Shown here in pieces: positions 1 through 64,000 of a stretch of 64,000 nucleotides of DNA. How positions within the stretch are numbered: the stretch's first letter is position 1; every line of letters begins with the position of its first letter. The notes under the pieces are model-generated. The model had not been told where the DNA came from and ran no database searches. It saw only the letters and a program-made list of their open reading frames with translations. Position numbers and translations under genes: made by a program. Source of the stretch: Levilactobacillus lanxiensis (lineage in GTDB: Bacteria; Bacillota; Bacilli; Lactobacillales; Lactobacillaceae); assembly GCF_016861655.1 (NCBI RefSeq), contig NZ_BOLN01000006.1, forward strand, positions 124,001 to 188,000, written 5' to 3'.

Positions 1-464
1 TAAGTGATCTGGTCGTCCTGCTGGGCATGAGTTTATTTGGCCCCGCGGGTGCGGTGATGATTGCGGCCGTGAAAGAATTACTCTACTTTGTGTCGACCGG
101 ACTGGATATCGTCAACTTCATCGGGGTGCTAACGGCGTTCATCGCGGATATCGCCTACATTTTGCCAATCAGCTACGTGCTGAAGCATAAGCAGGGCGAC
201 GCGCAACCCGGATTGAAACGGCAAATCGTTGCTGTGATCGTCGGGACGCTGACACTGACGGTGATTTTGTCCTTAGCAAACTGGTGGGTCATTACGCCGC
301 TTTACTTAAAGGTATGGGGCATGTCACTGGGCCTGCCCGTGAACAAGCTGATTTTGCTGGGGGTTATTCCGTTTAATCTATTGAAGGGAATTATCCTGGG
401 CATCCTGTTCATTCTAGTGAGTCGTCGAATGGCACCTTGGTTGGCCAAGCACACGCTCTCATAA
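1..464 (+). CDS. ribU: Riboflavin ECF transporter S component, 5' partial
   Basis: The reading frame is open from base 3, so the N terminus lies outside the window and the ATG at 27 is internal. The visible part starts SDLVVLLG and runs through about four hydrophobic segments, with FGPAGAVMIAAVKELLYF and the pattern GLDIVNFIGVLTAFIADIAYILP typical of RibU. RibU is the substrate-binding membrane subunit that captures riboflavin and works with the shared EcfAA'T energy-coupling module. Gene identity rests on this motif region only. A duplicated terminator follows the stop codon. Confidence 0.8.
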   Translation, partial: SDLVVLLGMSLFGPAGAVMIAAVKELLYFVSTGLDIVNFIGVLTAFIADIAYILPISYVLKHKQGDAQPGLKRQIVAVIVGTLTLTVILSLANWWVITPLYLKVWGMSLGLPVNKLILLGVIPFNLLKGIILGILFILVSRRMAPWLAKHTLS

Positions 465-491
465 CCGCATCACTAACAAATTTTTCGAAAC

Positions 492-520
492 AAAGGACCG
501 GCCACGTGCCGGTCCTTTTT
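492..520 (+). terminator. Rho-independent terminator, first of a tandem pair
   Basis: AAAGGACCGGC / GCCGGTCCTTTTT stem followed by T residues, just after ribU. It lies inside a 39-base unit (483-521) that is repeated exactly at 522-560. Confidence 0.9.
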
Positions 521-530
521 CTTTCGAAAC

Positions 531-559
531 AAAGGACCGGCCACGTGCCGGTCCTTTTT
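531..559 (+). terminator. Rho-independent terminator, exact second copy
   Basis: This is identical to the terminator at 492-520, shifted by 39 bases. The second T-tract ends 47 bases before the next start codon. Confidence 0.9.
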
Positions 560-606
560 CTATGGTAAACTGAACAAAGACTTTAAAATTGAGAGGAGGG
601 TCTACT

Positions 607-1647
607 GTGGAGGCGAGTGATTTAGGTCAGTTGTTGAGTGCCAAACAGGACCGGCGAATTCGCGTGATTGAAAATCTCTTGCGCGGCAAAAAAACGGTGT
701 CGACCCTCTACTGGGGGCAACGCTATCACTTGTTGCCACTGTTGAACCTGGCTAAACAACTGGACCGCGGTGGTCTCGATAACGCCGTGCAGGAGCTGCA
801 ACGCCGTCATTGGCTGACGGTCGATACCGAACAAAAGACGCTACGGCTCACGAATCAGGGGGCCCAGGCATTGGCCGAGACGCCGACGTATCAGCCCCAA
901 ACGGTCGATCAGTGGGTAAACTTAGACATCATGGCTGCGCGGCAACGCCTGTTGTTAGCAGTCCAAGTGACCTCCCAGTATGCCCACAGTACGGCCCGTT
1001 ACTATCCGTTGGCGACCGACCAGAAAACCCGGCAACACGTGCGACAATGGTTTCACAGCGCTAAGGGACCGGCCTTGGCGTCATCGCTGGCCCAGGCATT
1101 GGTGACCAGTCTCGCGCAATTACCGGCCAGCACGGCTGACATTATGACCGACCAGTTTACCGGTTTTGGCCAACCGGGGCTGACCCTTGATCAGCTGGCA
1201 CTGGCCCACCAAACGACGATCTGGCAAGTCCGGTTGCGGCAGTTTGACGGCGTCACCCAGATTGCCCGGGACGCCCGTCACCCGGAGCATCCGCTACATG
1301 ATTTGCTGGGGCCACTCTGGCGGGTTCCCATTTCACCGAGTGCCCAAGAAACGCTAGCCGCGGTGTCCGCGGGCAGGGACCTGCAGCAAGTGGCGAACCG
1401 ACGACAGATCAAGCTGAGCACGGTTCGCGAACATCTGCTAGAGGCAGCAATCATGCTCCCGCTGACCGATTTTCCGTACGATAGTGTGCTTCCCCAGTCG
1501 GTGCGCACGGATTTTCAGGCCGCCGTTCAGGGCAACTTGGATGACTGGCAGTATTCCGCGCTGCCCCAGGCAATGCAGGCTCGCTATGATTTCTTTTATT
1601 TTCGGCTCTATGCCATTTGGCGAATCAAACAGGAGGTAACAGCATGA
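607..1647 (+). CDS. YpbB-like helix-turn-helix protein, partner of RecQ
   Basis: A soluble protein of about 346 residues. The GTG at 607 is chosen because GGAGGG (595-600) stands 6 bases upstream; a TTG at 589 would lie before this site. The C-terminal third contains a helix-turn-helix stretch (about residues 255-295, around LQQVANRRQIKLSTVREHL) like the domain found in YpbB-type proteins and next to bacterial RecQ-like helicases. The stop codon overlaps the recQ start (ATGA), so the two are translationally coupled. B. subtilis has the same pair (ypbB next to the RecS helicase). A helicase accessory role is inferred from this neighbourhood; no enzymatic motif is visible. Confidence 0.75.
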   Translation: MEASDLGQLLSAKQDRRIRVIENLLRGKKTVSTLYWGQRYHLLPLLNLAKQLDRGGLDNAVQELQRRHWLTVDTEQKTLRLTNQGAQALAETPTYQPQTVDQWVNLDIMAARQRLLLAVQVTSQYAHSTARYYPLATDQKTRQHVRQWFHSAKGPALASSLAQALVTSLAQLPASTADIMTDQFTGFGQPGLTLDQLALAHQTTIWQVRLRQFDGVTQIARDARHPEHPLHDLLGPLWRVPISPSAQETLAAVSAGRDLQQVANRRQIKLSTVREHLLEAAIMLPLTDFPYDSVLPQSVRTDFQAAVQGNLDDWQYSALPQAMQARYDFFYFRLYAIWRIKQEVTA

Positions 1648-3065
1648 CGGAAACGTTGACGGCCAGCCTACAGCGGGTCTTCGGTTTCGATCAATTTCGG
1701 TCGGGGCAGGCCGCGGCCCTCGAGAGCCTAGAGGCGGGTCAGGACACCCTGGCAATTCTGCCGACCGGGGCCGGTAAAACCTTGATCTATCAACTCTATG
1801 GGTACCGCCATCCGGGGTGCGTCCTGATTGTCTCACCGCTCCTGTCACTCATGAATGATCAGGTCGACCGGATGCGGATGAACGGCTTCAAACGGGCCGC
1901 GGCCATTAACTCGTTGACCCCATTTGGGGAACGGCTGCATATTTTAAATCACTTAAACGATTTGCAATTTTTATTTCTATCTCCAGAAATGCTGTCACAG
2001 TCCCAGATGCTTGACCGGTTACACCAGGTTACTATCAGCCTCTTGGTCATCGATGAGGCCCACTGTATCGTCCAGTGGGGACCGGATTTTCGGCCGGAGT
2101 ATCTACTATTGGGCGCAATCCGAGAGAAGCTTAATCGACCGTTAACGTTGATGTTGACCGCCACGGCGGGGAAGCAGACCCGCCAGGAGATTGCCAAGCA
2201 GCTGCGGAGCACGCCTCAGGTAGTGACCGAATCGGTTAATCGACCAAATATTTTCTTGGATGTGGAGAATGTCGCCGACGAGGCAACCAAACAGGCCCGG
2301 CTGCTGGATTTAGTGAAACATTTACAACGCCCCGGCGTCATCTACTTTTCCAGCAAGCAACAGGCTAGCGATACCGCGTTATGGCTGCAACAGACAGCCG
2401 AGGTGCGGGCGGCGGCCTACCACGCGGGATTGGATGCCGAGGATCGGTTCAAGATTCAGCAACAGTTCATGGCCGATCAGCTGGATGTCATCTGCGCCAC
2501 TAGTGCCTTTGGCATGGGTATCGATAAGGATAATGTCCGGTTCGTGATTCACTATCACCTGCCAGCCGACTTAGAGAGCTATGCCCAGGAAATCGGGCGC
2601 GCTGGTCGGGACGGTCAGCCTAGTGTCGCCATTTTGCTGTACGCGCCGGGTGATGAGCAGTTGCCCTTAGCCCTTGGCCAGTCCAATCGACCGGAACCAG
2701 ATACCATCCAGCGTTACTACGCGCATCCCACCAGCTTTGCGGCCGACGACCCGCAGATTCACCTGTTGGCGTTCTACCGCAATCATGGGATTAGCCAGGC
2801 CGCCGTGACGCGGTTATTTGCCAGTCGAGAACGGGAGCGCAATCATGCTCTATCACAGATGGTGGCGTACGCGAAGTCGCCGACCTGTTTGCGGGAGAAG
2901 TGGCTGCAGGCCTTTGACGAGGAACCACCGGCTCATGACGACGCCTGTTGTGCCCCCGGCAATGTGCCCCTGGATTTGGCGGCCCATAATCTGACACGGC
3001 AAGCCAAAGTTTTGACACCAACGGCTACGGTCGGGTGGCAGGAGCGGTTGACCCGGTTATTTTAA
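1644..3065 (+). CDS. recQ: RecQ-family ATP-dependent DNA helicase (short, RecS-like)
   Basis: 473 residues starting at ATG 1644, with AGGAGG at 1631-1636. It is a superfamily 2 helicase: Walker A LPTGAGKT near residue 40, the DEAH box VIDEAHCIVQWGPDFRPEY near residue 132, and motif VI YAQEIGRAGRDGQPS near residue 320. It unwinds DNA 3' to 5' in recombination and fork repair. The C-terminal part has a few cysteines (TCLREKW and DDACCAP) that may form the RecQ zinc-binding region, but there is no HRDC domain, so it resembles the short RecS form rather than full-length RecQ. It overlaps the upstream gene by four bases. An imperfect A/T-rich hairpin after the stop lacks a T-tract, so no clear terminator is seen. 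Confidence 0.92.
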   Translation: MTETLTASLQRVFGFDQFRSGQAAALESLEAGQDTLAILPTGAGKTLIYQLYGYRHPGCVLIVSPLLSLMNDQVDRMRMNGFKRAAAINSLTPFGERLHILNHLNDLQFLFLSPEMLSQSQMLDRLHQVTISLLVIDEAHCIVQWGPDFRPEYLLLGAIREKLNRPLTLMLTATAGKQTRQEIAKQLRSTPQVVTESVNRPNIFLDVENVADEATKQARLLDLVKHLQRPGVIYFSSKQQASDTALWLQQTAEVRAAAYHAGLDAEDRFKIQQQFMADQLDVICATSAFGMGIDKDNVRFVIHYHLPADLESYAQEIGRAGRDGQPSVAILLYAPGDEQLPLALGQSNRPEPDTIQRYYAHPTSFAADDPQIHLLAFYRNHGISQAAVTRLFASRERERNHALSQMVAYAKSPTCLREKWLQAFDEEPPAHDDACCAPGNVPLDLAAHNLTRQAKVLTPTATVGWQERLTRLF

Positions 3066-3198
3066 AGCGTTGATTAATTTTTAGGGCCTAGAGTCCGTTA
3101 CAAGGCTTAAAAATCTGTAAACATCGTTAAGAGAGTTCTAAAGAATGCCGCGACGCCGACATTTTCAGCAATTATAGCTATCGAAATGGTACGGTACG

Positions 3199-3207
3199 TG
3201 GTACAAT
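3199..3207 (+). promoter_or_regulatory. Extended -10 promoter for the LysM gene
   Basis: TGG-TACAAT forms an extended -10 (TGN plus hexamer), 30 bases before the start codon. No good -35 hexamer was found. Confidence 0.45.
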
Positions 3208-3239
3208 TACGGGTGAAAGTTTTTCAGGGAGGTTAGATG

Positions 3240-3881
3240 ATGAGTCAGAAGCGTGACGATCAAACGTCGAAGGAACAAGAGTCCCACCCGTGGGATCAAT
3301 CGTTTGCCGATGATCGGGACGATCAGGGGAACCTGTCACGAACGAAGATGCGGCGGCAAAACCACAGTAACACCATGGTAACGGTCATTTTGGTGGCAAT
3401 TATCGTGGTTATTGCTGCGGCCTCATTGGTTTACGGCTTGGCGCGTCAAAGCGCTGTCAATCGGCCACAAAATACGGAAAAGGTGGCGGCAAGTTCCTCC
3501 AGCTCATCCAGTAAGGCCAAGAGCTCCAGTCACAAAAAGAAAGCTTCTACTAAGAAGTCTTCTTCAGCGACCACGACGAGCTCACCTAAGAAATCAACAA
3601 CTTCAACCACAACTGCTAGTTCGGCTAAGACGACTAGCAGTTCTTCGGCTACCACCAGTTCGGCCACTGAATCAAGTACGGTTACCAGCAGCAGTCATAG
3701 TAGCAGCGCCGCAACCAGTAGTAGTGCGGTGGCTGGTTCTAAGTACGCCACGGTTGAATCTGGACAAGGGGTTTACCGGGTCGCAACAAACGCGGGAATC
3801 TCTGTCCAAAAATTATTGGAATTAAACGGCCTGTCTTCCGGTTCTTCCCTCTATCCGGGACAGAAGTTACGGGTTCGCTAA
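3240..3881 (+). CDS. Membrane-anchored LysM-domain protein (YpbE-like)
   Basis: About 213 residues. The order is a charged cytoplasmic head (residues 1-45), one transmembrane helix (about 46-68, VTVILVAIIVVIAAASLVYG), a long Ser/Thr/Lys-rich wall-spanning linker (about 80-165), and a C-terminal LysM domain (about 170-213, VYRVATNAGISVQKLLELNGLSS up to the final LRVR). LysM binds N-acetylglucosamine in peptidoglycan, so the protein is a type II anchored cell-wall protein. ATG codons stand at 3237 and 3240; the AGGGAGG at 3226-3232 fits 3240 better. The position between recQ and cmk matches ypbE in B. subtilis. Function beyond wall binding is unknown. Confidence 0.8.
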   Translation: MSQKRDDQTSKEQESHPWDQSFADDRDDQGNLSRTKMRRQNHSNTMVTVILVAIIVVIAAASLVYGLARQSAVNRPQNTEKVAASSSSSSSKAKSSSHKKKASTKKSSSATTTSSPKKSTTSTTTASSAKTTSSSSATTSSATESSTVTSSSHSSSAATSSSAVAGSKYATVESGQGVYRVATNAGISVQKLLELNGLSSGSSLYPGQKLRVR

Positions 3882-3914
3882 GTTTTAAAACTATTTGATA
3901 GGAGTTTGGTTGTC

Positions 3915-4592
3915 ATGGAGAAACAAGGTTTACAAGTGGCTATCGATGGGCCGGCTTCCGCAGGGAAGAGTACGGTCGCTAAGATCGTTGCCCAACGGTT
4001 CCACTACATCTACTGTGATACCGGTGCCATGTACCGGGCCATTACTTGGAAGGTGCTGCAAGCTGGCGTCGGGTTGACCGATGAAGCTGCGGTCAAGCAG
4101 TTATTGGATCAAATCACGATTCGATTTGAACCGGGTACCCCCGTTCAAAAGGTTTTCGTTGATGAGACGGAAGTCACCTTGGCGATTCGCCAACCGGACG
4201 TCACCAATTCTGTGTCGGCCGTTTCTGCATTGCCAGCTGTCCGGGCCGAATTAACGGAACGGCAACGGCAAATTGCGGATGCCGGTGGCATTGTGATGGA
4301 CGGTCGGGATATTGGGTCGACGGTTTTGCCCAAGGCTGAGGTCAAGATCTTCTTGGTCGCCAGCGTGGACGAACGGGCGCAACGGCGGTTGAAGGACAAT
4401 GCGGCCAAGGGAATCAACACGCCACTGGCAACTTTGAAGTATGAAATCGAAGAACGGGACCGAAAAGATTCCACGCGAAAGGTTTCACCATTGACCCAGG
4501 CAGCCGACGCAATCCGCTTGGATACTACGTCTATGAGCATCGAACAGGTCGCTGATAAGATCGCAGAAATCATCCAAGAAAAAGAATCCTAG
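3915..4592 (+). CDS. cmk: Cytidylate kinase
   Basis: 225 residues. It phosphorylates CMP and dCMP with ATP in the pyrimidine nucleotide pathway. The P-loop DGPASAGKSTVAK is at residues 10-22, followed by the CMP-binding CDTGAMYRA and the family motif VMDGRDIGS near residue 130. The LID region carries the arginines of RRLKDN and ERDRKD. ATG 3915 is used because AGGAG at 3900-3904 is correctly spaced; a TTG at 3906 would overlap that site. cmk directly before rpsA is a widely conserved arrangement. Confidence 0.95.
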   Translation: MEKQGLQVAIDGPASAGKSTVAKIVAQRFHYIYCDTGAMYRAITWKVLQAGVGLTDEAAVKQLLDQITIRFEPGTPVQKVFVDETEVTLAIRQPDVTNSVSAVSALPAVRAELTERQRQIADAGGIVMDGRDIGSTVLPKAEVKIFLVASVDERAQRRLKDNAAKGINTPLATLKYEIEERDRKDSTRKVSPLTQAADAIRLDTTSMSIEQVADKIAEIIQEKES

Positions 4593-4673
4593 AGAAATAG
4601 GCATTTTACTAGCTTTTATAAGCACAATCAGCTAAAATAGTATATAGAGTTGTCGCAAGGAGGAAAATTTCGC

Positions 4674-5984
4674 ATGAGTGAAAATGGCACGAGTCAAAAC
4701 AATGAAAACAATGATTTATTAGATGCTTTAAACAGCATCGACACCGTTAAGGTCGGTGACGTTGTTAAGGGTGAAGTCTTAGCAATCGATGATGACCAAC
4801 AAGCAATCGTCGGGATTGCTGATACTGGCGTTGAAGGGGTCGTTCCCAAGAAGGAACTGTCTACTAAGCCAGTAGATGACATTAAATCTGTAATTAAAGT
4901 CGGGGACGTTATGGACCTCGTCGTAATTTCTCGGATCGGTACCGACAAGGAAGGCGGCAGTTACTTACTGTCACAACGTCGTTTGGAAGCCCGTAAGGTT
5001 TGGGACGACATCCAAAAGGAATTCGAAGCTGGTCATACGTTGACTGCCCCTGTTACCCAAGTGGTTAAGGGTGGGTTAGTTGTTGACGCCGGTGTGCGTG
5101 GTTTCGTACCTGCATCCATGGCTTCAGACCACTTCGTTGAAGATTTGGCACAATTCAAGGGCCAAACGCTTGAATTCAAGATCGTTGAAATCGAACCAAG
5201 CGAAAACCGCTTGATCTTATCTCACCGCGCAATCGTTGAAAAGCAACGCGCTGCACAAAAAGAAGAAATCATGGCTAAGTTAACTGCCGGCGACGTTGTC
5301 GAAGGTAAAGTTGCTCGTCTGACGAACTTCGGTGCATTCGTTGACCTTGGTGGCGTTGATGGGTTGGTCCACGTTTCAGAAATCGCTTTCGAACGGGTTG
5401 AAAAGCCTAGCGATGTCTTGAAGGTTGGCCAAGATGTTAAGGTTAAGGTCTTATCTGTTGATCCAGATCGTGACCGGATTTCCCTTTCCATCAAGCAAAC
5501 CTTACCAGAACCTTGGGACGGTATCGAAGAAAAGGCCCCTCAAGGCAGTGTCTTGGACGGGACTGTTAAGCGCCTGACTAGCTTTGGTGCCTTCGTTGAA
5601 GTCTTCCCAGGTGTTGAAGGTTTGGTTCACATTTCCCAAATTTCTCATCAACACATCGCAACGCCTGCTGACGTTCTGAAGGTTGGTCAAGAAATCAAGG
5701 TTAAGGTCTTAGATGTTCGTCCAGACGATCACCGTTTGGCATTATCCATCAAGGCCTTGGAAGAAAAGCCAGAATCTGCTGACGATTCTTCTGAAAACCA
5801 CAGCAGCAACAACAGTAACAACAACCGGAACCGGAACAACAACGGCGGTAACCGTCGTCGTAACAACCGGAACTCTGCTGAAACTTCAACGGCTAACGCC
5901 CCAGAAGAAAGCACCGGTTTCTCTTTAGGTGACCTCATTGGGGATAGCTTGAAGAAAGATATGGAAGATAACGAAAACAACTAA
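4674..5984 (+). CDS. rpsA: 30S ribosomal protein S1 homolog
   Basis: 436 residues. Four S1 RNA-binding domains are visible, beginning near residues 22 (VKVGDVVKGEV), 110, 195 (LTAGDVVEGKVARLTNFGAFVDLGG) and 282 (GSVLDGTVKRLTSFGAFVEVFPG). An Asn/Arg/Ser-rich low-complexity tail (about 375-415) and a short acidic end follow. The protein binds mRNA and helps load it on the 30S subunit; the four-domain Firmicutes form is shorter than the six-domain E. coli S1. AAGGAGG at 4657-4663 precedes the ATG. The codon bias towards AAG, GTT and GAA suggests high expression. Confidence 0.93.
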   Translation: MSENGTSQNNENNDLLDALNSIDTVKVGDVVKGEVLAIDDDQQAIVGIADTGVEGVVPKKELSTKPVDDIKSVIKVGDVMDLVVISRIGTDKEGGSYLLSQRRLEARKVWDDIQKEFEAGHTLTAPVTQVVKGGLVVDAGVRGFVPASMASDHFVEDLAQFKGQTLEFKIVEIEPSENRLILSHRAIVEKQRAAQKEEIMAKLTAGDVVEGKVARLTNFGAFVDLGGVDGLVHVSEIAFERVEKPSDVLKVGQDVKVKVLSVDPDRDRISLSIKQTLPEPWDGIEEKAPQGSVLDGTVKRLTSFGAFVEVFPGVEGLVHISQISHQHIATPADVLKVGQEIKVKVLDVRPDDHRLALSIKALEEKPESADDSSENHSSNNSNNNRNRNNNGGNRRRNNRNSAETSTANAPEESTGFSLGDLIGDSLKKDMEDNENN

Positions 5985-6000
5985 TACGTTTTGGTTGAAG

Positions 6001-6044
6001 AGGGTTTAGGACGGAACTTTGTTGGTTTCGTTCTGAACCCTTTT
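6001..6044 (+). terminator. Terminator after rpsA
   Basis: AGGGTT at the 5' end pairs with AACCCT, with GGAAC / GTTC inside, followed by TTTTC. Confidence 0.65.
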
Positions 6045-6082
6045 CATGTCACCTAACGTAATCATTAAAGGAGGGATTTATC

Positions 6083-7390
6083 GTGGCATTTCCAATCGTT
6101 GCCATTGTTGGCCGCCCAAACGTCGGGAAGTCAACCCTGTTCAACCGGATCGCTGGCGAACGGATCTCCATCGTTGAGGATACACCCGGGGTTACCCGTG
6201 ACCGGATCTATACCCACGCCGAATGGCTGGGAACCGAGTTCCGGATGATTGATACCGGGGGGATTGACCTCGGTGATGAACCATTTTTAACGCAAATTAC
6301 GCAACAGGCTGAAATCGCCATTGAAGAAGCTGACGTCATCGTCTTCATCGTGAGCGCGCCTGAGGGCGTGACCGATGCCGATGAGAAGGTCGCTAAGATT
6401 CTTTACCGGGCCGACAAGCCCGTTATTCTGGCCGTTAACAAGGCCGATAATCCCGAAACCCGGGAGACGGTCTATGACTTCTACTCCCTAGGCTTCGGCG
6501 ATCCATACCCCGTTTCTGGGGTTCATGGGTTAGGTCTTGGGGATCTGCTGGACGCCGTCGTTAAGGAATTCCCTGACGATGAAGGGGCGCCTAAGGACGA
6601 CTCCATTCGGTTCAGTCTGATTGGTCGGCCGAACGTCGGCAAGTCGTCGTTAGTCAACGCAATGCTCGGTGAAGACCGGGTCATCGTGTCTAACATTGCG
6701 GGGACCACGCGTGACGCGGTCGATACCAAGTTCGTGGCGGATGATACCAAGTTTACGATGGTCGATACGGCCGGGATTCGTAAGCGCGGTAAGGTCTACG
6801 AAAACACGGAACGGTACAGTGTGATGCGGGCCATGCGGGCGATTGATGATTCAGACGTCGTGCTGGTCGTTTTGAACGCCGAAGAAGGTATTCGGGAACA
6901 AGATAAGCGGGTTGCTGGTTACGCCCATGAAGCAGGTCGGGGAATCATTATCCTGGTCAACAAATGGGATACCCTGAAGAAGGATAACCACACGCTGACG
7001 GACTTCCAAAACCTGATTCGCCTCGAGTTCCAATACCTGAGCTACGCGCCAATCGTCTTTGTTTCCGCTAAGACGGGCCAACGGCTGGACCAACTGCCAG
7101 CGATGATCAAACGGGTCTCTGAAAACCACAACAAGCGGGTGCAATCCGCCACGTTGAACGACGTGATCATGGACGCCATTGCCCTGAACCCAACGCCTTC
7201 CGACAACGGGAAGCGGCTTCGGGTCTACTACGGGACGCAGGTTGCGGTGGCACCACCAACCTTCGTGGTCTTTGTCAACGACCCGAAGATGATGCACTTC
7301 TCCTACGAGCGGTTCTTAGAGAATCAGATTCGGGAACACTTCGATTTCGAAGGGACCCCGATCCATTTGATCGAGCGGGCACGGAAGTAG
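6083..7390 (+). CDS. der: Ribosome biogenesis GTPase Der (EngA)
   Basis: 435 residues with two GTPase domains in tandem and a C-terminal KH-like domain, the diagnostic plan of Der. The first domain has [12 protein letters not shown] (residues 8-19), DTGGID and NKAD; the second has [12 protein letters not shown] (about 180), [10 protein letters not shown] and NKWD. The KH-like part begins near residue 350. Der is essential for maturation of the 50S subunit. The GTG start at 6083 has AAAGGAGGG 12 bases upstream. It stands alone between terminators, with HU downstream, as in other lactobacilli and B. subtilis. Confidence 0.96.
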
Positions 7391-7489
7391 AACAACGGGC
7401 ATAACACCAGCTTTTTCACCGGATTTTAACGATTTCTTAGTAAAAATCGTCTTTCTTGAAGTTTTATTGAGGAAAAATGGCGTTATCCC

Positions 7490-7518
7490 TTGTCATATAA
7501 GGCTTCCTGTGCTATCTT
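7490..7518 (+). promoter_or_regulatory. Promoter of the HU gene
   Basis: TTGTCA at 7490-7495, a 17-base spacer, then TATCTT at 7513-7518. This implies a 5' leader of about 100 bases before the HU start. Confidence 0.65.
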
Positions 7519-7628
7519 TGATAAAGAAATGATGCGGTTGACCGTATTTGTTTCATCATTTTTGGACCACTCAAAAATGATCACTAGATGACATTCATCT
7601 AATCTTCTATTCAGGAGGTGAATTCAAA

Positions 7629-7904
7629 ATGGCAAACAAAGCACAATTGGTTAGCGATGTTGCAACTGCAACTGGTTTAACTAAAAAGGACGCAACGGCT
7701 GCAGTTGACGCAGTCTTCGATTCTGTCCAAGCAACTTTAGCTAAAGGCGAAAAGGTTCAATTGATCGGCTTTGGTAACTTTGAAGTTCGTGAACGTGCAG
7801 CTCGTAAGGGCCGTAACCCACAAACTGGACAAGAAATCCAAATTCCTGCAAGCAAAGTACCTGCATTCAAGCCAGGTAAAGCTTTAAAGGATGCTGTTAA
7901 ATAA
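7629..7904 (+). CDS. hup: DNA-binding protein HU
   Basis: 91 residues, the normal length for [31 protein letters not shown] is cut here to its key parts: the N-terminal helix pair, the [21 protein letters not shown] stretch (about 46-66) that forms the DNA-embracing beta arm, and the conserved [11 protein letters not shown] end. HU bends and compacts DNA in the nucleoid. The RBS AGGAGGTG (7613-7620) is nearly perfect and codon use is highly biased, which fits very high expression. It is a single-gene unit with its own promoter and terminator. Confidence 0.97.
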
Positions 7905-7920
7905 TTTATTATTTGACGAC

Positions 7921-7958
7921 TAAAAGAGCCAGTGCGGCGTATGCCGGGCTGGCTTTTT
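7921..7958 (+). terminator. Terminator after HU
   Basis: AGCCAG / CTGGCT outer stem with CGGC / GCCG inside, followed by TTTTT. Confidence 0.85.
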
Positions 7959-8104
7959 GCTGTGCTTAACTAGTTTAAAAGTTCCCGAAGAACCTGAATA
8001 GTCGGACTAGCCAATCATTTGCCACCACATTTGCCGGTAACGGTGGTAAGATGGTAAGTGCTGATTTAGTTAGAAAAAACGATAAACAACGATGGAGGCG
8101 GGTT

Positions 8105-9364
8105 ATGAGTTACGCAGAAACGGCGCTGGACCAACTGGAAAAGGGCCAACTTGAAGATTTTAAAAAGCAGTATGCCTTGTCACTGCGCCACGATGACGAT
8201 GAGACGCTTTTTAGCCTGGGAGAAGAGTTGTACTCCCTGGGTTTCCTCAACCAGTCTCGACGCATTTATGAAAAGTTATTAAAAAAGTATCCGGACGAAG
8301 ACGAACTACGGACCAACTTAGCCGACATTGCGATTGACGAAGACAAGAACGACGAAGCTCTGGACTACCTGAACCAGGTCAAGCCGGATTCACCAGCCTA
8401 CATTGAATCTTTGATGGTGGCGGCCGACCTGTATCAGACCCAGGAACTCTTTGAGGTCAGTGAACAGAAATTACTGACGGCCAAGAAATTGGCCCCTGAC
8501 GAGCCCGTCATCACGTTTGCCTTGGCGGAGCTCTACTTCACCATGCGCGAGTTCAGAAAGGCCATTCCGCTGTATTTAGACCTGATTACGGCCGGGACCA
8601 CGGAACTGTCTCGGGTCAACATCGTCGAACGGCTCGGGGTCGCCTATGCCAACGCTGGGCGCTTTGAACAAGCCGTGGGGTATCTCAAACAGATTCACCC
8701 GGGGAACATGACGCCGGACGTGAAGTTTGAGACGGCCTTTACCTACCTGCAACTGAAGGAACGCCCAACCGCCATTCGGCTCTTTAACGAGCTGAAGGAC
8801 AGCGACGCGCACTACACCTCCCTGTATCCGTACCTGGGACAGGCGTTAGAGGAAGAGAACCGTTTGCCCGAAGCACTCACGGCCTTGCAAGAGGGACTGG
8901 GTGTCGACCAGTACAACGAGAAGCTCTGGTTACAGGCGGCTCACGTGGCCACTAAGCTCGATGATGAGAAGATGGCGGAGAAGTACCTGACCCACGGCCA
9001 TCAGCTCGACAGCGACGATTTAAGCGCCGTCATTCAGTTGAGTAATCTTTACGTGAAGCAGGAACGGTGGCAGGAAAATGCCGACTTGGTTCAGCCGTAC
9101 GTGAAGAGTGAGGATGCCGATCCACAGCTGTACTGGAATCTGGCTATCACGGCAGAGCACCAGGAAGACTTTGATGCCGCGCGTAAATACTACGATGCCG
9201 CCCAGCCATTCTTTATGGATCAGGCCGACTTCCTGAAGCCCGCCATTTACTTCTATCGCGAAGAAGGGGCCACGGAACAGGTCATCAAGCTGTTACACGC
9301 CTATTTGCAGGTCGTTCCAGACGATGCGGAAATGGCACTGATGCTTGAGGGCTATGAAGACTAG
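8105..9364 (+). CDS. Tetratricopeptide-repeat protein (YpiA-like)
   Basis: 419 residues, entirely helical and rich in TPR pairs, for example EELYSLGFLNQSRRIYEKLL (near 40), LAELYFTMREFRKAIPLYLDL (near 155) and GVAYANAGRFEQAVGYLKQI (near 195). TPR arrays are protein-binding scaffolds; no catalytic motif is present. The ATG at 8105 is preferred because GGAGG at 8094-8098 is 6 bases upstream, while the in-frame ATG at 8051 has no such site. TPR genes in this chromosomal place are conserved in lactobacilli, but the partner is unknown. Confidence 0.85.
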   Translation: MSYAETALDQLEKGQLEDFKKQYALSLRHDDDETLFSLGEELYSLGFLNQSRRIYEKLLKKYPDEDELRTNLADIAIDEDKNDEALDYLNQVKPDSPAYIESLMVAADLYQTQELFEVSEQKLLTAKKLAPDEPVITFALAELYFTMREFRKAIPLYLDLITAGTTELSRVNIVERLGVAYANAGRFEQAVGYLKQIHPGNMTPDVKFETAFTYLQLKERPTAIRLFNELKDSDAHYTSLYPYLGQALEEENRLPEALTALQEGLGVDQYNEKLWLQAAHVATKLDDEKMAEKYLTHGHQLDSDDLSAVIQLSNLYVKQERWQENADLVQPYVKSEDADPQLYWNLAITAEHQEDFDAARKYYDAAQPFFMDQADFLKPAIYFYREEGATEQVIKLLHAYLQVVPDDAEMALMLEGYED

Positions 9365-9444
9365 ATTTTTGAAAAGAGGGTCTCTGCGGAGGCGTTCTTT
9401 TTGTTTGGGTTAGAACACAATAATTACTTTAACTTATTTAAACA

Positions 9445-9476
9445 AAATAAAAGCAACCGCAAAACCCGCGGTTGCC
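9445..9476 (-). terminator. Terminator of the YitT-family gene
   Basis: GCAACCGC (9453-9460) pairs with GCGGTTGC (9468-9475); on the minus strand it ends in a T-rich tract. Confidence 0.85.
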
Positions 9477-9489
9477 AAAACCCAGTTCA

Positions 9490-10380
9490 CTAACGCTTAA
9501 ATTTGCCCAAGAACCCTTTTTGGGGGACCTCGAACGAGAAACCTTCACCCAGCGCCTCATTCACGTTGACCACGGACACGAATGCCCGTGAATCATGCCG
9601 CGAAATGATTTGACGCACTTGATACAGCTCGCCGGGGGCCACGACCACGTAGATCATTTTACGACCCTGGTGGGAGTAGCCACCCTCGGCGTTGATCAGG
9701 CTGACGCCACGTTCCATCTGGTCCATGATATCGTTGGTAATCTCCTGGTGCTTGGCGGAGACGATGATGACCCCGCGAGCCGCGTAGGCGCCCTCCAGCG
9801 TGAAGTTGACGATGCGCGAGAACACGTAGGAGTAAATCAACGTGTAGGCCATGTGCTGGATGTCGATGTAGACCAGCGAAATCAGGAGGACAACGACGTC
9901 TAAGTAAAGGAGCGTCCGTCCCATGGGCACGCCCCGGAAGCGTTCAAATATTCGGGCGACGATGTCGGTACCACCGGTCGTTCCGCCGTAACGGTAGAGC
10001 AGGCCGGAGCCGAGTCCGCCGACCAAACCGGCACCTAACGCTGACAATAAGAGGTCACCGTGCAGGTCGATTACCAGGGGCACCCGTTGCCAGATCCATA
10101 AGAAGAGGGACAACATGAGGGTGCCGTAAATCGTGTAGACCAGTGATTGTCGGCCCAAGAAGCGCCAGCCAATCACAATCAGCGGCACGTTGATCAGAAT
10201 CGTTGAATAGGCGGGGTCAATGTGGAACAGCGCCCGCAAAATCAGCGTGATCCCGGAAATGCCCCCGTCCGCTAGGTGATTCGCAATGTTAAAGAAGACT
10301 AAGCCAAATGCAAACATGGCGCAACCGATGCCAATCATGAGTAGGTCAAACAGGCGAATCGATTCGTCCTTTTGTGTCAT
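9490..10380 (-). CDS. YitT-family membrane protein (DUF161 + DUF2179)
   Basis: 296 residues. Residues 1-195 hold five or six transmembrane helices with the family pattern NIANHLADGGISGITLILR and GLLYRYGGTTGGTDIVARIF. The last 80 residues form the soluble DUF2179 domain (GVSLINAEGGYSHQGRKMIYVVV). The family is widespread in Firmicutes and its substrate is not established. The ATG at 10380 follows GGGAGTGG; earlier in-frame codons lack a ribosome site. The 5' leader is long (see 10381-10731). Confidence 0.85.
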   Translation of the reverse strand: MTQKDESIRLFDLLMIGIGCAMFAFGLVFFNIANHLADGGISGITLILRALFHIDPAYSTILINVPLIVIGWRFLGRQSLVYTIYGTLMLSLFLWIWQRVPLVIDLHGDLLLSALGAGLVGGLGSGLLYRYGGTTGGTDIVARIFERFRGVPMGRTLLYLDVVVLLISLVYIDIQHMAYTLIYSYVFSRIVNFTLEGAYAARGVIIVSAKHQEITNDIMDQMERGVSLINAEGGYSHQGRKMIYVVVAPGELYQVRQIISRHDSRAFVSVVNVNEALGEGFSFEVPQKGFLGKFKR

Positions 10381-10731
10381 ACCATCCACTCCCAACACAC
10401 GTTCACCACGGGTTGCTGGCAACGTGTTTTCTAGTCCGTCTGGTTCGCGTTAGCGCTGTGAAATCGCTGAATTTAGGTGCAAACTTTTCCTGACTTTAAC
10501 TAGCCAGTTCGTTAACCTAACAAGCCCCAAACGTTTTTATTGCTAAACCCATCATAGCACACCCGTGATTCGGGCATGAACCAATTTTGGTGTAATCCGT
10601 GCTAGTGGTTGATTAGTCGCCCAATTTCCGGGTCGGGGGCCAGTAGTTTGAATTCAATTTCCGGGACGAATCTGTTAGACTGGCATAGTGAGTAAAAAAC
10701 AGAAATCAACTGGCAAAAAGGGTGAAAATAA
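10381..10731. other. Intergenic region between YitT gene and cca
   Basis: No gene is seen. On the minus strand TGC-TATGAT, an extended -10, lies at about 10551-10560 and would give the YitT gene a leader of roughly 170 bases. Near its start codon that leader can form an ACACGTT / AACGTGT hairpin. No known riboswitch pattern was recognised. The side facing cca has no convincing -35/-10 pair. Confidence 0.4.
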
Positions 10732-11925
10732 ATGAAATTAGAACACTTACCAAATGAATTTGAGTTGGCCCGGCCAGTCTTACAGACCATTGAGCAGGCC
10801 GGTTATGAAGCCTACTTCGTGGGTGGCAGTGTGCGGGATACCATTCTGGGCAAGGAAATCCATGACGTGGATATCGCGACGAGTGCCTATCCCAATGAAA
10901 TTAAGGGGCTTTTTAAACGGACCGTCGATACGGGTATCGAGCACGGTACCGTCATGATTTTGGACCATGGTACCGGCTACGAGACGACAACATTCCGGTC
11001 CGAATCGACCTATACCGATTACCGACGGCCAGATCAGGTCACCTTTGTGCGGTCGCTCGCCGAGGACTTAAAGCGGCGGGACTTTACCATTAATGCCTTG
11101 GCCATGAAGGAAGACGGGGAAGTCATCGACCTGTTCGACGGCCTAACGGACATGACCAATCACCAGATTCGGGCGGTGGGCGATCCGCAAGAACGGTTCC
11201 ACGAAGACGCCCTGCGCATGATGCGGGCAGTCCGGTTTGCCAGTCAATTAGACTTCAGCATCGTTGACGAGACTTTGGCAGCCATCACGGCCCATGCCCA
11301 ACTGCTGGCAAAAATTGCGGTGGAACGAACGCAGGTTGAGCTCCTGAAGTTGCTGCAGGGGAAGGCCCCACAACGTGGACTCCAGGACTTTATGGCCACG
11401 GGTCTATGGCAACACTGCCCGGACTTCGCGGACCACGGTCCCGCACTGACGGCCTTGGCCACCGAACTGACCCAGGGCGTCTCCAGCGAAATCGCGGCTT
11501 GGACGCTGTTGGCTACCAAATTTGGCCTGAATAGTGCCGCTGTGACGCCATTCCTGAAGCATTGGAAGACGGCTAACCAAACCATCACCGCCGTTCAGGC
11601 CGCTAGCAAGGCTGCCCAGATTCTGGCAACGAGTGATTTGAATGCCTGGCAACTGTACCAGTGCGGCGCAGCTCTTGCGCCAGTTGCCAACGAGGTGGCC
11701 GTGATTCTGGGCGCGCCTGACCGGAGAGCCGCGTTGCAGGCCCAACTGGCAGCGTTACCGATTCAGCACAAGAAAGAATTAGCCATTACGGGGAAAGAAC
11801 TCATGCAGGCCGGCATTCAACCCGGACCGCAACTGGGTGCCATCCTGGGCGATTTGGAATACCAAGTCGTCACGGGGGTATTACCCAACGAAACAGCCGC
11901 GCTGGTGGCTCACGTCAACGCCTAA
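10732..11925 (+). CDS. cca: CCA tRNA nucleotidyltransferase
   Basis: 397 residues. It adds or repairs the 3' CCA end of tRNAs without a template. The class II nucleotidyltransferase head has GGSVRDTILGKEIHDVDIAT (about 31-50, with the catalytic Asp pair DVD), then RRDFTINALAM (about 112) and DPQERFHEDALRMMRAVRFA (about 150), all hallmark motifs. The C-terminal half is helical. It heads a tight run cca / ABC-F / thyA / dfr with gaps of 32, 11 and 17 bases, a probable operon. Confidence 0.95.
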   Translation: MKLEHLPNEFELARPVLQTIEQAGYEAYFVGGSVRDTILGKEIHDVDIATSAYPNEIKGLFKRTVDTGIEHGTVMILDHGTGYETTTFRSESTYTDYRRPDQVTFVRSLAEDLKRRDFTINALAMKEDGEVIDLFDGLTDMTNHQIRAVGDPQERFHEDALRMMRAVRFASQLDFSIVDETLAAITAHAQLLAKIAVERTQVELLKLLQGKAPQRGLQDFMATGLWQHCPDFADHGPALTALATELTQGVSSEIAAWTLLATKFGLNSAAVTPFLKHWKTANQTITAVQAASKAAQILATSDLNAWQLYQCGAALAPVANEVAVILGAPDRRAALQAQLAALPIQHKKELAITGKELMQAGIQPGPQLGAILGDLEYQVVTGVLPNETAALVAHVNA

Positions 11926-11957
11926 CGGTAATTTGAGAATAAGAGAGTGAACAATTT

Positions 11958-13853
11958 ATGCAAACCTTACGCGCGGAAAATCTTCACCGGACTTACGGGG
12001 AGAAAACGCTTTTTGATAATTTGAATTTTATTATTAACGAACACGACCGGATCGGCCTGATTGGGGTCAATGGGAGTGGGAAAACCTCGCTACTGAACAC
12101 GTTAGCGGGCATTAGCAATGAACAGACCGGCGCCATCGAGACGCCCAAGGACTACACTATCGGCTACCTCACGCAAAAGCCTGAGTTGGACGAGAATTTA
12201 ACGGTCATGGATGCCGTTTTCTCCGGTGACCAAAAAGTCTTCGTCACGATTCGGCGCTACGAGGCGGCCTTAGCCGCTTACGGGGCCCATCCAGAAGATG
12301 CCAAGGCCCAGCAGCGTTACCTGGATGCCGAAGCCCAGATGAACGAAGAGGATGCCTGGACGGCCGAGAGCGATGTCAAGACTATCCTGACACAGTTGAA
12401 GATCACGGACCTGTCACAAGCGATTAAGACCATGTCCGGGGGTCAAATCAAGCGGGTCGGCTTAGCCCAAGTCTTGATTCAGTCGCCCGATTTGTTACTG
12501 CTGGACGAACCGACCAACCACTTGGACTTTGACTCCATTGCTTGGCTCCAACAATACCTGGCGTCCTACAAGGGGGCCTTACTGGTCGTGACCCATGACC
12601 GGTACTTCCTGGACCAAATTGCGAACCAAATTTGGGAGCTTGATTTCGGGAAACTCTACCAGTATCCCGGCAACTACCAAGCCTACGTACAGGAAAAGGC
12701 CGAACGAGTCAGCCAGGAAGCCGAAGCTGATCAGAAGCAACAACAATTGTACAAGAAAGAATTAGCCTGGATGAAGGCGGGGGCCAAGGCCCGTTCCACC
12801 AAGCAACAAGCCCGAATCAACCGCTTCAATGACATTGCCAGCAACGTCGGCACGCGACAAGTCCAGAACAATGTCGCCATCTCCCTGGGCCAACAACGGC
12901 TCGGCAAAAAGGTGATTGAGCTCAAGGATGCCAACCTGACCCTGGGCGACCACGTCATCTTAAAGGACTTTGACGACCTGATTCAGGGTGGCGAACGCAT
13001 CGGAATCAGTGGGGAAAACGGGGCTGGGAAGTCCAGTCTCTTAAACGTCATTGCGCAGCGTCTGCCCCTGGACTCCGGGATTGTATCGATTGGGGAGACC
13101 GTGAAAATGGCCTACTATACCCAACAGATCGAACCCATTCCGGATGACAAACGGATGATCAACTACCTGTCCGAGGTCGGTCAAAACGTGACAGATAAGG
13201 CCGGCAATTCCGTTAGTGTCACTGAATTACTGGAACAATTCCTGTTCCCACGGTTCATGCACGGGACGCTGATCCGCAAGCTATCCGGTGGAGAAAAACG
13301 TCGGTTATACCTGTTGAAGCTGTTAATGGAACAGCCCAACGTCTTATTGCTGGATGAACCCACGAACGACTTAGACATTGGGACGCTGACCGTTTTGGAA
13401 GATTATATTTCCCAATTTGCCGGTACCGTCATCACCGTTTCCCATGATCGGTACTTCTTGGACAAGGTGGCCGACCGCCTGTTGATCTTTACCGGTAACG
13501 GCGATATTGAACGGTACTCCGGTCGTTTCAGCAGTTACTTGGCGGACGAACAAGCCCAACACAAACAAGCTACCAAGACGGAAAAGGCCAAGGCCGCACC
13601 GAAAGCCGAACAAAAGCCGGCCGAACCCCGGAAAAAGGTCAAGTTGACCTACGCGGAACAGAAGGAATGGGAAGGCATTGAAGGCGTCATTGACGGCTTG
13701 GAAGACCAGAAGTCTCAGGTCCAAACGGCCATGAACGCCAATGGTGACAACTATGACAAACTGGCCGACCTTCAGTCACAATTAGACGACTTAGACAAAC
13801 AGTTGGACGAGAAAATGACGCGTTGGGAATACCTCAGCGAATACGCAGAATAG
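11958..13853 (+). CDS. ABC-F family ATPase (Uup/YdiF-like)
   Basis: 631 residues without transmembrane segments, hence not a transporter. Two ABC domains: Walker [10 protein letters not shown] (about 36) and GENGAGKSS (about 350); signature motifs [11 protein letters not shown] and [11 protein letters not shown]; Walker [14 protein letters not shown] and [14 protein letters not shown] 70-residue linker rich in charged residues joins them (the ABC-F P-site tRNA-interaction motif), and a C-terminal coiled coil (about 560-631) is typical of Uup. ABC-F proteins act on stalled or structured ribosomes. Nothing points specifically to an antibiotic-resistance role. It lies in the cca-thyA-dfr operon. 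Confidence 0.9.
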
Positions 13854-13864
13854 GAGACGGTCAC

Positions 13865-14815
13865 GTGTTAGAAGACGGGTATTTAGATTTGGCTAAGAAG
13901 GTCCTGAACGAGGGCCACGAGAAGACCGACCGAACGGGCACGGGGACCATCAGTCTGTTTGGTTACCAGATGCGGTTTAACCTGCAGGAAGGGTTTCCCC
14001 TGTTGACCACGAAAAAGGTGCCCTTTGGCTTGATTAAATCCGAACTGTTGTGGTTCCTGCGGGGCGACACGAATATTCGTTTTCTCCTGCAACACCACAA
14101 CCATATTTGGGACGAATGGGCCTTCCAGCGTTACGTGGCTAGTCCCGATTACCACGGCCCCGACATGACCGACTTTGGTCGGCGGTCGTTAGTCGATCCA
14201 GATTTTAACCAACAGTATCAGGCAGAGAAAAAAGCCTTTTGCGACAAGATTCTAACGGACCAAGCCTTTGGGGACCATTACGGTGACCTGGGTCTGGTTT
14301 ACGGGAGTCAGTGGCGCGCTTGGCAGGGCCACAATGGCGAAACGATTGATCAACTGGCCAACGTGATTGACACGCTGCGGACCCATCCGGACTCTCGGCG
14401 AATGATCGTGTCCGCCTGGAATCCCGCCGATGTGCCGTCCATGGCCTTACCACCTTGTCACACGCTGTACCAGTTCTACGTGAACGATGGCAAGCTAAGC
14501 TGTCAGCTCTACCAACGGAGCGGGGATATTTTCCTCGGCGTGCCGTTTAACATTGCCAGCTACGCCTTACTGACTTCGCTGATTGCCAAGGAGGTTGGCC
14601 TGGAGGTCGGTGACTTCGTGCACACCCTGGGTGATGCGCACATTTACAAGAACCATATCAATCAGATTGAAACGCAACTGGCCCGGACGCCTAAGGCCGC
14701 TCCACAATTGTGGCTGAATCCGGACAAAACCAGTATTTTTGATTATGAAATGAGCGATATTAAGGTAACCGGCTACGATCCAGCGCCTGCTATCAAGGCG
14801 CCGGTGGCCGTTTAA
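13865..14815 (+). CDS. thyA: Thymidylate synthase
   Basis: 316 residues, the length of the Lactobacillus casei enzyme, including the lactobacillus-type insertion around residues 90-140. It methylates dUMP to dTMP using methylenetetrahydrofolate. The catalytic cysteine is Cys198 in [12 protein letters not shown]; the conserved RRM and [20 protein letters not shown] follow. The GTG at 13865 fits AGGAG at the preceding stop codon; an upstream in-frame ATG would overlap the ABC-F gene. Dihydrofolate reductase, which recycles the product dihydrofolate, follows after 17 bases. Confidence 0.97.
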
Positions 14816-14832
14816 ACAAGGAGGGGACTGCG

Positions 14833-15327
14833 ATGCTGATCTTTTTATGGGCTGAGAGCCAGGGGAAAGTCATTGGCTTCCACGGCAGCTTACCGTGGCA
14901 CTTGCCAGCCGACATGCACTACTTCAAGACCGTGACAACGGGCAATACTATTGTTGCGGGCGCCAAGACGTTTGCCTCATTCCCTCAAGTGTTGCCAAAC
15001 CGGACCAACGTGGTGGTGAGTCACCGCGATGCCAGCGAATTTCCGGCCGGTGTAACCGTGCTCAACTCGCTAGATGCGGTGCGTGAATACGCTGCCCAAC
15101 GGCCGACGGAGAAAATTTTCGTGGTCGGTGGCGCGCAGATTTTTGCTGGCCTGATCGATGACGTCGATTTCCTTTACCGGACCGTGATTGATGCCGGATT
15201 TGACGGGGATACCTGGATGCCAGCGATTGATTACACGAAATTTCAGTTGATTGATCGACAGCCAGGGGTTCGTAACGAGAAGAACACCGTCGATTACGCC
15301 TTCGAACAGTACCAACGGCGGTCATAA
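14833..15327 (+). CDS. folA: Dihydrofolate reductase
   Basis: 164 residues. It reduces dihydrofolate to tetrahydrofolate with NADPH and is the trimethoprim target. The N-terminal WAESQGKVIGFHGSLPWHLPADMHYFK carries the Met20-like loop and the substrate-binding acid in the PADM segment; GAKTFASFP and VVGGAQIFAGLI are the NADPH-binding motifs. The RBS GGAGGGG precedes the ATG at normal distance. It is functionally paired with thyA upstream and ends the cca operon. Confidence 0.95.
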   Translation: MLIFLWAESQGKVIGFHGSLPWHLPADMHYFKTVTTGNTIVAGAKTFASFPQVLPNRTNVVVSHRDASEFPAGVTVLNSLDAVREYAAQRPTEKIFVVGGAQIFAGLIDDVDFLYRTVIDAGFDGDTWMPAIDYTKFQLIDRQPGVRNEKNTVDYAFEQYQRRS

Positions 15328-15353
15328 GCCAGTCGTTCAATACCGTTCCCGGC

Positions 15354-15515
15354 GGCGGATTCAAGGTGGCCTGCTATGGGGCCGGCTCCAGACAAAGGGC
15401 GGTCTTCCGCCTCAACTTTGAGCCTGAGAAGCGGTCTCAAAGGTTGTCCCATGGGCTAAGCTGAGTGAGAAACCTCAGCTAAGACCATCGACACAGCTGG
15501 CCACCTTGATCCGCC
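15354..15515 (+). other. Structured intergenic element, copy A
   Basis: About 160 non-coding bases after folA. The outer stem is 17 bp (15354-15371 with 15499-15515, one bulged T). Inside are a short hairpin with loop ACAAAGGGCGGT, a hairpin CAACTTTGAG / CTCAAAGGTTG (15413-15422 / 15436-15446), and a third helix ATGG / CCAT (15451 / 15485) continuing through GCTAAG / CTAAGA into CTGAG / CTCAG. The same plan is found at 25327, 25631 and 25987. There is no protein-coding pattern. Confidence 0.7.
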
Positions 15516-15647
15516 TCTGGTCACTCAGTATGGAACACGACATTTACGCCACGCTGAAGGTGAACTAGTCTGCAACTACAGTATTCTTCACTTAATCTAA
15601 TATTTGCTAAAAATAATCTTACCTACGTTAAATTACGGCGCATCAAA

Positions 15648-15689
15648 AAGGCGAAGACAGCTATCCTTCATGGATAATGTCTTCGCCTT
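15648..15689 (-). terminator. Terminator of the hemolysin III gene (bidirectional)
   Basis: A perfect 12-bp stem AAGGCGAAGACA / TGTCTTCGCCTT flanked by A and T tracts. Confidence 0.88.
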
Positions 15690-15721
15690 ATTTGAAGTTT
15701 CGTCTAAACTATCACTAAATT

Positions 15722-16363
15722 TTAAGCATATAACAGGATGGAGAAGTACATCAATCCCGTTCCCAGCATCACGAACAGGTGCCAGATAACGTGACCGAAT
15801 GGGACATTCTTGAAGCTGTAAAGGACGGCGCCCACCGTGAAGGCCACGCCACCGAAGAACAATAGGGCGAAACCGACGGGGCCCAGGCCCTCGTACAGTG
15901 GCTTGATGCCCAGCAAGCACATCCAGCCCATGACCACGTAGATGATGGTCGATAATTTTTGCATTTTACCCAACCAGAGGGCCTTGTAGATGACCCCGCA
16001 GACCGCCATGGCCCAAATGATGCCGAACATGGTCCAGCCGAGCGCGCCGCCAACGACCAACAAACTAAATGGCGTATAGGTTACGGCAATCAATAAATAA
16101 ATGGCACAATGGTCAAATATTTGAAAAACGTGGCGGCCACGGGTAAAGTACAAACTATGAAACAGGGTGGACGCAAGGTAGAAGAGCACCAGGATGGCCC
16201 CGTAAATGGCAAAGGTCGTGATGCGCATGGCCCCGCCCTTGGCGTGAGCCTGTAGCAGTAAGACGACGAGTCCGGCGATGCTCAAGGCGGCCCCGATTCC
16301 GTGGGTGACCGCGTTTAAGACCTCATTGACGACTTGGTAGGTGTGGCTCCGTTCTTTTATCAA
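15722..16363 (-). CDS. Hemolysin III / PAQR-family membrane protein
   Basis: 213 residues with seven predicted transmembrane helices. The family signatures are present: NAVTHGIGAALSIAGL near residue 15, STLFHSLYF and FDHCAIYLLIAVTYTPF (about 78-95), and HVIWHLFVMLG near the end. The conserved Asp and His residues of this metal-dependent hydrolase-like superfamily are therefore in place. The role in lactobacilli is unsettled. The start is TTG at 16363, with AAGGAGG seven bases upstream. Confidence 0.88.
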   Translation of the reverse strand: MIKERSHTYQVVNEVLNAVTHGIGAALSIAGLVVLLLQAHAKGGAMRITTFAIYGAILVLFYLASTLFHSLYFTRGRHVFQIFDHCAIYLLIAVTYTPFSLLVVGGALGWTMFGIIWAMAVCGVIYKALWLGKMQKLSTIIYVVMGWMCLLGIKPLYEGLGPVGFALLFFGGVAFTVGAVLYSFKNVPFGHVIWHLFVMLGTGLMYFSILLYA

Positions 16364-16453
16364 ACAAAATCCTCCTTAGAATTCCGGTGACTTTATTTTT
16401 CTCTAAAGCAGCCGGATAGTTCCGAACAACTTACTGAAAATTGTCACTAACTC

Positions 16454-16462
16454 TGCTATACT
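16454..16462 (+). promoter_or_regulatory. Extended -10 promoter of degV
   Basis: TGC-TATACT, an extended -10, about 70 bases before the ATG. A well-spaced -35 is not obvious. Confidence 0.4.
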
Positions 16463-16532
16463 ATTACCGTATGTTTCATTACGCATATTGTAGCATAAAC
16501 CAAAATTTCTGGTCAGAAAGAGTGGGATACCC

Positions 16533-17384
16533 ATGGCGAAAATTAAGATTGTCACGGATTCATCTGCCGGCCTTACCGAGCAGCAGATTCAAGATTATGA
16601 CATCACCATTATCCCGTTAACGGTCATGATTGATGACACGATTTACGTTGAACGGGAGACCATCACCAACAAAGAATTTATTGAAAAAATGAAAACGGCT
16701 AAGTCATTACCTAAGACGAGTCAGCCACCACTGGGGAAGTTTGTCGAGACCTTCGACAAGTTGGGAGAAGATGGCAGTAGTGTAATCTGCTTCACCATGT
16801 TAGCCGCTATCAGTGGCACGGTCCACACGGCCGAACAAGCGGCCCAATTGTCCAAGACGGACGTGACCGTGGTCGACAGTCAATACACCGACCAAGCCTT
16901 GGCCTTCCAAGTCGTCGAAGCTGCTAAGCTCGCCGCAGAAGGGGCCGACAAAGACGCCATTCTCAAGCGCGCCGAGGCCGTTCGGGACCACACCAAATTG
17001 TTCATGGGGGTTGTGACCCTAGAAAACATTTTGAAGGGTGGCCGCTTAAGTCGGGCGGCTGGTATGTTAACTTCCCTGCTTAACATCAAGATTGTCTTGC
17101 AGGTCACGGGTGGCGAGCTTAAAATTCGGGCTAAGGGTCGCGGTATGAAGACCATCGACCGTTACTTTGATAAAGTCTACGAACAAATTAAGCAGACGCC
17201 GGACATCGTGGCTATCGGGATTTCTCACGTGGAAGCCTTCGAATCCATTGATAAGATTCAGGGCCATTTGAAAGAAATCTTGCCGGGTAAGGATGTCCTG
17301 GTACGGGAAACGGTTCCCATCATTGCGACCCACGGGGGCCCCGGTGCCTTCGCCTTAATGTACTACACCGATCCAACTAAATAA
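16533..17384 (+). CDS. DegV-family fatty-acid-binding protein
   Basis: 283 residues. The N-terminal IVTDSSAGLT and the central FTMLAAISGT (about 85-95) and GGRLSRAAG (about 168-176) are the DegV lipid-contact motifs. DegV/FakB proteins hold a fatty acid and present it to the kinase FakA for incorporation of exogenous fatty acids. Monocistronic, with its own terminator. FakA itself is not in this window, although a short FakA-like C-terminal domain is encoded at 50589. Confidence 0.92.
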   Translation: MAKIKIVTDSSAGLTEQQIQDYDITIIPLTVMIDDTIYVERETITNKEFIEKMKTAKSLPKTSQPPLGKFVETFDKLGEDGSSVICFTMLAAISGTVHTAEQAAQLSKTDVTVVDSQYTDQALAFQVVEAAKLAAEGADKDAILKRAEAVRDHTKLFMGVVTLENILKGGRLSRAAGMLTSLLNIKIVLQVTGGELKIRAKGRGMKTIDRYFDKVYEQIKQTPDIVAIGISHVEAFESIDKIQGHLKEILPGKDVLVRETVPIIATHGGPGAFALMYYTDPTK

Positions 17385-17393
17385 CGTCAACTG

Positions 17394-17430
17394 GAAAGGG
17401 GTGGCCGCACGCCACACCCTTTTTTCTTTT
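17394..17430 (+). terminator. Terminator after degV
   Basis: AAGGGGTGG / CCACACCCTT stem with one bulge, then TTTTTT. Confidence 0.85.
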
Positions 17431-17451
17431 AGCTATAGGGGGAACCACGAA

Positions 17452-18378
17452 ATGAAATTTAAGAATCTCAGTAAGATTATTGGGGTGACCTTACTCCTCG
17501 TCCTGATTGTGCTGGCGGCGCTAACGTACTGGCATCCCGGCGCGCGCACGACCCACACGACGACCACGGCGCCACGGAGCACAAAGCGGGCCACCGTCCG
17601 CGTCGTGGCCCTAGGTGATTCACTGACCGAGGGGGTCGGCGATCAGGAGAAGGACGGCGGTTATACCGGTCGGCTCAAGACCATGATCCATGAGAAGGAC
17701 CAGGTCAAGGTGGTTATGCACAACTTTGGTAAGTCCGGCGACCGGAGTGATCAGATTGAAAAACGCCTGGTCAACAGTCAAGAACAACAAGCTCAGCTCA
17801 AAAAGGCCAACGCCATCGTCATGACGGTGGGAGGCAATGATCTACTCCAAACGTTGACGAAAAATGTAACCATCAACCAGCAGGATAAATTAAACGCCCA
17901 TCTCGACACGGCCGAGGGGGCCTACCAGCAGAAGCTGAAGCACCTACTGAGCACCGTGCGGCAGTACAACGGCCACGCACCCATTTTCCTGTACAGCATC
18001 TATAATCCCATCTACGTGTATTTTGCGGATATCCAGCAGGTCACGAACGCCGTGAATGACTGGAACAAGGCCACGAAGAAGACGGCCACTAGCTTCGACG
18101 ACCTCTACATGGTGGACATCAACCATGCGTTGTCCGTAGGGCAGTACAAGTCGATTATCCAGCAGGCCAAGCTTAAGCACGATGCGAAAAAATCAAATAA
18201 CGGGAAAATTTCAACGGCTAGTCTTCAAGAGTTGATTTTGGCCAGCAATGCCAGTGACGAACTGAACGATTACCTGTCGCCGGCCGACCATTTTCACCCG
18301 AACGCCAGGGGCTACCGCCTCATGACCCGCTACGCTTTCAAACAAATGCAAGCTCACCAGCAATGGCTGATGAAGTAA
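17452..18378 (+). CDS. SGNH/GDSL-family lipase/esterase, membrane anchored
   Basis: 308 residues. One N-terminal transmembrane helix (about 8-25) anchors an extracellular SGNH hydrolase. Block I ALGDSLTEGVGD (Ser near residue 48), block III VGGNDLLQTL (near 125) and block V DHFHPNARGY (near 283) contain the catalytic Ser, Asn, Asp and His. The ATG at 17452 has GGGGGAA upstream; an earlier in-frame GTG lies within the degV terminator and is rejected. It heads an operon with the YpmS and YozE genes, an arrangement conserved in Firmicutes (ypmR-ypmS). Confidence 0.9.
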   Translation: MKFKNLSKIIGVTLLLVLIVLAALTYWHPGARTTHTTTTAPRSTKRATVRVVALGDSLTEGVGDQEKDGGYTGRLKTMIHEKDQVKVVMHNFGKSGDRSDQIEKRLVNSQEQQAQLKKANAIVMTVGGNDLLQTLTKNVTINQQDKLNAHLDTAEGAYQQKLKHLLSTVRQYNGHAPIFLYSIYNPIYVYFADIQQVTNAVNDWNKATKKTATSFDDLYMVDINHALSVGQYKSIIQQAKLKHDAKKSNNGKISTASLQELILASNASDELNDYLSPADHFHPNARGYRLMTRYAFKQMQAHQQWLMK

Positions 18379-18391
18379 GGAGGAACCATCT

Positions 18392-18991
18392 ATGCAACGT
18401 CACGCCGCCCCACAAACTTCCCGTAACTGGTGGAAGTGGGGGTTCATCGCCCTGGTCGCCATTCTGTTAGTGACCGCCGTCACCGTAGGAGTCAAGGCCT
18501 TTTCATCGACCCAGATTGACTCCACGGCCAAGGTCACCAAGGATACGACCAACATCAACGTTGATTTAAACAAGAAACAAGTGAACGCCTTAGCCGATTA
18601 CTACGTAAACAAGTCCCTGAAGAATTCGGCTGTTAAATACCGATTCCAGGTCTCAGATCACGCCATGATCACTGGATCCACCCAGGTTTTAGGGGCAAAC
18701 GTGAATTTCGTTTTACTCTTAAAGCCAACCGTGTTATCCTCAGGAGACGTCCAACTGAAGGCGGAGAAGCTGTCGGTCGGGTCCTTACCTGTGCCAATCA
18801 CCTTCGTCATGAACTACATCGCGAAGAACTATCCACTACCGAAATGGGTGGCCATGGATACCGGGAATGAAACCATTACCCTGCATCTGACCGCCATCGG
18901 TAACGGGAAGAAATTGTCCTTCGCCGCCAAAAAGATTGACCTGTCCGGTGCCGGAAAGTTTGTCTTCCAAGCACGGATTCCCAAAAACTAA
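18392..18991 (+). CDS. YpmS-family (DUF2140) membrane protein
   Basis: 199 residues: a short basic head with one transmembrane helix (about 15-38), then an extracellular beta-rich domain with [36 protein letters not shown] and [17 protein letters not shown]. These match DUF2140 proteins. The biochemical role is unknown, and pairing with the upstream GDSL hydrolase is the only functional clue. AAGGAGG precedes the ATG. Confidence 0.85.
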
Positions 18992-19002
18992 GGAGGGGCC
19001 CT

Positions 19003-19224
19003 ATGCCCAAAACGTTTTATCAATTCCTAATGACCCAACGTAATCCAGAAAGCTACGATCCCGTGGCCAGCTTTGCCAACAATGCCTTTCTGGACAGTTC
19101 GTTTCCCAAGCAGGAGACGGAGTTTGATCCCTTATCCAAGTATTTAGAAGAAAACGCCCCGTACCTACCATCCATGACCATCTTTGATGATGCTTGGCAG
19201 CTGTATCTGGCGGCGATAGCTTAA
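19003..19224 (+). CDS. YozE-family (SAM-like fold) small protein
   Basis: 73 residues, the full family length. [22 protein letters not shown], then [12 protein letters not shown] and the end [12 protein letters not shown] define the UPF0346/YozE family. It is an all-helical protein of unknown role, third gene of the GDSL/YpmS operon, 11 bases downstream with GGAGGGG as ribosome site. Confidence 0.9.
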
Positions 19225-19238
19225 TTGGTTTGTCAGGG

Positions 19239-19262
19239 AGGCCCGTTGTTGCGGGCTTTTTT
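19239..19262 (+). terminator. Terminator after the YozE gene
   Basis: GCCCG / CGGGC stem with TTTTTT. Confidence 0.8.
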
Positions 19263-19655
19263 GATGGGCAAACCAGTGCCTCCGGGACGGTGAAAAGGAG
19301 TTTGACCCAGAAAATCTTCGGACGCCATTAAAGGGCATCCCCCCAAAGGACTTTCGTAAACCTGTTCTAAGGGCTTGCTACTTCTGCATTTGTTCATGGT
19401 GAACCACATCTGTCCCTAAAAGAACACGGGAAAAACGTAAGATGGGGTAGCTGGTATTCAGCTTTAGATCAGGCAAAAAGTTGCCGCCACTATTCACATA
19501 ATCAGTGGGCAATCTTTTTGATGTACATGCCCTAAAACCAGGTCTGTAACCAGTTCACTCAGCTTGAAAACCACCTGTATCTGTCGTATACTTACCTAGA
19601 TAGCCAGGGTAAGACCCTAGTTGGAAGATATCATCTGATTAAAGGAGGAATAGGC
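19263..19655. other. Intergenic region before the toxin-antitoxin-like cassette
   Basis: No gene is recognised. The stretch carries one arm of a direct repeat (about 19417-19455, see 20288-20331) and the promoter at 19564-19592. An AGGGT-aag-ACCCT inverted repeat at 19606-19618 lies just after the promoter and could be an operator. Confidence 0.5.
19564..19592 (+). promoter_or_regulatory. Promoter of the two-gene cassette
   Basis: TTGAAA (19564-19569), exactly 17 bases, TATACT (19587-19592). Confidence 0.75.
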
Positions 19656-19835
19656 ATGGATAGTGTGAAAGACCGCAACGAACCCAAATCCATTATTGAT
19701 CAAAAACTGCTTGAAAAATTCAATCAGCATTTTGACAAAGTACGTGGAACGGGTATTCAAATGGATACTAATGCTAAGAACCAAATGATCGTTGATTTGG
19801 ATAAGCCTGTTCTTCGGGAAATGTTTAATAAATAA
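19656..19835 (+). CDS. Small acidic/basic protein, possible antitoxin
   Basis: 59 residues (begins MDSVKDRNEPK, ends REMFNK). AAAGGAGGAA at 19641-19650 gives a strong start. There is no recognised family. Its size, the shared base with the next start codon (TAATG), its own promoter and a possible palindromic operator fit the antitoxin of a type II pair. It has no transmembrane segment. The base composition is more AT-rich than the surrounding core genes. The antitoxin role is inferred from context alone. Confidence 0.6.
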   Translation: MDSVKDRNEPKSIIDQKLLEKFNQHFDKVRGTGIQMDTNAKNQMIVDLDKPVLREMFNK

Positions 19836-20209
19836 TGTTAAAACAATTTGGAATCTATTGGTTATTTGTAGATTATCATGGACATTCCAAGTCATCAGGA
19901 ATAGATGGCGAGGAACGTCCTTTTTTATTACTTAGTTATACGGATGATAGCGTTACTCTTTATCCAATATCAGGTTTTGAGCATCTTCGATATAAATCGG
20001 AATACGTTCAGAACTTAGCATTTGTTTTACGACCAAATCAAACTAATCAATTACGTAAGACGTCATATATTGCATTTAGTCATCCATCTATGGAAATGTC
20101 GGCAGAAAAATTTAAGCAAGTTGTAACAACGCTTATGGTTGCTAAATTAAGTGCTGCCGATATACAACGATTGCTGCTTTTTATGTCAAACAACAATTTA
20201 TTAAACTAG
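19835..20209 (+). CDS. Possible PemK/MazF-like toxin
   Basis: 124 residues. The N-terminal half reads like the beta barrel of the MazF/PemK fold: GEERPFLLLSYTDDSVTLYPISG (about 24-46) parallels the usual pattern of Arg-Pro then hydrophobic strand, and LRKTSYIAFSHP (about 73-84) parallels the second core strand. The C-terminal half is helical (AEKFKQVVTTLMVAKLSAADIQRLLL). Its ATG overlaps the stop codon of the upstream 59-residue gene. AT-rich composition suggests acquisition. The match is by eye and weak; an unrelated small protein remains possible. Confidence 0.45.
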   Translation: MLKQFGIYWLFVDYHGHSKSSGIDGEERPFLLLSYTDDSVTLYPISGFEHLRYKSEYVQNLAFVLRPNQTNQLRKTSYIAFSHPSMEMSAEKFKQVVTTLMVAKLSAADIQRLLLFMSNNNLLN

Positions 20210-20488
20210 TGGCATTACAAGTCAGCCTGCACTTCACTATTTTATTCATTGGTATGCCATGAATGTAATTCTACAAGCCACTTCCTTATCTAAAATTGAA
20301 CGAAAAAATGGTAAGATGGGGTAGCTAGTGAAAAATAGGTATTCGTTTCAGTAAGCAACAATCCACGACGAACTCTTCTAAGAAGTAGTTAGTCGCAGTA
20401 ATCACCAGCCAAACAATACCATGAGTTTTAAAGTACTTAACCCACTAATTAAATCTACTACGCTTCACTATCAAAAGGAGAAAATACA
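20210..20488. other. Intergenic region before rbgA
   Basis: AT-rich with no gene. It contains the second arm of the direct repeat (20288-20331) sharing GTAAGATGGGGTAGCT with 19436-19451. Confidence 0.5.
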
Positions 20489-21352
20489 ATGACTGTAATA
20501 CAATGGTTCCCCGGCCATATGGCGAAGGCCATTCGGCAAATGGAAGAAAATATTCACCTGGTCGACATCGTTTTCGAACTGGTCGACGCCCGAATCCCCG
20601 CCGCATCCCGGAACCCTGAAGTGGTCCGAATCGCCAAGGACAAGCCACACCTGATCATTATGACCAAGAAAGACCTGGCCGATCCACAACAAACGGCGGC
20701 CTGGCTAAACTACTACCGCGCGCAGAAGCAACCGGCCATCGCCATCGATTCCCGGGCCAACGTGACCCCTAAGCAGATCACCAAGATTGCCGCTAGCATT
20801 TTGGCCGACAAGCTCGCTGCCGAAAAGGAAAAGGGCCTGAAGGAACGGCCAATGCGGGCCATGACCGTTGGTGTGCCTAACGTGGGGAAGTCCACGCTGC
20901 TCAATCACCTGGTCCAACGCAAGGCCGCCCAAGTCGGCGATACCCCCGGTGTCACTAAGGGCCAACAGTGGTTGCGTTCCAGCAAGCACCTGGAATTACT
21001 CGATACCCCGGGAATCCTGTGGCCTAAATTCAAGGACCAGGAAACCGCGCAGAAGTTAGCGTTGACCGGGGCCATCAAGGACAAGCTCTACGCCAGTGAT
21101 GACGTGGCACTCTTTGCCCTGAACTTCTTCCGCCAATACCACGAAAAGGCCTTACTGGACCGTTACCACTTAGCTGCCAGCGACCTGGAACTCAGTGACG
21201 TGGACTTACTTCTCAAAATTACGCAAAAAATCGGTATGCGCGACGACTACGACCGGGCCAGCGAACGGTTGATTCTCGATGCTCGCCGGAAAAAAATTGG
21301 CGGCTTCACGCTCGACCGCGCACCACAGGCTGGTGACACTAACAATGACTAA
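20489..21352 (+). CDS. rbgA: Ribosome biogenesis GTPase RbgA (YlqF)
   Basis: 287 residues. A circularly permuted GTPase: the G4-like TKKDLAD (about 55) comes before the P-loop [14 protein letters not shown] (about 128) and the G3-like DTPGILWP (about 172). The N-terminal [14 protein letters not shown] is the family signature. It completes late assembly of the 50S subunit. AAAGGAG lies upstream. It overlaps the start of rnhB by eight bases. Confidence 0.95.
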
Positions 21353-22130
21353 ACAACCCAGTCTGGCCAGTCTCAAGGCCAAGCTGGCCGATGTAACGAC
21401 CCCCGACGACCCCCGTTTAGCGTCATTAGCGGCCGATTCACGAAAAGGGGCCCAGTTACTCCTGAAACAGATTCAACGGCGTCTAGCGAAGGCTGAGGCC
21501 GCTGAGCAGGCCTTTCAACACCGCTTACACTACGAGCGGCCGTTCTGGGCACAGGGCGAACTGGTCGCTGGTATCGATGAGGTCGGGCGGGGGCCCTTGG
21601 CCGGACCGGTCGTCACCAGTGCCGTCATCTTGCCCCAGGACTTCGATATTCCGCTGGTCAACGACTCCAAGCAGCTGACCCCCAAGGAACGTGAGCGCCT
21701 GTACCCCCTGATTCTGGCACAGGCCGAAGCCGTTAGTATTGGTGTCGGCAGTCCCCAATTGATTGACCAAATCAACATTTATCAGGCCACGCGGGTCGCC
21801 ATGCAGCGGGCCGTGCTCGGTCTCGGGCGGGTACCCCAACAGCTAATCGTGGACGCCATGCAGATTCCGGTGGCCGTTCCCCAGACCCGGCTGATCAAGG
21901 GGGACGCCAAGAGTGCCAGTGTGGCCGCAGCCAGTATTGTGGCCAAGGTCTACCGGGACCATTTGATGGCGACCTATGATGCCCTGTACCCGGGCTACGG
22001 GTTTGCCAAGAATGCCGGCTATGGCACGGCGGAACACTTGGCTGGCCTGGATGAACGCGGGGTCACCCCGATTCATCGAAAAACTTTTTCGCCCGTACAA
22101 AAAATAATCGCGAACCAATCACGGAGTTAA
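21345..22130 (+). CDS. rnhB: Ribonuclease HII
   Basis: 261 residues. It cuts RNA in RNA-DNA hybrids and single ribonucleotides in DNA. The catalytic acids are in [14 protein letters not shown] (about 76-89; Asp and Glu) and in DAMQIPV and [21 protein letters not shown] (about 185-205). The N-terminal 70 residues form the extra domain seen in Firmicutes RNase HII. The ATG at 21345 lies inside the end of rbgA and the site before it is only GGTGAC, so translation is probably coupled. Confidence 0.93.
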
Positions 22131-22159
22131 CCCTAAAGGGGAAAAGGAGGTTGCTAACC

Positions 22160-23053
22160 ATGCAACTGACACTTCGTGATTTTTTCATGCGCTTACCATT
22201 GATTTCGGGCATCGGCCTCAAAACGACAACGACCTGCTGGCGGTGGGTCGAGGCCCAACCAGAACTGACGACCATGACCGCCGCCACGGTGTCCCAACTC
22301 TGCCGCGAAATGGCGATTCCAGCAGCCAAGGCCGACCAGCTCCAGCGTCAGCTATTTTCACCGGAAATTGCCGCCCAGGTGACCACCAATCTGACCCATA
22401 CCGGCTGTCTGACGATTGTGGACGCCGCGTACCCGGAACAGCTCCGGGAGACCTTTGCGCCACCGGTCGCGCTTTATTTTCTAGGTGACGTGCGCTTACT
22501 TCAAGCGCCGCAGCTGGCGGTCGTCGGCTCGCGGCATCCCAGTCCGTACGCCTTAGCGGCCATGCGGCTCTTACTGCCAAACGTGGTCCAACATCGCATC
22601 TGTCTCGTTTCGGGCTTGGCGCAGGGGGTGGACACACTGGCCCATCAAGCCGCCTTGGCGTACCGGGGCCACACCATTGCCGTGATTGGCACCGGACTCG
22701 ATCACTGTTACCCGGCGACCAACCGTGCCTTGATGATGGAGCTGATTCGCAGTCAGCTGATTTTCTCCGAGTATCCGTGGGGGACGCCAGGAGCCCGGCA
22801 TCATTTTCCGGAACGCAACCGCATTATTGCCGGGCTGACGCGCAGCACGTTGGTGGTCGAGGCAGCCCATCATTCGGGGAGTCTGATCACCGCCAATATC
22901 GCCCTGCAAGAAAATCGTAATGTTTTGGCAATTCCGGGGGCCCTTGACAACCCAAACTCGGTTGGTACCAACGAGTTGATCCTCGCCGGTGCCAAACCAA
23001 TCTTGAAACCTGAACATATAATAGAAGAAGTTTTAGTTGACAACTTGCCCTAA
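22160..23053 (+). CDS. dprA: DNA-processing protein DprA
   Basis: 297 residues. It loads RecA on incoming single-stranded DNA during transformation. The Rossmann-like core has VVGSRHPSPYA (about 117), LVSGLAQGVDTLAHQAAL (about 150), VIGTGLDHCYP (about 178) and FPERNRIIAGLTRSTLVVEA (about 215). The N-terminal extension is helical (about 1-80). AAAGGAGG is just before the ATG. The operon order rnhB-dprA-topA is standard in Firmicutes. Confidence 0.95.
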   Translation: MQLTLRDFFMRLPLISGIGLKTTTTCWRWVEAQPELTTMTAATVSQLCREMAIPAAKADQLQRQLFSPEIAAQVTTNLTHTGCLTIVDAAYPEQLRETFAPPVALYFLGDVRLLQAPQLAVVGSRHPSPYALAAMRLLLPNVVQHRICLVSGLAQGVDTLAHQAALAYRGHTIAVIGTGLDHCYPATNRALMMELIRSQLIFSEYPWGTPGARHHFPERNRIIAGLTRSTLVVEAAHHSGSLITANIALQENRNVLAIPGALDNPNSVGTNELILAGAKPILKPEHIIEEVLVDNLP

Positions 23054-23122
23054 GTTGAAATAAGATGTGTGGGATTATAGTGAAAAATTTAGCGAACTTC
23101 TTGTTCGTCGTAAAAACAAGTC

Positions 23123-23166
23123 GATAGGAACCGGCAAGCCCGCTAGCTAGGGCCCGGTTGCCTATC
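23123..23166 (+). promoter_or_regulatory. Leader hairpin before topA
   Basis: GATAGGAACCGG (23123-23134) pairs with CCGGTTGCCTATC (23154-23166) with one bulge. It ends five bases before the topA ribosome site and has no T-tract, so it is not a plain terminator. Confidence 0.6.
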
Positions 23167-23186
23167 AAACGAGGGAGTAATGTGCT

Positions 23187-25298
23187 TTGCCGACTACATC
23201 AAAAGCAAAATCAACGACAAAAAAGCGGCGCAAACCGCAAAAAAAATTAGTCATCGTTGAATCACCTGCGAAGGCTAAGACCATTGAAAAGTATTTAGGC
23301 CGGACGTTTAAGGTCATGCCTAGCCTGGGTCACGTGCGCGATCTACCGAAAAGTTCGATGGGGGTCGATACTGAACATGATTACGATCCGCACTACATTT
23401 CCATTCGTGGGAAGGGTGACGTCATCAAGGGCTTACGCGCCGAGGCCAAGAAGGCCAAAGCCGTTTACCTCGCATCTGACCCTGACCGTGAAGGGGAATC
23501 CATTGCCTGGCATTTAGCCCACGTCCTGAACTTAGACGTGACCGACAAGAACCGGGTCACATTTAACGAAATCACCAAGGACGCCGTTAAAGAAGCGTTC
23601 AAGACACCGCGGACCATCGACATGAACCTGGTGGACGCCCAACAAGCCCGCCGGATTCTGGACCGTTTAGTGGGGTATTCCATTTCACCACTGCTCTGGA
23701 AAAAGGTCAAGAAGGGCCTGAGTGCCGGTCGGGTGCAATCCATTGCGTTGTCCCTGATCATTGAACGGGAAAAGGAAATCAAAGCCTTTATCCCCGAAGA
23801 GTACTGGACCATCGAAGCCGACTTCAAGAAGGCCCGCCACACGTTTGGCGCTAGTTTCTATGGGCTGAACGGCAAAAAGGCCAGTTTGAAGGACAACACC
23901 GCCGTGCAAGAAGTCTTAGGCAAACTCGACAAGAATGGTGACTTTGACATCACCAACGTGGTTCGTAAGGAACGGAAGCGCTCACCACAACCGCCATTTA
24001 CCACCAGTTCCATGCAACAGGATGCCAACCGGAAGCTGAACTTCAGAACCCGGAAGACCATGATGGCCGCCCAACAGCTTTACGAAGGGATCAACCTGGG
24101 TAAGGAAGGGACGCAGGGGCTCATTACCTATATGCGGACCGACTCCACCCGGATCTCCAGCATTGCTAAGCATGAAGCCTCAACCTTTATTCATGAAAAA
24201 TATGGGGCCGAGTACGCCGCAACGAAGCCGATTAAGGGCAAGCTGCCTGAAGGGGCCCAAGATGCCCATGAAGCCATCCGGCCAACCTCTGTGTTCCGGA
24301 CGCCAGCTAGCCTGAAGGAACGCCTGAACAAAGACCAATTCCGGCTATACCAATTAATCTGGAACCGTTTTGTGGCCAGTCAAATGACCAACGCCCTCAT
24401 GGATACCATGGCCGTCACGCTCGAACAAAACGGCGTCACGTTCCGGTCCAATGGGTCCAAGATGAAATTCGAAGGGTTCTTAAAGATCTACAAGGACAAC
24501 AAGGAAAAGGATAACCTCCTGCCCGAACTGAGCATCGGTGACCAAGTCAACTTGGCCAAAACGGATCCGGCCCAACACTTTACCCAGCCACCTGCACGTT
24601 ATTCCGAAGCCAACCTGATCAAGGCGCTGGAAGAAAATGGTGTGGGTCGGCCATCGACCTATGCGCCAACGTTGGACACGATTCAACGCCGGTACTACGT
24701 CAAATTGGTCGGTCGGCGGTTTGAACCCACTGAACTGGGTGAAATCGTTGATGGCATCATCAATGAATACTTCCCAGACGTGGTCAACGTCGACTTTACC
24801 GCCAACTTGGAACACGAATTGGATGGAATCGAAGAGGGCCAACAGGACTGGGTCAAGGTCATTGACACCTTCTACAAGCCATTCTCAACCGAGGTGGCTC
24901 ACGCGGAAGACGCCATTGAAAAGATTCAGATCCGGGACGAACCCGCTGGCTTTGACTGTGATATTTGTGGGGCCCCAATGGTCATCAAGATGGGCCGCTA
25001 TGGCAAGTTCTACGCCTGCTCACGCTTCCCAGATTGCCGCAATACCAAGCCAATCGTGAAGGAAATCGGCGTGACCTGTCCCGTTTGTCACAAGGGTGAG
25101 GTCATCGAACGTAAGTCCAAGAAGAACCGGATTTTCTACGGTTGTTCTCGCTACCCCGACTGTGACTTTGTCTCATGGGACAAGCCAGTCGGCCGTGATT
25201 GCCCAAAGGATGGTCACTACCTGGTTGCCAAGAAGATTCGTGGTGGCGTGCAAATCGTCTGCCCCAACGGCGACTACGAAGAAGCCCCACAAAAATAA
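23187..25298 (+). CDS. topA: DNA topoisomerase I
   Basis: 703 residues. It relaxes negative supercoils. After a basic Lys-rich N terminus, the TOPRIM motif [16 protein letters not shown] (about 22) and the [12 protein letters not shown] acids (about 93) are followed by the active-site region [14 protein letters not shown] (Tyr near 312). Two C-terminal zinc ribbons with CDICG...CSRFPDC and CPVC...CSRYPDC (about 590-665) and a last CPNGDY piece are typical. The start is TTG at 23187, with GAGGGAG nine bases upstream; no ATG or GTG is available in frame. A palindromic leader precedes it. Confidence 0.95.
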
Positions 25299-25326
25299 AT
25301 TTGCTTGGTCACTACCGCCTGCAGAT

Positions 25327-25481
25327 GCTAAACATTCCGCCTGTGGGGCCCGCCCGAAGCCAAAGAACGGTCTTCGGGTTCGGCTTAGAGCCCGAAAAAG
25401 CATCGGTCTCTAAGTCCGGCCGTGGCGTAAGACCGGAAAAACGCCGGCCTAACGCCACCTTCACAGGTCTACATGTTTAGC
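25327..25481 (+). other. Structured intergenic element, copy B
   Basis: The outer stem GCTAAACAT / ATGTTTAGC (25327-25335 / 25473-25481) continues with CCTGTG / CACAGG. Hairpin 1: CCCGAAG / CTTCGGG (25353 / 25372) around loop CCAAAGAACGGT. Hairpin 2: CTTAGAG / CTCTAAG (25384 / 25408). Hairpin 3: GTGGCG / CGCCAC (25422 / 25453) with internal TAAG / CCTAA, then CCGG / CCGG. It is homologous to copy A. Confidence 0.72.
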
Positions 25482-25554
25482 CTCTTCCGGCTATCGTGAC
25501 GGCTAAATTGATTTTGTGTGACTCATCGTAAGTTTTTAAACTTTAAACTAAAAT

Positions 25555-25607
25555 ACAGGTTTGTTAGGTACTTCCGCCCTAGCTGTGGAGGTGTCTAGCA
25601 AGCCTGT
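25555..25607 (+). repeat. Hairpin repeat E1
   Basis: The outer arms (starting ACAGG and ending CCTGT) form 14 pairs including G-T wobbles, with an inner helix. It is about 75% identical to E2 at 25828; similarity continues about 25 bases past the hairpin (GTTAAGATGATT). Confidence 0.65.
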
Positions 25608-25630
25608 TTGTGTTAAGATGATTTTCATAT

Positions 25631-25745
25631 GGAAGTTAAGTACGGTCTTCAGGAGCGGCTTGAAGCTTTACCCAACCCGTAAATCTTCAAGCACGACCCG
25701 TGGACTAAGGCCGGCAAGTACCCGACCTAAGTCCACCGACACAGG
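25631..25745 (+). other. Structured intergenic element, copy C
   Basis: Hairpin 1 is short (GGAAG / CTTC around a loop ending ACGGT). Hairpin 2 is GCTTGAAG / CTTCAAGC (25658 / 25685). Hairpin 3 is GTGGAC / GTCCAC (25700 / 25731) with TAAG / CCTAA internal loop, followed by CGACACAG as in copy A. A clear outer stem is missing, so this copy may be 5'-truncated. Confidence 0.62.
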
Positions 25746-25827
25746 GAGACGGTTTATCCTCTTCCGGCTAACGTCAAACTGTTTATTTTGAGAATCTACT
25801 TCGTGCCTAACTGAAATTTTCATTACT

Positions 25828-25880
25828 ACAGGTTTGTTAGATGTTTTCCACCAAGTTGTGGAGATGTCTGACAAGCCTGT
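25828..25880 (+). repeat. Hairpin repeat E2
   Basis: Second copy of the E1 hairpin, 273 bases later. The outer stem again has 14 pairs with two G-T wobbles, and the inner CCAC / GTGG helix is perfect. Confidence 0.65.
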
Positions 25881-25986
25881 TTGCGTTAACACGATTATCA
25901 TTTGAATCTGGTGCAGCCTCGTATGGGACACAATGACAACATAAAACGCAAACCACCGTTTACGGGCTGAACCAGTGTTAGCCGCA

Positions 25987-26148
25987 GGGAGGGTGAAAAT
26001 GAGCTTAGCCGTGGGAGTTACCTTAGCGGGTTCCCCGCTTAGGTAACTGCTATCTTTGAGACGTGATCCTCGGCTCAAAGTAAGCCTGGAGACCGCTTTT
26101 TGGCTCCAGGCGGCGCCCACAGCGTTCCGGCTCAGTTTTCACCCTCCC
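25987..26148 (-). other. Structured intergenic element, copy D (inverted)
   Basis: Outer stem GGGAGGGTGAAAA / TTTTCACCCTCCC (about 17 bp with GAG / CTC inside). Read on the minus strand: hairpin 1 GCCTGGAG / CTCCAGGC around CCAAAAAGCGGT, hairpin 2 CTTTGAG / CTCAAAG, hairpin 3 AGTTACC / GGTAACT with TAAG / CTAA internal loop and CGGG / CCCG tip. Confidence 0.72.
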
Positions 26149-26254
26149 GGAGGCGAGTGACCTGAGACAGTCCAAGATGAAAAGCCTGATGAGTTAGTTG
26201 TGTTTTTTCGGTGCGTTTGCTAGCATTGAGAACAGGTAGCAGGGAGGTGTTCAC

Positions 26255-27187
26255 GTGGACCAGGCCATCACAGCGTTTTTAACGTATTTACAAGGTGAGC
26301 GACAATATTCACCGGAAACGGTCAAAGCGTACCGCGAAGACCTTGAGGAGTTCACCAAGTTCCTCGCGGACAACGGGGGAACCAAGGCGTGGACGGCGAT
26401 TGACCAGTTAGACGTCGAGGTTTATCTGAGTGATCTGTACGACCGGCACTATGCCCGGACGACGATTGCCCGGAAGCTCTCCACGTTGCGGTCACTGTAC
26501 AACTTCTTGATGAGCAATGGGCAAGCCAAGGATGATCCCTTTGCCTACGTCCAGCTCAAGCACCACCAGAATCATTTACCACGGTTCTTCTACGAACGGG
26601 AAATGACCGCGTTGTTTGCGGCCGCGGGGGCCAACCCGAATGAACAGCTGGCCACTCGCGATTCGGCATTGCTAGAAGTCCTGTATGGCACCGGGATTCG
26701 GGTCAGCGAGTGTGTAAATTTAACGCTGCCCGATATTGATTTTGACAACCGGATCATGTTGATTCATGGGAAGGGTAACAAGGAACGCTACGTCCCGTTT
26801 GGCCACTACGCTAGCGACGCCCTGCAGCAGTACTTTACCGCCGCGCGAACGCCCATCATGGCGCAGCACCAGGAGACACACGCGTTTGTCTTTATCAATC
26901 ACCGGGGCCAGCAGCTGACCCCCGCCGGTGTGACGTACCTGCTGAACCAGATTATCAAACGCAGTACGTTGACTACGGAGATTCATCCCCACATGTTGCG
27001 GCACACGTTTGCCACGCACCTGTTAAACCGAGGGGCCGACTTGCGGTCGGTTCAAGAACTATTAGGTCACAGCAGCCTCTCGACCACGCAAATTTACACC
27101 CATGTGACTCGTGAGCACTTGCAGCGCGATTATCGCCAGTTCTTCCCGCGAGCCACCGAAGATAAATCTAAAGAAACCAAGCCATGA
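26255..27187 (+). CDS. xerC: Tyrosine recombinase XerC
   Basis: 310 residues. It resolves chromosome dimers at dif together with XerD. The SAM-like N-terminal domain (1-95) is followed by the catalytic domain with Arg149 (GTGIRVSE), Lys173 (GKGNKER), His246 and Arg249 (HMLRH), His272 (LGHSS) and Tyr281 (TQIYTH), a complete set. The GTG at 26255 has AGGGAGG upstream. It leads xerC-hslV-hslU with gaps of 19 and 18 bases, as in B. subtilis, but codY does not follow here. Confidence 0.93.
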   Translation: MDQAITAFLTYLQGERQYSPETVKAYREDLEEFTKFLADNGGTKAWTAIDQLDVEVYLSDLYDRHYARTTIARKLSTLRSLYNFLMSNGQAKDDPFAYVQLKHHQNHLPRFFYEREMTALFAAAGANPNEQLATRDSALLEVLYGTGIRVSECVNLTLPDIDFDNRIMLIHGKGNKERYVPFGHYASDALQQYFTAARTPIMAQHQETHAFVFINHRGQQLTPAGVTYLLNQIIKRSTLTTEIHPHMLRHTFATHLLNRGADLRSVQELLGHSSLSTTQIYTHVTREHLQRDYRQFFPRATEDKSKETKP

Positions 27188-27206
27188 TAAGGAGATCGAT
27201 TAAACT

Positions 27207-27749
27207 ATGCCAGTAAAATTTGAAGCCACGACCATCTGTGCCGTTCGGCATAATGGCCACAACGCCATGGCCGGTGACGGGCAAGTCACCATGGGCGAAA
27301 AAGTTATCATGAAGGGGACCGCCCACAAGATTCGCCGGATCTACAACAACCAAGTCGTTGTCGGGTTCGCCGGCAGTGTGGCTGACGCCTTCAATTTGGA
27401 AGAAAAGTTCGAAGCCCAACTGACCGAATACAGTGGGAACCTTCAACGGGCCGCCGTTGAACTCGCTAAGCAGTGGCGTTCCGATCAAGCTTTACAAAAG
27501 TTGGAAGCCTTACTGATCGTCATGGACAAGGACGAAATGTTATTAGTTTCCGGTTCCGGTGAAGTCATCGCGCCTGATGACGACATCTTAGCCATCGGTT
27601 CTGGTGGCAACTTTGCCTTAGCCGCTGCGACGGCCTTACACCACCACAACCAGGAAATGAGCGCCAAGGAAATCGCTGAAAGTGCCATCCACATTGCTGG
27701 GGGCATCGATATCTTTACCAACGATCACGTTATTTCAGAAGAACTTTAA
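27207..27749 (+). CDS. hslV: ATP-dependent protease proteolytic subunit HslV (ClpQ)
   Basis: 180 residues. It forms the threonine-protease dodecamer that degrades proteins unfolded by Hsl[18 protein letters not shown] shows a short propeptide before the putative catalytic Thr of [16 protein letters not shown] and [10 protein letters not shown] are family motifs. B. subtilis ClpQ also keeps a few residues before its active site. The next gene encodes the ATPase partner. Confidence 0.95.
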
Positions 27750-27767
27750 TTGAACGGAGGAACCAAA

Positions 27768-29180
27768 GTGGACGCCATTAATAAAACGCCTAAAGAAGTT
27801 GTCGGCCTATTAGATCAATACGTTATCGGTCAGGACGACGCCAAAAAAGCCATCGCGATTGCCTTACGTAACCGTTACCGGCGCATGCAGTTAGATGCTG
27901 CCATGCAAGAAGAAATTTCACCTAAGAACATGTTGATGATTGGACCGACCGGGGTCGGGAAAACTGAAATTGCCCGTCGGTTAGCTAAAATCGTCCACGC
28001 TCCCTTTACCAAGGTCGAAGCCAGCAAGTTTACGGAAGTCGGCTACGTGGGGCGTGACGTGGAATCCATGGTCCGCGACCTAGTTGAAGTGTCCGTGACG
28101 ATGGAAAAGCAAGACCAATTTAAGAACGTGCGCAGCGATGCCATTCAGGCCGCCAACAAGCGCCTGGTTAAGCTCCTAGCACCCGCTAAACAAAAGGAAA
28201 ACAAGAACAACAACGACTTCGCTAACATGATGAACATGTTTAGCCAAATGCAAAACGGGCAAACGCCAACGGCCCCTAGCGACACGGAAGAGGTCACCGA
28301 TGACGTGCGCAACGAACGGCTCTCCATTGCTGATCAACTGAACAAGGGTCTGTTAGAAGACCACATGGTTGAAATCGAAATGGACGACCCGCAACAAGCT
28401 AACGCGACTGATAACAACATGATGGGCCAAATGGGTATCGACCTGAGCGACACCCTGGGGTCAATCATGCCGAAGAAGCGCATCAAGCGGACGGTCACCG
28501 TCGCCGAAGCACGGGAAATTTTGGTTTCCGAAGAATCCGAGAAGTTGGTCAACAACGCTGACATCAACCACGATGCCATCAAGCGGGCCGAAAACACCGG
28601 GATCATCTTCCTCGATGAAATTGATAAGATTGCCAAGGGCAGTAGCCAAAACAGCGGCGACGTTTCCCGTGAAGGGGTCCAACGTGATATCTTGCCAATC
28701 GTCGAAGGGACGCAGGTCAAGACCAAGTACGGCACGATTGACACCGACCACATTCTCTTCATCGCGGCCGGCGCCTTCGCGGAATCCAAGCCAAGCGATC
28801 TGATTGCTGAACTGCAAGGTCGTTTCCCAATCCGGGTCGAATTAAACGACCTGAGCAAGGCCGACTTTGTCCGGATTCTGACCGAACCCAACAACGCGCT
28901 GATCAAGCAATACATCGCCTTGATTGGCACCGACAACGTCAAGGTCACATTTACCATGGAAGCCATCGAACGCATCGCTGAACTGGCCTTCGAGCTGAAC
29001 CATGAGAACCAAAACATTGGCGCTCGGCGGTTACAAACCGTTCTGGAAAAGCTCCTGGAAGACCTGCTCTACGAAGGGCCAGACATGGGCTCAGGCGATG
29101 TGACCATCACCGAAAACTACGTCAACGATAAAATTGGGGACATCGTGCAAAACAAGGACCTGTCCCGTTACATTCTCTAA
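27768..29180 (+). CDS. hslU: ATP-dependent protease ATPase subunit HslU (ClpY)
   Basis: 470 residues. AAA+ unfoldase: TPKEVVGLLDQYVIGQ at the start, Walker A MIGPTGVGKTEIARRLA (about 55), pore loop region EVGYVGRDVES (about 88), Walker B IIFLDEIDKIA (about 277) and the arginine-finger region of the C domain. The I-domain insertion (about 110-240) contains an acidic, Asn-rich stretch. GTG 27768 is chosen for GGAGG at 27756-27760. Confidence 0.96.
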   Translation: MDAINKTPKEVVGLLDQYVIGQDDAKKAIAIALRNRYRRMQLDAAMQEEISPKNMLMIGPTGVGKTEIARRLAKIVHAPFTKVEASKFTEVGYVGRDVESMVRDLVEVSVTMEKQDQFKNVRSDAIQAANKRLVKLLAPAKQKENKNNNDFANMMNMFSQMQNGQTPTAPSDTEEVTDDVRNERLSIADQLNKGLLEDHMVEIEMDDPQQANATDNNMMGQMGIDLSDTLGSIMPKKRIKRTVTVAEAREILVSEESEKLVNNADINHDAIKRAENTGIIFLDEIDKIAKGSSQNSGDVSREGVQRDILPIVEGTQVKTKYGTIDTDHILFIAAGAFAESKPSDLIAELQGRFPIRVELNDLSKADFVRILTEPNNALIKQYIALIGTDNVKVTFTMEAIERIAELAFELNHENQNIGARRLQTVLEKLLEDLLYEGPDMGSGDVTITENYVNDKIGDIVQNKDLSRYIL

Positions 29181-29189
29181 ACACGCAAG

Positions 29190-29217
29190 GACTCAGACGA
29201 CTGTCTGGGTCTTTTTC
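29190..29217 (+). terminator. Terminator after hslU
   Basis: GACTCAGAC / GTCTGGGTC stem (one G-T pair) with a TTTTTC tail. Confidence 0.85.
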
Positions 29218-29341
29218 TGTCCACCAGAACTGGCAGGATTTTTGGCGAAAGCGTTTCCCAAAAAGTGAAAATTGGACTAGACAACTAGGCCAATTTGGTC
29301 CATGATTAAAGAAAGACAAGTTAGTTGGAGGTTGTGCGACA

Positions 29342-30217
29342 ATGCTTACACTAAAAAATGATTTCTTAACGGTTAAAATCAACCCGCTCGGGGCCGAACT
29401 GACCAGCGTGCAGGACAACGAGAGCCACCTGGAGTACATGTGGCAGGCGGATAAGACTTACTGGGGCCGCCACGCGCCAATTTTATTTCCCATCGTTGGG
29501 CGGCTGCAGGACAATCAGTACCGGCTTGATGGCAAAACCTATCATATGACGCAACACGGCTTTGCCCGCGACCGCGAATTCACTGTCGTTGAACAGGCTG
29601 AAGACCACGTGGTCCTGCGGCTGACGGCCGACGACCAGACCAAGGAACTGTTTCCCGCAGACTTTAGTCTGACCGTCCAGTACACCCTGGTGGCGCACCA
29701 GTTAAGCTTTGCGGCGACCGTGGACAATCCCGCCAACACGCCATTAACGTTCTCCCTGGGAGCGCATCCCGGTTTTAACGTGCCGTTAGGCGATCCTGCC
29801 GCTGATTTCACGGACTACCAGGTCACGGTCTCACCCAAGCAGGTGTACCAACGTGTGCCTCTGGTGGGCCCCTACAGCGATACCCAGCACAGCGTTCCCA
29901 TGGATCTGACGAAACCCATGGCTTTGGATCACGACCTCTTCGACCACGATGCCAAGGTCTTAACGCTCAACAACCACGAGACGACGCTGATGTTAAGCAG
30001 TCACGTGAACGACCACGGGGTTGCCTTGACCTTAGCCGCCCCTTACGTGGGTATCTGGTCTCCGTACCCCAAGCAAGCGCCATTCGTCTGCTTCGAGCCC
30101 TGGTGGGGGTTAGCCGATGACGTGCAAGCTACCGGTGATTTAGAAACCAAGGTCGCCATTCACCACTTAGCTGCCCATGAAAGTTTCCAGGCCGCTTACC
30201 AGATCACTTATTTTTAA
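29342..30217 (+). CDS. Aldose 1-epimerase family protein (LacX-like)
   Basis: 291 residues. A galactose-mutarotase-like beta sandwich: LTVKINPLGAELTSVQD at the start, HAPILFPIVGRLQDNQY (about 40), MTQHGFARDREF with the catalytic-type His (about 74), LGAHPGFNVPL (about 142, second His) and PFVCFEPWWGLAD (about 248, Glu). These proteins interconvert alpha and beta anomers of sugars. The physiological sugar cannot be told; no sugar-catabolic genes are adjacent. Confidence 0.88.
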   Translation: MLTLKNDFLTVKINPLGAELTSVQDNESHLEYMWQADKTYWGRHAPILFPIVGRLQDNQYRLDGKTYHMTQHGFARDREFTVVEQAEDHVVLRLTADDQTKELFPADFSLTVQYTLVAHQLSFAATVDNPANTPLTFSLGAHPGFNVPLGDPAADFTDYQVTVSPKQVYQRVPLVGPYSDTQHSVPMDLTKPMALDHDLFDHDAKVLTLNNHETTLMLSSHVNDHGVALTLAAPYVGIWSPYPKQAPFVCFEPWWGLADDVQATGDLETKVAIHHLAAHESFQAAYQITYF

Positions 30218-30223
30218 ACGAAA

Positions 30224-30261
30224 AACGGGCTCCCAGCGACGATTGTCGGTGAGAGCCCGTT
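30224..30261. terminator. Bidirectional terminator between convergent genes
   Basis: AACGGGCTC (30224-30232) pairs with GAGCCCGTT (30253-30261), with A- and T-rich flanks serving both the epimerase gene and plsY. Confidence 0.8.
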
Positions 30262-30287
30262 ATATTTCTCAATAAATAAGTGCTAAA

Positions 30288-30914
30288 TTACTTTTCGGCT
30301 TGCCGCTTATGATAGCCGTGGCCAAAGGGAACCAGGGATTCCGTGCCGGCCTTGATACGCTTGATGTTCGTCCGGTGCCGGTAGAACACGAAAACGGTCA
30401 AGACCAAGGCAATGCCGGTGAGATACCAATCCTGAAACGCCAGCGAGATCAGCGTGATCAGGCTAAAGGCAATCATGCTGGCCAGACTGACCATGCTGGT
30501 CCAGTAGATCAGGCTGACCCATAACCCCGCCGCAATCACGAACATGATGGGATTATAGGCCAGAAGCATCCCCGCTGAGGTGGCCACGGCCTTGCCACCC
30601 TTGAAGTGGTCAAAGATGGAGACGGTGTGCCCCAGAATCGCGAACAGCCCAAACAATAGGGGAGTTGCCGTTCCTAAGAAGGTCGTGATGTGGAACAGGG
30701 TGGGGAGTAGGGTGGCCACGGAGCCCTTCGCAATGTCTAACACCATGACCGCGGTGCCGGCGTAAGGTCCGAGGACCCGGTACGTGTTGGTCGTGCCAAT
30801 ATTGCCGGAGCCCGACTGCCGAATATCCGTCTGGAAAAAGGCCTTGCCGACCCAGACGCCGTTGGGAATGGCCCCCAGCAGGTAGGCCACGATGAGTAAA
30901 CCAATTAATTTCAC
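30288..30914 (-). CDS. plsY: Acyl phosphate:glycerol-3-phosphate acyltransferase PlsY
   Basis: 208 residues with about five transmembrane helices. The three PlsY motifs are visible: SGSGNIGTTNTYRVLG (about 36-51), the HFKGGKAVATSAG loop (about 103-115) and the region YRHRTNIKRIKAGTE near the end. It makes lysophosphatidic acid, the first step of membrane phospholipid synthesis. GTG start with GGAGG upstream. Divergent from parE, as in many Firmicutes. Confidence 0.95.
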   Translation of the reverse strand: MKLIGLLIVAYLLGAIPNGVWVGKAFFQTDIRQSGSGNIGTTNTYRVLGPYAGTAVMVLDIAKGSVATLLPTLFHITTFLGTATPLLFGLFAILGHTVSIFDHFKGGKAVATSAGMLLAYNPIMFVIAAGLWVSLIYWTSMVSLASMIAFSLITLISLAFQDWYLTGIALVLTVFVFYRHRTNIKRIKAGTESLVPFGHGYHKRQAEK

Positions 30915-31105
30915 AAGTTATTCCTCCGCTCTTTCTTGCAACGGGAGCCGCCATAGCTGGGACTCGCCGCAGATAAGCTGGACTATATTTTAGCATGTTT
31001 TCACGAGAACGCCAATTATCTCGAGAAGTCTAGCCAGATTTTGGCTTCCTGTGGTATGATTATGAAGTTACTGGATACCTACCCGTGGGCGTTTGACCAG
31101 TTTAT

Positions 31106-31134
31106 TTGAACATACGTTCGCATTAGGGTAAAAT
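31106..31134 (+). promoter_or_regulatory. parE promoter with LexA-type box
   Basis: TTGAAC (31106-31111), 17 bases, TAAAAT (31129-31134). The palindrome GAAC-ATAC-GTTC (31108-31119) sits over the -35 and spacer. It matches the B. subtilis LexA consensus CGAACRNRYGTTYC except at the outer base. Repression by LexA is inferred. Confidence 0.7.
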
Positions 31135-31183
31135 GTAGGTATGCCATTTTTTAGACAAAAGTAAAAGTAAAGGGGATTTACGC

Positions 31184-33157
31184 ATGGCGAAAGCAAAAGC
31201 AAAATATGACGATTCCTCCATCCAAGTGTTGGAGGGGTTGGAAGCTGTTCGTAAACGTCCTGGTATGTATATCGGGTCAACCGACGGCCGTGGCTTACAC
31301 CACTTGGTCTACGAAATCGTAGATAACGCCGTCGATGAAGCGTTGGCTGGTTACGGTAAGGAAATTAACGTGACGATTCACCAGGATAACAGCATTACCG
31401 TCGTCGATCACGGCCGGGGTATGCCCGTAGGTATGCACGCGTCCGGGATTCCAACGCCAGAAGTTATTCTGACCGTCCTACATGCCGGGGGTAAATTCGG
31501 CCAGGGCGGTTACAAGACGTCCGGTGGGCTGCATGGGGTCGGGGCTTCCGTTGTGAACGCCCTCTCCAGTGCGCTGACGGTCACCATTGTCCGTGATGGC
31601 GTGCGTTACCAAGAAAAATTTGCTAAGGGGGGCCATCCACAAGGCACCCTGAAGAAACTGGGCAACACGCGGGCTCACAACGGGACCACGATTGATTTCA
31701 AACCAGACAAAGAGATTTTCACCACGACCGTTTATAACTTCGGGACCCTGTCCGAACGGCTCCGGGAATCCGCGTTCCTGCTCAAGGGCGTCAAGATCAC
31801 CCTGACCGACGAACGCGAAGGCCAAGAACGCGCCGAGGAATACCATTTTGAAGACGGTATCAAAGAGTTTGTCGGCTACCTTAACGAAGACAAGGACACC
31901 CTGGGCGACGTCATGTACTTTGACGGCAAGAAGGATGGCATTGAAGTCGAGGTCGCCGCCCAATACAACGATGGCTACACGGAAAACCTGCTGTCGTTCG
32001 TCAACAACGTCCGGACCAAGGATGGCGGAACCCACGAAGCCGGTATGCGGAGTGGCTGGACCAAGGCCTTTAACGAATACGCCCGGAAGACCGGTCTCTT
32101 AAAGGACCGCGACAAGAACCTGGAAGGGACCGATGTCCGTGAAGGCCTGTCCGCCGTGATTTCCTTACGCGTGCCCGAAAACCTGTTACAATTTGAAGGC
32201 CAAACGAAGGAAAAACTGGGGACGCCAGAAGCCCGGACCATCGTAGACAGCGTCATCAGTGAGCAGTTGGGCTATTACCTGATGGAAAACGGGGACTTTG
32301 GGAAGATGCTGATCAAGAAGTCGACCCAGGCCCGTTCTGCCAGAGAAGCCGCCCGTAAGGCCCGTGATGAGAGCCGTAACGGCAAGCGTCACAAGAAACA
32401 CGAACGCCTGTTATCTGGGAAGCTCACCCCCGCCCAATCCAAAAATTCCGCCAAGAACGAACTGTTCCTGGTCGAAGGGGATTCCGCCGGTGGGTCTGCT
32501 AAGCAGGGGCGTAACCGAAAGTTCCAAGCCATTCTGCCTTTACGGGGGAAAGTCTTGAACACGGAAAAGGCCAAACTGCCTGACATCATGAAGAACGAAG
32601 AAATCAGTACTATGATCTACACCATTGGTGCCGGGGTCGGGACTGAATTTAACATCGAAGACGCCAACTACGACAAGATCATTATCATGACCGATGCCGA
32701 TGATGATGGGGCTCATATCCAAATCCTATTGCTGACGTTCTTCTACAAGTACATGCGGCCCATGATTGATGCCGGCCGGGTCTACATTGCCCTGCCACCG
32801 TTGTACCAAATCAAGACGACTGGTAAGAAGCCGACCATCGATTATGCCTGGACCAATGATGAACTGAATGGCAAGACCAAAAAGATTGCCAACCACGGCT
32901 ACCACCTCCAGCGGTTCAAAGGGCTAGGGGAAATGGACGCGGAACAACTGTGGGCCACGACCATGGATCCTGACAACCGGACGCTGATTCGCGTTCAAAT
33001 CGACGATGCCGCGTTGGCCGAACGCCGTGTCACCACGCTAATGGGGGACAAGGTCGAACCCCGCCGGAAGTGGATCGAAAGCAATGTCCAATTTACGTTG
33101 GAAGAAGACGACACTAGCCTATTGGAAAACGATAAAGCTTCCAAGTCTGACGACTAG
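31184..33157 (+). CDS. parE: DNA topoisomerase IV subunit B
   Basis: 657 residues. The ATPase half of topoisomerase IV, which decatenates daughter chromosomes. GHKL ATPase motifs: EIVDNAVDEALAG (about 45), DHGRGMPVG (about 72), and GGLHGVGASVVNAL (about 112). TOPRIM motifs: VEGDSAGGSAKQGRNR (about 430) and MTDADDDGAHIQILLLTFF (about 505). ParE rather than GyrB is favoured by the adjacent parC and by the length. SOS-type promoter upstream. Confidence 0.95.
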   Translation: MAKAKAKYDDSSIQVLEGLEAVRKRPGMYIGSTDGRGLHHLVYEIVDNAVDEALAGYGKEINVTIHQDNSITVVDHGRGMPVGMHASGIPTPEVILTVLHAGGKFGQGGYKTSGGLHGVGASVVNALSSALTVTIVRDGVRYQEKFAKGGHPQGTLKKLGNTRAHNGTTIDFKPDKEIFTTTVYNFGTLSERLRESAFLLKGVKITLTDEREGQERAEEYHFEDGIKEFVGYLNEDKDTLGDVMYFDGKKDGIEVEVAAQYNDGYTENLLSFVNNVRTKDGGTHEAGMRSGWTKAFNEYARKTGLLKDRDKNLEGTDVREGLSAVISLRVPENLLQFEGQTKEKLGTPEARTIVDSVISEQLGYYLMENGDFGKMLIKKSTQARSAREAARKARDESRNGKRHKKHERLLSGKLTPAQSKNSAKNELFLVEGDSAGGSAKQGRNRKFQAILPLRGKVLNTEKAKLPDIMKNEEISTMIYTIGAGVGTEFNIEDANYDKIIIMTDADDDGAHIQILLLTFFYKYMRPMIDAGRVYIALPPLYQIKTTGKKPTIDYAWTNDELNGKTKKIANHGYHLQRFKGLGEMDAEQLWATTMDPDNRTLIRVQIDDAALAERRVTTLMGDKVEPRRKWIESNVQFTLEEDDTSLLENDKASKSDD

Positions 33158-33183
33158 CGAACCGGCGAAAGGAGTAAACATCT

Positions 33184-35631
33184 GTGAGTGAAGGACAAAA
33201 AATTCAAGAACTAACCTTGGAAGAAGTTATGGGCGACCGCTTTGGTCGTTACTCCAAGTCAATCATTCAGGAACGGGCGTTACCCGACATTCGTGACGGG
33301 TTAAAGCCGGTTCAACGCCGCATCCTATTCTCCATGAATAAGGACGGCAACACCTACGAAAAGGGCTTCCGGAAGTCTGCCAAGTCTGTCGGAAACGTCA
33401 TGGGTAATTTTCATCCCCATGGTGACAGCTCCATTTACGAAGCGCTGACCCGGATGAGCCAGGACTGGAAGGTCCGTGAACCCCTGGTTGAAATGCACGG
33501 GAACAACGGGTCCATGGACGGGGATCCGGCCGCTGCCATGCGATATACCGAAGCCCGGTTAAGCAAATTAGCCGGTGAAATGTTGCGGGATATCGATAAA
33601 GACACGGTCGACATGGTGTTGAACTTTGATGATACCGAGTACGAACCAACTGTGCTCCCTGCCCGGATTCCTAACCTGTTAGTCAACGGTTCCACCGGGA
33701 TTTCTGCCGGTTATGCCACGGAGATTCCGCCGCACAACTTGGGCGAGGTCGTGGATGCCCTGATCTACCTCCTCAGCCACCCCAAGGCCAAACTGGAAGA
33801 ACTGATGACCTTTGTTCAAGGCCCCGATTTTCCAACTGGGGGGATCATTCAAGGGAAAGATGGCATCGTTAAGGCGTATGAAACGGGACGCGGTCGCGTT
33901 GTGGTTCGGTCTAAGACGGCCATTGAACCCCTGCGTGGGAACAAGAACCAGATCACGGTCACCGAGATTCCTTACGAAGTAAACAAGGCCCAATTGGTCA
34001 AGAAGATTGATGAAATTCGCTTGAACAAAAAGGTTGAAGGCCTGGCAGAAGTCCGGGACGAAACCGACCGGGACGGCCTGCGAATTGCCATCGAGCTCAA
34101 GCGTGACGCCGATGCCCAAGGGGTCCTGAACTACCTGTTCAAGAACACCGAATTACAAATCACCTACAACTTTAACATGGTGGCTATCAACCACATGCGC
34201 CCAGAGCACGTCGGTCTCAAGACCATTTTGACGGCGTACCTGGAGCACCAACGCGACGTTATCACGCGGCGGACCCAGTACAACCTGACTAAGGCCCAAG
34301 ACCGGCAGCACATCGTGATTGGGCTGATCAAAGCCTTGTCGATCTTAGACCAAGTGATCAAGACGATTCGGGCCAGCAAAGACCGGCGCGATGCCCGGGA
34401 CAACTTAGTTTCGGCCTACGATTTTTCTGAAAAACAAGCCGACGCTATCGTGGCCTTACAGTTGTATCGGTTAACCAATACCGACGTGACTCAGTTAGAG
34501 GCTGAATCGGCTAAGTTGAGTGCGGCCATTGAAGAGTATCACCAGATTTTGGCAGAACCCAAGACGTTAAACGCCGTGCTCCGCAAAGAGCTCAAGGCCA
34601 TTGCCAAGGAATACCGGAACCCCCGTCGGACTGAGATTCAAGACCAAATCGAGGACTTGAAGATCAAGACCACGGTTACGGTTGCCGACGAAGAAGTTGT
34701 GGTTCTGGTCAGTCATGACGGTTACTTAAAGCGGTCTGGCGTCCGGTCATACACGGCCTCCGATCCCGCCGATAACGGGCTGAAGGACGAAGATTACCCA
34801 ATCTTCTTAGAAAAACTCAGCACGTTGAATCACCTGATGATGTTTACCAGCAAGGGGAACCTCATCTACCGGCCCGTCCACGAAATCAGTGATGTGAAGT
34901 GGAAGGAGACCGGGGAACACATTTCGCAAACAATCGGGCTCGCTCCCGACGAAGAAATTGTGGCCACCTTTGCCTTCAAGACGCTGAAGGAACCCGGGCG
35001 CTTCCTGATTGCCACCAGCGATGGCTACATCAAGCAAACGGCCTTCACCGACCTGACACCTGGTCGGACCTACAAGAGTCGCGCGGCCACCTACGAAAAG
35101 CTCAAGACCGCTGACTCACGGGTCGTGGCGGTCAAATACCTCACGGAACCCATCGAGCAGGGCATCATGCTGGTCTCCAAGAACGGTTACGCCTTGCGCT
35201 ACGCCATTGATGAAGTTTCCGTCAACGGGGCCCGCACGACCGGGGTCCGGTCCATGGATCTACGTGATGACGATGAGGTCGTTAACCTGGCCTTGGTCAC
35301 CGATAGTGATACCATTGCCATGGTCACGACCCGCGGTGCTTTCAAGCGTTTAGCTATGAAGGAAATCTCCGTGACGAGTCGCGCCCGTCGCGGTGTCATC
35401 GTCTTACGTGAACTGAAACGTGATCCGCACCAAATCGTGGACTTCATGACGATTCCTAGCGGCAATCCTGCACTGGAAATCATTACAAGTCGCGAGCGGA
35501 CCCACGACGTCATGCCAACGGATCATCCGCTGAGTGGGCGCTACTCCAACGGGTCATTCGTGGTCGACACAGACGTTGAAGGCCAACCAGTTCGGTTACG
35601 CGTTAAACCAACTGAGTTAGTTCTTGATTAG
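33184..35631 (+). CDS. parC: DNA topoisomerase IV subunit A
   Basis: 815 residues. The breakage-reunion subunit. RALPDIRDGLKPVQRRIL (about 30), the quinolone-determining region HPHGDSSIYEALTRMSQ (about 78-94) with Ser and Glu at the usual positions, and the active-site Tyr in AAMRYTEARLS (about 121). The C-terminal domain has degenerate beta-pinwheel repeats (from about 500). GTG start, 26 bases after parE, with AAAGGAG. Confidence 0.95.
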   Translation: MSEGQKIQELTLEEVMGDRFGRYSKSIIQERALPDIRDGLKPVQRRILFSMNKDGNTYEKGFRKSAKSVGNVMGNFHPHGDSSIYEALTRMSQDWKVREPLVEMHGNNGSMDGDPAAAMRYTEARLSKLAGEMLRDIDKDTVDMVLNFDDTEYEPTVLPARIPNLLVNGSTGISAGYATEIPPHNLGEVVDALIYLLSHPKAKLEELMTFVQGPDFPTGGIIQGKDGIVKAYETGRGRVVVRSKTAIEPLRGNKNQITVTEIPYEVNKAQLVKKIDEIRLNKKVEGLAEVRDETDRDGLRIAIELKRDADAQGVLNYLFKNTELQITYNFNMVAINHMRPEHVGLKTILTAYLEHQRDVITRRTQYNLTKAQDRQHIVIGLIKALSILDQVIKTIRASKDRRDARDNLVSAYDFSEKQADAIVALQLYRLTNTDVTQLEAESAKLSAAIEEYHQILAEPKTLNAVLRKELKAIAKEYRNPRRTEIQDQIEDLKIKTTVTVADEEVVVLVSHDGYLKRSGVRSYTASDPADNGLKDEDYPIFLEKLSTLNHLMMFTSKGNLIYRPVHEISDVKWKETGEHISQTIGLAPDEEIVATFAFKTLKEPGRFLIATSDGYIKQTAFTDLTPGRTYKSRAATYEKLKTADSRVVAVKYLTEPIEQGIMLVSKNGYALRYAIDEVSVNGARTTGVRSMDLRDDDEVVNLALVTDSDTIAMVTTRGAFKRLAMKEISVTSRARRGVIVLRELKRDPHQIVDFMTIPSGNPALEIITSRERTHDVMPTDHPLSGRYSNGSFVVDTDVEGQPVRLRVKPTELVLD

Positions 35632-35668
35632 AATTCAGGGATAGTCGGGGATTTGCGAGGAGAAATCG

Positions 35669-35697
35669 TTGCGCTTTTTCTGGAAACGGCCTATTAT
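35669..35697 (+). promoter_or_regulatory. Promoter of the LysR gene
   Basis: TTGCGC (35669-35674), 17 bases, TATTAT (35692-35697). Confidence 0.55.
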
Positions 35698-35770
35698 ATA
35701 GATTAATAGTAACCATTAGGTTGACCTGGTACGATTGTGGTGCGAGGCCGATCATAAGGAGAAAAAACGG

Positions 35771-36730
35771 ATGAAGACGAAACAGGAAAGTATCTTTTCT
35801 TCTAAAACCTTAACGTATTTCTTACAGCTGGCAGAAACCATGAATTACACGCAGGCTGCCCAGATTTTAGGGATTACGCAACCCGCCTTGACTCAGCAGA
35901 TCAAGAAGCTGGAACGCACGGTGGGCGCGCCCTTATTCTATTCAGTCGGCAAAAAATTGCGGTTGTCTGATGCGGGTTATACCATGTTAGACGCCACCCA
36001 CAAGATTTATGGGATCTTAAACACGGCTACGGACGAGATTCAACAGTCCACGAGTGCGACTCAGGGGGAAATCAACATTGGTTTGTTGGCTTCCATGGAA
36101 GACGCTGTCTTTGAAGACTTCGCGATTTTATCGTACCAGAACAATCCCGATCTCAAAATTTCCTTCCACATGTTAACCCGGAAGGAAATTTGGGAACGCC
36201 TTGAAAACAATAAGATTGACCTGGCCATCATGTACCTGCCAGATGATTCGATCAAGAACTGGAAGCCTTACGAATCCAAGAAGATCATCTCGGATGACTT
36301 GCTGTTCATTCACCATGATGAGCAATTGGCTAAGAAGCGGCGAATCAAGTTCAAAGATACGACCGCTGACGTTTGGGCCATGTATCCGGACGGGTACTAC
36401 CTGAACCAAGCGCTGCATGAAGCCTACAAGAACCAACTGGCTGATTTTCCCAAGAGCGTTGCGAACTTCACGACGCCAACCCAGCTCTTGCATTTTTCCA
36501 TGCAGACGCAAGCGTCAACGGCCTTACCGAATTCCTTTATGATTGGCCAAGAAGAACTGCCCAACACTTGGACGGCGCACTTCGACCCCAACATTCGCTT
36601 CGACCTAGCCTTTGTCTTCCGCAAGGGTAAGGCAGAAATTCCGCGGATCAGCCATTTCTTGGCGCAGTTCGACCGGTACTTACACACGGACGACTACATT
36701 TCGCGGCTTAAACAACTTCGGAACCAATAA
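35771..36730 (+). CDS. LysR-family transcriptional regulator
   Basis: 319 residues. The N-terminal winged helix-turn-helix (about 12-70) includes [33 protein letters not shown], quoted here only for its helix-turn-helix part [15 protein letters not shown] periplasmic-binding-like effector domain follows (about 90-300). The ATG at 35771 has AAGGAG nine bases upstream. It stands 34 bases before ppaC on the same strand and may be cotranscribed with it. The target and inducer cannot be read from sequence. Confidence 0.88.
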
Positions 36731-36764
36731 ATTTAAAACTAATTTGCTAAAGGAGTTTTATCTC

Positions 36765-37694
36765 ATGAGTAAAGCATTAATTTTCGGTCACCAAAATCCA
36801 GATACGGATGCCATCGTTGCAGCCAAGGCATTTGCCTACTTCCAAAGTCAAAAGGGCTTTGATGTTGAAGCCGTTGCCTTAGGCGAACCCAACATGGAAA
36901 CCAACTACGTGTTGAACCACTTCGACGAACCCGCTCCTCGCGTGGTTAAGACGGTGGCTAACGAAGTCGACCAAGTCATGTTAGTCGACCACAACGAAGC
37001 CCAACAAAGTGTGGCTGACCTGGACAAGGTGACGGTTAGCTACGTCATCGATCACCACCGGATCGCCAACTTTGAAACGAGCCTGCCACTGTACTACCGC
37101 GCAGAACCCGTTGGTTGCACGAGCACGATTTTGACCGAAATGTTTGACGAAGAAAAGATTGAGATTCCTGCTAAATTAGCTGGCTTGATGCTTTCTGCTA
37201 TCATCTCAGACACCTTGTTATTACAATCCCCAACCACGACTGACAAGGACCGCGAAGCCGTTCGCGCCTTGGCTGAAATCGCCGATGTCGACGTGCAAAG
37301 CTACGGTATCGAGATGTTAAAGGCCGGGACTAACCTGGCTGCCAAGAGCGACAAGGAACTGATCGACGGCGACGCTAAGTCCTTCGACATGGCTGGCAAG
37401 AGCGTTCGAATCGGCCAAATCAACACGGTCGACTTAAACGAAGTCTTGGACCGTCAAGCTGGTTTGGAAAAGGAAATGCAAGCTGAAATGGCCGCTGATG
37501 GCTACGACTTGTTCATTACCTTAGCCACCAACGTCTTGAACAGCGACTCCGAACTCATCGTTGCCGGTGAACCTAAGAGCGTTGTCGAAAAGGCCTTCAA
37601 CACCAAGCTGGACAACAACCGGGCAAGTTTGCCAGGCGTCGTTTCCCGGAAGAAGCAAGTGGTGCCACCATTGACCGCTGCTTTCGACGCTTAA
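36765..37694 (+). CDS. ppaC: Manganese-dependent inorganic pyrophosphatase
   Basis: 309 residues. Family II pyrophosphatase of the DHH superfamily: [14 protein letters not shown] (about 6-19), LVDHNEAQQ (about 74) and VIDHHRIAN (about 96) hold the Mn ligands, and the DHHA2 domain ends with [10 protein letters not shown]. It hydrolyses PPi released by biosynthesis. AAAGGAG upstream; strong codon bias indicates high expression. Confidence 0.96.
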
Positions 37695-37715
37695 TTAGCT
37701 AAATTTACATTTAAG

Positions 37716-37757
37716 AAACGCCCAACCACGATTTTTTCAGCGTGATTGGGCGTTTTT
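37716..37757 (+). terminator. Terminator after ppaC
   Basis: AAACGCCCAACCACG / CGTGATTGGGCGTTT, one mismatch, T-tract. Confidence 0.88.
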
Positions 37758-37841
37758 AGTCGTCTTTTTTGACCGAGCCAGGCTATAATACGGGGCGATG
37801 GTAGCCGCCAGGCATCCTCCTTTAAGAGAGAGGGACTTGGT

Positions 37842-38417
37842 ATGTTGAGAAATTGGTACCGAGGAGTTCTAACCATCGTAACGACGGTTTTGTTGTTGAT
37901 TACGCAGATTGGGGGCAGCATTGCCTTAGCGGCTGGCGTGACCCCATTTGGTCCGGAACGATTTGCGGAAAATCAGGCGACTTACGTGATCACCACGAAG
38001 TCCAACTATTACCGCAAGATTTGGGAATCAGCCATTTCTGCTTGGAATCACACGGGGGCCTTTCATTTCAAGGCGGGCACTAAGGGAAATGCCCAAATTG
38101 ACCTGACAACCGCCTCAGTTGCCCAAGCCAAGACCTTAGGCGAAGACGTTGGGCTGACCGAATACACGGCCAACCGCGACTACTTGCGCAAGGTTTCGGC
38201 AACGTTGAACCCAACTCTGCTTACGGCTTACGGCTACTCACGTTCTGACGACCTACACGTGGCGGAGCACGAACTCGGCCACACCATGGGGCTCGCGCAC
38301 AACCCGTCCAAGAAGAGCGTGATGTACTACCGGAACCGGGCCGTGGGCATTCAGAAGGTTGATATTGAGGGCGTTGAGTTACGTTACAAGACTCCAGCCG
38401 GACAATCCGCGGAATAG
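37842..38417 (+). CDS. Secreted matrixin-type zinc metalloprotease
   Basis: 191 residues. An N-terminal signal peptide (basic start, hydrophobic 8-29, probable cleavage after ALAA-type residues near 31). The zinc-binding motif HELGHTMGLAH (143-153) is complete, with the Met-turn in SVMYY (about 159-163). This is the metzincin/matrixin signature. No prodomain or wall anchor is seen, so it is probably secreted free. Similar small proteins are common in lactobacilli with unknown substrate. It has its own terminator. Confidence 0.85.
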   Translation: MLRNWYRGVLTIVTTVLLLITQIGGSIALAAGVTPFGPERFAENQATYVITTKSNYYRKIWESAISAWNHTGAFHFKAGTKGNAQIDLTTASVAQAKTLGEDVGLTEYTANRDYLRKVSATLNPTLLTAYGYSRSDDLHVAEHELGHTMGLAHNPSKKSVMYYRNRAVGIQKVDIEGVELRYKTPAGQSAE

Positions 38418-38450
38418 GAACAATTTAGACAAGAAACCGGTTCACAGTGA

Positions 38451-38490
38451 AGTGGTCAGTTCCGTCAGAAATGGCGACTGACCACTTTTT
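38451..38490 (+). terminator. Terminator after the metalloprotease gene
   Basis: A perfect AGTGGTCAGT / ACTGACCACT stem with a TTTTT tail. Confidence 0.9.
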
Positions 38491-38598
38491 GATTTATTAT
38501 TAGAAAACGATTAGACAAATTACTTGCGTTTAACGGTAAAAGTTTTAGACTGATAATAGAACTAATAAGTTGCACACAATTGATTGGAGGAATTCAGT

Positions 38599-39045
38599 AT
38601 GGCAGAAGAAAAAGAGAGTCAAGCCGATTTAAAGCAACGCTTGACCGCTGAAGAGTACGCGGTGACCCAACACGCGGCCACTGAGGCAGCGTTCACCGGT
38701 AAGTATGATGCCTTTTACGAGCCAGGCATCTACGTGGACGTGGTGAGTGGTCAACCGCTATTCAGCTCAACGGATAAGTACGACGCGGGCTGTGGGTGGC
38801 CATCCTTCACCAAGCCCATCGATGCCAGTCACGTGACCGAAAACACGGACCATTCATTTGGCATGTCGCGCCAAGAAGTTCGGAGCACGGACGCCGGTTC
38901 TCACTTGGGTCACGTCTTTACCGACGGCCCACAGGACCAGGGTGGTTTGCGCTATTGCATCAATTCCGCTGCCCTAAAGTTCATTCCGGCTGATCAGCTG
39001 GAAGCTAAGGGCTATCACAACTTTGCCCAACTCTTTGACAAATAA
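38599..39045 (+). CDS. msrB: Peptide-methionine (R)-S-oxide reductase MsrB
   Basis: 148 residues. It repairs methionine-R-sulfoxide in proteins. [38 protein letters not shown] and the catalytic-Cys segment [15 protein letters not shown] are diagnostic. The zinc CxxC pairs present in some MsrB are absent. ATG 38599 with GGAGG eight bases upstream. msrA follows after 19 bases, giving repair of both sulfoxide isomers from one transcript. Confidence 0.95.
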
Positions 39046-39064
39046 CGAAACGGGAGGTCTCCAC

Positions 39065-39586
39065 ATGGCACAAACAGAAACCGCAATTTTTGCGGGCGGC
39101 TGCTTCTGGTGTATGGTTCAGCCATTTGACACCCAGCCAGGGATTCAGTCGGTCGTTTCCGGCTTTACTGGCGGTCACACGGTCAATCCCACGTACGCCG
39201 AAGTGGCCAGTCATACGACCGGTCACACCGAAGCCGTGAAAATTACCTTTGATCCGACCGTCATCGGTTACGCGGACCTGGTTGAAATTTATTGGCGCCA
39301 AACGGACCCAACCGACGCCAGCGGCCAGTTTCAGGACCGGGGCGACAGTTACCGGCCCGTGATTTTCGTTGATGGCCCGGCCCAACGTCAAGCGGCTGAA
39401 GCCTCTAAGGCGGCCTTAGCCAGTAGTGGACGCTTTGATGAGCCCATCGTGACGCAGATTGAAGACGTGCAGCCATTTTATCCGGCCGAAGAGGAACACC
39501 AAGGCTTCTACCGGAAGAACCCGTTCCGTTATCAGATTGAGGAAATGGGCGGCCGTCAGGACTTTATTCAGAATAAATGGCATTAA
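39065..39586 (+). CDS. msrA: Peptide-methionine (S)-S-oxide reductase MsrA
   Basis: 173 residues. The active-site motif [14 protein letters not shown] (Cys near residue 14) is followed by [15 protein letters not shown] and the [19 protein letters not shown] block. The second Cys of the WC pair is noteworthy but common. ATG 39065 with GGGAGG upstream. Part of the msrBA operon. Confidence 0.95.
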
Positions 39587-39627
39587 AACGCTTTTTGGTA
39601 AATACAAATAAAGGTTGGTGAAGACGT

Positions 39628-40074
39628 GTGGGTTATGTATTAGATTTACGCCAACAAGTCGGCGCCGAACCGTTGATCGTGGTTGGTGCTGCGGCCATCG
39701 TCCAACGACAGCAAGCGCTTTTGTTAGTCAAACGAACGGACAATCATGCTTGGGGCTTGCCAGCCGGATCCAAGGAATTAAATGAAAGCACGCTGACCAC
39801 GGCCAAACGTGAATTACATGAAGAAACGGGTCTGGTGGCGCAGTCGGCAAATTTGTTGACGGTCGTGAGCGGCTCCGGCATGCAATATCAATATCCCAAC
39901 GGTGACCAAATAGATTCGGTCACGGTCGTGTACGCGCTGACAGCGACTGGTGAACCCAGCGGCGATGAAGATGAAACCAGCGACGCCAAGTTTTTTGACT
40001 GGGAAGCAATGCCAGCAAACTTAACGCCAATCACGCAACGAATTTTAAACGTGTTGGCGATAGAGAAACGTTAA
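39628..40074 (+). CDS. Nudix hydrolase
   Basis: 148 residues. The Nudix box is complete: G-x5-E-x7-REL-x-EE-x-G at about residues 52-73 (GSKELNES, then KRELHEETGL). It likely hydrolyses a nucleoside-diphosphate-linked compound. The GTG start has AAGGTTGGTG upstream. Substrate unknown; a short gap to msrA suggests a shared transcript. Confidence 0.88.
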   Translation: MGYVLDLRQQVGAEPLIVVGAAAIVQRQQALLLVKRTDNHAWGLPAGSKELNESTLTTAKRELHEETGLVAQSANLLTVVSGSGMQYQYPNGDQIDSVTVVYALTATGEPSGDEDETSDAKFFDWEAMPANLTPITQRILNVLAIEKR

Positions 40075-40079
40075 CTAAA

Positions 40080-40132
40080 AAAATCAGGTGGTGAAAAGTC
40101 ATTAGACAATTTGCCAGCTGATTTTTTATTTT
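40080..40132 (+). terminator. Terminator after the Nudix gene
   Basis: AAAATCAG / CTGATTTT stem with a long loop, then TTATTTT. Confidence 0.65.
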
Positions 40133-40216
40133 GGCTCTAGGGCGGTATTTTTTTGAGTGAACCACTACTTTCGATAATATATATTATGTAAAGTAGAATA
40201 GTTTTCTGATTTAGGC

Positions 40217-40395
40217 ATGAAGAATGGCCGTGCCCTTTCTTTGATGTGCGTCGCTGTTTTGTGCAATGCTACTTATGGACTTGCTGTTACTGATTTGAAA
40301 AACATGTTAGCCAAGTTGAACAGCAAGTTGCTGACGACATACGTGTGTCTAACGATCATGATGCTCAGCAGATTGCTTGCGTCTCCGCTAACTAA
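40217..40395 (+). pseudogene. Relic of a small secreted protein gene
   Basis: The first frame reads a signal-peptide-like start (MKNGRALSLMCVAVLCNATY). After about residue 30 the protein-like sequence continues in another frame (SQVEQQVADDIRVSNDHDAQ) up to TAA at 40393-40395. This suggests a frameshifted fragment. No family is recognised and chance cannot be excluded. Confidence 0.25.
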
Positions 40396-40703
40396 AACTA
40401 ACTTGCAAACTTACTGACCGTAATCCAGCTGTTCGCAGCTAAATCGGTTTAATTTCACTTAAGTACTGCCGCCACGACTGCATGCTGTCCGCAAACCTAT
40501 TCACCAGCTAAGACCAGCCAAAATCGTCAAATTACAGGCGGATTCTCCGTCAATTTCATGGTCAGGTCTCCGTCTAAAGTCTGAACGTGTGCTTAGAATC
40601 AACGTCCAAAATCACGTTATGACAGTCGATTCCGATAGCAGTTGGTCCTGTGGGATTGCTGCCGGTTCTTAAGCTAAAGTACCAGATGAACGCGGATTAC
40701 TAG

Positions 40704-40913
40704 TCAGTGATTGGAAAGTACTTGCTACCTGGCTCGGTGATGGCAGTTGCTGAGCTTAGTCGGCTAGATGATCTACATGGTCTGTCTAACGGATACACGT
40801 AGACATTGCTGATGATTTTCATCGCCGGCGTGGGTATCAGTGACTGGTTAATTGGGATTGGGTTTTGAATAAATGCAGGCTCAGCTGGCATTCAGACAAC
40901 GCGTTTCTCCTAG
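40704..40913 (+). pseudogene. Relic of a membrane-protein gene
   Basis: One frame reads membrane-like sequence (SVIGKYLLPGSVMAVAELSR, then LLMIFIAGVGISDWLIGIGF) interrupted by TAG and TGA stops. It looks like the decayed remains of a transporter-type gene; the family was not identified. Confidence 0.28.
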
Positions 40914-41289
40914 CTTAAGATGAAACATATGTGACGTGTTATGGGCCTAAACGCCGTTGCAACAGTGTTTACGGCTTATGCTGATTGTCAATTTCATGCG
41001 ATGTTGCTAGCACATGATTAGTAACTTGAGCTTCCAGCGAATGCTGATATATCAGCATTTAACGGCCATCTGTCAATTTTAAAAGTACCATAAGTAATCA
41101 TGCTCCTCAACATAAAACATATCCTAAATACCGTTGAAATCCCTATATAACAGGCATCACGGGCATTTTGCAACTGAACACGCCAACTAGCTCCTCAGGT
41201 CATACCGGTCCCATTCAAACCACTACTTTCATTAAAACAAATATTTTAAAGATAGTAGTAGCCAAAAATAAGACGGGGGACTTGCTAAT

Positions 41290-41317
41290 TTGGTCATTCA
41301 CCGGTATCATATAAAAT
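41290..41317 (+). promoter_or_regulatory. xerS promoter
   Basis: TTGGTC (41290-41295), 16 bases, TAAAAT (41312-41317). A GAAC-ATAT-GTTT palindrome (41322-41333) lies right after it, before GGAGG. Confidence 0.55.
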
Positions 41318-41346
41318 ATGAGAACATATGTTTGGAGGCCACTTCT

Positions 41347-42411
41347 ATGGAGAAGCAACATTATTTAAAATTAATTAGCGAAGAACTGGCCATCGCGCCC
41401 TGGTATGTCCAGGAATACTACCAGGCCAAGGCGACCGTGCCCCTGTCCCCAGCCACCCTCTATCAATATCTAACCGAGTACCGGCGCTTCTTCAACTGGC
41501 TGATCAGTGAAGGCTTGACGCCGGCCACCTGTCCCGCTGACATTGATATTCAGGTGCTGGCCACTTTAAAAAAAGAAACCGTTGAGTTGTACAAGTCTGC
41601 CCTGCTGAATCAAACCAAGCTCACTGGCGCCCCTGGCAGCCGAACGCATCCAACCATCAATCGCTCGTTAAACGCCCTCTCGTCGCTCTTCAAGTACCTG
41701 ACGGAAGATACCGAGGACGAGCACGGTGAAGCCTACTTCGACCGTAACGTGATGCACAAGATTGCCCTGGTGCGAACCAGTGAGACCTATGCGACCCGAG
41801 CGGCCAACTTAAAGACTAAGCTCATGCTGGGCAACACGGATCATGATTACCTGGCTTTTATCGACGAAAAATACGAAGGCCTGTTATCGCCGGCTAAGAA
41901 ACGGTATTTTCACCGGGATAAACAGCGTGACCTGGCCATCAACGCCCTCCTGTTGGGCAGCGGCTTGCGCGTTTCAGAAGCCGCCAATGCTGACCTGCGC
42001 CACCTGAACCTGAAGACGGGGACGATTGGGGTGGTTCGTAAGGGTGGCCAACGGGATACCGTGCCGATTGCGCCGTGGACGTTGCCTTACATTCAAGACT
42101 ACGTCGACCACCGCACGGCGATTTATCACGCTACCAGTAGCGACCGGGCCTTATTTCTCAGTAGCTATCGCGGTCAGGCCTCGCGCATGCAGGCCAATTC
42201 CATGGAAAAAATGGTGGCCAAGTACTCCTCTGCGTTTAAGGTCCGCATCACGCCACATAAGCTCCGGCACACGTTAGCCTCAAAACTCTACCTCGCCACC
42301 AAGAATGAACAGCTCGTGGCCACCCAGTTGGGACAAAACTCAACTAGTGCGACTGGACTGTACACCCATATCATTGATGAGGAGCAGCGGCATGGGTTGG
42401 AGAAAATGTGA
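41347..42411 (+). CDS. xerS: Tyrosine recombinase XerS
   Basis: 354 residues, the length of XerS, longer than XerC/XerD. The N-terminal domain runs to about 180. Catalytic residues are Arg208 (GSGLRVSE), Lys232 (RKGGQR), His304 and Arg307 (HKLRH) and Tyr339 (GLYTHI). The second histidine position is Gln330 (QLGQNS). XerS in streptococci and lactococci acts alone at difSL. Here the genome also carries XerC (26255), so this copy may serve another site. GGAGG at 41334-41338; the promoter overlaps a LexA-like palindrome. Confidence 0.85.
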   Translation: MEKQHYLKLISEELAIAPWYVQEYYQAKATVPLSPATLYQYLTEYRRFFNWLISEGLTPATCPADIDIQVLATLKKETVELYKSALLNQTKLTGAPGSRTHPTINRSLNALSSLFKYLTEDTEDEHGEAYFDRNVMHKIALVRTSETYATRAANLKTKLMLGNTDHDYLAFIDEKYEGLLSPAKKRYFHRDKQRDLAINALLLGSGLRVSEAANADLRHLNLKTGTIGVVRKGGQRDTVPIAPWTLPYIQDYVDHRTAIYHATSSDRALFLSSYRGQASRMQANSMEKMVAKYSSAFKVRITPHKLRHTLASKLYLATKNEQLVATQLGQNSTSATGLYTHIIDEEQRHGLEKM

Positions 42412-42432
42412 GCGAATTGACTGTACTACCAC

Positions 42433-42477
42433 AAAATGACTAACTCTGACAATTTTCTCGGAGTTAGCCATTTTTAT
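42433..42477. terminator. Terminator after xerS (bidirectional)
   Basis: ATGACTAACTCTGA / TCGGAGTTAGCCAT with mismatches, flanked by AAAA and TTTTT. Confidence 0.8.
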
Positions 42478-42506
42478 TGTTCAGTAGTTTAAAAAATATC
42501 GTTAAT

Positions 42507-43040
42507 TTATTCCCGACGGCGCTTTCTTCTACTACGGTCATGATGCCGCTCAGCTTGAAGCTCAGCATTGGCGCGCATCTCCGTTGGATATTTCTGGCTA
42601 GCTAACCACCAGACACACCCGCGTTGCACCAGCAAGGTGACACCCAAATAGAGTAATAACGTGACTGAACTACCGGTCCATAACCGATCAACACCCAAGT
42701 GGCCGGCGATACCGACGACCCACCAGACCAACGTCAGCCAATTCCCTTGGCGTATTACTAGCCCATTATTATCCACCCAGAAGCGATAGGACCAGGCTCG
42801 TAATAGGGCAAAAATGATTGCACTAGCTAAACTCAAGCCACCAAAGACAACCGCCTGCGAAGGACTGATCTGTAGATGCTGTTTGTTGAAGGCATCGCCA
42901 ATTGATGCGGCTCCCAAAAGCGTGACCAGTACAAAGAATGACATTTTAAAACGAACTACCTTGGGAGCAAGTTGCCGTTTAATCACAACGAAAAGCAACC
43001 AGGCACCCAACACCAAATTGGTCAAATCTAAATTTTGCAT
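42507..43040 (-). CDS. DUF1453 / CcdC-like membrane protein
   Basis: 177 residues with five predicted transmembrane helices and a short, strongly basic C-terminal tail (RSRRKRRR). The pattern VVIKRQLAPKVVRFKMSFF at the start and LRAWSYRFWVDNNGLVIRQG in the middle resembles DUF1453/CcdC-type proteins. Function unknown. AAGGAG before the ATG. Monocistronic. Confidence 0.65.
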   Translation of the reverse strand: MQNLDLTNLVLGAWLLFVVIKRQLAPKVVRFKMSFFVLVTLLGAASIGDAFNKQHLQISPSQAVVFGGLSLASAIIFALLRAWSYRFWVDNNGLVIRQGNWLTLVWWVVGIAGHLGVDRLWTGSSVTLLLYLGVTLLVQRGCVWWLASQKYPTEMRANAELQAERHHDRSRRKRRRE

Positions 43041-43165
43041 CGTTAAACTCCTTAAGCTATTTATTTAAGTGATTAAAACTATTTTTATAGTATACACCTT
43101 GAACCTAAAAAATGGTCAATCCACATTGGGGTTGACCATTTTTACTTATCTTCAACAAATTAAAT

Positions 43166-44125
43166 CTACGGCAACACGACAACCTTACCAAGTCCCTCGC
43201 TAGTCGCCAAATACTCATGAGCGGCTCGCGTTTCAACTAGCGTAAAGACGTGATCTGGGGTCACATCAACCTGATGTTCTGCGATGAAGTCGAATAAGGT
43301 TTGAATACGTGTGGCATCCACGTGACCCGAATAGAATCCCGTCAGATAACGATTGTTGGGGATGTCCATGATGGGATCGAAACCATCCAGCGTCCAAACG
43401 CCACCGAGCTCCCCGGTTGCGCTGACGATGCCCCATTCAGCCGTGTGCTGCAGGGAATCCCGTACGGCTGAGGGACCCATCAAGTCCACAATCTTGTCGA
43501 ATTCACCCGCTTCTGCCGGCAAAACGTTAGCGTCGGGCGTGTGCAGGACCTGATCAATCCCGAGCTGCTTCAGAGCGTCATCTTTACGCGTCGAGCGCGA
43601 AGTCCCCGTGACTGACAGATTCAAGCCGGATGCTTTCATTAATTTTAGCACCGCGACGCCCACGCCACTAGTAGCGGCCCGAATCAACACGCGGTCACCC
43701 GTCTGCAAGCGTAAGCTCTGATAGATACCAAACGCCGTGTAGAAGGTCTCGGGCACCGCTGCCAGTTGCGCCCAGTCTAGCTTAGTCTTAATCGGGTATA
43801 CCTGGTCGTTAGGCAGCAAAACATATTCGGCATAACTGCCATCAAAGGCCCGACCCATTTCGCCCATTAAGGAAACAACGGTTTGACCAATTTGAAATTG
43901 ATCTGGTGCACTGGTTTCATCCACCGTACCAACAACTTCAATTCCTAATATGCGGGGAAACCGCACAGAAGGTGACTTGCCCTCTCGCGTAAAAATTTCT
44001 GAATGATTGATGCCAAATCCCCGAACTTTAACCCGGGTCCAGCCCGGTCGAACCGCGGGGGTTGGGACCTCCGTGTATTCTAAAACTTCTGGCCCACCTG
44101 GCCGATTAACGACTACCGCATGCAT
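43166..44125 (-). CDS. Zinc-independent quinone oxidoreductase (MDR family)
   Basis: 319 residues. Medium-chain dehydrogenase/reductase: N-terminal GroES-like domain (PGGPEVLEYTEVPTP, then GFGINHSEIFTREG) and a Rossmann domain with TAFGIYQSLRLQTGDRVLIRA and the nucleotide motif TSGVGVAVLKLMKASG. No catalytic zinc cysteines are present, so it belongs with NADPH:quinone reductases. The substrate is unknown; such enzymes often deal with reactive carbonyls or quinones. Confidence 0.85.
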   Translation of the reverse strand: MHAVVVNRPGGPEVLEYTEVPTPAVRPGWTRVKVRGFGINHSEIFTREGKSPSVRFPRILGIEVVGTVDETSAPDQFQIGQTVVSLMGEMGRAFDGSYAEYVLLPNDQVYPIKTKLDWAQLAAVPETFYTAFGIYQSLRLQTGDRVLIRAATSGVGVAVLKLMKASGLNLSVTGTSRSTRKDDALKQLGIDQVLHTPDANVLPAEAGEFDKIVDLMGPSAVRDSLQHTAEWGIVSATGELGGVWTLDGFDPIMDIPNNRYLTGFYSGHVDATRIQTLFDFIAEHQVDVTPDHVFTLVETRAAHEYLATSEGLGKVVVLP

Positions 44126-44187
44126 GGTGTGATCTTCCCTTCATTTTTCAAAAAAACTGAATTGATTCGTATTCATCATACCATTAA

Positions 44188-44535
44188 TTAATCGGTCAAT
44201 TGGAAACTTGCATCAACAAGTTTCCGTAAAACCTCTTTGGACGGCACCTGACTGATATCCAGGGTAATCCAGTTTTGCTTCGTGAAATGCTGCCCCGGTA
44301 GGATGTAAGGCATCGTGTTAACCAGCTCATCAATGCTGGCAGGGTGACATTTTAAATCCAGGTACAGGGTGTCATTTTTCTCGTAGGCCAACCCAAATAT
44401 TTTCTTGCTGGCCGCGTGTCGTAACGCGTCAAAGACAATCCGATTGCGGCGGCCCGGAGCGTTAAACGGCTCATCAACACTAACTTTTTTGTCCTTACTG
44501 CTGAATGCAATGAGGGCTTCTTTTGTCATTTCCAT
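44188..44535 (-). CDS. MmcQ/YjbR-family protein
   Basis: 115 residues. GLAYEKNDTLYLDLKCHPASIDEL and GQHFTKQNWITLDISQVPSKEVLRKLVDASF, cited in part, are typical of the MmcQ/YjbR (CyaY-like fold) family; key pieces are LKCHP and the KNWI-like motif KQNWITLD. Function uncertain. It begins just beyond the stop codon of the XRE regulator upstream and has GAAGGAG as ribosome site, so the two form an operon. Confidence 0.8.
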   Translation of the reverse strand: MEMTKEALIAFSSKDKKVSVDEPFNAPGRRNRIVFDALRHAASKKIFGLAYEKNDTLYLDLKCHPASIDELVNTMPYILPGQHFTKQNWITLDISQVPSKEVLRKLVDASFQLTD

Positions 44536-44537
44536 AA

Positions 44538-44744
44538 TTACGACTCTCCTTCACTTCGATAGTCAAACAAGACGTCTACTGATGTGTTTAGAATCTGTGC
44601 TAATTTGAAAGCCAGGCTTAGCGACGGATCATACTTATCGTTTTCAATGGCATTGATTGTTTGCCGCGTCACGGCCGCTAACTTAGCCACCTCTGCCTGG
44701 GATAGTTTTAATGTTTTACGCCGAATGGCAATACTATTTTGCAT
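44538..44744 (-). CDS. XRE-family small transcriptional regulator
   Basis: 68 residues: nearly only a helix-turn-helix, LSQAEVAKLAAVTRQTINAI, followed by the family end SLSLAFKLAQILNTSVDVLF. Such compact YozG-like repressors usually autoregulate. Its upstream DNA carries three TTTGACA repeats 23 bases apart, likely its operator. Operon with the MmcQ-like gene. Confidence 0.9.
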   Translation of the reverse strand: MQNSIAIRRKTLKLSQAEVAKLAAVTRQTINAIENDKYDPSLSLAFKLAQILNTSVDVLFDYRSEGES

Positions 44745-44771
44745 GGTTTTCGCCTTCCTATGTCACACTCA

Positions 44772-44824
44772 TTTGACACTTTTAGTAAAACATGTTTGAC
44801 ATAAAATGTAAATACTTTTTGACA
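44772..44824 (-). promoter_or_regulatory. XRE operon promoter with three spaced TTTGACA repeats
   Basis: TTTGACA at 44772, 44795 and 44818, exactly 23 bases apart. On the minus strand TTTACA (44812-44807), 17 bases, TTTACT (44789-44784) forms a promoter whose spacer holds the middle repeat. Confidence 0.55.
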
Positions 44825-44842
44825 CCATATATCATCAGCCAG

Positions 44843-44882
44843 CAAAAAAGACGTCTGAGATCCTCATTAATCCCAGACGCCC
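44843..44882 (-). terminator. Terminator of the MFS exporter gene
   Basis: GCGTCTGGGATT / GATCTCAGACGT stem on the minus strand, then TTTTTT. Confidence 0.8.
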
Positions 44883-44890
44883 ACTAAAAT

Positions 44891-46594
44891 TTAGTTTCGA
44901 TTCAGATAATCCTGACGTTTCCTAAACAGAAATACCGTCAGAAGCATGCCAAATGTAAATGGCAGCGCCATTCGATATGGCCGCAAGAAGGCCTGGGTTA
45001 ATTGTTGCTTAGTTTCGCGTCTGATTGTCGCAACCACCGGCGTCAAAGCCCGATTATCTTGAGCAACCTGAGTCGTTACGACTTGACTAACCTGTTGGTG
45101 GATACGCCGTTTAACGGTAGCGGATGCTTGGGTCAGCTTATTTTTCTGTAAGGCTTGCTGATAGTTTAAGCGGATAAGCCGTTGTGTTTTCGTCTTACCA
45201 ATGAACGTCGTCTGTTGATGCTTAGGCGTTTTCTCCGTAGCTAACTGCGTTTTTACCTGCACCAGCGTGTCGCGCTTTACCTTATCCGTTACCGCTAAGG
45301 CTTCGACGCCGTCCTGCGCAAAGGTCCAGATATTGGTCTTCGCCGTTACCAGATTGGCAGACAGCGCCGACACAAAGATGGCCACAGCTAGGGATGTCCC
45401 AATCTGCCGAAAAACACCAATGACGCTCTGCGAGGCCGTTAGTAGGTTGTCGGTGAAATCGCCCGCCGCCAATACCGTAATCGGTCCAATCACGATGCCA
45501 TAGCCTGCGCCCACTAGGATTGCCGCCACGCAAACCTGCCAATAGATATTGGGATTCATTTGACTAAGGACTACGTAACCCCCAATCATAGACAGACTCC
45601 CCATCAAAATGACGGTTCGCGGCCCCACTTTGGATAACAGCCAACCGCTGATGGGTGACCAGATGAAGATCATAAGCGAGGCCGGCGTAATCATCAGTGC
45701 TGCCAGAAGCTCACCCTTATTTTGCACCTTCGTAAAGAAGCTCGGCATCAGGACTAATAGCGCAACCAGAAAGATACCGGACATCACGGTCACAACTGCT
45801 GATCCGACAAACTGTTTGTCCTTGAATAAAGCCAGCGGCACCATGGGTTGTTGACTATGTGCTTCTACCACAATAAAAGCAGCCAGCGCAACAAGACTCA
45901 GTAGACCGAGTCCCAGACCTCTCCCGCTCGTCCACCCCCAGTCACTGCCCTTAACCAGTAACAGGGTTAGGCTGAATAACATCATCATTGAGAGTAGCGA
46001 ACCAGCAACATCTAAACGTTCCTTGGTTTGCTTGCTTTCATGCAGATCTAACAATCGCCAGCAAAGCACGAGTGAAAGCAAGGCAAACGGCACGTTGATC
46101 AAGAATATTCCACGCCAACCAAAGAATTGCGTCATGATTCCGCCAATCGTTGGTCCCATGGCCGCCGCTAATCCCTGCGTGACGCCCAGTGTGGCAATCG
46201 CACTGGTTCGTTTTTCCATAGGAACGCTCTGAATGCCAATTGTCATACTAGCTGGGAAGACGATTGCTGCTCCCAGACTCTGAATTCCCCGGCCCACAAT
46301 TAGCCACGCCACATTAGCTGCTAATCCAGAAAATAGTGACCCAACTAAGAATAATGCTAAACCTAAGATGTAAAACCGGCTGCGACCATGGATATCTGCT
46401 AGTCGGCCTAAGGGAATCGTCAAACTGGCAAATAAAATCGTATATAAATTGAGTGCCCATGAGAGCTGCTCCAGACTGGTCGATAATCCGGTCTGAATCG
46501 CCGGCAACGCAATGTTCATCACCGTTGTGTCCAACATACAAAGAAAAATACCAATGGCCATTACCCCAACTAACTTCACTGATTTTTTCATCAT
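44891..46594 (-). CDS. MFS drug exporter, DHA2 (14-TM) family
   Basis: 567 residues. EmrB/QacA-type transporter: motif D1 FLCMLDTTVMNIALPAIQ (about 20), motif A PLGRLADIHGRSRFY (about 68), motif C GPTIGGIMTQFFGWRGIF (about 150). Between the penultimate and last helix lies a charged, Gln/Thr-rich stretch of about 125 residues, probably outside the cell, which is unusual in length. The start ATG 46594 has GGAGGG seven bases upstream. It is divergent from a TetR regulator with a palindromic operator between them, so it is probably induced by an exported compound. Confidence 0.9.
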   Translation of the reverse strand: MMKKSVKLVGVMAIGIFLCMLDTTVMNIALPAIQTGLSTSLEQLSWALNLYTILFASLTIPLGRLADIHGRSRFYILGLALFLVGSLFSGLAANVAWLIVGRGIQSLGAAIVFPASMTIGIQSVPMEKRTSAIATLGVTQGLAAAMGPTIGGIMTQFFGWRGIFLINVPFALLSLVLCWRLLDLHESKQTKERLDVAGSLLSMMMLFSLTLLLVKGSDWGWTSGRGLGLGLLSLVALAAFIVVEAHSQQPMVPLALFKDKQFVGSAVVTVMSGIFLVALLVLMPSFFTKVQNKGELLAALMITPASLMIFIWSPISGWLLSKVGPRTVILMGSLSMIGGYVVLSQMNPNIYWQVCVAAILVGAGYGIVIGPITVLAAGDFTDNLLTASQSVIGVFRQIGTSLAVAIFVSALSANLVTAKTNIWTFAQDGVEALAVTDKVKRDTLVQVKTQLATEKTPKHQQTTFIGKTKTQRLIRLNYQQALQKNKLTQASATVKRRIHQQVSQVVTTQVAQDNRALTPVVATIRRETKQQLTQAFLRPYRMALPFTFGMLLTVFLFRKRQDYLNRN

Positions 46595-46619
46595 CTTGCC
46601 ACCCTCCTCAAGTGTTATT

Positions 46620-46653
46620 GCTAGTTTATCGGCTGCCACCACGATAAACTAGC
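46620..46653. promoter_or_regulatory. Inverted-repeat operator between MFS and TetR genes
   Basis: GCTAGTTTATCG-N10-CGATAAACTAGC, 12 perfect pairs, in the divergent intergenic space. Likely bound by the adjacent TetR protein. Confidence 0.75.
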
Positions 46654-46686
46654 TTTAGGTTACAGAAAGGGAGAGGTTGTTACCTA

Positions 46687-47226
46687 ATGAATCCGCATGA
46701 CCGAAAGCAGCAGAACTTAGCGGCCATTTATCAGGCTTTACTGGAGCTGATGATGCACAAGCCACTGACCGACATTTCTATCACCGAACTTTGCCAGCGG
46801 GCCCAAGTCTCACGGACCTACTTTTATCGCCACTATCAAAATTTTGATCAGATTATTCGAACATACCAAACGCAGAACATGCTGCGCTATCTGCGCCGAT
46901 TGCCACGGACATCGCAAGTTGAATTGGCGCGCTTAATGACCCACTACTTTGAGAATACGAAGTCTGAGGCTGAAACCTACCAACTTCTGATTAAAAATGA
47001 TAAATTGGCTATTCTGCTGGAAACATTTCAGACCGTTTTTCAGCTACTCATCAAGCAGGACTGTATTGAAAAACACACGTCGCGGTTAACGGCCCCTTAC
47101 TATCTAGAGTTCTTTTCTGGTGCCGTCATCAACGTTACGGTCAACTGGGTCAAGAATGGTTTTGTTGAATCCCCGGAGTATCTAGGTCAAATGGTGGCTC
47201 AGTTTACATTGGATCAACAAGACTAA
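46687..47226 (+). CDS. TetR-family regulator of the MFS exporter
   Basis: 179 residues. N-terminal helix-turn-helix (ISITELCQRAQVSRTYFYRHY, cited by its end RTYFYRHY, about 30-50), helical ligand domain after. Tyr-rich recognition helix as in TetR/AcrR proteins. Divergent to the DHA2 exporter, with the palindrome at 46620-46653 between; repression of the exporter is inferred. Confidence 0.88.
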   Translation: MNPHDRKQQNLAAIYQALLELMMHKPLTDISITELCQRAQVSRTYFYRHYQNFDQIIRTYQTQNMLRYLRRLPRTSQVELARLMTHYFENTKSEAETYQLLIKNDKLAILLETFQTVFQLLIKQDCIEKHTSRLTAPYYLEFFSGAVINVTVNWVKNGFVESPEYLGQMVAQFTLDQQD

Positions 47227-47269
47227 AAAAGACAATCATCTGGAGAATTCTCAGAGATTGTCTCTTTTA
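47226..47269 (+). terminator. Terminator after the TetR gene
   Basis: AGACAATC (47230-47237) / GATTGTCT (47256-47263) with A- and T-rich flanks. Confidence 0.82.
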
Positions 47270-47285
47270 GTCGATGATGACCTAT

Positions 47286-48128
47286 TTATTTCGCTAGCAA
47301 AAATTTTATCAACAGCCGATCAACCTGCACATTGTCATGCAGTTTGCTGTGTTGCGCATTCGCCCCAACAATTTTACGCTCCTGATAAGACTTGGCACGA
47401 CCAGCAACCAGGTACCGCAACGATTGGGATGATGCATTGCTGACGGAACCATCCGAGTGCGAACCATCAGCCTTGTCGCCGTAAATGTTGAGCACCGCAG
47501 TTTGCCGCGGATAGGTCTGCCGGAGTGGTAACAGGGCGCGATACTCGGGCTGCATGTTAGTTGGCTTGCCATTGGATTGAAGCTTCATCCGGTTGGGTTC
47601 ATCGTTCATGCCCAAAATCCCGTTAAAATGACCGGCAATGTCGACTTGCTTCTGTAGCTTGGGCATTTTGTCTGAGCTACCCAGCAAGCCATACATAATG
47701 GCCATATTCCCCATTGAATGGCCAACCACGTTAAACCTTTTGATGTGATACTGGTGTTGAAGCTTCACAACTGTTGCCCGCGCCCAGCGTCCCCACTGCT
47801 GCGGACTGCTATTCCGGCTGTCTTGAAAGTCTACTTCCACAATGGGATGATCATCAGCCTCGTGGAAGCGGCCAGTCAACGTGACCTTGCCCTGTTTCGA
47901 AACGGTTGCCCGCATAATCGTCTTCGTCAGACCGGCGTTGACGAGCGCGTGCGCCATCTGTTCCTCAGCATGGTAACTGCTGCCCCAACCGTGGAAAAAC
48001 AGTGTGGGTTCGTATTTACTAGCGTCAGGTAAGTCCGACGCGGCTTGGTGCTTACTAACTCCGCAGGCTGACACCCCAACGAACAGGACACCTATCCCCA
48101 AGACTAACAATAATCTTCTTCTCAACAT
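47286..48128 (-). CDS. Alpha/beta-hydrolase lipoprotein (DUF915 type)
   Basis: 280 residues. A lipoprotein signal peptide with lipobox VSAC (Cys near residue 22). The hydrolase core has LFFHGWGSS (oxyanion loop, about 44), the nucleophile elbow VVGHSMGNM (about 132), and downstream Asp (YGDKADGSHSDG) and His (NAQHSKLHDN). These match DUF915 serine hydrolases of lactobacilli. Substrate unknown. Exposed at the membrane surface. Confidence 0.87.
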   Translation of the reverse strand: MLRRRLLLVLGIGVLFVGVSACGVSKHQAASDLPDASKYEPTLFFHGWGSSYHAEEQMAHALVNAGLTKTIMRATVSKQGKVTLTGRFHEADDHPIVEVDFQDSRNSSPQQWGRWARATVVKLQHQYHIKRFNVVGHSMGNMAIMYGLLGSSDKMPKLQKQVDIAGHFNGILGMNDEPNRMKLQSNGKPTNMQPEYRALLPLRQTYPRQTAVLNIYGDKADGSHSDGSVSNASSQSLRYLVAGRAKSYQERKIVGANAQHSKLHDNVQVDRLLIKFLLAK

Positions 48129-48410
48129 AACGTTTATCCCCCATATTTGGCGTAAATCTTACTTTGATAGCACCAGTATAGCCCTTCACGTGGACTCTAA
48201 CGCAAGAGATATCTTAGAGAATCTGCTAAAATGATTATTACAAGACTGACGCTAAGCTTGAGGCCACTTGTCAATTGCCTCTGAATGAATTCAGGGGCTT
48301 GTCGCTCACGTGTCTGGCGACACAGTAGTCCAGCATGTCCGTTAAGACACTCCTACTCGTAGTGGCAACATCATCGGGTAATTGACGGCTACCCGTTTAA
48401 CTATCAGGCT

Positions 48411-49631
48411 CTACCCGATAGTCGTTAGTTTCTTAATCTTTGGGTGTCTGATACCAGACACCCAATCCTGTCCAAGCATCTCAATATTCATTGCTCCTAA
48501 TCGATCATCGTTACAACGATATTGGCATTGGGCACACCAATACTCGTGAGTTTCGTGATGGCGGTTGGTCTTCTCAACCAGTCCACACTTGGGACAGCGT
48601 TGTGAAGTGAACGCTGGGCTCACTTTCAAAACAGTGCTTTGAATAGCCAGAGCCTTGTACTTCAAGAACGATTCTAGCTGGAAGAAAGACCAGGAACGAT
48701 GGCTATTCCGTAGGGACTTAAGTAAGTCGTCGGTGTTGAATGTTACATTAGTTAAGTCTTCCAGGACAAAAAGGGTGTGCGACTCATATGCCGCAACGAG
48801 TGTCTTAGCTAACCGATGATTCACATCGGTCATCCAGCGGTTCTCTCGTTGCGCTAGTCGTTTCAGCTTCTTCTTGGCAGATTTAGTGCCCTTACTTTGT
48901 AATTGCCGACGGATCTCTAAGAACTTCTTCCGCTTACGTAAGATTTTTTGACCGTCAAAAAAAAGCGTCTTCCCTTCACTATCAAAAGTAGTCGCTAGAA
49001 AGCGCAGACCACGGTCAATACCCACAATTTGAGGGCTATCCTTGGGATTGAAATCACTACCTTCCTTTGTGATACCAATATGCAAAAACCACTTACCTTG
49101 GGTGTGGACCAGCTTAGCGGTACCCAGTTTCCAGTCGTCGGTGAAGTATTTTTCAAACCCCTTATCGGTAAATCTTAACTTAGTTCGTTTGCCTAGAGTC
49201 GTTATTGAAATTTGTTGCATCTTGTCTACAAAAGAGTAATTACTCTGACGTACCAAATCTGCTTGCGGACGACGAAACTGAATGGGGTTCACCAACCAGT
49301 TCAGGTCTCTAGGAACTTGAACCCACTTTTTTTCTTCGTTCTGGTAACGGTAAGGATGCTGTTTCATCTGTTCTTGAACTGTCTTGTAGCAAGCTACCAC
49401 CGTCCGAAAAACAGATTGGACCATCTGACTGTTGAGCGGTGACTCTTGCCGAAGCTGTTTGTACAGCTGGTGATTGATTTTTAACCAACTTAACTGAAAC
49501 TCATGGTCAAAAATCCATTGACTGACAATATTAGCTAATCGTTGATACTCTTGACTCATTGCTAGAAATTGTTCTGCTTGATTCGTGTCTGGATAGAGTC
49601 TTAGCTTGATGGTTCGTCCCAGTTTAGTCAA
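48411..49631 (-). CDS. tnpB: RNA-guided nuclease TnpB (IS605 family), copy 1
   Basis: 406 residues, intact. RuvC-like catalytic residues are Asp206 (GIDRGL), Glu291 (VLEDLTN) and Asp376 (NDDRLGAMNI). A four-Cys zinc finger is at Cys346, 349, 366 and 369. TnpB proteins cut DNA guided by an RNA from the element's right end. TTG start with GGGGAGG six bases upstream. The promoter is TGG-TATACT (49667-49659) with the GAAC-GTAC-GTTT palindrome (49685-49696) at its -35 region. About 85% identical (by eye) to the copy at 61473. Confidence 0.92.
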   Translation of the reverse strand: MTKLGRTIKLRLYPDTNQAEQFLAMSQEYQRLANIVSQWIFDHEFQLSWLKINHQLYKQLRQESPLNSQMVQSVFRTVVACYKTVQEQMKQHPYRYQNEEKKWVQVPRDLNWLVNPIQFRRPQADLVRQSNYSFVDKMQQISITTLGKRTKLRFTDKGFEKYFTDDWKLGTAKLVHTQGKWFLHIGITKEGSDFNPKDSPQIVGIDRGLRFLATTFDSEGKTLFFDGQKILRKRKKFLEIRRQLQSKGTKSAKKKLKRLAQRENRWMTDVNHRLAKTLVAAYESHTLFVLEDLTNVTFNTDDLLKSLRNSHRSWSFFQLESFLKYKALAIQSTVLKVSPAFTSQRCPKCGLVEKTNRHHETHEYWCAQCQYRCNDDRLGAMNIEMLGQDWVSGIRHPKIKKLTTIG

Positions 49632-49684
49632 CGGATACCTCCCCTGTAGATTGGGTTAAGTATACCATGCTTAGCGTCCTGGGG

Positions 49685-49696
49685 GAACGTACGTTT
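49685..49696 (-). promoter_or_regulatory. LexA-like palindrome at the tnpB copy 1 promoter
   Basis: GAAC-GTAC-GTTT, overlapping the -35 position of the extended -10 promoter TGG-TATACT. Confidence 0.5.
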
Positions 49697-49796
49697 CAAG
49701 AAAAATTATTAAGTTCTGGCATTCATCCCGCGATTAAAATCGCGGGTTTTCTGTCTGGTTTTTAATAAAATCATGATTAACTAATTTGAATTCACA

Positions 49797-49835
49797 AAGG
49801 CGCGATTCCCTAATCTGGAAATCGCGCTTTATTTT
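49797..49835 (-). terminator. Terminator-like hairpin after the TetR gene
   Basis: GCGCGATT / AATCGCGC with flanking AAAG / CTTT; T-tract weak. Confidence 0.55.
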
Positions 49836-49861
49836 AAATAGTTATTGTCCAAAACTAATAG

Positions 49862-50485
49862 CTAGTCAGCCATGATATTGATTCTCTCCCAAATAGTTCT
49901 ACCCCGTTCTGTTAAGTACGGATAGATGGCATTAGCACTCAAAACGGCCGTATCAACCGCCAACCCTACCCCGTGCTTGGGCGAATGCCGTAATCCCCAG
50001 GCATAGTCCATTGTGAGTAACGTCAGGGCTAAGTAAGCATATTGCTGGTCGGAGATATCCTGACGAAACATCTTGAACTTCACCAGCTTGCTGAAACACT
50101 GCTGATAGGCTAGATATAATCGCTGGTGAAAGTCCTGAACAGATACGCTAAGTGTTTGATTATCAGTGATAATTGCATCCAGGTCCGCAAAGAAAAACCG
50201 ATTGCGCGCTTTTAACTCAGCAGACTTTTTAAAAATTGCAATCAATTCACGAAGCGCCTCCTCACCCGTTTCCGAGGAATCATCCGCAAAGTTAATAAAA
50301 TCTAGGGCAATCTTTTCCTGAATTGCGACCAGTAAATCTTCTTTACGGTGGAAATGGTAAGTTAAATTACCAATAGTTGTGCCAGCTGCTTCAGCAATCT
50401 CTCGTAACGAAACTTTTTCATAACCATTCTCGTTAAAAAGTTTTATGGCCGTCTCAATAAGACGTTCCTTGGCACTACGCGTCAT
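49862..50485 (-). CDS. TetR/AcrR-family regulator
   Basis: 207 residues. N-terminal helix-turn-helix: NGYEKVSLREIAEAAGTTIG then NLTYHFHRKEDLL (about 20-55). The C-terminal ligand domain is helical. It faces the small gene at 50589 across a perfect 25-base palindrome, so it probably represses that gene and perhaps itself. Ligand unknown; a link to fatty-acid metabolism is suggested by the FakA-like neighbour. Confidence 0.88.
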   Translation of the reverse strand: MTRSAKERLIETAIKLFNENGYEKVSLREIAEAAGTTIGNLTYHFHRKEDLLVAIQEKIALDFINFADDSSETGEEALRELIAIFKKSAELKARNRFFFADLDAIITDNQTLSVSVQDFHQRLYLAYQQCFSKLVKFKMFRQDISDQQYAYLALTLLTMDYAWGLRHSPKHGVGLAVDTAVLSANAIYPYLTERGRTIWERINIMAD

Positions 50486-50527
50486 CCAGTCACCCTCTCA
50501 CTTGAAGTATAGCATATACAAGATGAT

Positions 50528-50556
50528 TTGACTTTTCAAACAGTACAGTGTACTGT
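50528..50556 (+). promoter_or_regulatory. Promoter and operator of the FakA-C-like gene
   Basis: TTGACT (50528-50533), 17 bases, TACTGT (50551-50556). The perfect palindrome TCAAACAGTACA-G-TGTACTGTTTGA (50536-50560) covers spacer and -10. Confidence 0.75.
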
Positions 50557-50588
50557 TTGAGACGAACCACTTACAGGAGATGCTAAAA

Positions 50589-50840
50589 ATGACGGAATAC
50601 AAGTACGATACGCAATGTTTAATCGATGGCCACGACTTAGACGAGAATCAAATTAACGACTACTTCCAAAATAATTTCAAGGGAGATAGCTTGATTGCCG
50701 TTGGTGATGACACCTTAATCAAAATTCATTTTCACACGAATGAGCCCTGGGACGTTCTCAAATACTGCGCCTCTCTAGGCGAAATGTTTGATGTCGTTGT
50801 CGAAGATATGGACCGCCAATCGCGCGGCCTGAAAGGCTAG
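50589..50840 (+). CDS. Stand-alone FakA (YloV) C-terminal-like domain
   Basis: 83 residues. YKYDTQCLIDGHDLDENQIN, then GDSLIAVGDDTLIKIHFHTN and VEDMDRQSRGL match the C-terminal part of FakA-type DAK2 proteins (usual pattern: Y-C-T-E, GDSLVVVGDD, K-V-H-V-H-T-N, I-x-N-M). FakA phosphorylates fatty acids held by FakB/DegV. Here only the last domain is encoded; the kinase and middle domains are absent, so it is not a kinase by itself. ATG 50589 fits AGGAG at 50575-50579. A TetR-regulated single gene with its own terminator. Confidence 0.75.
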   Translation: MTEYKYDTQCLIDGHDLDENQINDYFQNNFKGDSLIAVGDDTLIKIHFHTNEPWDVLKYCASLGEMFDVVVEDMDRQSRGLKG

Positions 50841-50874
50841 CAAGATAGCAGTGCCAACCTACGCCACAGGTGCT

Positions 50875-50909
50875 AAAAATGCTGGAATCGCAAGGAATTC
50901 CAGTATTTT
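50875..50909 (+). terminator. Terminator after the FakA-C-like gene
   Basis: ATGCTGGAAT / ATTCCAGTAT (one G-T pair), TTTT tail. Confidence 0.75.
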
Positions 50910-51097
50910 GGGCTAAGCCATTTTTAATCATAAACGAGGCTTTGAGCCAAATATTAAAGTGCATATCCCGAAATACGACATTAATTATTTCAACTTTCAA
51001 TCAATTCGGTAGAAATGATCAAGCCAATATTCTCAGCGTATTGACTTGATTCACCCATCAGACTACTGTTAAGGGGACAAAAGGAAGGGGCTTTACT

Positions 51098-51253
51098 ATG
51101 TTAAATGGTAAGCATATTTCCCCATGCTTAATTTCAGGGGCTGTGTTACTAACACACGATAATTCTTACAGGGGGGCAGTTGTTGTCAATGTTGATTACA
51201 CAACTTCTACAAGTGAATCAACACCAAACGCAACCGCACTTGCTTTTGGTTAA
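51098..51253 (+). CDS. Possible 51-residue small protein
   Basis: ATG with GGAAGGGG seven bases upstream. Starts MLNGKHISPCLISGAVLL and ends Thr/Ser/Asn-rich (TSTSESTPNATALAFG). Overlaps the next small frame in a different phase, so at most one may be real, or they are coupled. No family recognised. Confidence 0.3.
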   Translation: MLNGKHISPCLISGAVLLTHDNSYRGAVVVNVDYTTSTSESTPNATALAFG

Positions 51254-51398
51254 TAATGACAAACGTGTCAAAAAAATCATCTTTTCAACGATGTTTTGGC
51301 TAATTCTGTCAGTTACCTTCCTAATACTTAATGTCGATGCCTTATTTATCGGCGTATCTGTCGGCTGGATAGTTTACATGGTCAAAATATTAAAGTAA
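51189..51398 (+). CDS. Possible small two-helix membrane protein
   Basis: 69 residues from ATG 51189 (TTG codons at 51180 and 51183 are alternatives; GGGGGG at 51171-51176 is nearby). After a polar head (QHQTQPHLLLVNNDKRVKK) come two hydrophobic segments (FSTMFWLILSVTFLILNV and ALFIGVSVGWIVYMV). No family recognised. It ends before a bidirectional terminator. Confidence 0.4.
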   Translation: MLITQLLQVNQHQTQPHLLLVNNDKRVKKIIFSTMFWLILSVTFLILNVDALFIGVSVGWIVYMVKILK

Positions 51399-51457
51399 AT
51401 TACTGGATTATTCAATAAACATCGAACTTTAACTTTTTTAAATTAAAACTAGCCATA

Positions 51458-51496
51458 AACAGGCTCAGGTTCCATTACAGAACTTGAGCCTGTTTA
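51458..51496. terminator. Bidirectional terminator
   Basis: AAACAGGCTCAGGTT / AACTTGAGCCTGTTT, one mismatch, between convergent genes. Confidence 0.8.
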
Positions 51497-51548
51497 CATG
51501 CGCACAACTATGTTATCCAAAAATCCATAGGCTCATCAGAACAAACTA

Positions 51549-51827
51549 TCACTCTTCATGCATCCATTCGTCAAAACTTGGTGATTTTTTAGGATCGTAA
51601 CGCCCCTCACTATCAATATCTACCCGCTCAACCGGCATACCTGCAATTAATTCTTTCCAATCAAGACTAGAAGGAAACCTTTCCAACATTAATTGTCCAT
51701 TTTCATTGCGGGTGACCCTTAGCTGATTACTTTTCGAAATGATAAGCCTTTCCCTGAAAACAAACGGCATGACAACTTGTCTTTTACTAGAAATCTTAAT
51801 TGTTTCACTACCTGGTATGAATCCCAT
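51549..51827 (-). CDS. AbrB/SpoVT-type antitoxin-like protein
   Basis: 92 residues. The N-terminal swapped-hairpin domain reads ETIKISSKRQVVMPFVFRER then LIISKSNQLRV, the AbrB/MazE DNA-binding pattern. The C-terminal tail is acidic (PKKSPSFDEWMHEE), as in antitoxins that cover a toxin. No toxin gene lies on either side. GGTGGGGAG upstream of the ATG. Confidence 0.78.
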   Translation of the reverse strand: MGFIPGSETIKISSKRQVVMPFVFRERLIISKSNQLRVTRNENGQLMLERFPSSLDWKELIAGMPVERVDIDSEGRYDPKKSPSFDEWMHEE

Positions 51828-52017
51828 GAGCTCCCCACCTCACTTCTTACTCACTTTAGCAATTTCTCACAGGCATTCAAAGTAAAGCGACTCCTAAGAT
51901 CTAAACATCACTTACTGTCCGCTAAGCTCTTACTGCACTAGTCAAATTCAAAAGGGAAGCAACTCCCAACATGGAATCCGCTCCCCTTTTACATTTGACC
52001 GCAAGATGTCTATTTAC

Positions 52018-53310
52018 CTACAGCACCGCCGAATCCGTTCGGTGCCAGTAAAAATACCCCAGTGTACCCAAACTAAAGACGACCGCAATTCCCGCTAAAA
52101 TCCAGCTAATCCCCGCAATTGAGCCACCCAGTGAAATCGTATGCCGCAACCCCGCCATAGCAACGGTCATGGGTAAATACGGGTGAACGGCGCGGTAGAA
52201 CGGATTGGTGAGTTCAATCGGATACGTTCCACCCGACGCCCCAATTTGAAAGAGCATGAACAGCAGCATTAACCACGCCCCGGTCAGACAAAACCATAAC
52301 CGGAAACAGGTCACCAAGCTGAAAAATGCCAAGACAATCAACAGGCACAACAGGTACGTTTTCCCCGGCTCCAGTGGTCGCAGTCCAATGATGTACCACA
52401 CGCCTAACCACATGGCTGACGCCGCCAATACCACGAAACCCCAGAGAAATCCCATTTTATCCAGCCAGGCTACCGCAAAGTTTCGGTAGTTGCCGTGACG
52501 CTTGCGGGCGTCGTAAATGATATTCAGCGTGATACACCCCACAAACAGGGAGATAGCCATGAAGTACGGTGCCATGCCAGTGCCATTGTTGGCGACGGCC
52601 ACCACGTCATGCTGCGTCAACTTCACGGGCATGGCCAATTGCTTCAATTGATCCGCTCGCCGGACCTCACTGAGTTGAACACCCGCCTGCGTTAACCCAT
52701 TCACAATTTTCTGCGTTGCCGCGGCGAGCTGTGCCGCTGGTAAACCGGCCGTGCTAGCCTGTTGCAGCTGGCCCAATTGCTTCGCCGTCAACGTCAACCG
52801 TTGGCCAAGGTGCCGGGCCACTGCTTGACTGGCTTGCAACTCGGCCTGAATCGTCGACTGGTTCAGCGTTGTCTGCAGCTTCTGCATCGCGGTCGCGCCC
52901 ATTTTCGATGCTACCGTGCTCTGACCGGCATTGGTGTCATAGGTCACCTTCAACTGCTTAGGTGCCGTTGCCAAATGACTCAGGGTTTGTGACGCGTTGG
53001 CCGGAATCTTTAAGACTAAAAATAGCCGACCGTCCTTCAATTCACGCTGAGCCTTCGCCGCCGTCATCCGGTGAAACTGTAACGACTTGCTCTTAACCAA
53101 CTCCCGAGACACCGTTCGTCCCCAGTCCAATGTCCGTGTGGCCCGGTCCTGATTGACGACGGCCATGGGTAAATGATGCAATTCTCCGTATGGATTCCAA
53201 ACGGAGGCCAGGAATAATCCGGCATAAAATAGTGGAATTACTAAGATGCCTAATAGGATTCGCCAAAGTGCTGGATGGTGCTTGAGGTAGACCCATTCTT
53301 GAGATTTCAT
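52018..53310 (-). CDS. YhgE/Pip-like ABC-2 type membrane protein (short form)
   Basis: 430 residues. One N-terminal transmembrane helix (about 18-38), then the YhgE/Pip motif region NPYGELHHLPMAVVNQDRA and a helical extracellular part (about 60-230, Gln/Ala-rich), then five transmembrane helices (about 245-425). Family members are about twice as long; here the coiled middle is much reduced. They act as ABC-2-like permeases or surface receptors, substrate unknown. The TetR gene upstream on the same strand and the operator at 53329 suggest local repression. Confidence 0.8.
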   Translation of the reverse strand: MKSQEWVYLKHHPALWRILLGILVIPLFYAGLFLASVWNPYGELHHLPMAVVNQDRATRTLDWGRTVSRELVKSKSLQFHRMTAAKAQRELKDGRLFLVLKIPANASQTLSHLATAPKQLKVTYDTNAGQSTVASKMGATAMQKLQTTLNQSTIQAELQASQAVARHLGQRLTLTAKQLGQLQQASTAGLPAAQLAAATQKIVNGLTQAGVQLSEVRRADQLKQLAMPVKLTQHDVVAVANNGTGMAPYFMAISLFVGCITLNIIYDARKRHGNYRNFAVAWLDKMGFLWGFVVLAASAMWLGVWYIIGLRPLEPGKTYLLCLLIVLAFFSLVTCFRLWFCLTGAWLMLLFMLFQIGASGGTYPIELTNPFYRAVHPYLPMTVAMAGLRHTISLGGSIAGISWILAGIAVVFSLGTLGYFYWHRTDSAVL

Positions 53311-53328
53311 GTGACTTTCCCCCTTTTA

Positions 53329-53351
53329 CGAATGAACGAATCATTCATTCG
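53329..53351. promoter_or_regulatory. Operator upstream of the YhgE-like gene
   Basis: CGAATGAA-N7-TTCATTCG, typical of TetR-family operators, 19 bases before the start codon. Confidence 0.65.
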
Positions 53352-53439
53352 ATTGCCACCCAGTCTAAACACTCCCGTCAAAATTGCCATTTTGGGCGAC
53401 GATTCACGGTGCCTTTGACCGGTTAGCTAATTAAGGGGC

Positions 53440-54078
53440 TCACTGATAGCTCCGCCGCAACATGTCGCGGACGACGGCCAGCATTTGCTCGTCATCACTA
53501 CGCGCCATCTCCGTTTCAAAGCTGTCGTAGCGCTTGTGGGCGCACCACCAGAACACCAGGTCCACCACGATTACCCCGTTACGTTGCGGGTCAGCCAGCT
53601 CGGGTCGTTGTTGCTGAAAAAAGTCGCCCACCCGTTGATAAATTTCTTGCCGCTGTTGCCGGTATAGTGCCGTCAAAGCCGGATTGACCGTGGGATTATG
53701 CTCAAGAATTAAGAAGTAGCGCGCGTACCGTTTGAACGCCGTGAATAGCGCTGTTAACAGCTGGTCAAAGTCGGTGGCCTGCTGTCCGGCCAGCTGATGA
53801 TTCCAGCCGGCATACGCGGCCTCCGTGCGCCGAACCAGTTCTCTCGAATCAACCGGCTGTAAGGGAAAAGTTTGTAGGCGGTCCACGGTCGTCGGTAACG
53901 TTGTCAGGAAGACGTAGTCCAGCAGAGATTCCTTGCCACTAAACAGGCGGTACAAAGTTCCCACGGCCATCTGCGCGCGTTGCGCAATCATCTGCATCTG
54001 GGTCTCATGATAGCCCGGCTGAATGAACAGTTCACTCGCCGCCGCGTAAATGCGTTGCAATTTTTCTTCGTCAGTCAT
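53440..54078 (-). CDS. TetR-family regulator of the YhgE-like gene
   Basis: 212 residues from ATG 54078 (AAAGGAG ten bases upstream). Helix-turn-helix QMQMIAQRAQMAVGTLYRLF (about 28-47) with the usual TLYRLFSGKESLL. Ligand domain helical, with several Arg/Gln-rich helices. Located directly upstream of the YhgE-like gene on the same strand, an arrangement in which the regulator represses the permease from the operator at 53329-53351. Confidence 0.85.
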   Translation of the reverse strand: MTDEEKLQRIYAAASELFIQPGYHETQMQMIAQRAQMAVGTLYRLFSGKESLLDYVFLTTLPTTVDRLQTFPLQPVDSRELVRRTEAAYAGWNHQLAGQQATDFDQLLTALFTAFKRYARYFLILEHNPTVNPALTALYRQQRQEIYQRVGDFFQQQRPELADPQRNGVIVVDLVFWWCAHKRYDSFETEMARSDDEQMLAVVRDMLRRSYQ

Positions 54079-54180
54079 CGGTAAGTCACTCCTTTCCGCC
54101 TCCATTAAAGCCTAAATCCCCGCAAAGTGCTGACATGTTCACGCTTCTGAGTCGGTTAACTTACAAACCCCTGACGCGAC

Positions 54181-54210
54181 AAAAAATAGCCCAAGGACTA
54201 TTTCCCTTGA
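54181..54210 (-). terminator. Terminator of the second Nudix gene
   Basis: CAAGG / CCTTG stem; minus-strand tail GGCTATTTTTT. Confidence 0.65.
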
Positions 54211-54212
54211 AC

Positions 54213-54644
54213 TTATTTTTTAAGTACCCGGCTGACCGCGGTGACCACATAGGGAATGAGCCGATGATTTTCCGTCAGCTGGTCCAGTGAGGTCAGGTAC
54301 TGAAGGCGATCATGTTCAGCGAGGTCTAACCGAATGTTTTGCCCATTCCCAAGGTCAACCTCATCCGCCAAGTAAATTAGCCTGGTGAACAAGGTCGCCT
54401 TAGCCGCATCGGCGTTTGAGGTTTCCAGAACAATTCGCTGAATTGTGACCCGCAGGCCAATTTCTTCCGCACATTCCCTTACCGCCGCTGCCTGTGGAAA
54501 CTCACCGTCGCTGGTTAAGCCACCCGGCAGGTCCCACCAACCGGGGAAAACATTTGCTTTTCCCCGTTCAATTTGCGTTCGTCGAAGCACCACGATGCCC
54601 TTGTTAGTGGGGACAATAACGTGGGCAATTAACCGATTCAACAT
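54213..54644 (-). CDS. Nudix hydrolase
   Basis: 143 residues. The Nudix box is GGLTSDGEF then AVRECAEEIGL (about 43-65), following the G-x5-E-x7-RE-x2-EE-x-G plan. Pattern WWDLPGGL upstream is typical. ATG 54644 is used because the GGAGG of its ribosome site overlaps the alternative TTG start. Substrate unknown. Confidence 0.85.
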   Translation of the reverse strand: MLNRLIAHVIVPTNKGIVVLRRTQIERGKANVFPGWWDLPGGLTSDGEFPQAAAVRECAEEIGLRVTIQRIVLETSNADAAKATLFTRLIYLADEVDLGNGQNIRLDLAEHDRLQYLTSLDQLTENHRLIPYVVTAVSRVLKK

Positions 54645-54750
54645 TTGGGCCTCCAATCGTCTGAGCTACTGCTAGTAAACGCCAACTGGCCAGTAAATGA
54701 TAAACATGCGACTGCCTTGAGAATATCCAGTTACAAACACCTTATCAACC

Positions 54751-54784
54751 AAAAAGCCCAGACCGGAAATTACCATCTGGACTT
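54751..54784 (-). terminator. Terminator of the two small membrane genes
   Basis: AAGCCCAGA / TCTGGACTT, minus-strand tail TTTTTGG. Confidence 0.7.
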
Positions 54785-54793
54785 CAAAATCTA

Positions 54794-55234
54794 TTAAAGT
54801 CTTCGCTTAATCAACACTATGGGTGCAAATACAATTAAAACAAAGCAGTAAAATTGACGAATCAACCACGCCCCCCATCCAGTACTAGGCATGGTAGTCC
54901 TGATGGGCAAATAAGAAACACGGGTATGCGCAACGCGCCAGTTAGACCCCCGGTCATAGTTAGCCAAATCGCTATTGTGAAACCTCATAGCGATATTCGC
55001 TTGATTTCGCCCCAAATGTTTAAGCCACATTGGGCTTTGACGGGCAATGAATGGATAGGCGATTAACCATGACAAAACGAAATAAATGGTAAAAATACTG
55101 TGATCAAGAATAATTGTTGTTCCAACCGTCCGTGAAACTAAAATTAGATAAAGGCCTACTGGAAACAAACTCTGTAAATAAATTTTTAAGATTCTACCCA
55201 CCTTGATGCAGACCATCACCAAAATCGCCATCAT
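54794..55234 (-). CDS. Hypothetical membrane protein
   Basis: 146 residues with three to four hydrophobic segments (about 15-38, 45-65 and 118-140) and a polar middle (RFHNSDLANYDRGSNWRVAH). AGGGAG lies eight bases before the ATG, inside the end of the upstream small gene; they overlap by 41 bases and are translationally coupled. No family recognised. Confidence 0.65.
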   Translation of the reverse strand: MMAILVMVCIKVGRILKIYLQSLFPVGLYLILVSRTVGTTIILDHSIFTIYFVLSWLIAYPFIARQSPMWLKHLGRNQANIAMRFHNSDLANYDRGSNWRVAHTRVSYLPIRTTMPSTGWGAWLIRQFYCFVLIVFAPIVLIKRRL

Positions 55235-55364
55235 CCGGAAAACTCCCTTCAGGTAACCAGTAAGCTGATTGGCGGACCTGTGAATTAACCACTACTTTGG
55301 TAATCACCGGGCCAGCAATTCCCAATGTTGCCAATGTCAAAATTAAGATCACTAACTTCTCCAT
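55194..55364 (-). CDS. Small membrane-anchored protein
   Basis: 56 residues from ATG 55364. One transmembrane helix (MEKLVILILTLATLGIAG) and a short outer tail ending in an acidic Gly/Asp-rich stretch (GSFPDDGDFGDGLHQGG). First gene of the coupled pair with the 146-residue membrane protein. No family recognised; a small secreted peptide precursor is conceivable but unproven. Confidence 0.55.
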   Translation of the reverse strand: MEKLVILILTLATLGIAGPVITKVVVNSQVRQSAYWLPEGSFPDDGDFGDGLHQGG

Positions 55365-55544
55365 ATGAATCACTTCTCTTCGAATAAATTTGAACTGATG
55401 GTACGACCTAGACCTATCACGCACAACAATAAAACTACTTATTAGCCATGATTTGTAAAATCAACAAAACAATCGAGCAAATAATCTGTACACAAAATCC
55501 AAAACAGAAAATTAATTACTGCCTTGAATCCTTTGTCAAAAACT

Positions 55545-56891
55545 TCAAGCACGCTCATTTAGCCGTGCGGACCAAACCATGCCCAGCAGCGAAATCACGC
55601 CCGCCCCAATCATGATTGCCTGAAAGCCGCTAACAAATCCCAACTGGTGAAACTGATAGAAAATCATCACTGAAATTGTCGTCCCCAACGCCCCACCTAA
55701 CAACCGAAAGACGTTATAGATACCAGACGCCTTGCCAATCATGACGTTCGGCACCGCACCCAGCACCGCTTTCTGTAATGCCGGTCCTGCCATCGATAAT
55801 CCAATGCCGGCCAGCATTAGCGGTAAAACTAACCACACATAAGTTTGATGAACAAACGACGCCAACAATAAATAACCCAACCCTTGGAACAGTAAACCCA
55901 GCGTCGCCACTCCCCGTTCACCAAAGCGGTCGACGGCTCTTCCCGCGAATGGTGCCACCAAGACCAACGTTCCCGTCCACGGCAGTAATTCCAGCCCAGC
56001 CGTTAACGCCGTCGCCCGTGGCTCGGCCTGCAAATACTGCGGCAGGAAGAAAACGACCCCGTACATTGATCCGTAGAGACAAGCCGTTGCGAGATTGCCA
56101 CCCGTAAAGGTTGCCTCATGGAAAAGGGTCAGTGGCACCATGGGCAACGCTTCCCGGGCCTGCCGAATCAGAAACCAGCCAGCCGCTCCGATACTGAGTC
56201 CCCCGATACCCAAGACGAAATCTAGTTTGTCACCTGTGGTCGCTACGGACAATGCCCAAATGATTCCCGCCATGGCCATAATGATCAACGCATTATCAAG
56301 TAGATTAATCGGTTCTCGTTGTCCTCGACTTTCCGGCAAATAGTGTTGTGCCAACAGGATACCCAAGAGGCCCACGGGAACGTTGATCCAGAAAATCCAC
56401 TGCCAAGTCAGTTGGGCCACGATGAAGCCACCCAAAGACGGGCCCACAATCAAGGCCAAGCCACCAATGCCACTCCAGATTCCTAAGGCACGGCCCCGTT
56501 GGTTGGCAGGCATAGCGTTCGTCAGAATGGCCATCGACATGGGTGTCATGACCGAGGCCCCCAGCCCCTCGACGATTCGCGCCAGAATGAGCCAACTAAT
56601 ATTGGTCGCCAACGCGCAAAATACCGAACCAATGGTGAAAATTAGAATTCCCCACAAATAGACGCATCGTCGCCCCCAGCGCTCGCCCAAAGCGACCCCG
56701 ACCAGTAGAATCGCTGCGATGGTAATATTGTAGGCATTCAATGCCCATTGTAGCGTGCCCACTGAAATCTGAAAATCGGTGCGAATAGCCGTCGATGCCG
56801 TTGTCACAATCATCGCGTCCATCATGGCCATGAAAAATCCTAACGAGGTTAACCCCAAAATCCATTTCAATCGATGCGTCTCCCCTGTCAT
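55545..56891 (-). CDS. MFS transporter, DHA2 family
   Basis: 448 residues. Motif D1 FFMAMMDAMIVTTASTAIR (about 20), motif A GVALGERWGRRCVYL (about 65), motif C IVGPSLGGFIVAQLTWQWIF (about 148). About 13-14 helices are predicted. Likely a drug or metabolite exporter. The promoter TTGTCA-N17-TATGGT precedes it, with a 10-bp inverted repeat right after the -10. The ArsR gene upstream on the same strand has its own terminator and could control this promoter. Confidence 0.9.
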   Translation of the reverse strand: MTGETHRLKWILGLTSLGFFMAMMDAMIVTTASTAIRTDFQISVGTLQWALNAYNITIAAILLVGVALGERWGRRCVYLWGILIFTIGSVFCALATNISWLILARIVEGLGASVMTPMSMAILTNAMPANQRGRALGIWSGIGGLALIVGPSLGGFIVAQLTWQWIFWINVPVGLLGILLAQHYLPESRGQREPINLLDNALIIMAMAGIIWALSVATTGDKLDFVLGIGGLSIGAAGWFLIRQAREALPMVPLTLFHEATFTGGNLATACLYGSMYGVVFFLPQYLQAEPRATALTAGLELLPWTGTLVLVAPFAGRAVDRFGERGVATLGLLFQGLGYLLLASFVHQTYVWLVLPLMLAGIGLSMAGPALQKAVLGAVPNVMIGKASGIYNVFRLLGGALGTTISVMIFYQFHQLGFVSGFQAIMIGAGVISLLGMVWSARLNERA

Positions 56892-56915
56892 TGCCCCATC
56901 TCCTAAGGTTGCTTA

Positions 56916-56939
56916 ATAGTTCAAAAAGCTTTGAACTAT
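56916..56939. promoter_or_regulatory. Inverted-repeat operator of the MFS gene
   Basis: ATAGTTCAAA-AAGC-TTTGAACTAT, just downstream of the -10 of the MFS promoter. Confidence 0.7.
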
Positions 56940-56942
56940 GTA

Positions 56943-56971
56943 ACCATAGCATGCCCCTTGTCAGCTGACAA
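56943..56971 (-). promoter_or_regulatory. MFS promoter
   Basis: Minus strand TTGTCA (56971-56966), 17 bases, TATGGT (56948-56943). The -35 lies in a palindrome CTTGTCAGCTGACAAG (56957-56972). Confidence 0.6.
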
Positions 56972-56980
56972 GCACCAAAA

Positions 56981-57013
56981 TTAAAAAGAGCCGCTCCCGG
57001 GGGAACGACTCTG
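56981..57013 (-). terminator. Terminator of the ArsR gene
   Basis: AGAGTCGTTC / GAGCGGCTCT with minus-strand TTTTTAA tail. Confidence 0.82.
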
Positions 57014-57028
57014 CAATGGTCTAATGCG

Positions 57029-57325
57029 CTAAAGATTTTGCCAGAAATGGGTCAAGTAGTGATCAAACGTCGAGCGGTCTAGCCTGACATTTTTTTCACG
57101 GCCGACCTTGTTTACGGAAATCAATCCCGCTTCCTGGAGAATCTTAAAATGATACGACCCGGAAGTCTTACTAATGTGCATGGCACGACCGACCTCGCCA
57201 CAAGCTACCTCGTGGTCCAACTGATTGAGATATTGAATGATGGCCAGGCGAATGGGGTCAGCCAGGGCCTTAAATATTTGGACAGATGCGTCATTTTTTT
57301 GTAATTGGTTAACCATATCACTCAT
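57029..57325 (-). CDS. ArsR-family winged-helix regulator
   Basis: 98 residues. IFKALADPIRLAIIQYLNQL, then the recognition region MHISKTSGSYHFKILQEAGL (about 48-67) and wing. Metal-ligand cysteines are limited to one in ACGEVG, so a metal sensor is not supported. Likely regulates itself and the downstream MFS exporter at the palindrome 56916-56939; inferred from position. Confidence 0.87.
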   Translation of the reverse strand: MSDMVNQLQKNDASVQIFKALADPIRLAIIQYLNQLDHEVACGEVGRAMHISKTSGSYHFKILQEAGLISVNKVGREKNVRLDRSTFDHYLTHFWQNL

Positions 57326-57358
57326 CCTACTAGACTTGATTTTTGAATTCCCCTATCA

Positions 57359-57754
57359 TCACGATTTATGCTTGGCCCGTTGCTTCAACGCCTGATTGAT
57401 CTGACTGACACGGAGGTGCTGGTCCAACATGACAACGGCCCAAACGACGACGTAGATCAGGACAAACTCAATCCAGAAGGAAACGCCAATGGACCAGTTA
57501 TTATAGAGCATCAGCCCTAATATCAGCACGGCCGTCCCGACCAAATGAATCCCAAACGCCAGTGGCCAGGCCACCTCTTCATGGTCACTGTCAAAGATCA
57601 TACTGAGAATACCAATTGCCCCACTCGCCAAAAGCAGGCTGACCACGTTTTTCGGGAAGACGTTGGTGGGGGCCACGCTAAAGGCAATCAGCAGGAGATA
57701 GGCAACGGCGCCATAACCCACGCCTCTGATGGCGTACCTGAATATTTTAGTCAT
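57359..57754 (-). CDS. DUF3021 membrane protein
   Basis: 131 residues, four transmembrane helices. IRGVGYGAVAYLLLIAF and FDSDHEEVAWPLAFGIHLVG fit DUF3021, a family normally encoded beside LytTR regulators, as here. It probably modulates the LytTR protein. Last gene of the operon ABC ATPase / permease / LytTR / DUF3021. Confidence 0.87.
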   Translation of the reverse strand: MTKIFRYAIRGVGYGAVAYLLLIAFSVAPTNVFPKNVVSLLLASGAIGILSMIFDSDHEEVAWPLAFGIHLVGTAVLILGLMLYNNWSIGVSFWIEFVLIYVVVWAVVMLDQHLRVSQINQALKQRAKHKS

Positions 57755-57765
57755 AGCTCCCCCTC

Positions 57766-58221
57766 CTACAAGCCCAGTTGGCTCATTAAGTCTTTAACAT
57801 ATTTACGACTCACAGCGGTTTTAAGTTGATTCGTTAAAATCGCCGTCATGTTGCCTGAGAAGCTATCCTCCAAGGACTGCAGGTGGTCTAAATTTAAGAC
57901 GCCATGCTTGGAGACCTGAATAAAATTAGGGTTGGCTAAGCGTTGGACCAGGTGCCGCAACGTTTCGTGCGTGGTAATCGTGTCCGTGGTGGTGTACAGC
58001 ATCAGCGTCTCGTGCTGGACATCGGCAAGAATAATTGTGGCCGCCTTGACCATCACCAATCGATCCGGCGTCTTCACGGGAATGATCCCCGCATGCGCCA
58101 CCTGGTAGTTCCCCAGGTAGGTCATAATCGCCGCTGTCTCGGGACTCTCGGCGGCCGCTTCCACCACCACTAGGGGATCAGCCGGATCAATCGTCTCATT
58201 CTGTTCAAATTTATGCCGCAC
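57766..58221 (-). CDS. LytTR DNA-binding regulator without receiver domain
   Basis: 151 residues from GTG 58221 (GGGGTGA upstream; GTG 58230 is an alternative). The LytTR domain occupies about residues 55-150, with TITTHETLRHLVQRL, FIQVSKHGVLNLDHLQSL and TAVSRKYVKDL. There is no phosphoreceiver domain. Together with DUF3021 it forms the membrane-inhibitor type regulator pair. It likely controls the ABC operon that precedes it. Confidence 0.87.
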   Translation of the reverse strand: MRHKFEQNETIDPADPLVVVEAAAESPETAAIMTYLGNYQVAHAGIIPVKTPDRLVMVKAATIILADVQHETLMLYTTTDTITTHETLRHLVQRLANPNFIQVSKHGVLNLDHLQSLEDSFSGNMTAILTNQLKTAVSRKYVKDLMSQLGL

Positions 58222-58241
58222 GCTGATCACCCCATTTTCAG

Positions 58242-59117
58242 TTACCGTTCGCGCAGGTACTGGCGTCGGCGCTGGATCTGTAGCCATTTCAGACCAAATA
58301 CCAGCACCACGGTACCGCTAAAGATTAATCCCATTATGAGGTAAGTTTCCTGTTGGGTCAACAAGGTCGACCAGTTTAATCGGATACCCATCAATCGTTC
58401 AAAGGTATGGCGCGTTGCCAAATGTCCAGCAAAGGCTGATTTCAGCTTGTCGTCCATCAAAAATTGCCGGTAGAGCGCCGCCACGTAGCTGCCGGGGATG
58501 AATTTGACCATACTCTGCGCGAAGCTTGGCAAGGCACCAATGGGGATGTACGTCCCCACCAGAAACCCGGCCGCGGTCCCTATGATTGTCCCCAATTTGC
58601 CTAAACTGTCCACCGTGTGAATGCCTTGGACGATGGCCGCATTCACCACAACCGCCAACAAAGAGCTCGTGACCATGAGTCCCAACGTGTTCAGAACGGC
58701 CGTACCCGACAGCGTCAGGCCATCCGTCAGGTAAAAGCCACCCCACATGATGCCAAACATCGCCAGCTGCGTTAGCGTGCCAATCACCGCTGCACTGATC
58801 AGGTAGCTGGTGAATAGGTGCAACGGACCGGCGTCGGTCAACGTTAAATCGTCCGCAATGTGTTTTTCCTTATCGGTGACCATCAGCGCCAGACTAGTGA
58901 GGGTCGTCGTGATGCTAGTAATCGCCAGCGTGCCCCCAATCAGCCACGTATCGAGCATGAGTTTGGCGTCCGGCATCTGGTGCCAACTTGCTAACATATT
59001 TTTCTTCAGGAAGACCAGGTATAGCACAAACGAGATGAGCGCCCCCAGAAGTGAGAAGAAGACGCCACTGTGATCCCGAAAATACAGCAATAAGTTGCGT
59101 TTGATCATGGCTAGCAT
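58242..59117 (-). CDS. ABC-2 type transporter permease
   Basis: 291 residues, six transmembrane helices. Starts with the cytoplasmic LAMIKRNLLLYFRDHSGVFF typical of ABC-2 permeases; the last loop region and LPSFAQSMVKFIPGSYVAALYR (about 203) are also characteristic. One base separates it from the ATPase gene. Exports an unknown substrate, perhaps an antimicrobial or lipid. The end overlaps the region where LytTR starts. Confidence 0.88.
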   Translation of the reverse strand: MLAMIKRNLLLYFRDHSGVFFSLLGALISFVLYLVFLKKNMLASWHQMPDAKLMLDTWLIGGTLAITSITTTLTSLALMVTDKEKHIADDLTLTDAGPLHLFTSYLISAAVIGTLTQLAMFGIMWGGFYLTDGLTLSGTAVLNTLGLMVTSSLLAVVVNAAIVQGIHTVDSLGKLGTIIGTAAGFLVGTYIPIGALPSFAQSMVKFIPGSYVAALYRQFLMDDKLKSAFAGHLATRHTFERLMGIRLNWSTLLTQQETYLIMGLIFSGTVVLVFGLKWLQIQRRRQYLRER

Positions 59118-59118
59118 G

Positions 59119-59979
59119 TTACCGCATCTCCTTTCCTGTTAAGGCCAGGAAGGCATCATCCATGGTGCCCGGCCGGAATTCAAAGTTACTGATCAATGGC
59201 CGATTGGCCGTTAAAATGTCGAGCGCTGCCTGCATCGTTGGTAGGCTAAAGACCAGCTGGTCGGCAGTACGCCGAATTGGCTGCTGGGCCACCCGAGCTG
59301 CCAGTTGTGCCACATTCGGGGAGGTCAGCGTCAACCGGTCCGCCGCGTAGCGATTCTTGATGTCAGCCGCCGTGCCCTGGGCTAGGATTCGACCATGATC
59401 AATCACGATGACGTTGTCCGCCGCGTCCGCCTCATCCAGGTAATGTGTGGTCAGGATGACAGTCAGCTTTTTCTCTCGCTGTAACCGTTGAATCAGCGTC
59501 CAGATGGCTAGCCGCGTCTGAATATCCAGACCGGTCGTGGGTTCATCCAGAAATAAAATGTCTGGCTCGTTGATCAGGGCCCGGGCGATGTCGACGCGCC
59601 GTCGTTGCCCACCGGATAAGGTGCCGTAGCGTTGGGCCATAAACGCGGTGAGCCCCAGCTGCTGGCTCAAAACGGTGACCCGGTCAGCGGGAATGTGCCG
59701 ATACTGGCCAGCACGAATCTGTAAATTTTCCCGAACCGTTAAGATGTCATCCAGCACGCTACCCTGAAAGACCACGCCCAGCTTGGGGTCATGATCGTAG
59801 GTCACCTGGCCGGCAGTCGGTTGCAGCAGACCAATCAGCATGTTCATGGTCGTCGACTTCCCCGCCCCGTTTGGCCCCAGTAGTGCGGTAAAGCTGCCCT
59901 TTTCAATCTGCAGGTCCACCGCGTTAACAGCAATGTGATCCCCAAAGGTCTTGGTTAAGTGTTGCGCTTCTAATAGCAT
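59119..59979 (-). CDS. ABC transporter ATP-binding protein
   Basis: 286 residues. Walker A LLGPNGAGKSTTMNML (about 34), Q-loop VVFQGSVLDD, signature GTLSGGQRRRVDIARAL (about 132), Walker B DILFLDEPTTGLD (about 155), His-switch LTTHYLDEAD. The C-terminal 70 residues are the extension seen in drug-export ATPases. ATG 59979 is chosen because AGGAG stands eight bases upstream; the ATG at 59988 overlaps it. First gene of the four-gene operon. Confidence 0.93.
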   Translation of the reverse strand: MLLEAQHLTKTFGDHIAVNAVDLQIEKGSFTALLGPNGAGKSTTMNMLIGLLQPTAGQVTYDHDPKLGVVFQGSVLDDILTVRENLQIRAGQYRHIPADRVTVLSQQLGLTAFMAQRYGTLSGGQRRRVDIARALINEPDILFLDEPTTGLDIQTRLAIWTLIQRLQREKKLTVILTTHYLDEADAADNVIVIDHGRILAQGTAADIKNRYAADRLTLTSPNVAQLAARVAQQPIRRTADQLVFSLPTMQAALDILTANRPLISNFEFRPGTMDDAFLALTGKEMR

Positions 59980-60110
59980 CTGCCTCATCTCCTATGCCAA
60001 GAGAATACACCGTAAGGGCGCGTGGCGTCTCGGTGATTGGGTTAAGTGGCGATTTTTGCTGGGTAAGTGGTTGAAATGGTGCGGTAAAAATGACCGATTC
60101 TTGATGGAAA

Positions 60111-60149
60111 ATAAAAAAGCACCGTCACCTCTCGGATGACCGATGCTTT
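60111..60149 (-). terminator. Terminator of the surface-protein gene
   Basis: AAAGCATCGGTCA / TGACGGTGCTTT stem on the minus strand, TTTTTATTT tail. Confidence 0.8.
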
Positions 60150-60196
60150 GTACCCCTTACTTCAGTGACCATTCACGCATAAAACTAATTCCCCAA

Positions 60197-60895
60197 TTAG
60201 TCAGCGTTCTTGAATTGCCCACTAGTTAAGGCGCTCTTCAAGACCCAGCCTTGACCCTTAACGTAGCTAAACGTCTGGGTCTTCTTGGCTGAATTCTTTA
60301 ATTTTAATTGCTTCGTAACTTTGTAAGTCGTGCTAGCCTTTAATTGACCCTTGGCTTTCAAGGTTGCCGTTGGCCGGTCAGCGGCGATGGCTGCCTTGTA
60401 AACGACTGGCTTGGCGTCCTTCGTGTGCATCGTCTTGGCTTGTTTGAAGAAGCTGGATGAGACGATGGTGTAGTTCACAGCTTTGGCCTTCACACCGTCA
60501 GCGGCCTTAAACTTGCCGGCCGTTAACTTGCTGGCAACGACCCAGCCCTGACCCTTAACGTAGCTGTAGGTCTGGTTTTTCTTGGCGTTTAATTTCAATG
60601 TGGCTTGCTTAGTCACTTTGTAAGTGGTACCTGACTTCAGCTTCCCCTTAGCCGTCAACGTCATGGTTGGCCGATCAGCGGCGATGCTGGCCTTGTAAAC
60701 GACTGGCTTGGCATCCTTGGTATGCACCGTCTTGGCCTGCTTGAAGAAGTTAGACGAAACGATAGTGTAGGTCTTACTTTGCTTAGTCGTTGCCGCAGTG
60801 GCGACAGCCGTCGTGCTCTTAGCAGAAGCTGGTACGGCCAATGCCAACGGCGCAACCATTCCTAAAACAGTCATCAATACTAAAGATTTTTTCAT
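60197..60895 (-). CDS. Secreted protein with two tandem repeats (SH3-like/SLAP-like)
   Basis: 232 residues. Signal peptide with cleavage near VPASAKS (about residue 27). Two repeats of about 90 residues (about 45-135 and 143-232) are nearly identical: YTIVSS-FFKQAKT-HTKDAKPVVYKA, then TTYKVTKQ and YSYVKGQGWV. The second half resembles the GW/SH3-type wall-binding pattern. Lys-rich, suggesting attachment to the anionic wall polymer. No LPXTG anchor. Strong promoter upstream (60956-60928). Confidence 0.8.
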   Translation of the reverse strand: MKKSLVLMTVLGMVAPLALAVPASAKSTTAVATAATTKQSKTYTIVSSNFFKQAKTVHTKDAKPVVYKASIAADRPTMTLTAKGKLKSGTTYKVTKQATLKLNAKKNQTYSYVKGQGWVVASKLTAGKFKAADGVKAKAVNYTIVSSSFFKQAKTMHTKDAKPVVYKAAIAADRPTATLKAKGQLKASTTYKVTKQLKLKNSAKKTQTFSYVKGQGWVLKSALTSGQFKNAD

Positions 60896-60927
60896 GTAAT
60901 CCCACTCCTCTTCCAAAGATTAAAGCT

Positions 60928-60956
60928 AGTATAGGCATGTTACAAAAATGTGTCAA
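60928..60956 (-). promoter_or_regulatory. Strong promoter of the surface-protein gene
   Basis: TTGACA (60956-60951), 17 bases, TATACT (60933-60928). Confidence 0.85.
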
Positions 60957-61019
60957 TGGCATTTCGACTGTAATATATTAAGATGTTCTAAAGGCGCAAT
61001 CTTTTAGGGGAGTGACCAC

Positions 61020-61332
61020 TTGCTCACTAAAACATCCTTCATTCTACAAGTCACTCACAGTTACTGATTTCGACTCCTTACCAGCTTAAACATGGACCAG
61101 AAGCAACGCAAACCTTTATGTCGGTGATTGGTGCTGCTATTGGGGCGCTTATTTGCGGTAGTTATCTCTGTGTGCAGCGCACCACTTTCGGGCAAAATAT
61201 TTTCAACCAGATTGTCTCAATCATCGCCCAACACGGGCTGGCTGGTCTGCTCCTGACCATTACGGGACTGGTTGTTATCTTGCTCGGTTATACCTATTAT
61301 CGCAGTCTGATTGGCTTTCATCCGAGTGACGC
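61020..61332 (+). pseudogene. Membrane-protein gene, frameshifted and cut by the IS element
   Basis: A GGGGAG site precedes a TTG at 61020 (LLTKTSFILQVTHS), but that frame stops; coding-like sequence continues in another frame (QLLISTPYQLKHGPEATQTF and two transmembrane segments, GAAIGALICGSYLCV and LAGLLLTITGLVVILLG). The last codons before a stop are IS sequence: the gene is interrupted at 61333. The family was not identified. Confidence 0.55.
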
Positions 61333-61472
61333 GTCAATTGCCCCTGAATGAATTCAGAGGCTTGTCGCTCACGTGTCTTGCAACACAGTAGTCCAGCATG
61401 CCCGTTAAGTTACTCCTACTCGTAGTGGCAACATCATCGGGTAATTGACGGCAACCCGTTTAACTGTCAGGT

Positions 61473-62693
61473 TTACCCAGCAGTTGTTAGCTTCTTAATC
61501 TTTGGTCGCTTGACACCGCTCAGCCATTCTTGCCCAAGCATCTTAATGTTCATTGCACCTAATCGGTCATCGTTACAACGATACTGGCATTGTTTGCACC
61601 AATACTCGTGGGTATCATGATGTCGGTTGGCCTTATCAACTAGTCCACACTTGGGGCAACGTTGCGAGGTGAATGCTGGATTAACTTTCACGACATTGCT
61701 TTCGATGGCCTGAGCCTTATACGTTAAGAAGAATTCTAGTTGGAAAAAGGCCCAAGAACGATGGCTATTGCGTAGAGATTTTGGTAGATCATCCGTATCG
61801 AATGTCACGTTTGTTAAGTCTTCCAAGACAAAAAGTGTATGCGAACCATATAGGGCAACGAGTGTCTTAGCTAGCCAATGATTCACATCGGTCATCCAGC
61901 GGTTCTCTCGTTGAGCTAGCTGTTTCAACTTTTTCTTGGCGGACTTTGTTCCTTTACTTTGCAGCTGTCGTCGAATCTCTAGGAACTTCTTCCGCCTACG
62001 CAAAATCTTTTGACCGTCGAAGAATAGTGTTTTTCCTTCACTATCATAGGCAGTTGCTAGGAAGCGTAAGCCACGATCAATCCCGACAATCTGTGGATTA
62101 CCTTGCTGATTGAAATCAGGAACCTCTTTGGTAATACCGATGTGCAAAAACCACTTGCCTCGGTTGTGGACCAGTTTGGCAGTACCAAGCTTCCAATCAT
62201 CAGTAAAATATTTCGCAAATCCCTTGCTGGTGAACGCTAACTTTGTTCGTTTACCCAGCGTAGTTATTGAGATTTGTTGCATGTCCTCTACAAAGGAATA
62301 ATTGCTCTGTCGAACCAAATCAGCTTGTGGACGACGAAAATGGATGGGTTTCACCAACCAGTTCAGGTCTCTAGGAACTTGAATCCACTTTTTTTCTCCG
62401 TTCTTGTAGCGATACGGATGTTGCTTCATCTGTTCTCGGACAGTTTTGTAGCGAGCTACTACTGTCCGAAAAACAGATTGGACCATCTGACTGTTGAGCG
62501 ATGTTTCTTGTCTGAATCGTTTGTACAGTTGGTGATTGATTTTTAACCAACTTAACTGAAACTCATGATCAAATATCCATTGACTGACAATATTAGCTAA
62601 TCGTTGATACTCTTGACTCATTGCTAGAAATTGATCTGCTTGATCAGTGTCCGGATAGAGTCTTAGTTTGATTGTTCGACCCAGTTTAACCAA
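61473..62693 (-). CDS. tnpB: RNA-guided nuclease TnpB (IS605 family), copy 2
   Basis: 406 residues, intact, with the same catalytic residues as copy 1: GIDRGL, VLEDLTN, NDDRLGAMNI and the four-Cys zinc finger (CPKCG, CKQC). TTG start with GGGGAGG. Promoter TGG-TATAAT (62729-62721), with the palindrome GAAC-ATAT-GTTT (62747-62758) overlapping the -35. The two copies differ at scattered positions, so they are old paralogues and not a recent duplication. Confidence 0.92.
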   Translation of the reverse strand: MVKLGRTIKLRLYPDTDQADQFLAMSQEYQRLANIVSQWIFDHEFQLSWLKINHQLYKRFRQETSLNSQMVQSVFRTVVARYKTVREQMKQHPYRYKNGEKKWIQVPRDLNWLVKPIHFRRPQADLVRQSNYSFVEDMQQISITTLGKRTKLAFTSKGFAKYFTDDWKLGTAKLVHNRGKWFLHIGITKEVPDFNQQGNPQIVGIDRGLRFLATAYDSEGKTLFFDGQKILRRRKKFLEIRRQLQSKGTKSAKKKLKQLAQRENRWMTDVNHWLAKTLVALYGSHTLFVLEDLTNVTFDTDDLPKSLRNSHRSWAFFQLEFFLTYKAQAIESNVVKVNPAFTSQRCPKCGLVDKANRHHDTHEYWCKQCQYRCNDDRLGAMNIKMLGQEWLSGVKRPKIKKLTTAG

Positions 62694-62746
62694 TGGATAC
62701 CTCCCCTGTAGATTGGATTAATTATACCATGTTTAGCTCTCTAGGG

Positions 62747-62758
62747 GAACATATGTTT
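62747..62758 (-). promoter_or_regulatory. LexA-like palindrome at the tnpB copy 2 promoter
   Basis: GAAC-ATAT-GTTT; the centre differs from copy 1 (GTAC) yet remains self-complementary. Confidence 0.5.
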
Positions 62759-62835
62759 TGAAAAAGAATACAAAGTTCTGGCATTCATCCCGCGATTAAA
62801 GTCGCAGGTTTTCTGCTTGGCTTTTAATAAAAAAT

Positions 62836-62881
62836 AAAGGAACATCGCAATTACCATAACAGGTTAAGGCGATGTTCCTTT
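62836..62881 (-). terminator. Terminator-like hairpin next to IS copy 2
   Basis: AAAGGAACATCGC / GCGATGTTCCTTT, perfect 13 bp, followed on the minus strand by TATTTTTTATT. Confidence 0.85.
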
Positions 62882-63167
62882 ATTTTAATTCTCAATTAAG
62901 AACAGGTTTTCTGTCCCCAGCGGACGGGGTCAGTAGCAGAACCACTGACAGAAGTTATCTGAATTTTTTGTCTTCAGCAGACGGGGCTAGTAGCAGAACC
63001 GCTAGCAAAAATTATCTGTTTTTTAGGTTGCCTGACCAACCAGAAGCTTAAATCTACCCTTTGCTTCTGTCTACAATATACAGTGTTTTATTCAAAAAGC
63101 AAATAGAGTTACGCTTCTGTCCTGAGTCTTATGATTTAAATCTATCGAAAAACAATTCCACCCCAGT
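62882..63167. other. Intergenic region with tandem hairpin repeats
   Basis: Holds two 57-base units (62913-63026, see the repeat entry) followed by about 140 AT-rich bases in which no gene is seen. No toxin gene for the adjacent antitoxin is present. Confidence 0.55.
62913..63026. repeat. Two tandem 57-base units, each with two hairpins
   Basis: Units 62913-62969 and 62970-63026. Hairpin 1 is GTCC / GGAC in unit 1 and GTCT / AGAC in unit 2. Hairpin 2 is GTCAGT / ACTGAC in unit 1 and GCTAGT / GCTAGC in unit 2, with the loop AGCAGAACC unchanged. Stem differences are compensatory. Confidence 0.75.
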
Positions 63168-63431
63168 TTACCATGGTAATTCATGACCTTCCATTTTTCC
63201 CCAGTCTAATTCCTGATTACGCTTGCCATCATCTTTCCAATCTGCAAACAACTCATGGATATTGACTGGTTGTTTCTTAACTGGTGTTAATACAATTGAA
63301 TCGTCCTGAACCGTGACTGTCAGCTCCTGGTTATCAGTTAAATTTAATTGCTTGATAATCTTACTGGGAATTCTGACGGCCTTTGCACTTCCCCATCCGG
63401 CCAAATAAGTTTGCTCTTGGGTAACTACCAT
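63168..63431 (-). CDS. MazE/AbrB-type antitoxin without visible toxin
   Basis: 87 residues. N-terminal DNA-binding domain: GWGSAKAVRIPSKIIKQLNL (about 12-31), then ELTVTVQDDSIVLTPV. The C-terminal toxin-binding tail ELFADWKDDG and ELDWGKMEGHELPW is typical of MazE. A MazF gene would be expected just downstream, but 62882-63167 holds only repeats and AT-rich DNA. Confidence 0.85.
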   Translation of the reverse strand: MVVTQEQTYLAGWGSAKAVRIPSKIIKQLNLTDNQELTVTVQDDSIVLTPVKKQPVNIHELFADWKDDGKRNQELDWGKMEGHELPW

Positions 63432-63595
63432 GTTCTTTTCCTCCCATCACTGGTTTCAGAAAACATACACCCTGTAGATACATTAATCAACGTATTGGCT
63501 CCACATACAACTCAACTTTATTTTTCGTTACCACTAGCATTCCCTGCCCAAACCAGGTAAATTAGACCTAATCACTCATCCAGGGGGGAATCGCC

Positions 63596-64000
63596 ATGTC
63601 ACTCGGAACCACGCTCAAACAAGTACGCCAGCAACAGCACCGCTCACAAAAGACCGTTGCGGCCGGCATCTGTGCGCAGTCCATGTTGTCAGCCATCGAA
63701 AATGATCGGTACACGCCCAATGCTAAGCTCTTGCTGGCGCTCTGTCACCGTCTAGACATTTCGCTCGATAAAATCAGCCTGGCGACCGACTTTGCCATTA
63801 GCGGGGATGATCAGCTGAACGCTCACATGCAGCGGCTCTGTAATCAGCACCGCTACCAGGAACTGGCCGACTTTTTAACGGCTCCCAGTACCCAAGATGC
63901 CGTGGCCACCGCCCAACAGACACAGGCCTATTACTACTATCTGGGCGTGGCGCAACTGCACGTTGACCCGACACTCACTGCTGCCGAACAAAATTTGCAG
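63596..64000 (+). CDS. XRE-family regulator, 3' partial (Rgg/PlcR-like)
   Basis: The frame is open from ATG 63596 to the end of the window (135 codons). GGGGGG at 63583-63588 lies upstream. The N-terminal helix-turn-helix (TVAAGICAQSMLSAIENDRY, about 22-41) is followed by helical sequence (YYYYLGVAQLHVDPTLTAAE) that looks like the start of a TPR-type domain, as in Rgg/PlcR peptide-responsive regulators. No pheromone gene can be assigned from here. Confidence 0.75.
   Translation, partial: MSLGTTLKQVRQQQHRSQKTVAAGICAQSMLSAIENDRYTPNAKLLLALCHRLDISLDKISLATDFAISGDDQLNAHMQRLCNQHRYQELADFLTAPSTQDAVATAQQTQAYYYYLGVAQLHVDPTLTAAEQNLQ

Follow-up and report, generated by a model that had tools for sequence, protein, structure and literature searches.

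A very large family of dispersed three-hairpin elements with fixed polarity at gene borders in Levilactobacillus

Three multi-hairpin sequences lie between topA and xerC in the stretch of Levilactobacillus lanxiensis DNA analysed here (contig NZ_BOLN01000006.1, positions 124,001 to 188,000; 64 kb, hereafter the window, from a genome of 3.03 Mb in 24 contigs), and they raise the question of what kind of element they represent and whether their structure matters as RNA or as DNA. A preliminary description had recorded them as copies B, C and D, together with a copy A elsewhere in the window, and this four-copy observation is confirmed. Compared with 200 dinucleotide shuffles, A (15340-15530), B (25308-25506) and D (25970-26165, minus strand) fold far better than expected, with z-scores of -6.04, -8.19 and -7.52, and C (25600-25790) gives -3.34. 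The sites had been placed correctly and the element ends too short, the intervals folded for B and D corresponding approximately to their full extent (Table 1). Minimum free energy (MFE) folds of B and D consist of a long outer stem, a closing stem of the CTGTGG/CACAG type and three hairpins; the element measures about 200 bases, and up to about 280 when nested. Both loop features that had been singled out, the TAAG/CTAA internal loop of hairpin 3 and the CC...CGGT loop of hairpin 1, are real. The single plan proposed for all four copies holds for the shared fold and not for subfamily, since B and C are of type I, A is of type II and D belongs to type III. The outer stem had gone unseen in C because this copy is cut at its 5′ end, and its ortholog in L. 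wangkuiensis (record L092) is full length; D has orthologs both there and in L. mulengensis (L091). The topA terminator region, single in L091 and L092, is present twice in the window as direct repeat D5, the end of the first repeat overlapping the model match of copy C. Elsewhere in the window, a 39-nt terminator-like segment forms a perfect tandem duplicate at 483-560 and is single in the alignments of L. wangkuiensis G012, L. mulengensis G026, G003 and G030, and a 52-nt repeat ending in GTAAGATGGGGTAGCTnGT occurs at 19404-19455 and 20278-20329 with 73% identity.

Table 1. Positions of element copies, their hairpins and the topA terminator repeats in the window
Feature	Position	Strand	Basis or remark
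Copy A, type II element (core 15373-15497)	15345-15525	+	R2 94.5 bits, E 5.4e-19
Copy B, type I, complete with outer stem (core 25340-25467)	25308-25506	+	R2 118.2 bits; ortholog in L. mulengensis L091
B hairpin 1, 7-nt loop, one bulged base	25352-25379	+	MFE fold
B hairpin 2, conserved 1x1 C/T mismatch	25382-25416	+	MFE fold
B hairpin 3, TAAG/CTAA internal loop	25422-25458	+	MFE fold
topA terminator region, first copy (D5), between B and C	25554-25631	+	repeat search
Copy C, type I, 5′ truncated, hairpin 1 partly lost	25603-25745	+	R2 62.0 bits, E 7.6e-12
topA terminator region, second copy (D5), between C and D	25827-25904	+	repeat search
Copy D, type III, complete with outer stem (core 26008-26124)	25970-26165	-	R1 116.9 bits
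D hairpin 1	26084-26111	-	MFE fold
D hairpin 2	26054-26080	-	MFE fold
D hairpin 3	26016-26048	-	MFE fold

That pairing is kept while sequence changes, as had been noted from the four copies, holds in larger sets of copies. Among 74 type I/II copies, 93.3% of the cells are standard pairs, with 388 two-sided changes against 102 in shuffles; for 38 type III copies the figures are 97.5% and 150 against 38, although the number of further pair types was less striking in this subfamily, being matched by 17 of 500 shuffles. Because these alignments were fitted to the models, controls with slid partners matter, and displacing the partners by one to three columns lowered pairing to 27-48%. Model-free MAFFT alignments already contain two-sided changes in 26 of 41 and 15 of 36 pairs. 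The covariation is very strong. Certain mismatches are as constant as the stems, counted over the same 74 and 38 copies: in hairpin 2 the C side of the mismatch is kept in 97% of type I/II and 100% of type III copies and the T side in 95% and 100%, and the two sides of the A/A mismatch in hairpin 3 are kept in 100% and 96% of type I/II. A bulged T in hairpin 1 is invariant in the 38 type III copies and is not fixed in type I/II.

To count copies, covariance models were built from 16 type I/II cores (R2) and 17 type III cores (R1), with A, B and D among the training sequences and C absent from them. Together the models recovered A, B, C and D in the window and no fifth place at E up to 1, the only further row being the reverse strand of D (E 0.26). 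In the own genome each model gave at least 150 matches (the best 150 of 1163 and of 1481 candidates). Among the matches listed, the weakest E values were 1.3e-13 and 3.2e-17 and the lowest scores 77.7 and 89 bits, which exceed the best earlier cross-model score of 67.7, so the R1 and R2 lists should not overlap. This search, which the preliminary description had proposed, bears out its suggestion of a dispersed family in both orientations, with hundreds of copies and matches in other Lactobacillaceae genera too; by blastn, copy B alone found 43 places in its own genome at E up to 1. For an estimate of copy density, 400 kb, equal to 13% of the genome, was sampled as 20 stretches, each 20 kb long and set at round coordinates, which were picked after the own-genome match lists were known; they held 42 type I/II and 26 type III copies, and these 68 copies extrapolate to about 515 per genome.

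At E ≤ 1e-6, R2 matched 33 of 35 Levilactobacillus genomes and none of 23 genomes from other families of the same order, and R1 had matches in 28 of the 35. An even sample of Lactobacillaceae, searched at E ≤ 1e-4 with the best 16 or fewer candidates per genome, gave matches in 42 genomes out of 201, representing 10 of 40 genera. Most of 23 copies from four other genera (g21, g37, g41 and g55) fold, as judged by eye, to the same plan; they lie in DNA of 34-49% GC, and six of them overlap a mechanical ORF of at least 90 codons. Searching by blastn, we found no match on plasmids with type I copy B or one type III copy as query, and none in phages with copy B. Rfam 15 returned no match in the whole window at gathering score, none in 25290-26260 at E up to 5 and none in a copy-rich 60 kb at E up to 1, while a TPP riboswitch, the positive control, was the only match in 140 kb. 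The zero matches in the window and in the copy-rich DNA rule out Rfam membership, in agreement with the initial failure to recognise a named RNA class. At roughly 200 bases for each of the extrapolated copies, about 3.5% of the genome would be one structured element that has no Rfam entry. No description of the hairpin-cluster element was found in the open-access literature; a 2017 survey reportedly presented 224 candidate RNAs and could describe a relative.

The copies occupy gene borders with a definite polarity. All 117 own-genome copies examined lie clear of called genes, and 114 of them are placed between two calls; the calls were based on codon usage and have a coding fraction of about 0.70, so some genes are missed. 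Of 23 gaps holding two copies, 19 are '+-', four '--' and none '-+', and the three-copy gaps read '++-' twice and '+--' once. For 59 single copies, the 5′ side is nearer a gene in 53 (p 1.8e-10); it looks towards the end of a gene in 35 cases and towards a start in 24, and in 34 of the 35 the core lies within 95 nt of the gene end. Copies occur in tandem, convergent and divergent gaps, and in the sequences listed the outer stem starts shortly past a stop codon or, for some copies, near an apparent ribosome-binding site. The same rule was seen in G003 (four '+-' gaps, singles 4 to 1) and G002 (three '+-' gaps, singles 4 to 0); G030 has two copies only, one each way. These counts show that the polarity at gene borders is fixed. 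Genes are at times found between two outward-facing copies 2-3 kb apart (A0/A12/A26 blocks, e.g. L176 9711-11735), an arrangement that follows from the polarity rule. Insertion at terminators was considered as well, B and C preceding the topA terminator, and is not supported because five '+-' pairs lie between divergent genes.

Comparison of related species revealed how individual sites change. The window XerC is 99% identical to that of L. mulengensis, in which the topA-xerC gap reads B-terminator-D; in L. wangkuiensis it reads full-length C-terminator-D, and the window has both B and C over the duplicated terminator. B and C behind topA (window 25554-25904; L091 and L092) look like alternative alleles lying side by side. 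The gap contains no model match in six other records (L093-L097 and L099), of which L094 keeps a hairpin with similar ends, and a shorter variant that appears to be without hairpin 1 occupies L098 3269-3365 and L100 3258-3358 (L. koreensis and L. andaensis). L094 is CP032931, deposited as L. brevis CD0817; its XerC is 93% identical to the window's, while the figure for the L. brevis type strain (L099) is 88%; L094 may therefore be misnamed at species level. Across two syntenic blocks, the majority of copies are matched by one at the same position in the closest species; the close-species differences that were aligned consist mainly of deletions, with a single tandem duplication and a single extra copy besides. 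At L181 6694-7035 (G012), two near-identical type III copies stand in tandem where the own genome has one. From more distant species whole sites differ, one interval measuring 419 nt in G003 and 15-20 nt in three of five relatives; such sites must have been gained or lost. No clean empty site showing a target duplication turned up: where filled and empty sites were aligned, the difference was a deletion or the flanks had diverged, and in distant species a duplication is unreadable because the flanks are too diverged.

Sites at which the subfamily switches between species pointed to exchange of the core. At five of six such sites aligned, the outer type III stem is nearly constant and the inside is swapped, with a type III core in some species and an entire type II-like element in others; the outer stem differs as well at the sixth, and the tenant of a seventh aligned site is inverted. 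In stretches of three genomes, pairing shells over up to 600 nt and merging both-strand double counts (86 to 71) gave 71 distinct shells: a type III core occupies 44 of them and a type II-like element 26, one is coreless, and the longest measures 282 nt. Each of the six wider pairings (2.0-3.4 kb) turned out to comprise two or three copies in their own right, set around ordinary gene calls, and no shell with a gene inside was found among the pairings of up to 600 nt. A further 27 shell motif matches stayed unpaired; in 19 cases a known copy lay within 120 nt. By eye, several of the type III copies listed end in GGGTTAAAC...GTTTAACCC.

Stems are also constrained at fixed loci. Between orthologous copies of three close species, paired bases differ by 4.3% and loops by 10.6%, and 4-fold sites of the same species diverge by 14-19%; 42 of 54 comparisons were kept, which are not independent of each other, and 12 were dropped for identity below 85% or poor overlap. 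Among these orthologs, 33 of 37 two-sided changes restore Watson-Crick pairing, and 192 one-sided changes comprise 54 G-T, 71 A-C and 67 others. Constraint of this kind, seen locus by locus, is as compatible with a local function as with mobility.

An RNA or single-strand DNA structure had been proposed as the target of selection, and for an RNA of the strand originally described the wobble pairs gave no support: in columns that are at least 90% Watson-Crick, that strand has 10 G-U against 23 A-C. Over all its paired columns the G-U:A-C ratio is 43:54 in type I/II and 40:19 in type III, and 30 of the 40 type III G-U cells trace to a single closing-stem position, a U-G pair fixed in 30 of 38 copies, whereas T-boxes of the same genus, used as a control, gave 171:11 over all paired columns and 29:10 in well-paired columns. 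Apart from the closing-stem pair, G-U is not in excess on the described strand, so RNA-level selection there is not supported. Freely folded alignments of random samples (30 of 76 and 30 of 41 copies) gave 17:21 and 8:18 on this strand and 69:4 and 39:9 on the complementary strand. Counted strand-symmetrically, there are 46 G-T against 97 A-C outside the closing stem (28:43, 12:14, 0:4, 1:6 and 5:30 by set) and 28 against 4 inside it. With the closing stem left out, copies beside gene ends and gene starts are alike (24:36 and 17:30), and the ratio shows no dependence on how the adjacent gene is transcribed. A strict count of type III cores gave 36 GT against 7 AC, under which the T-box control itself failed (1:7); the intrinsic-terminator control comprised 16 comparisons only, and the tRNAs only a handful. 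The described strand therefore does not look like typical RNA, and the weaker preference lies on its complement, which may act as an RNA or as a single DNA strand read the other way. Overall, the preliminary interpretation is partly supported.

The reading we favour, with confidence slightly better than even, is one very large non-coding dispersed family of hairpin clusters, BIME/BOX-like but larger, that is probably copied and exchanged as folded DNA. The long outer stem closes a junction with three hairpins, and the elements, being putatively non-autonomous, would be copied and exchanged as a hairpin on one strand or as a cruciform; we infer that a host or trans-acting recombination activity would drive this process. 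The fixed mismatches may serve as recognition marks, and the polarity could arise from directional insertion or from selection against other placements. Two enzyme families were searched for as partners. Y1 transposase (PF01797) occurs in 23 of 35 Levilactobacillus genomes, counting any Y1 protein with RAYTs pooled, and is absent from G012, the closest relative, which has at least 103 R1 matches; it is thus ruled out as a general partner. Reverse transcriptase (PF00078), present in only 10 of the 35 genomes, was rejected as well. That neither family supplies a mobilising enzyme and that no plasmid or phage copy was found count against mobility. Also against the favoured reading are the absence of a clean empty site with a duplicated target, the predominance of losses among the aligned close-species differences and the G-U excess on the complementary strand.

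If the elements act as cis-acting RNA in mRNA leaders and trailers, for instance by providing stability or insulation at gene borders, one would understand why the same side of 53 of 59 singles is nearer a gene, why 34 of 35 gene-end-facing cores lie so close to the gene, and why stems are constrained at orthologous loci; the complementary-strand G-U preference (69:4 and 39:9), the 5 GT against 30 AC on the described strand in other genera and the fixed U-G of the type III closing stem on the described strand (30 of 38) also agree with it. We nevertheless consider this explanation possible though on balance unlikely, in view of the 10:23 ratio in well-paired columns of the described strand, the 54:71 ratio among recent one-sided changes, and the similar ratios beside gene ends (24:36) and gene starts (17:30), two settings that differ in which strand is transcribed. 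Copies moreover sit in tandem, convergent and divergent gaps, and the constant orientation to a regulated gene expected of a cis-regulatory RNA was not found (35 gene ends against 24 gene starts). Alternatively, the palindromes might be functionless, with template-switch repair keeping the arms complementary and gene conversion homogenising the copies, which would account for two-sided changes far outnumbering one-sided standard pairs in many columns (e.g. AU 46, GC 27 and no G-U), for the 33 of 37 two-sided ortholog changes that restore Watson-Crick pairs, for whole cores replaced within similar shells and for outer arms that vary between copies yet pair. Arm-to-arm correction would erase mismatches, however, and the survival of the hairpin 2 C/T (95-100%), the hairpin 3 A/A (96-100%) and the type III bulged T (all copies) counts against such upkeep, which also leaves the gene-border polarity unexplained; we regard it as rather improbable.

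Returning to elements exchanged as folded DNA, a bolder version, which we hold quite unlikely, is that the constant outer stem at gene borders acts as a dock for exchangeable folded cores across Lactobacillaceae; were it true, structure rather than sequence would be the inherited address of genome-wide exchangeable DNA cassettes. In any case, a single fold available in hundreds of natural variants, among them swaps at orthologous sites and one inversion, offers a test of how hairpin DNA is kept up, and it raises the questions of what moves such repeats where Y1 transposase is absent and whether gene borders are marked by folded DNA.

Among known systems, REP, BIME and REPIN sequences are built on a short single palindrome (20-40 nt) with hundreds of intergenic, chromosomal copies, often in inverted pairs, and are associated with RAYT (Y1) transposases. 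The present element is likewise intergenic, hairpin-forming and chromosomal and occurs in inverted doublets (the 19 '+-' gaps), but it is about 200 bases long, combining a junction of three hairpins with a long outer stem, and, unlike REP/REPIN with RAYT, it abounds in G012 where no Y1 gene is found. MITEs are short, non-coding, dispersed sequences with inverted-repeat ends, presumably non-autonomous; in B and in D the two outer arms pair with one another as terminal inverted repeats do, whereas the internal structure is conserved beyond the ends alone, and neither a related autonomous transposon (with shells paired up to 600 nt) nor a target duplication was seen. In attC sites of integrons, structure is conserved over sequence, and fixed extrahelical bases are read on one folded DNA strand; the precedence of structure and the fixed unpaired bases of our element recall this by analogy. 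BOX elements are intergenic, modular, structured repeats of a low-GC firmicute. Our element shares these three properties and has a low-GC firmicute host as well, and is set apart from the BOX description by nested stems with exchangeable cores and by its occurrence in another bacterial family. The BOX elements of Streptococcus pneumoniae are named in PMC2267715. The present repeat has no Rfam family and fails the Y1 test of a REP/RAYT system; it is most likely a non-autonomous element of a BIME/BOX-like class.
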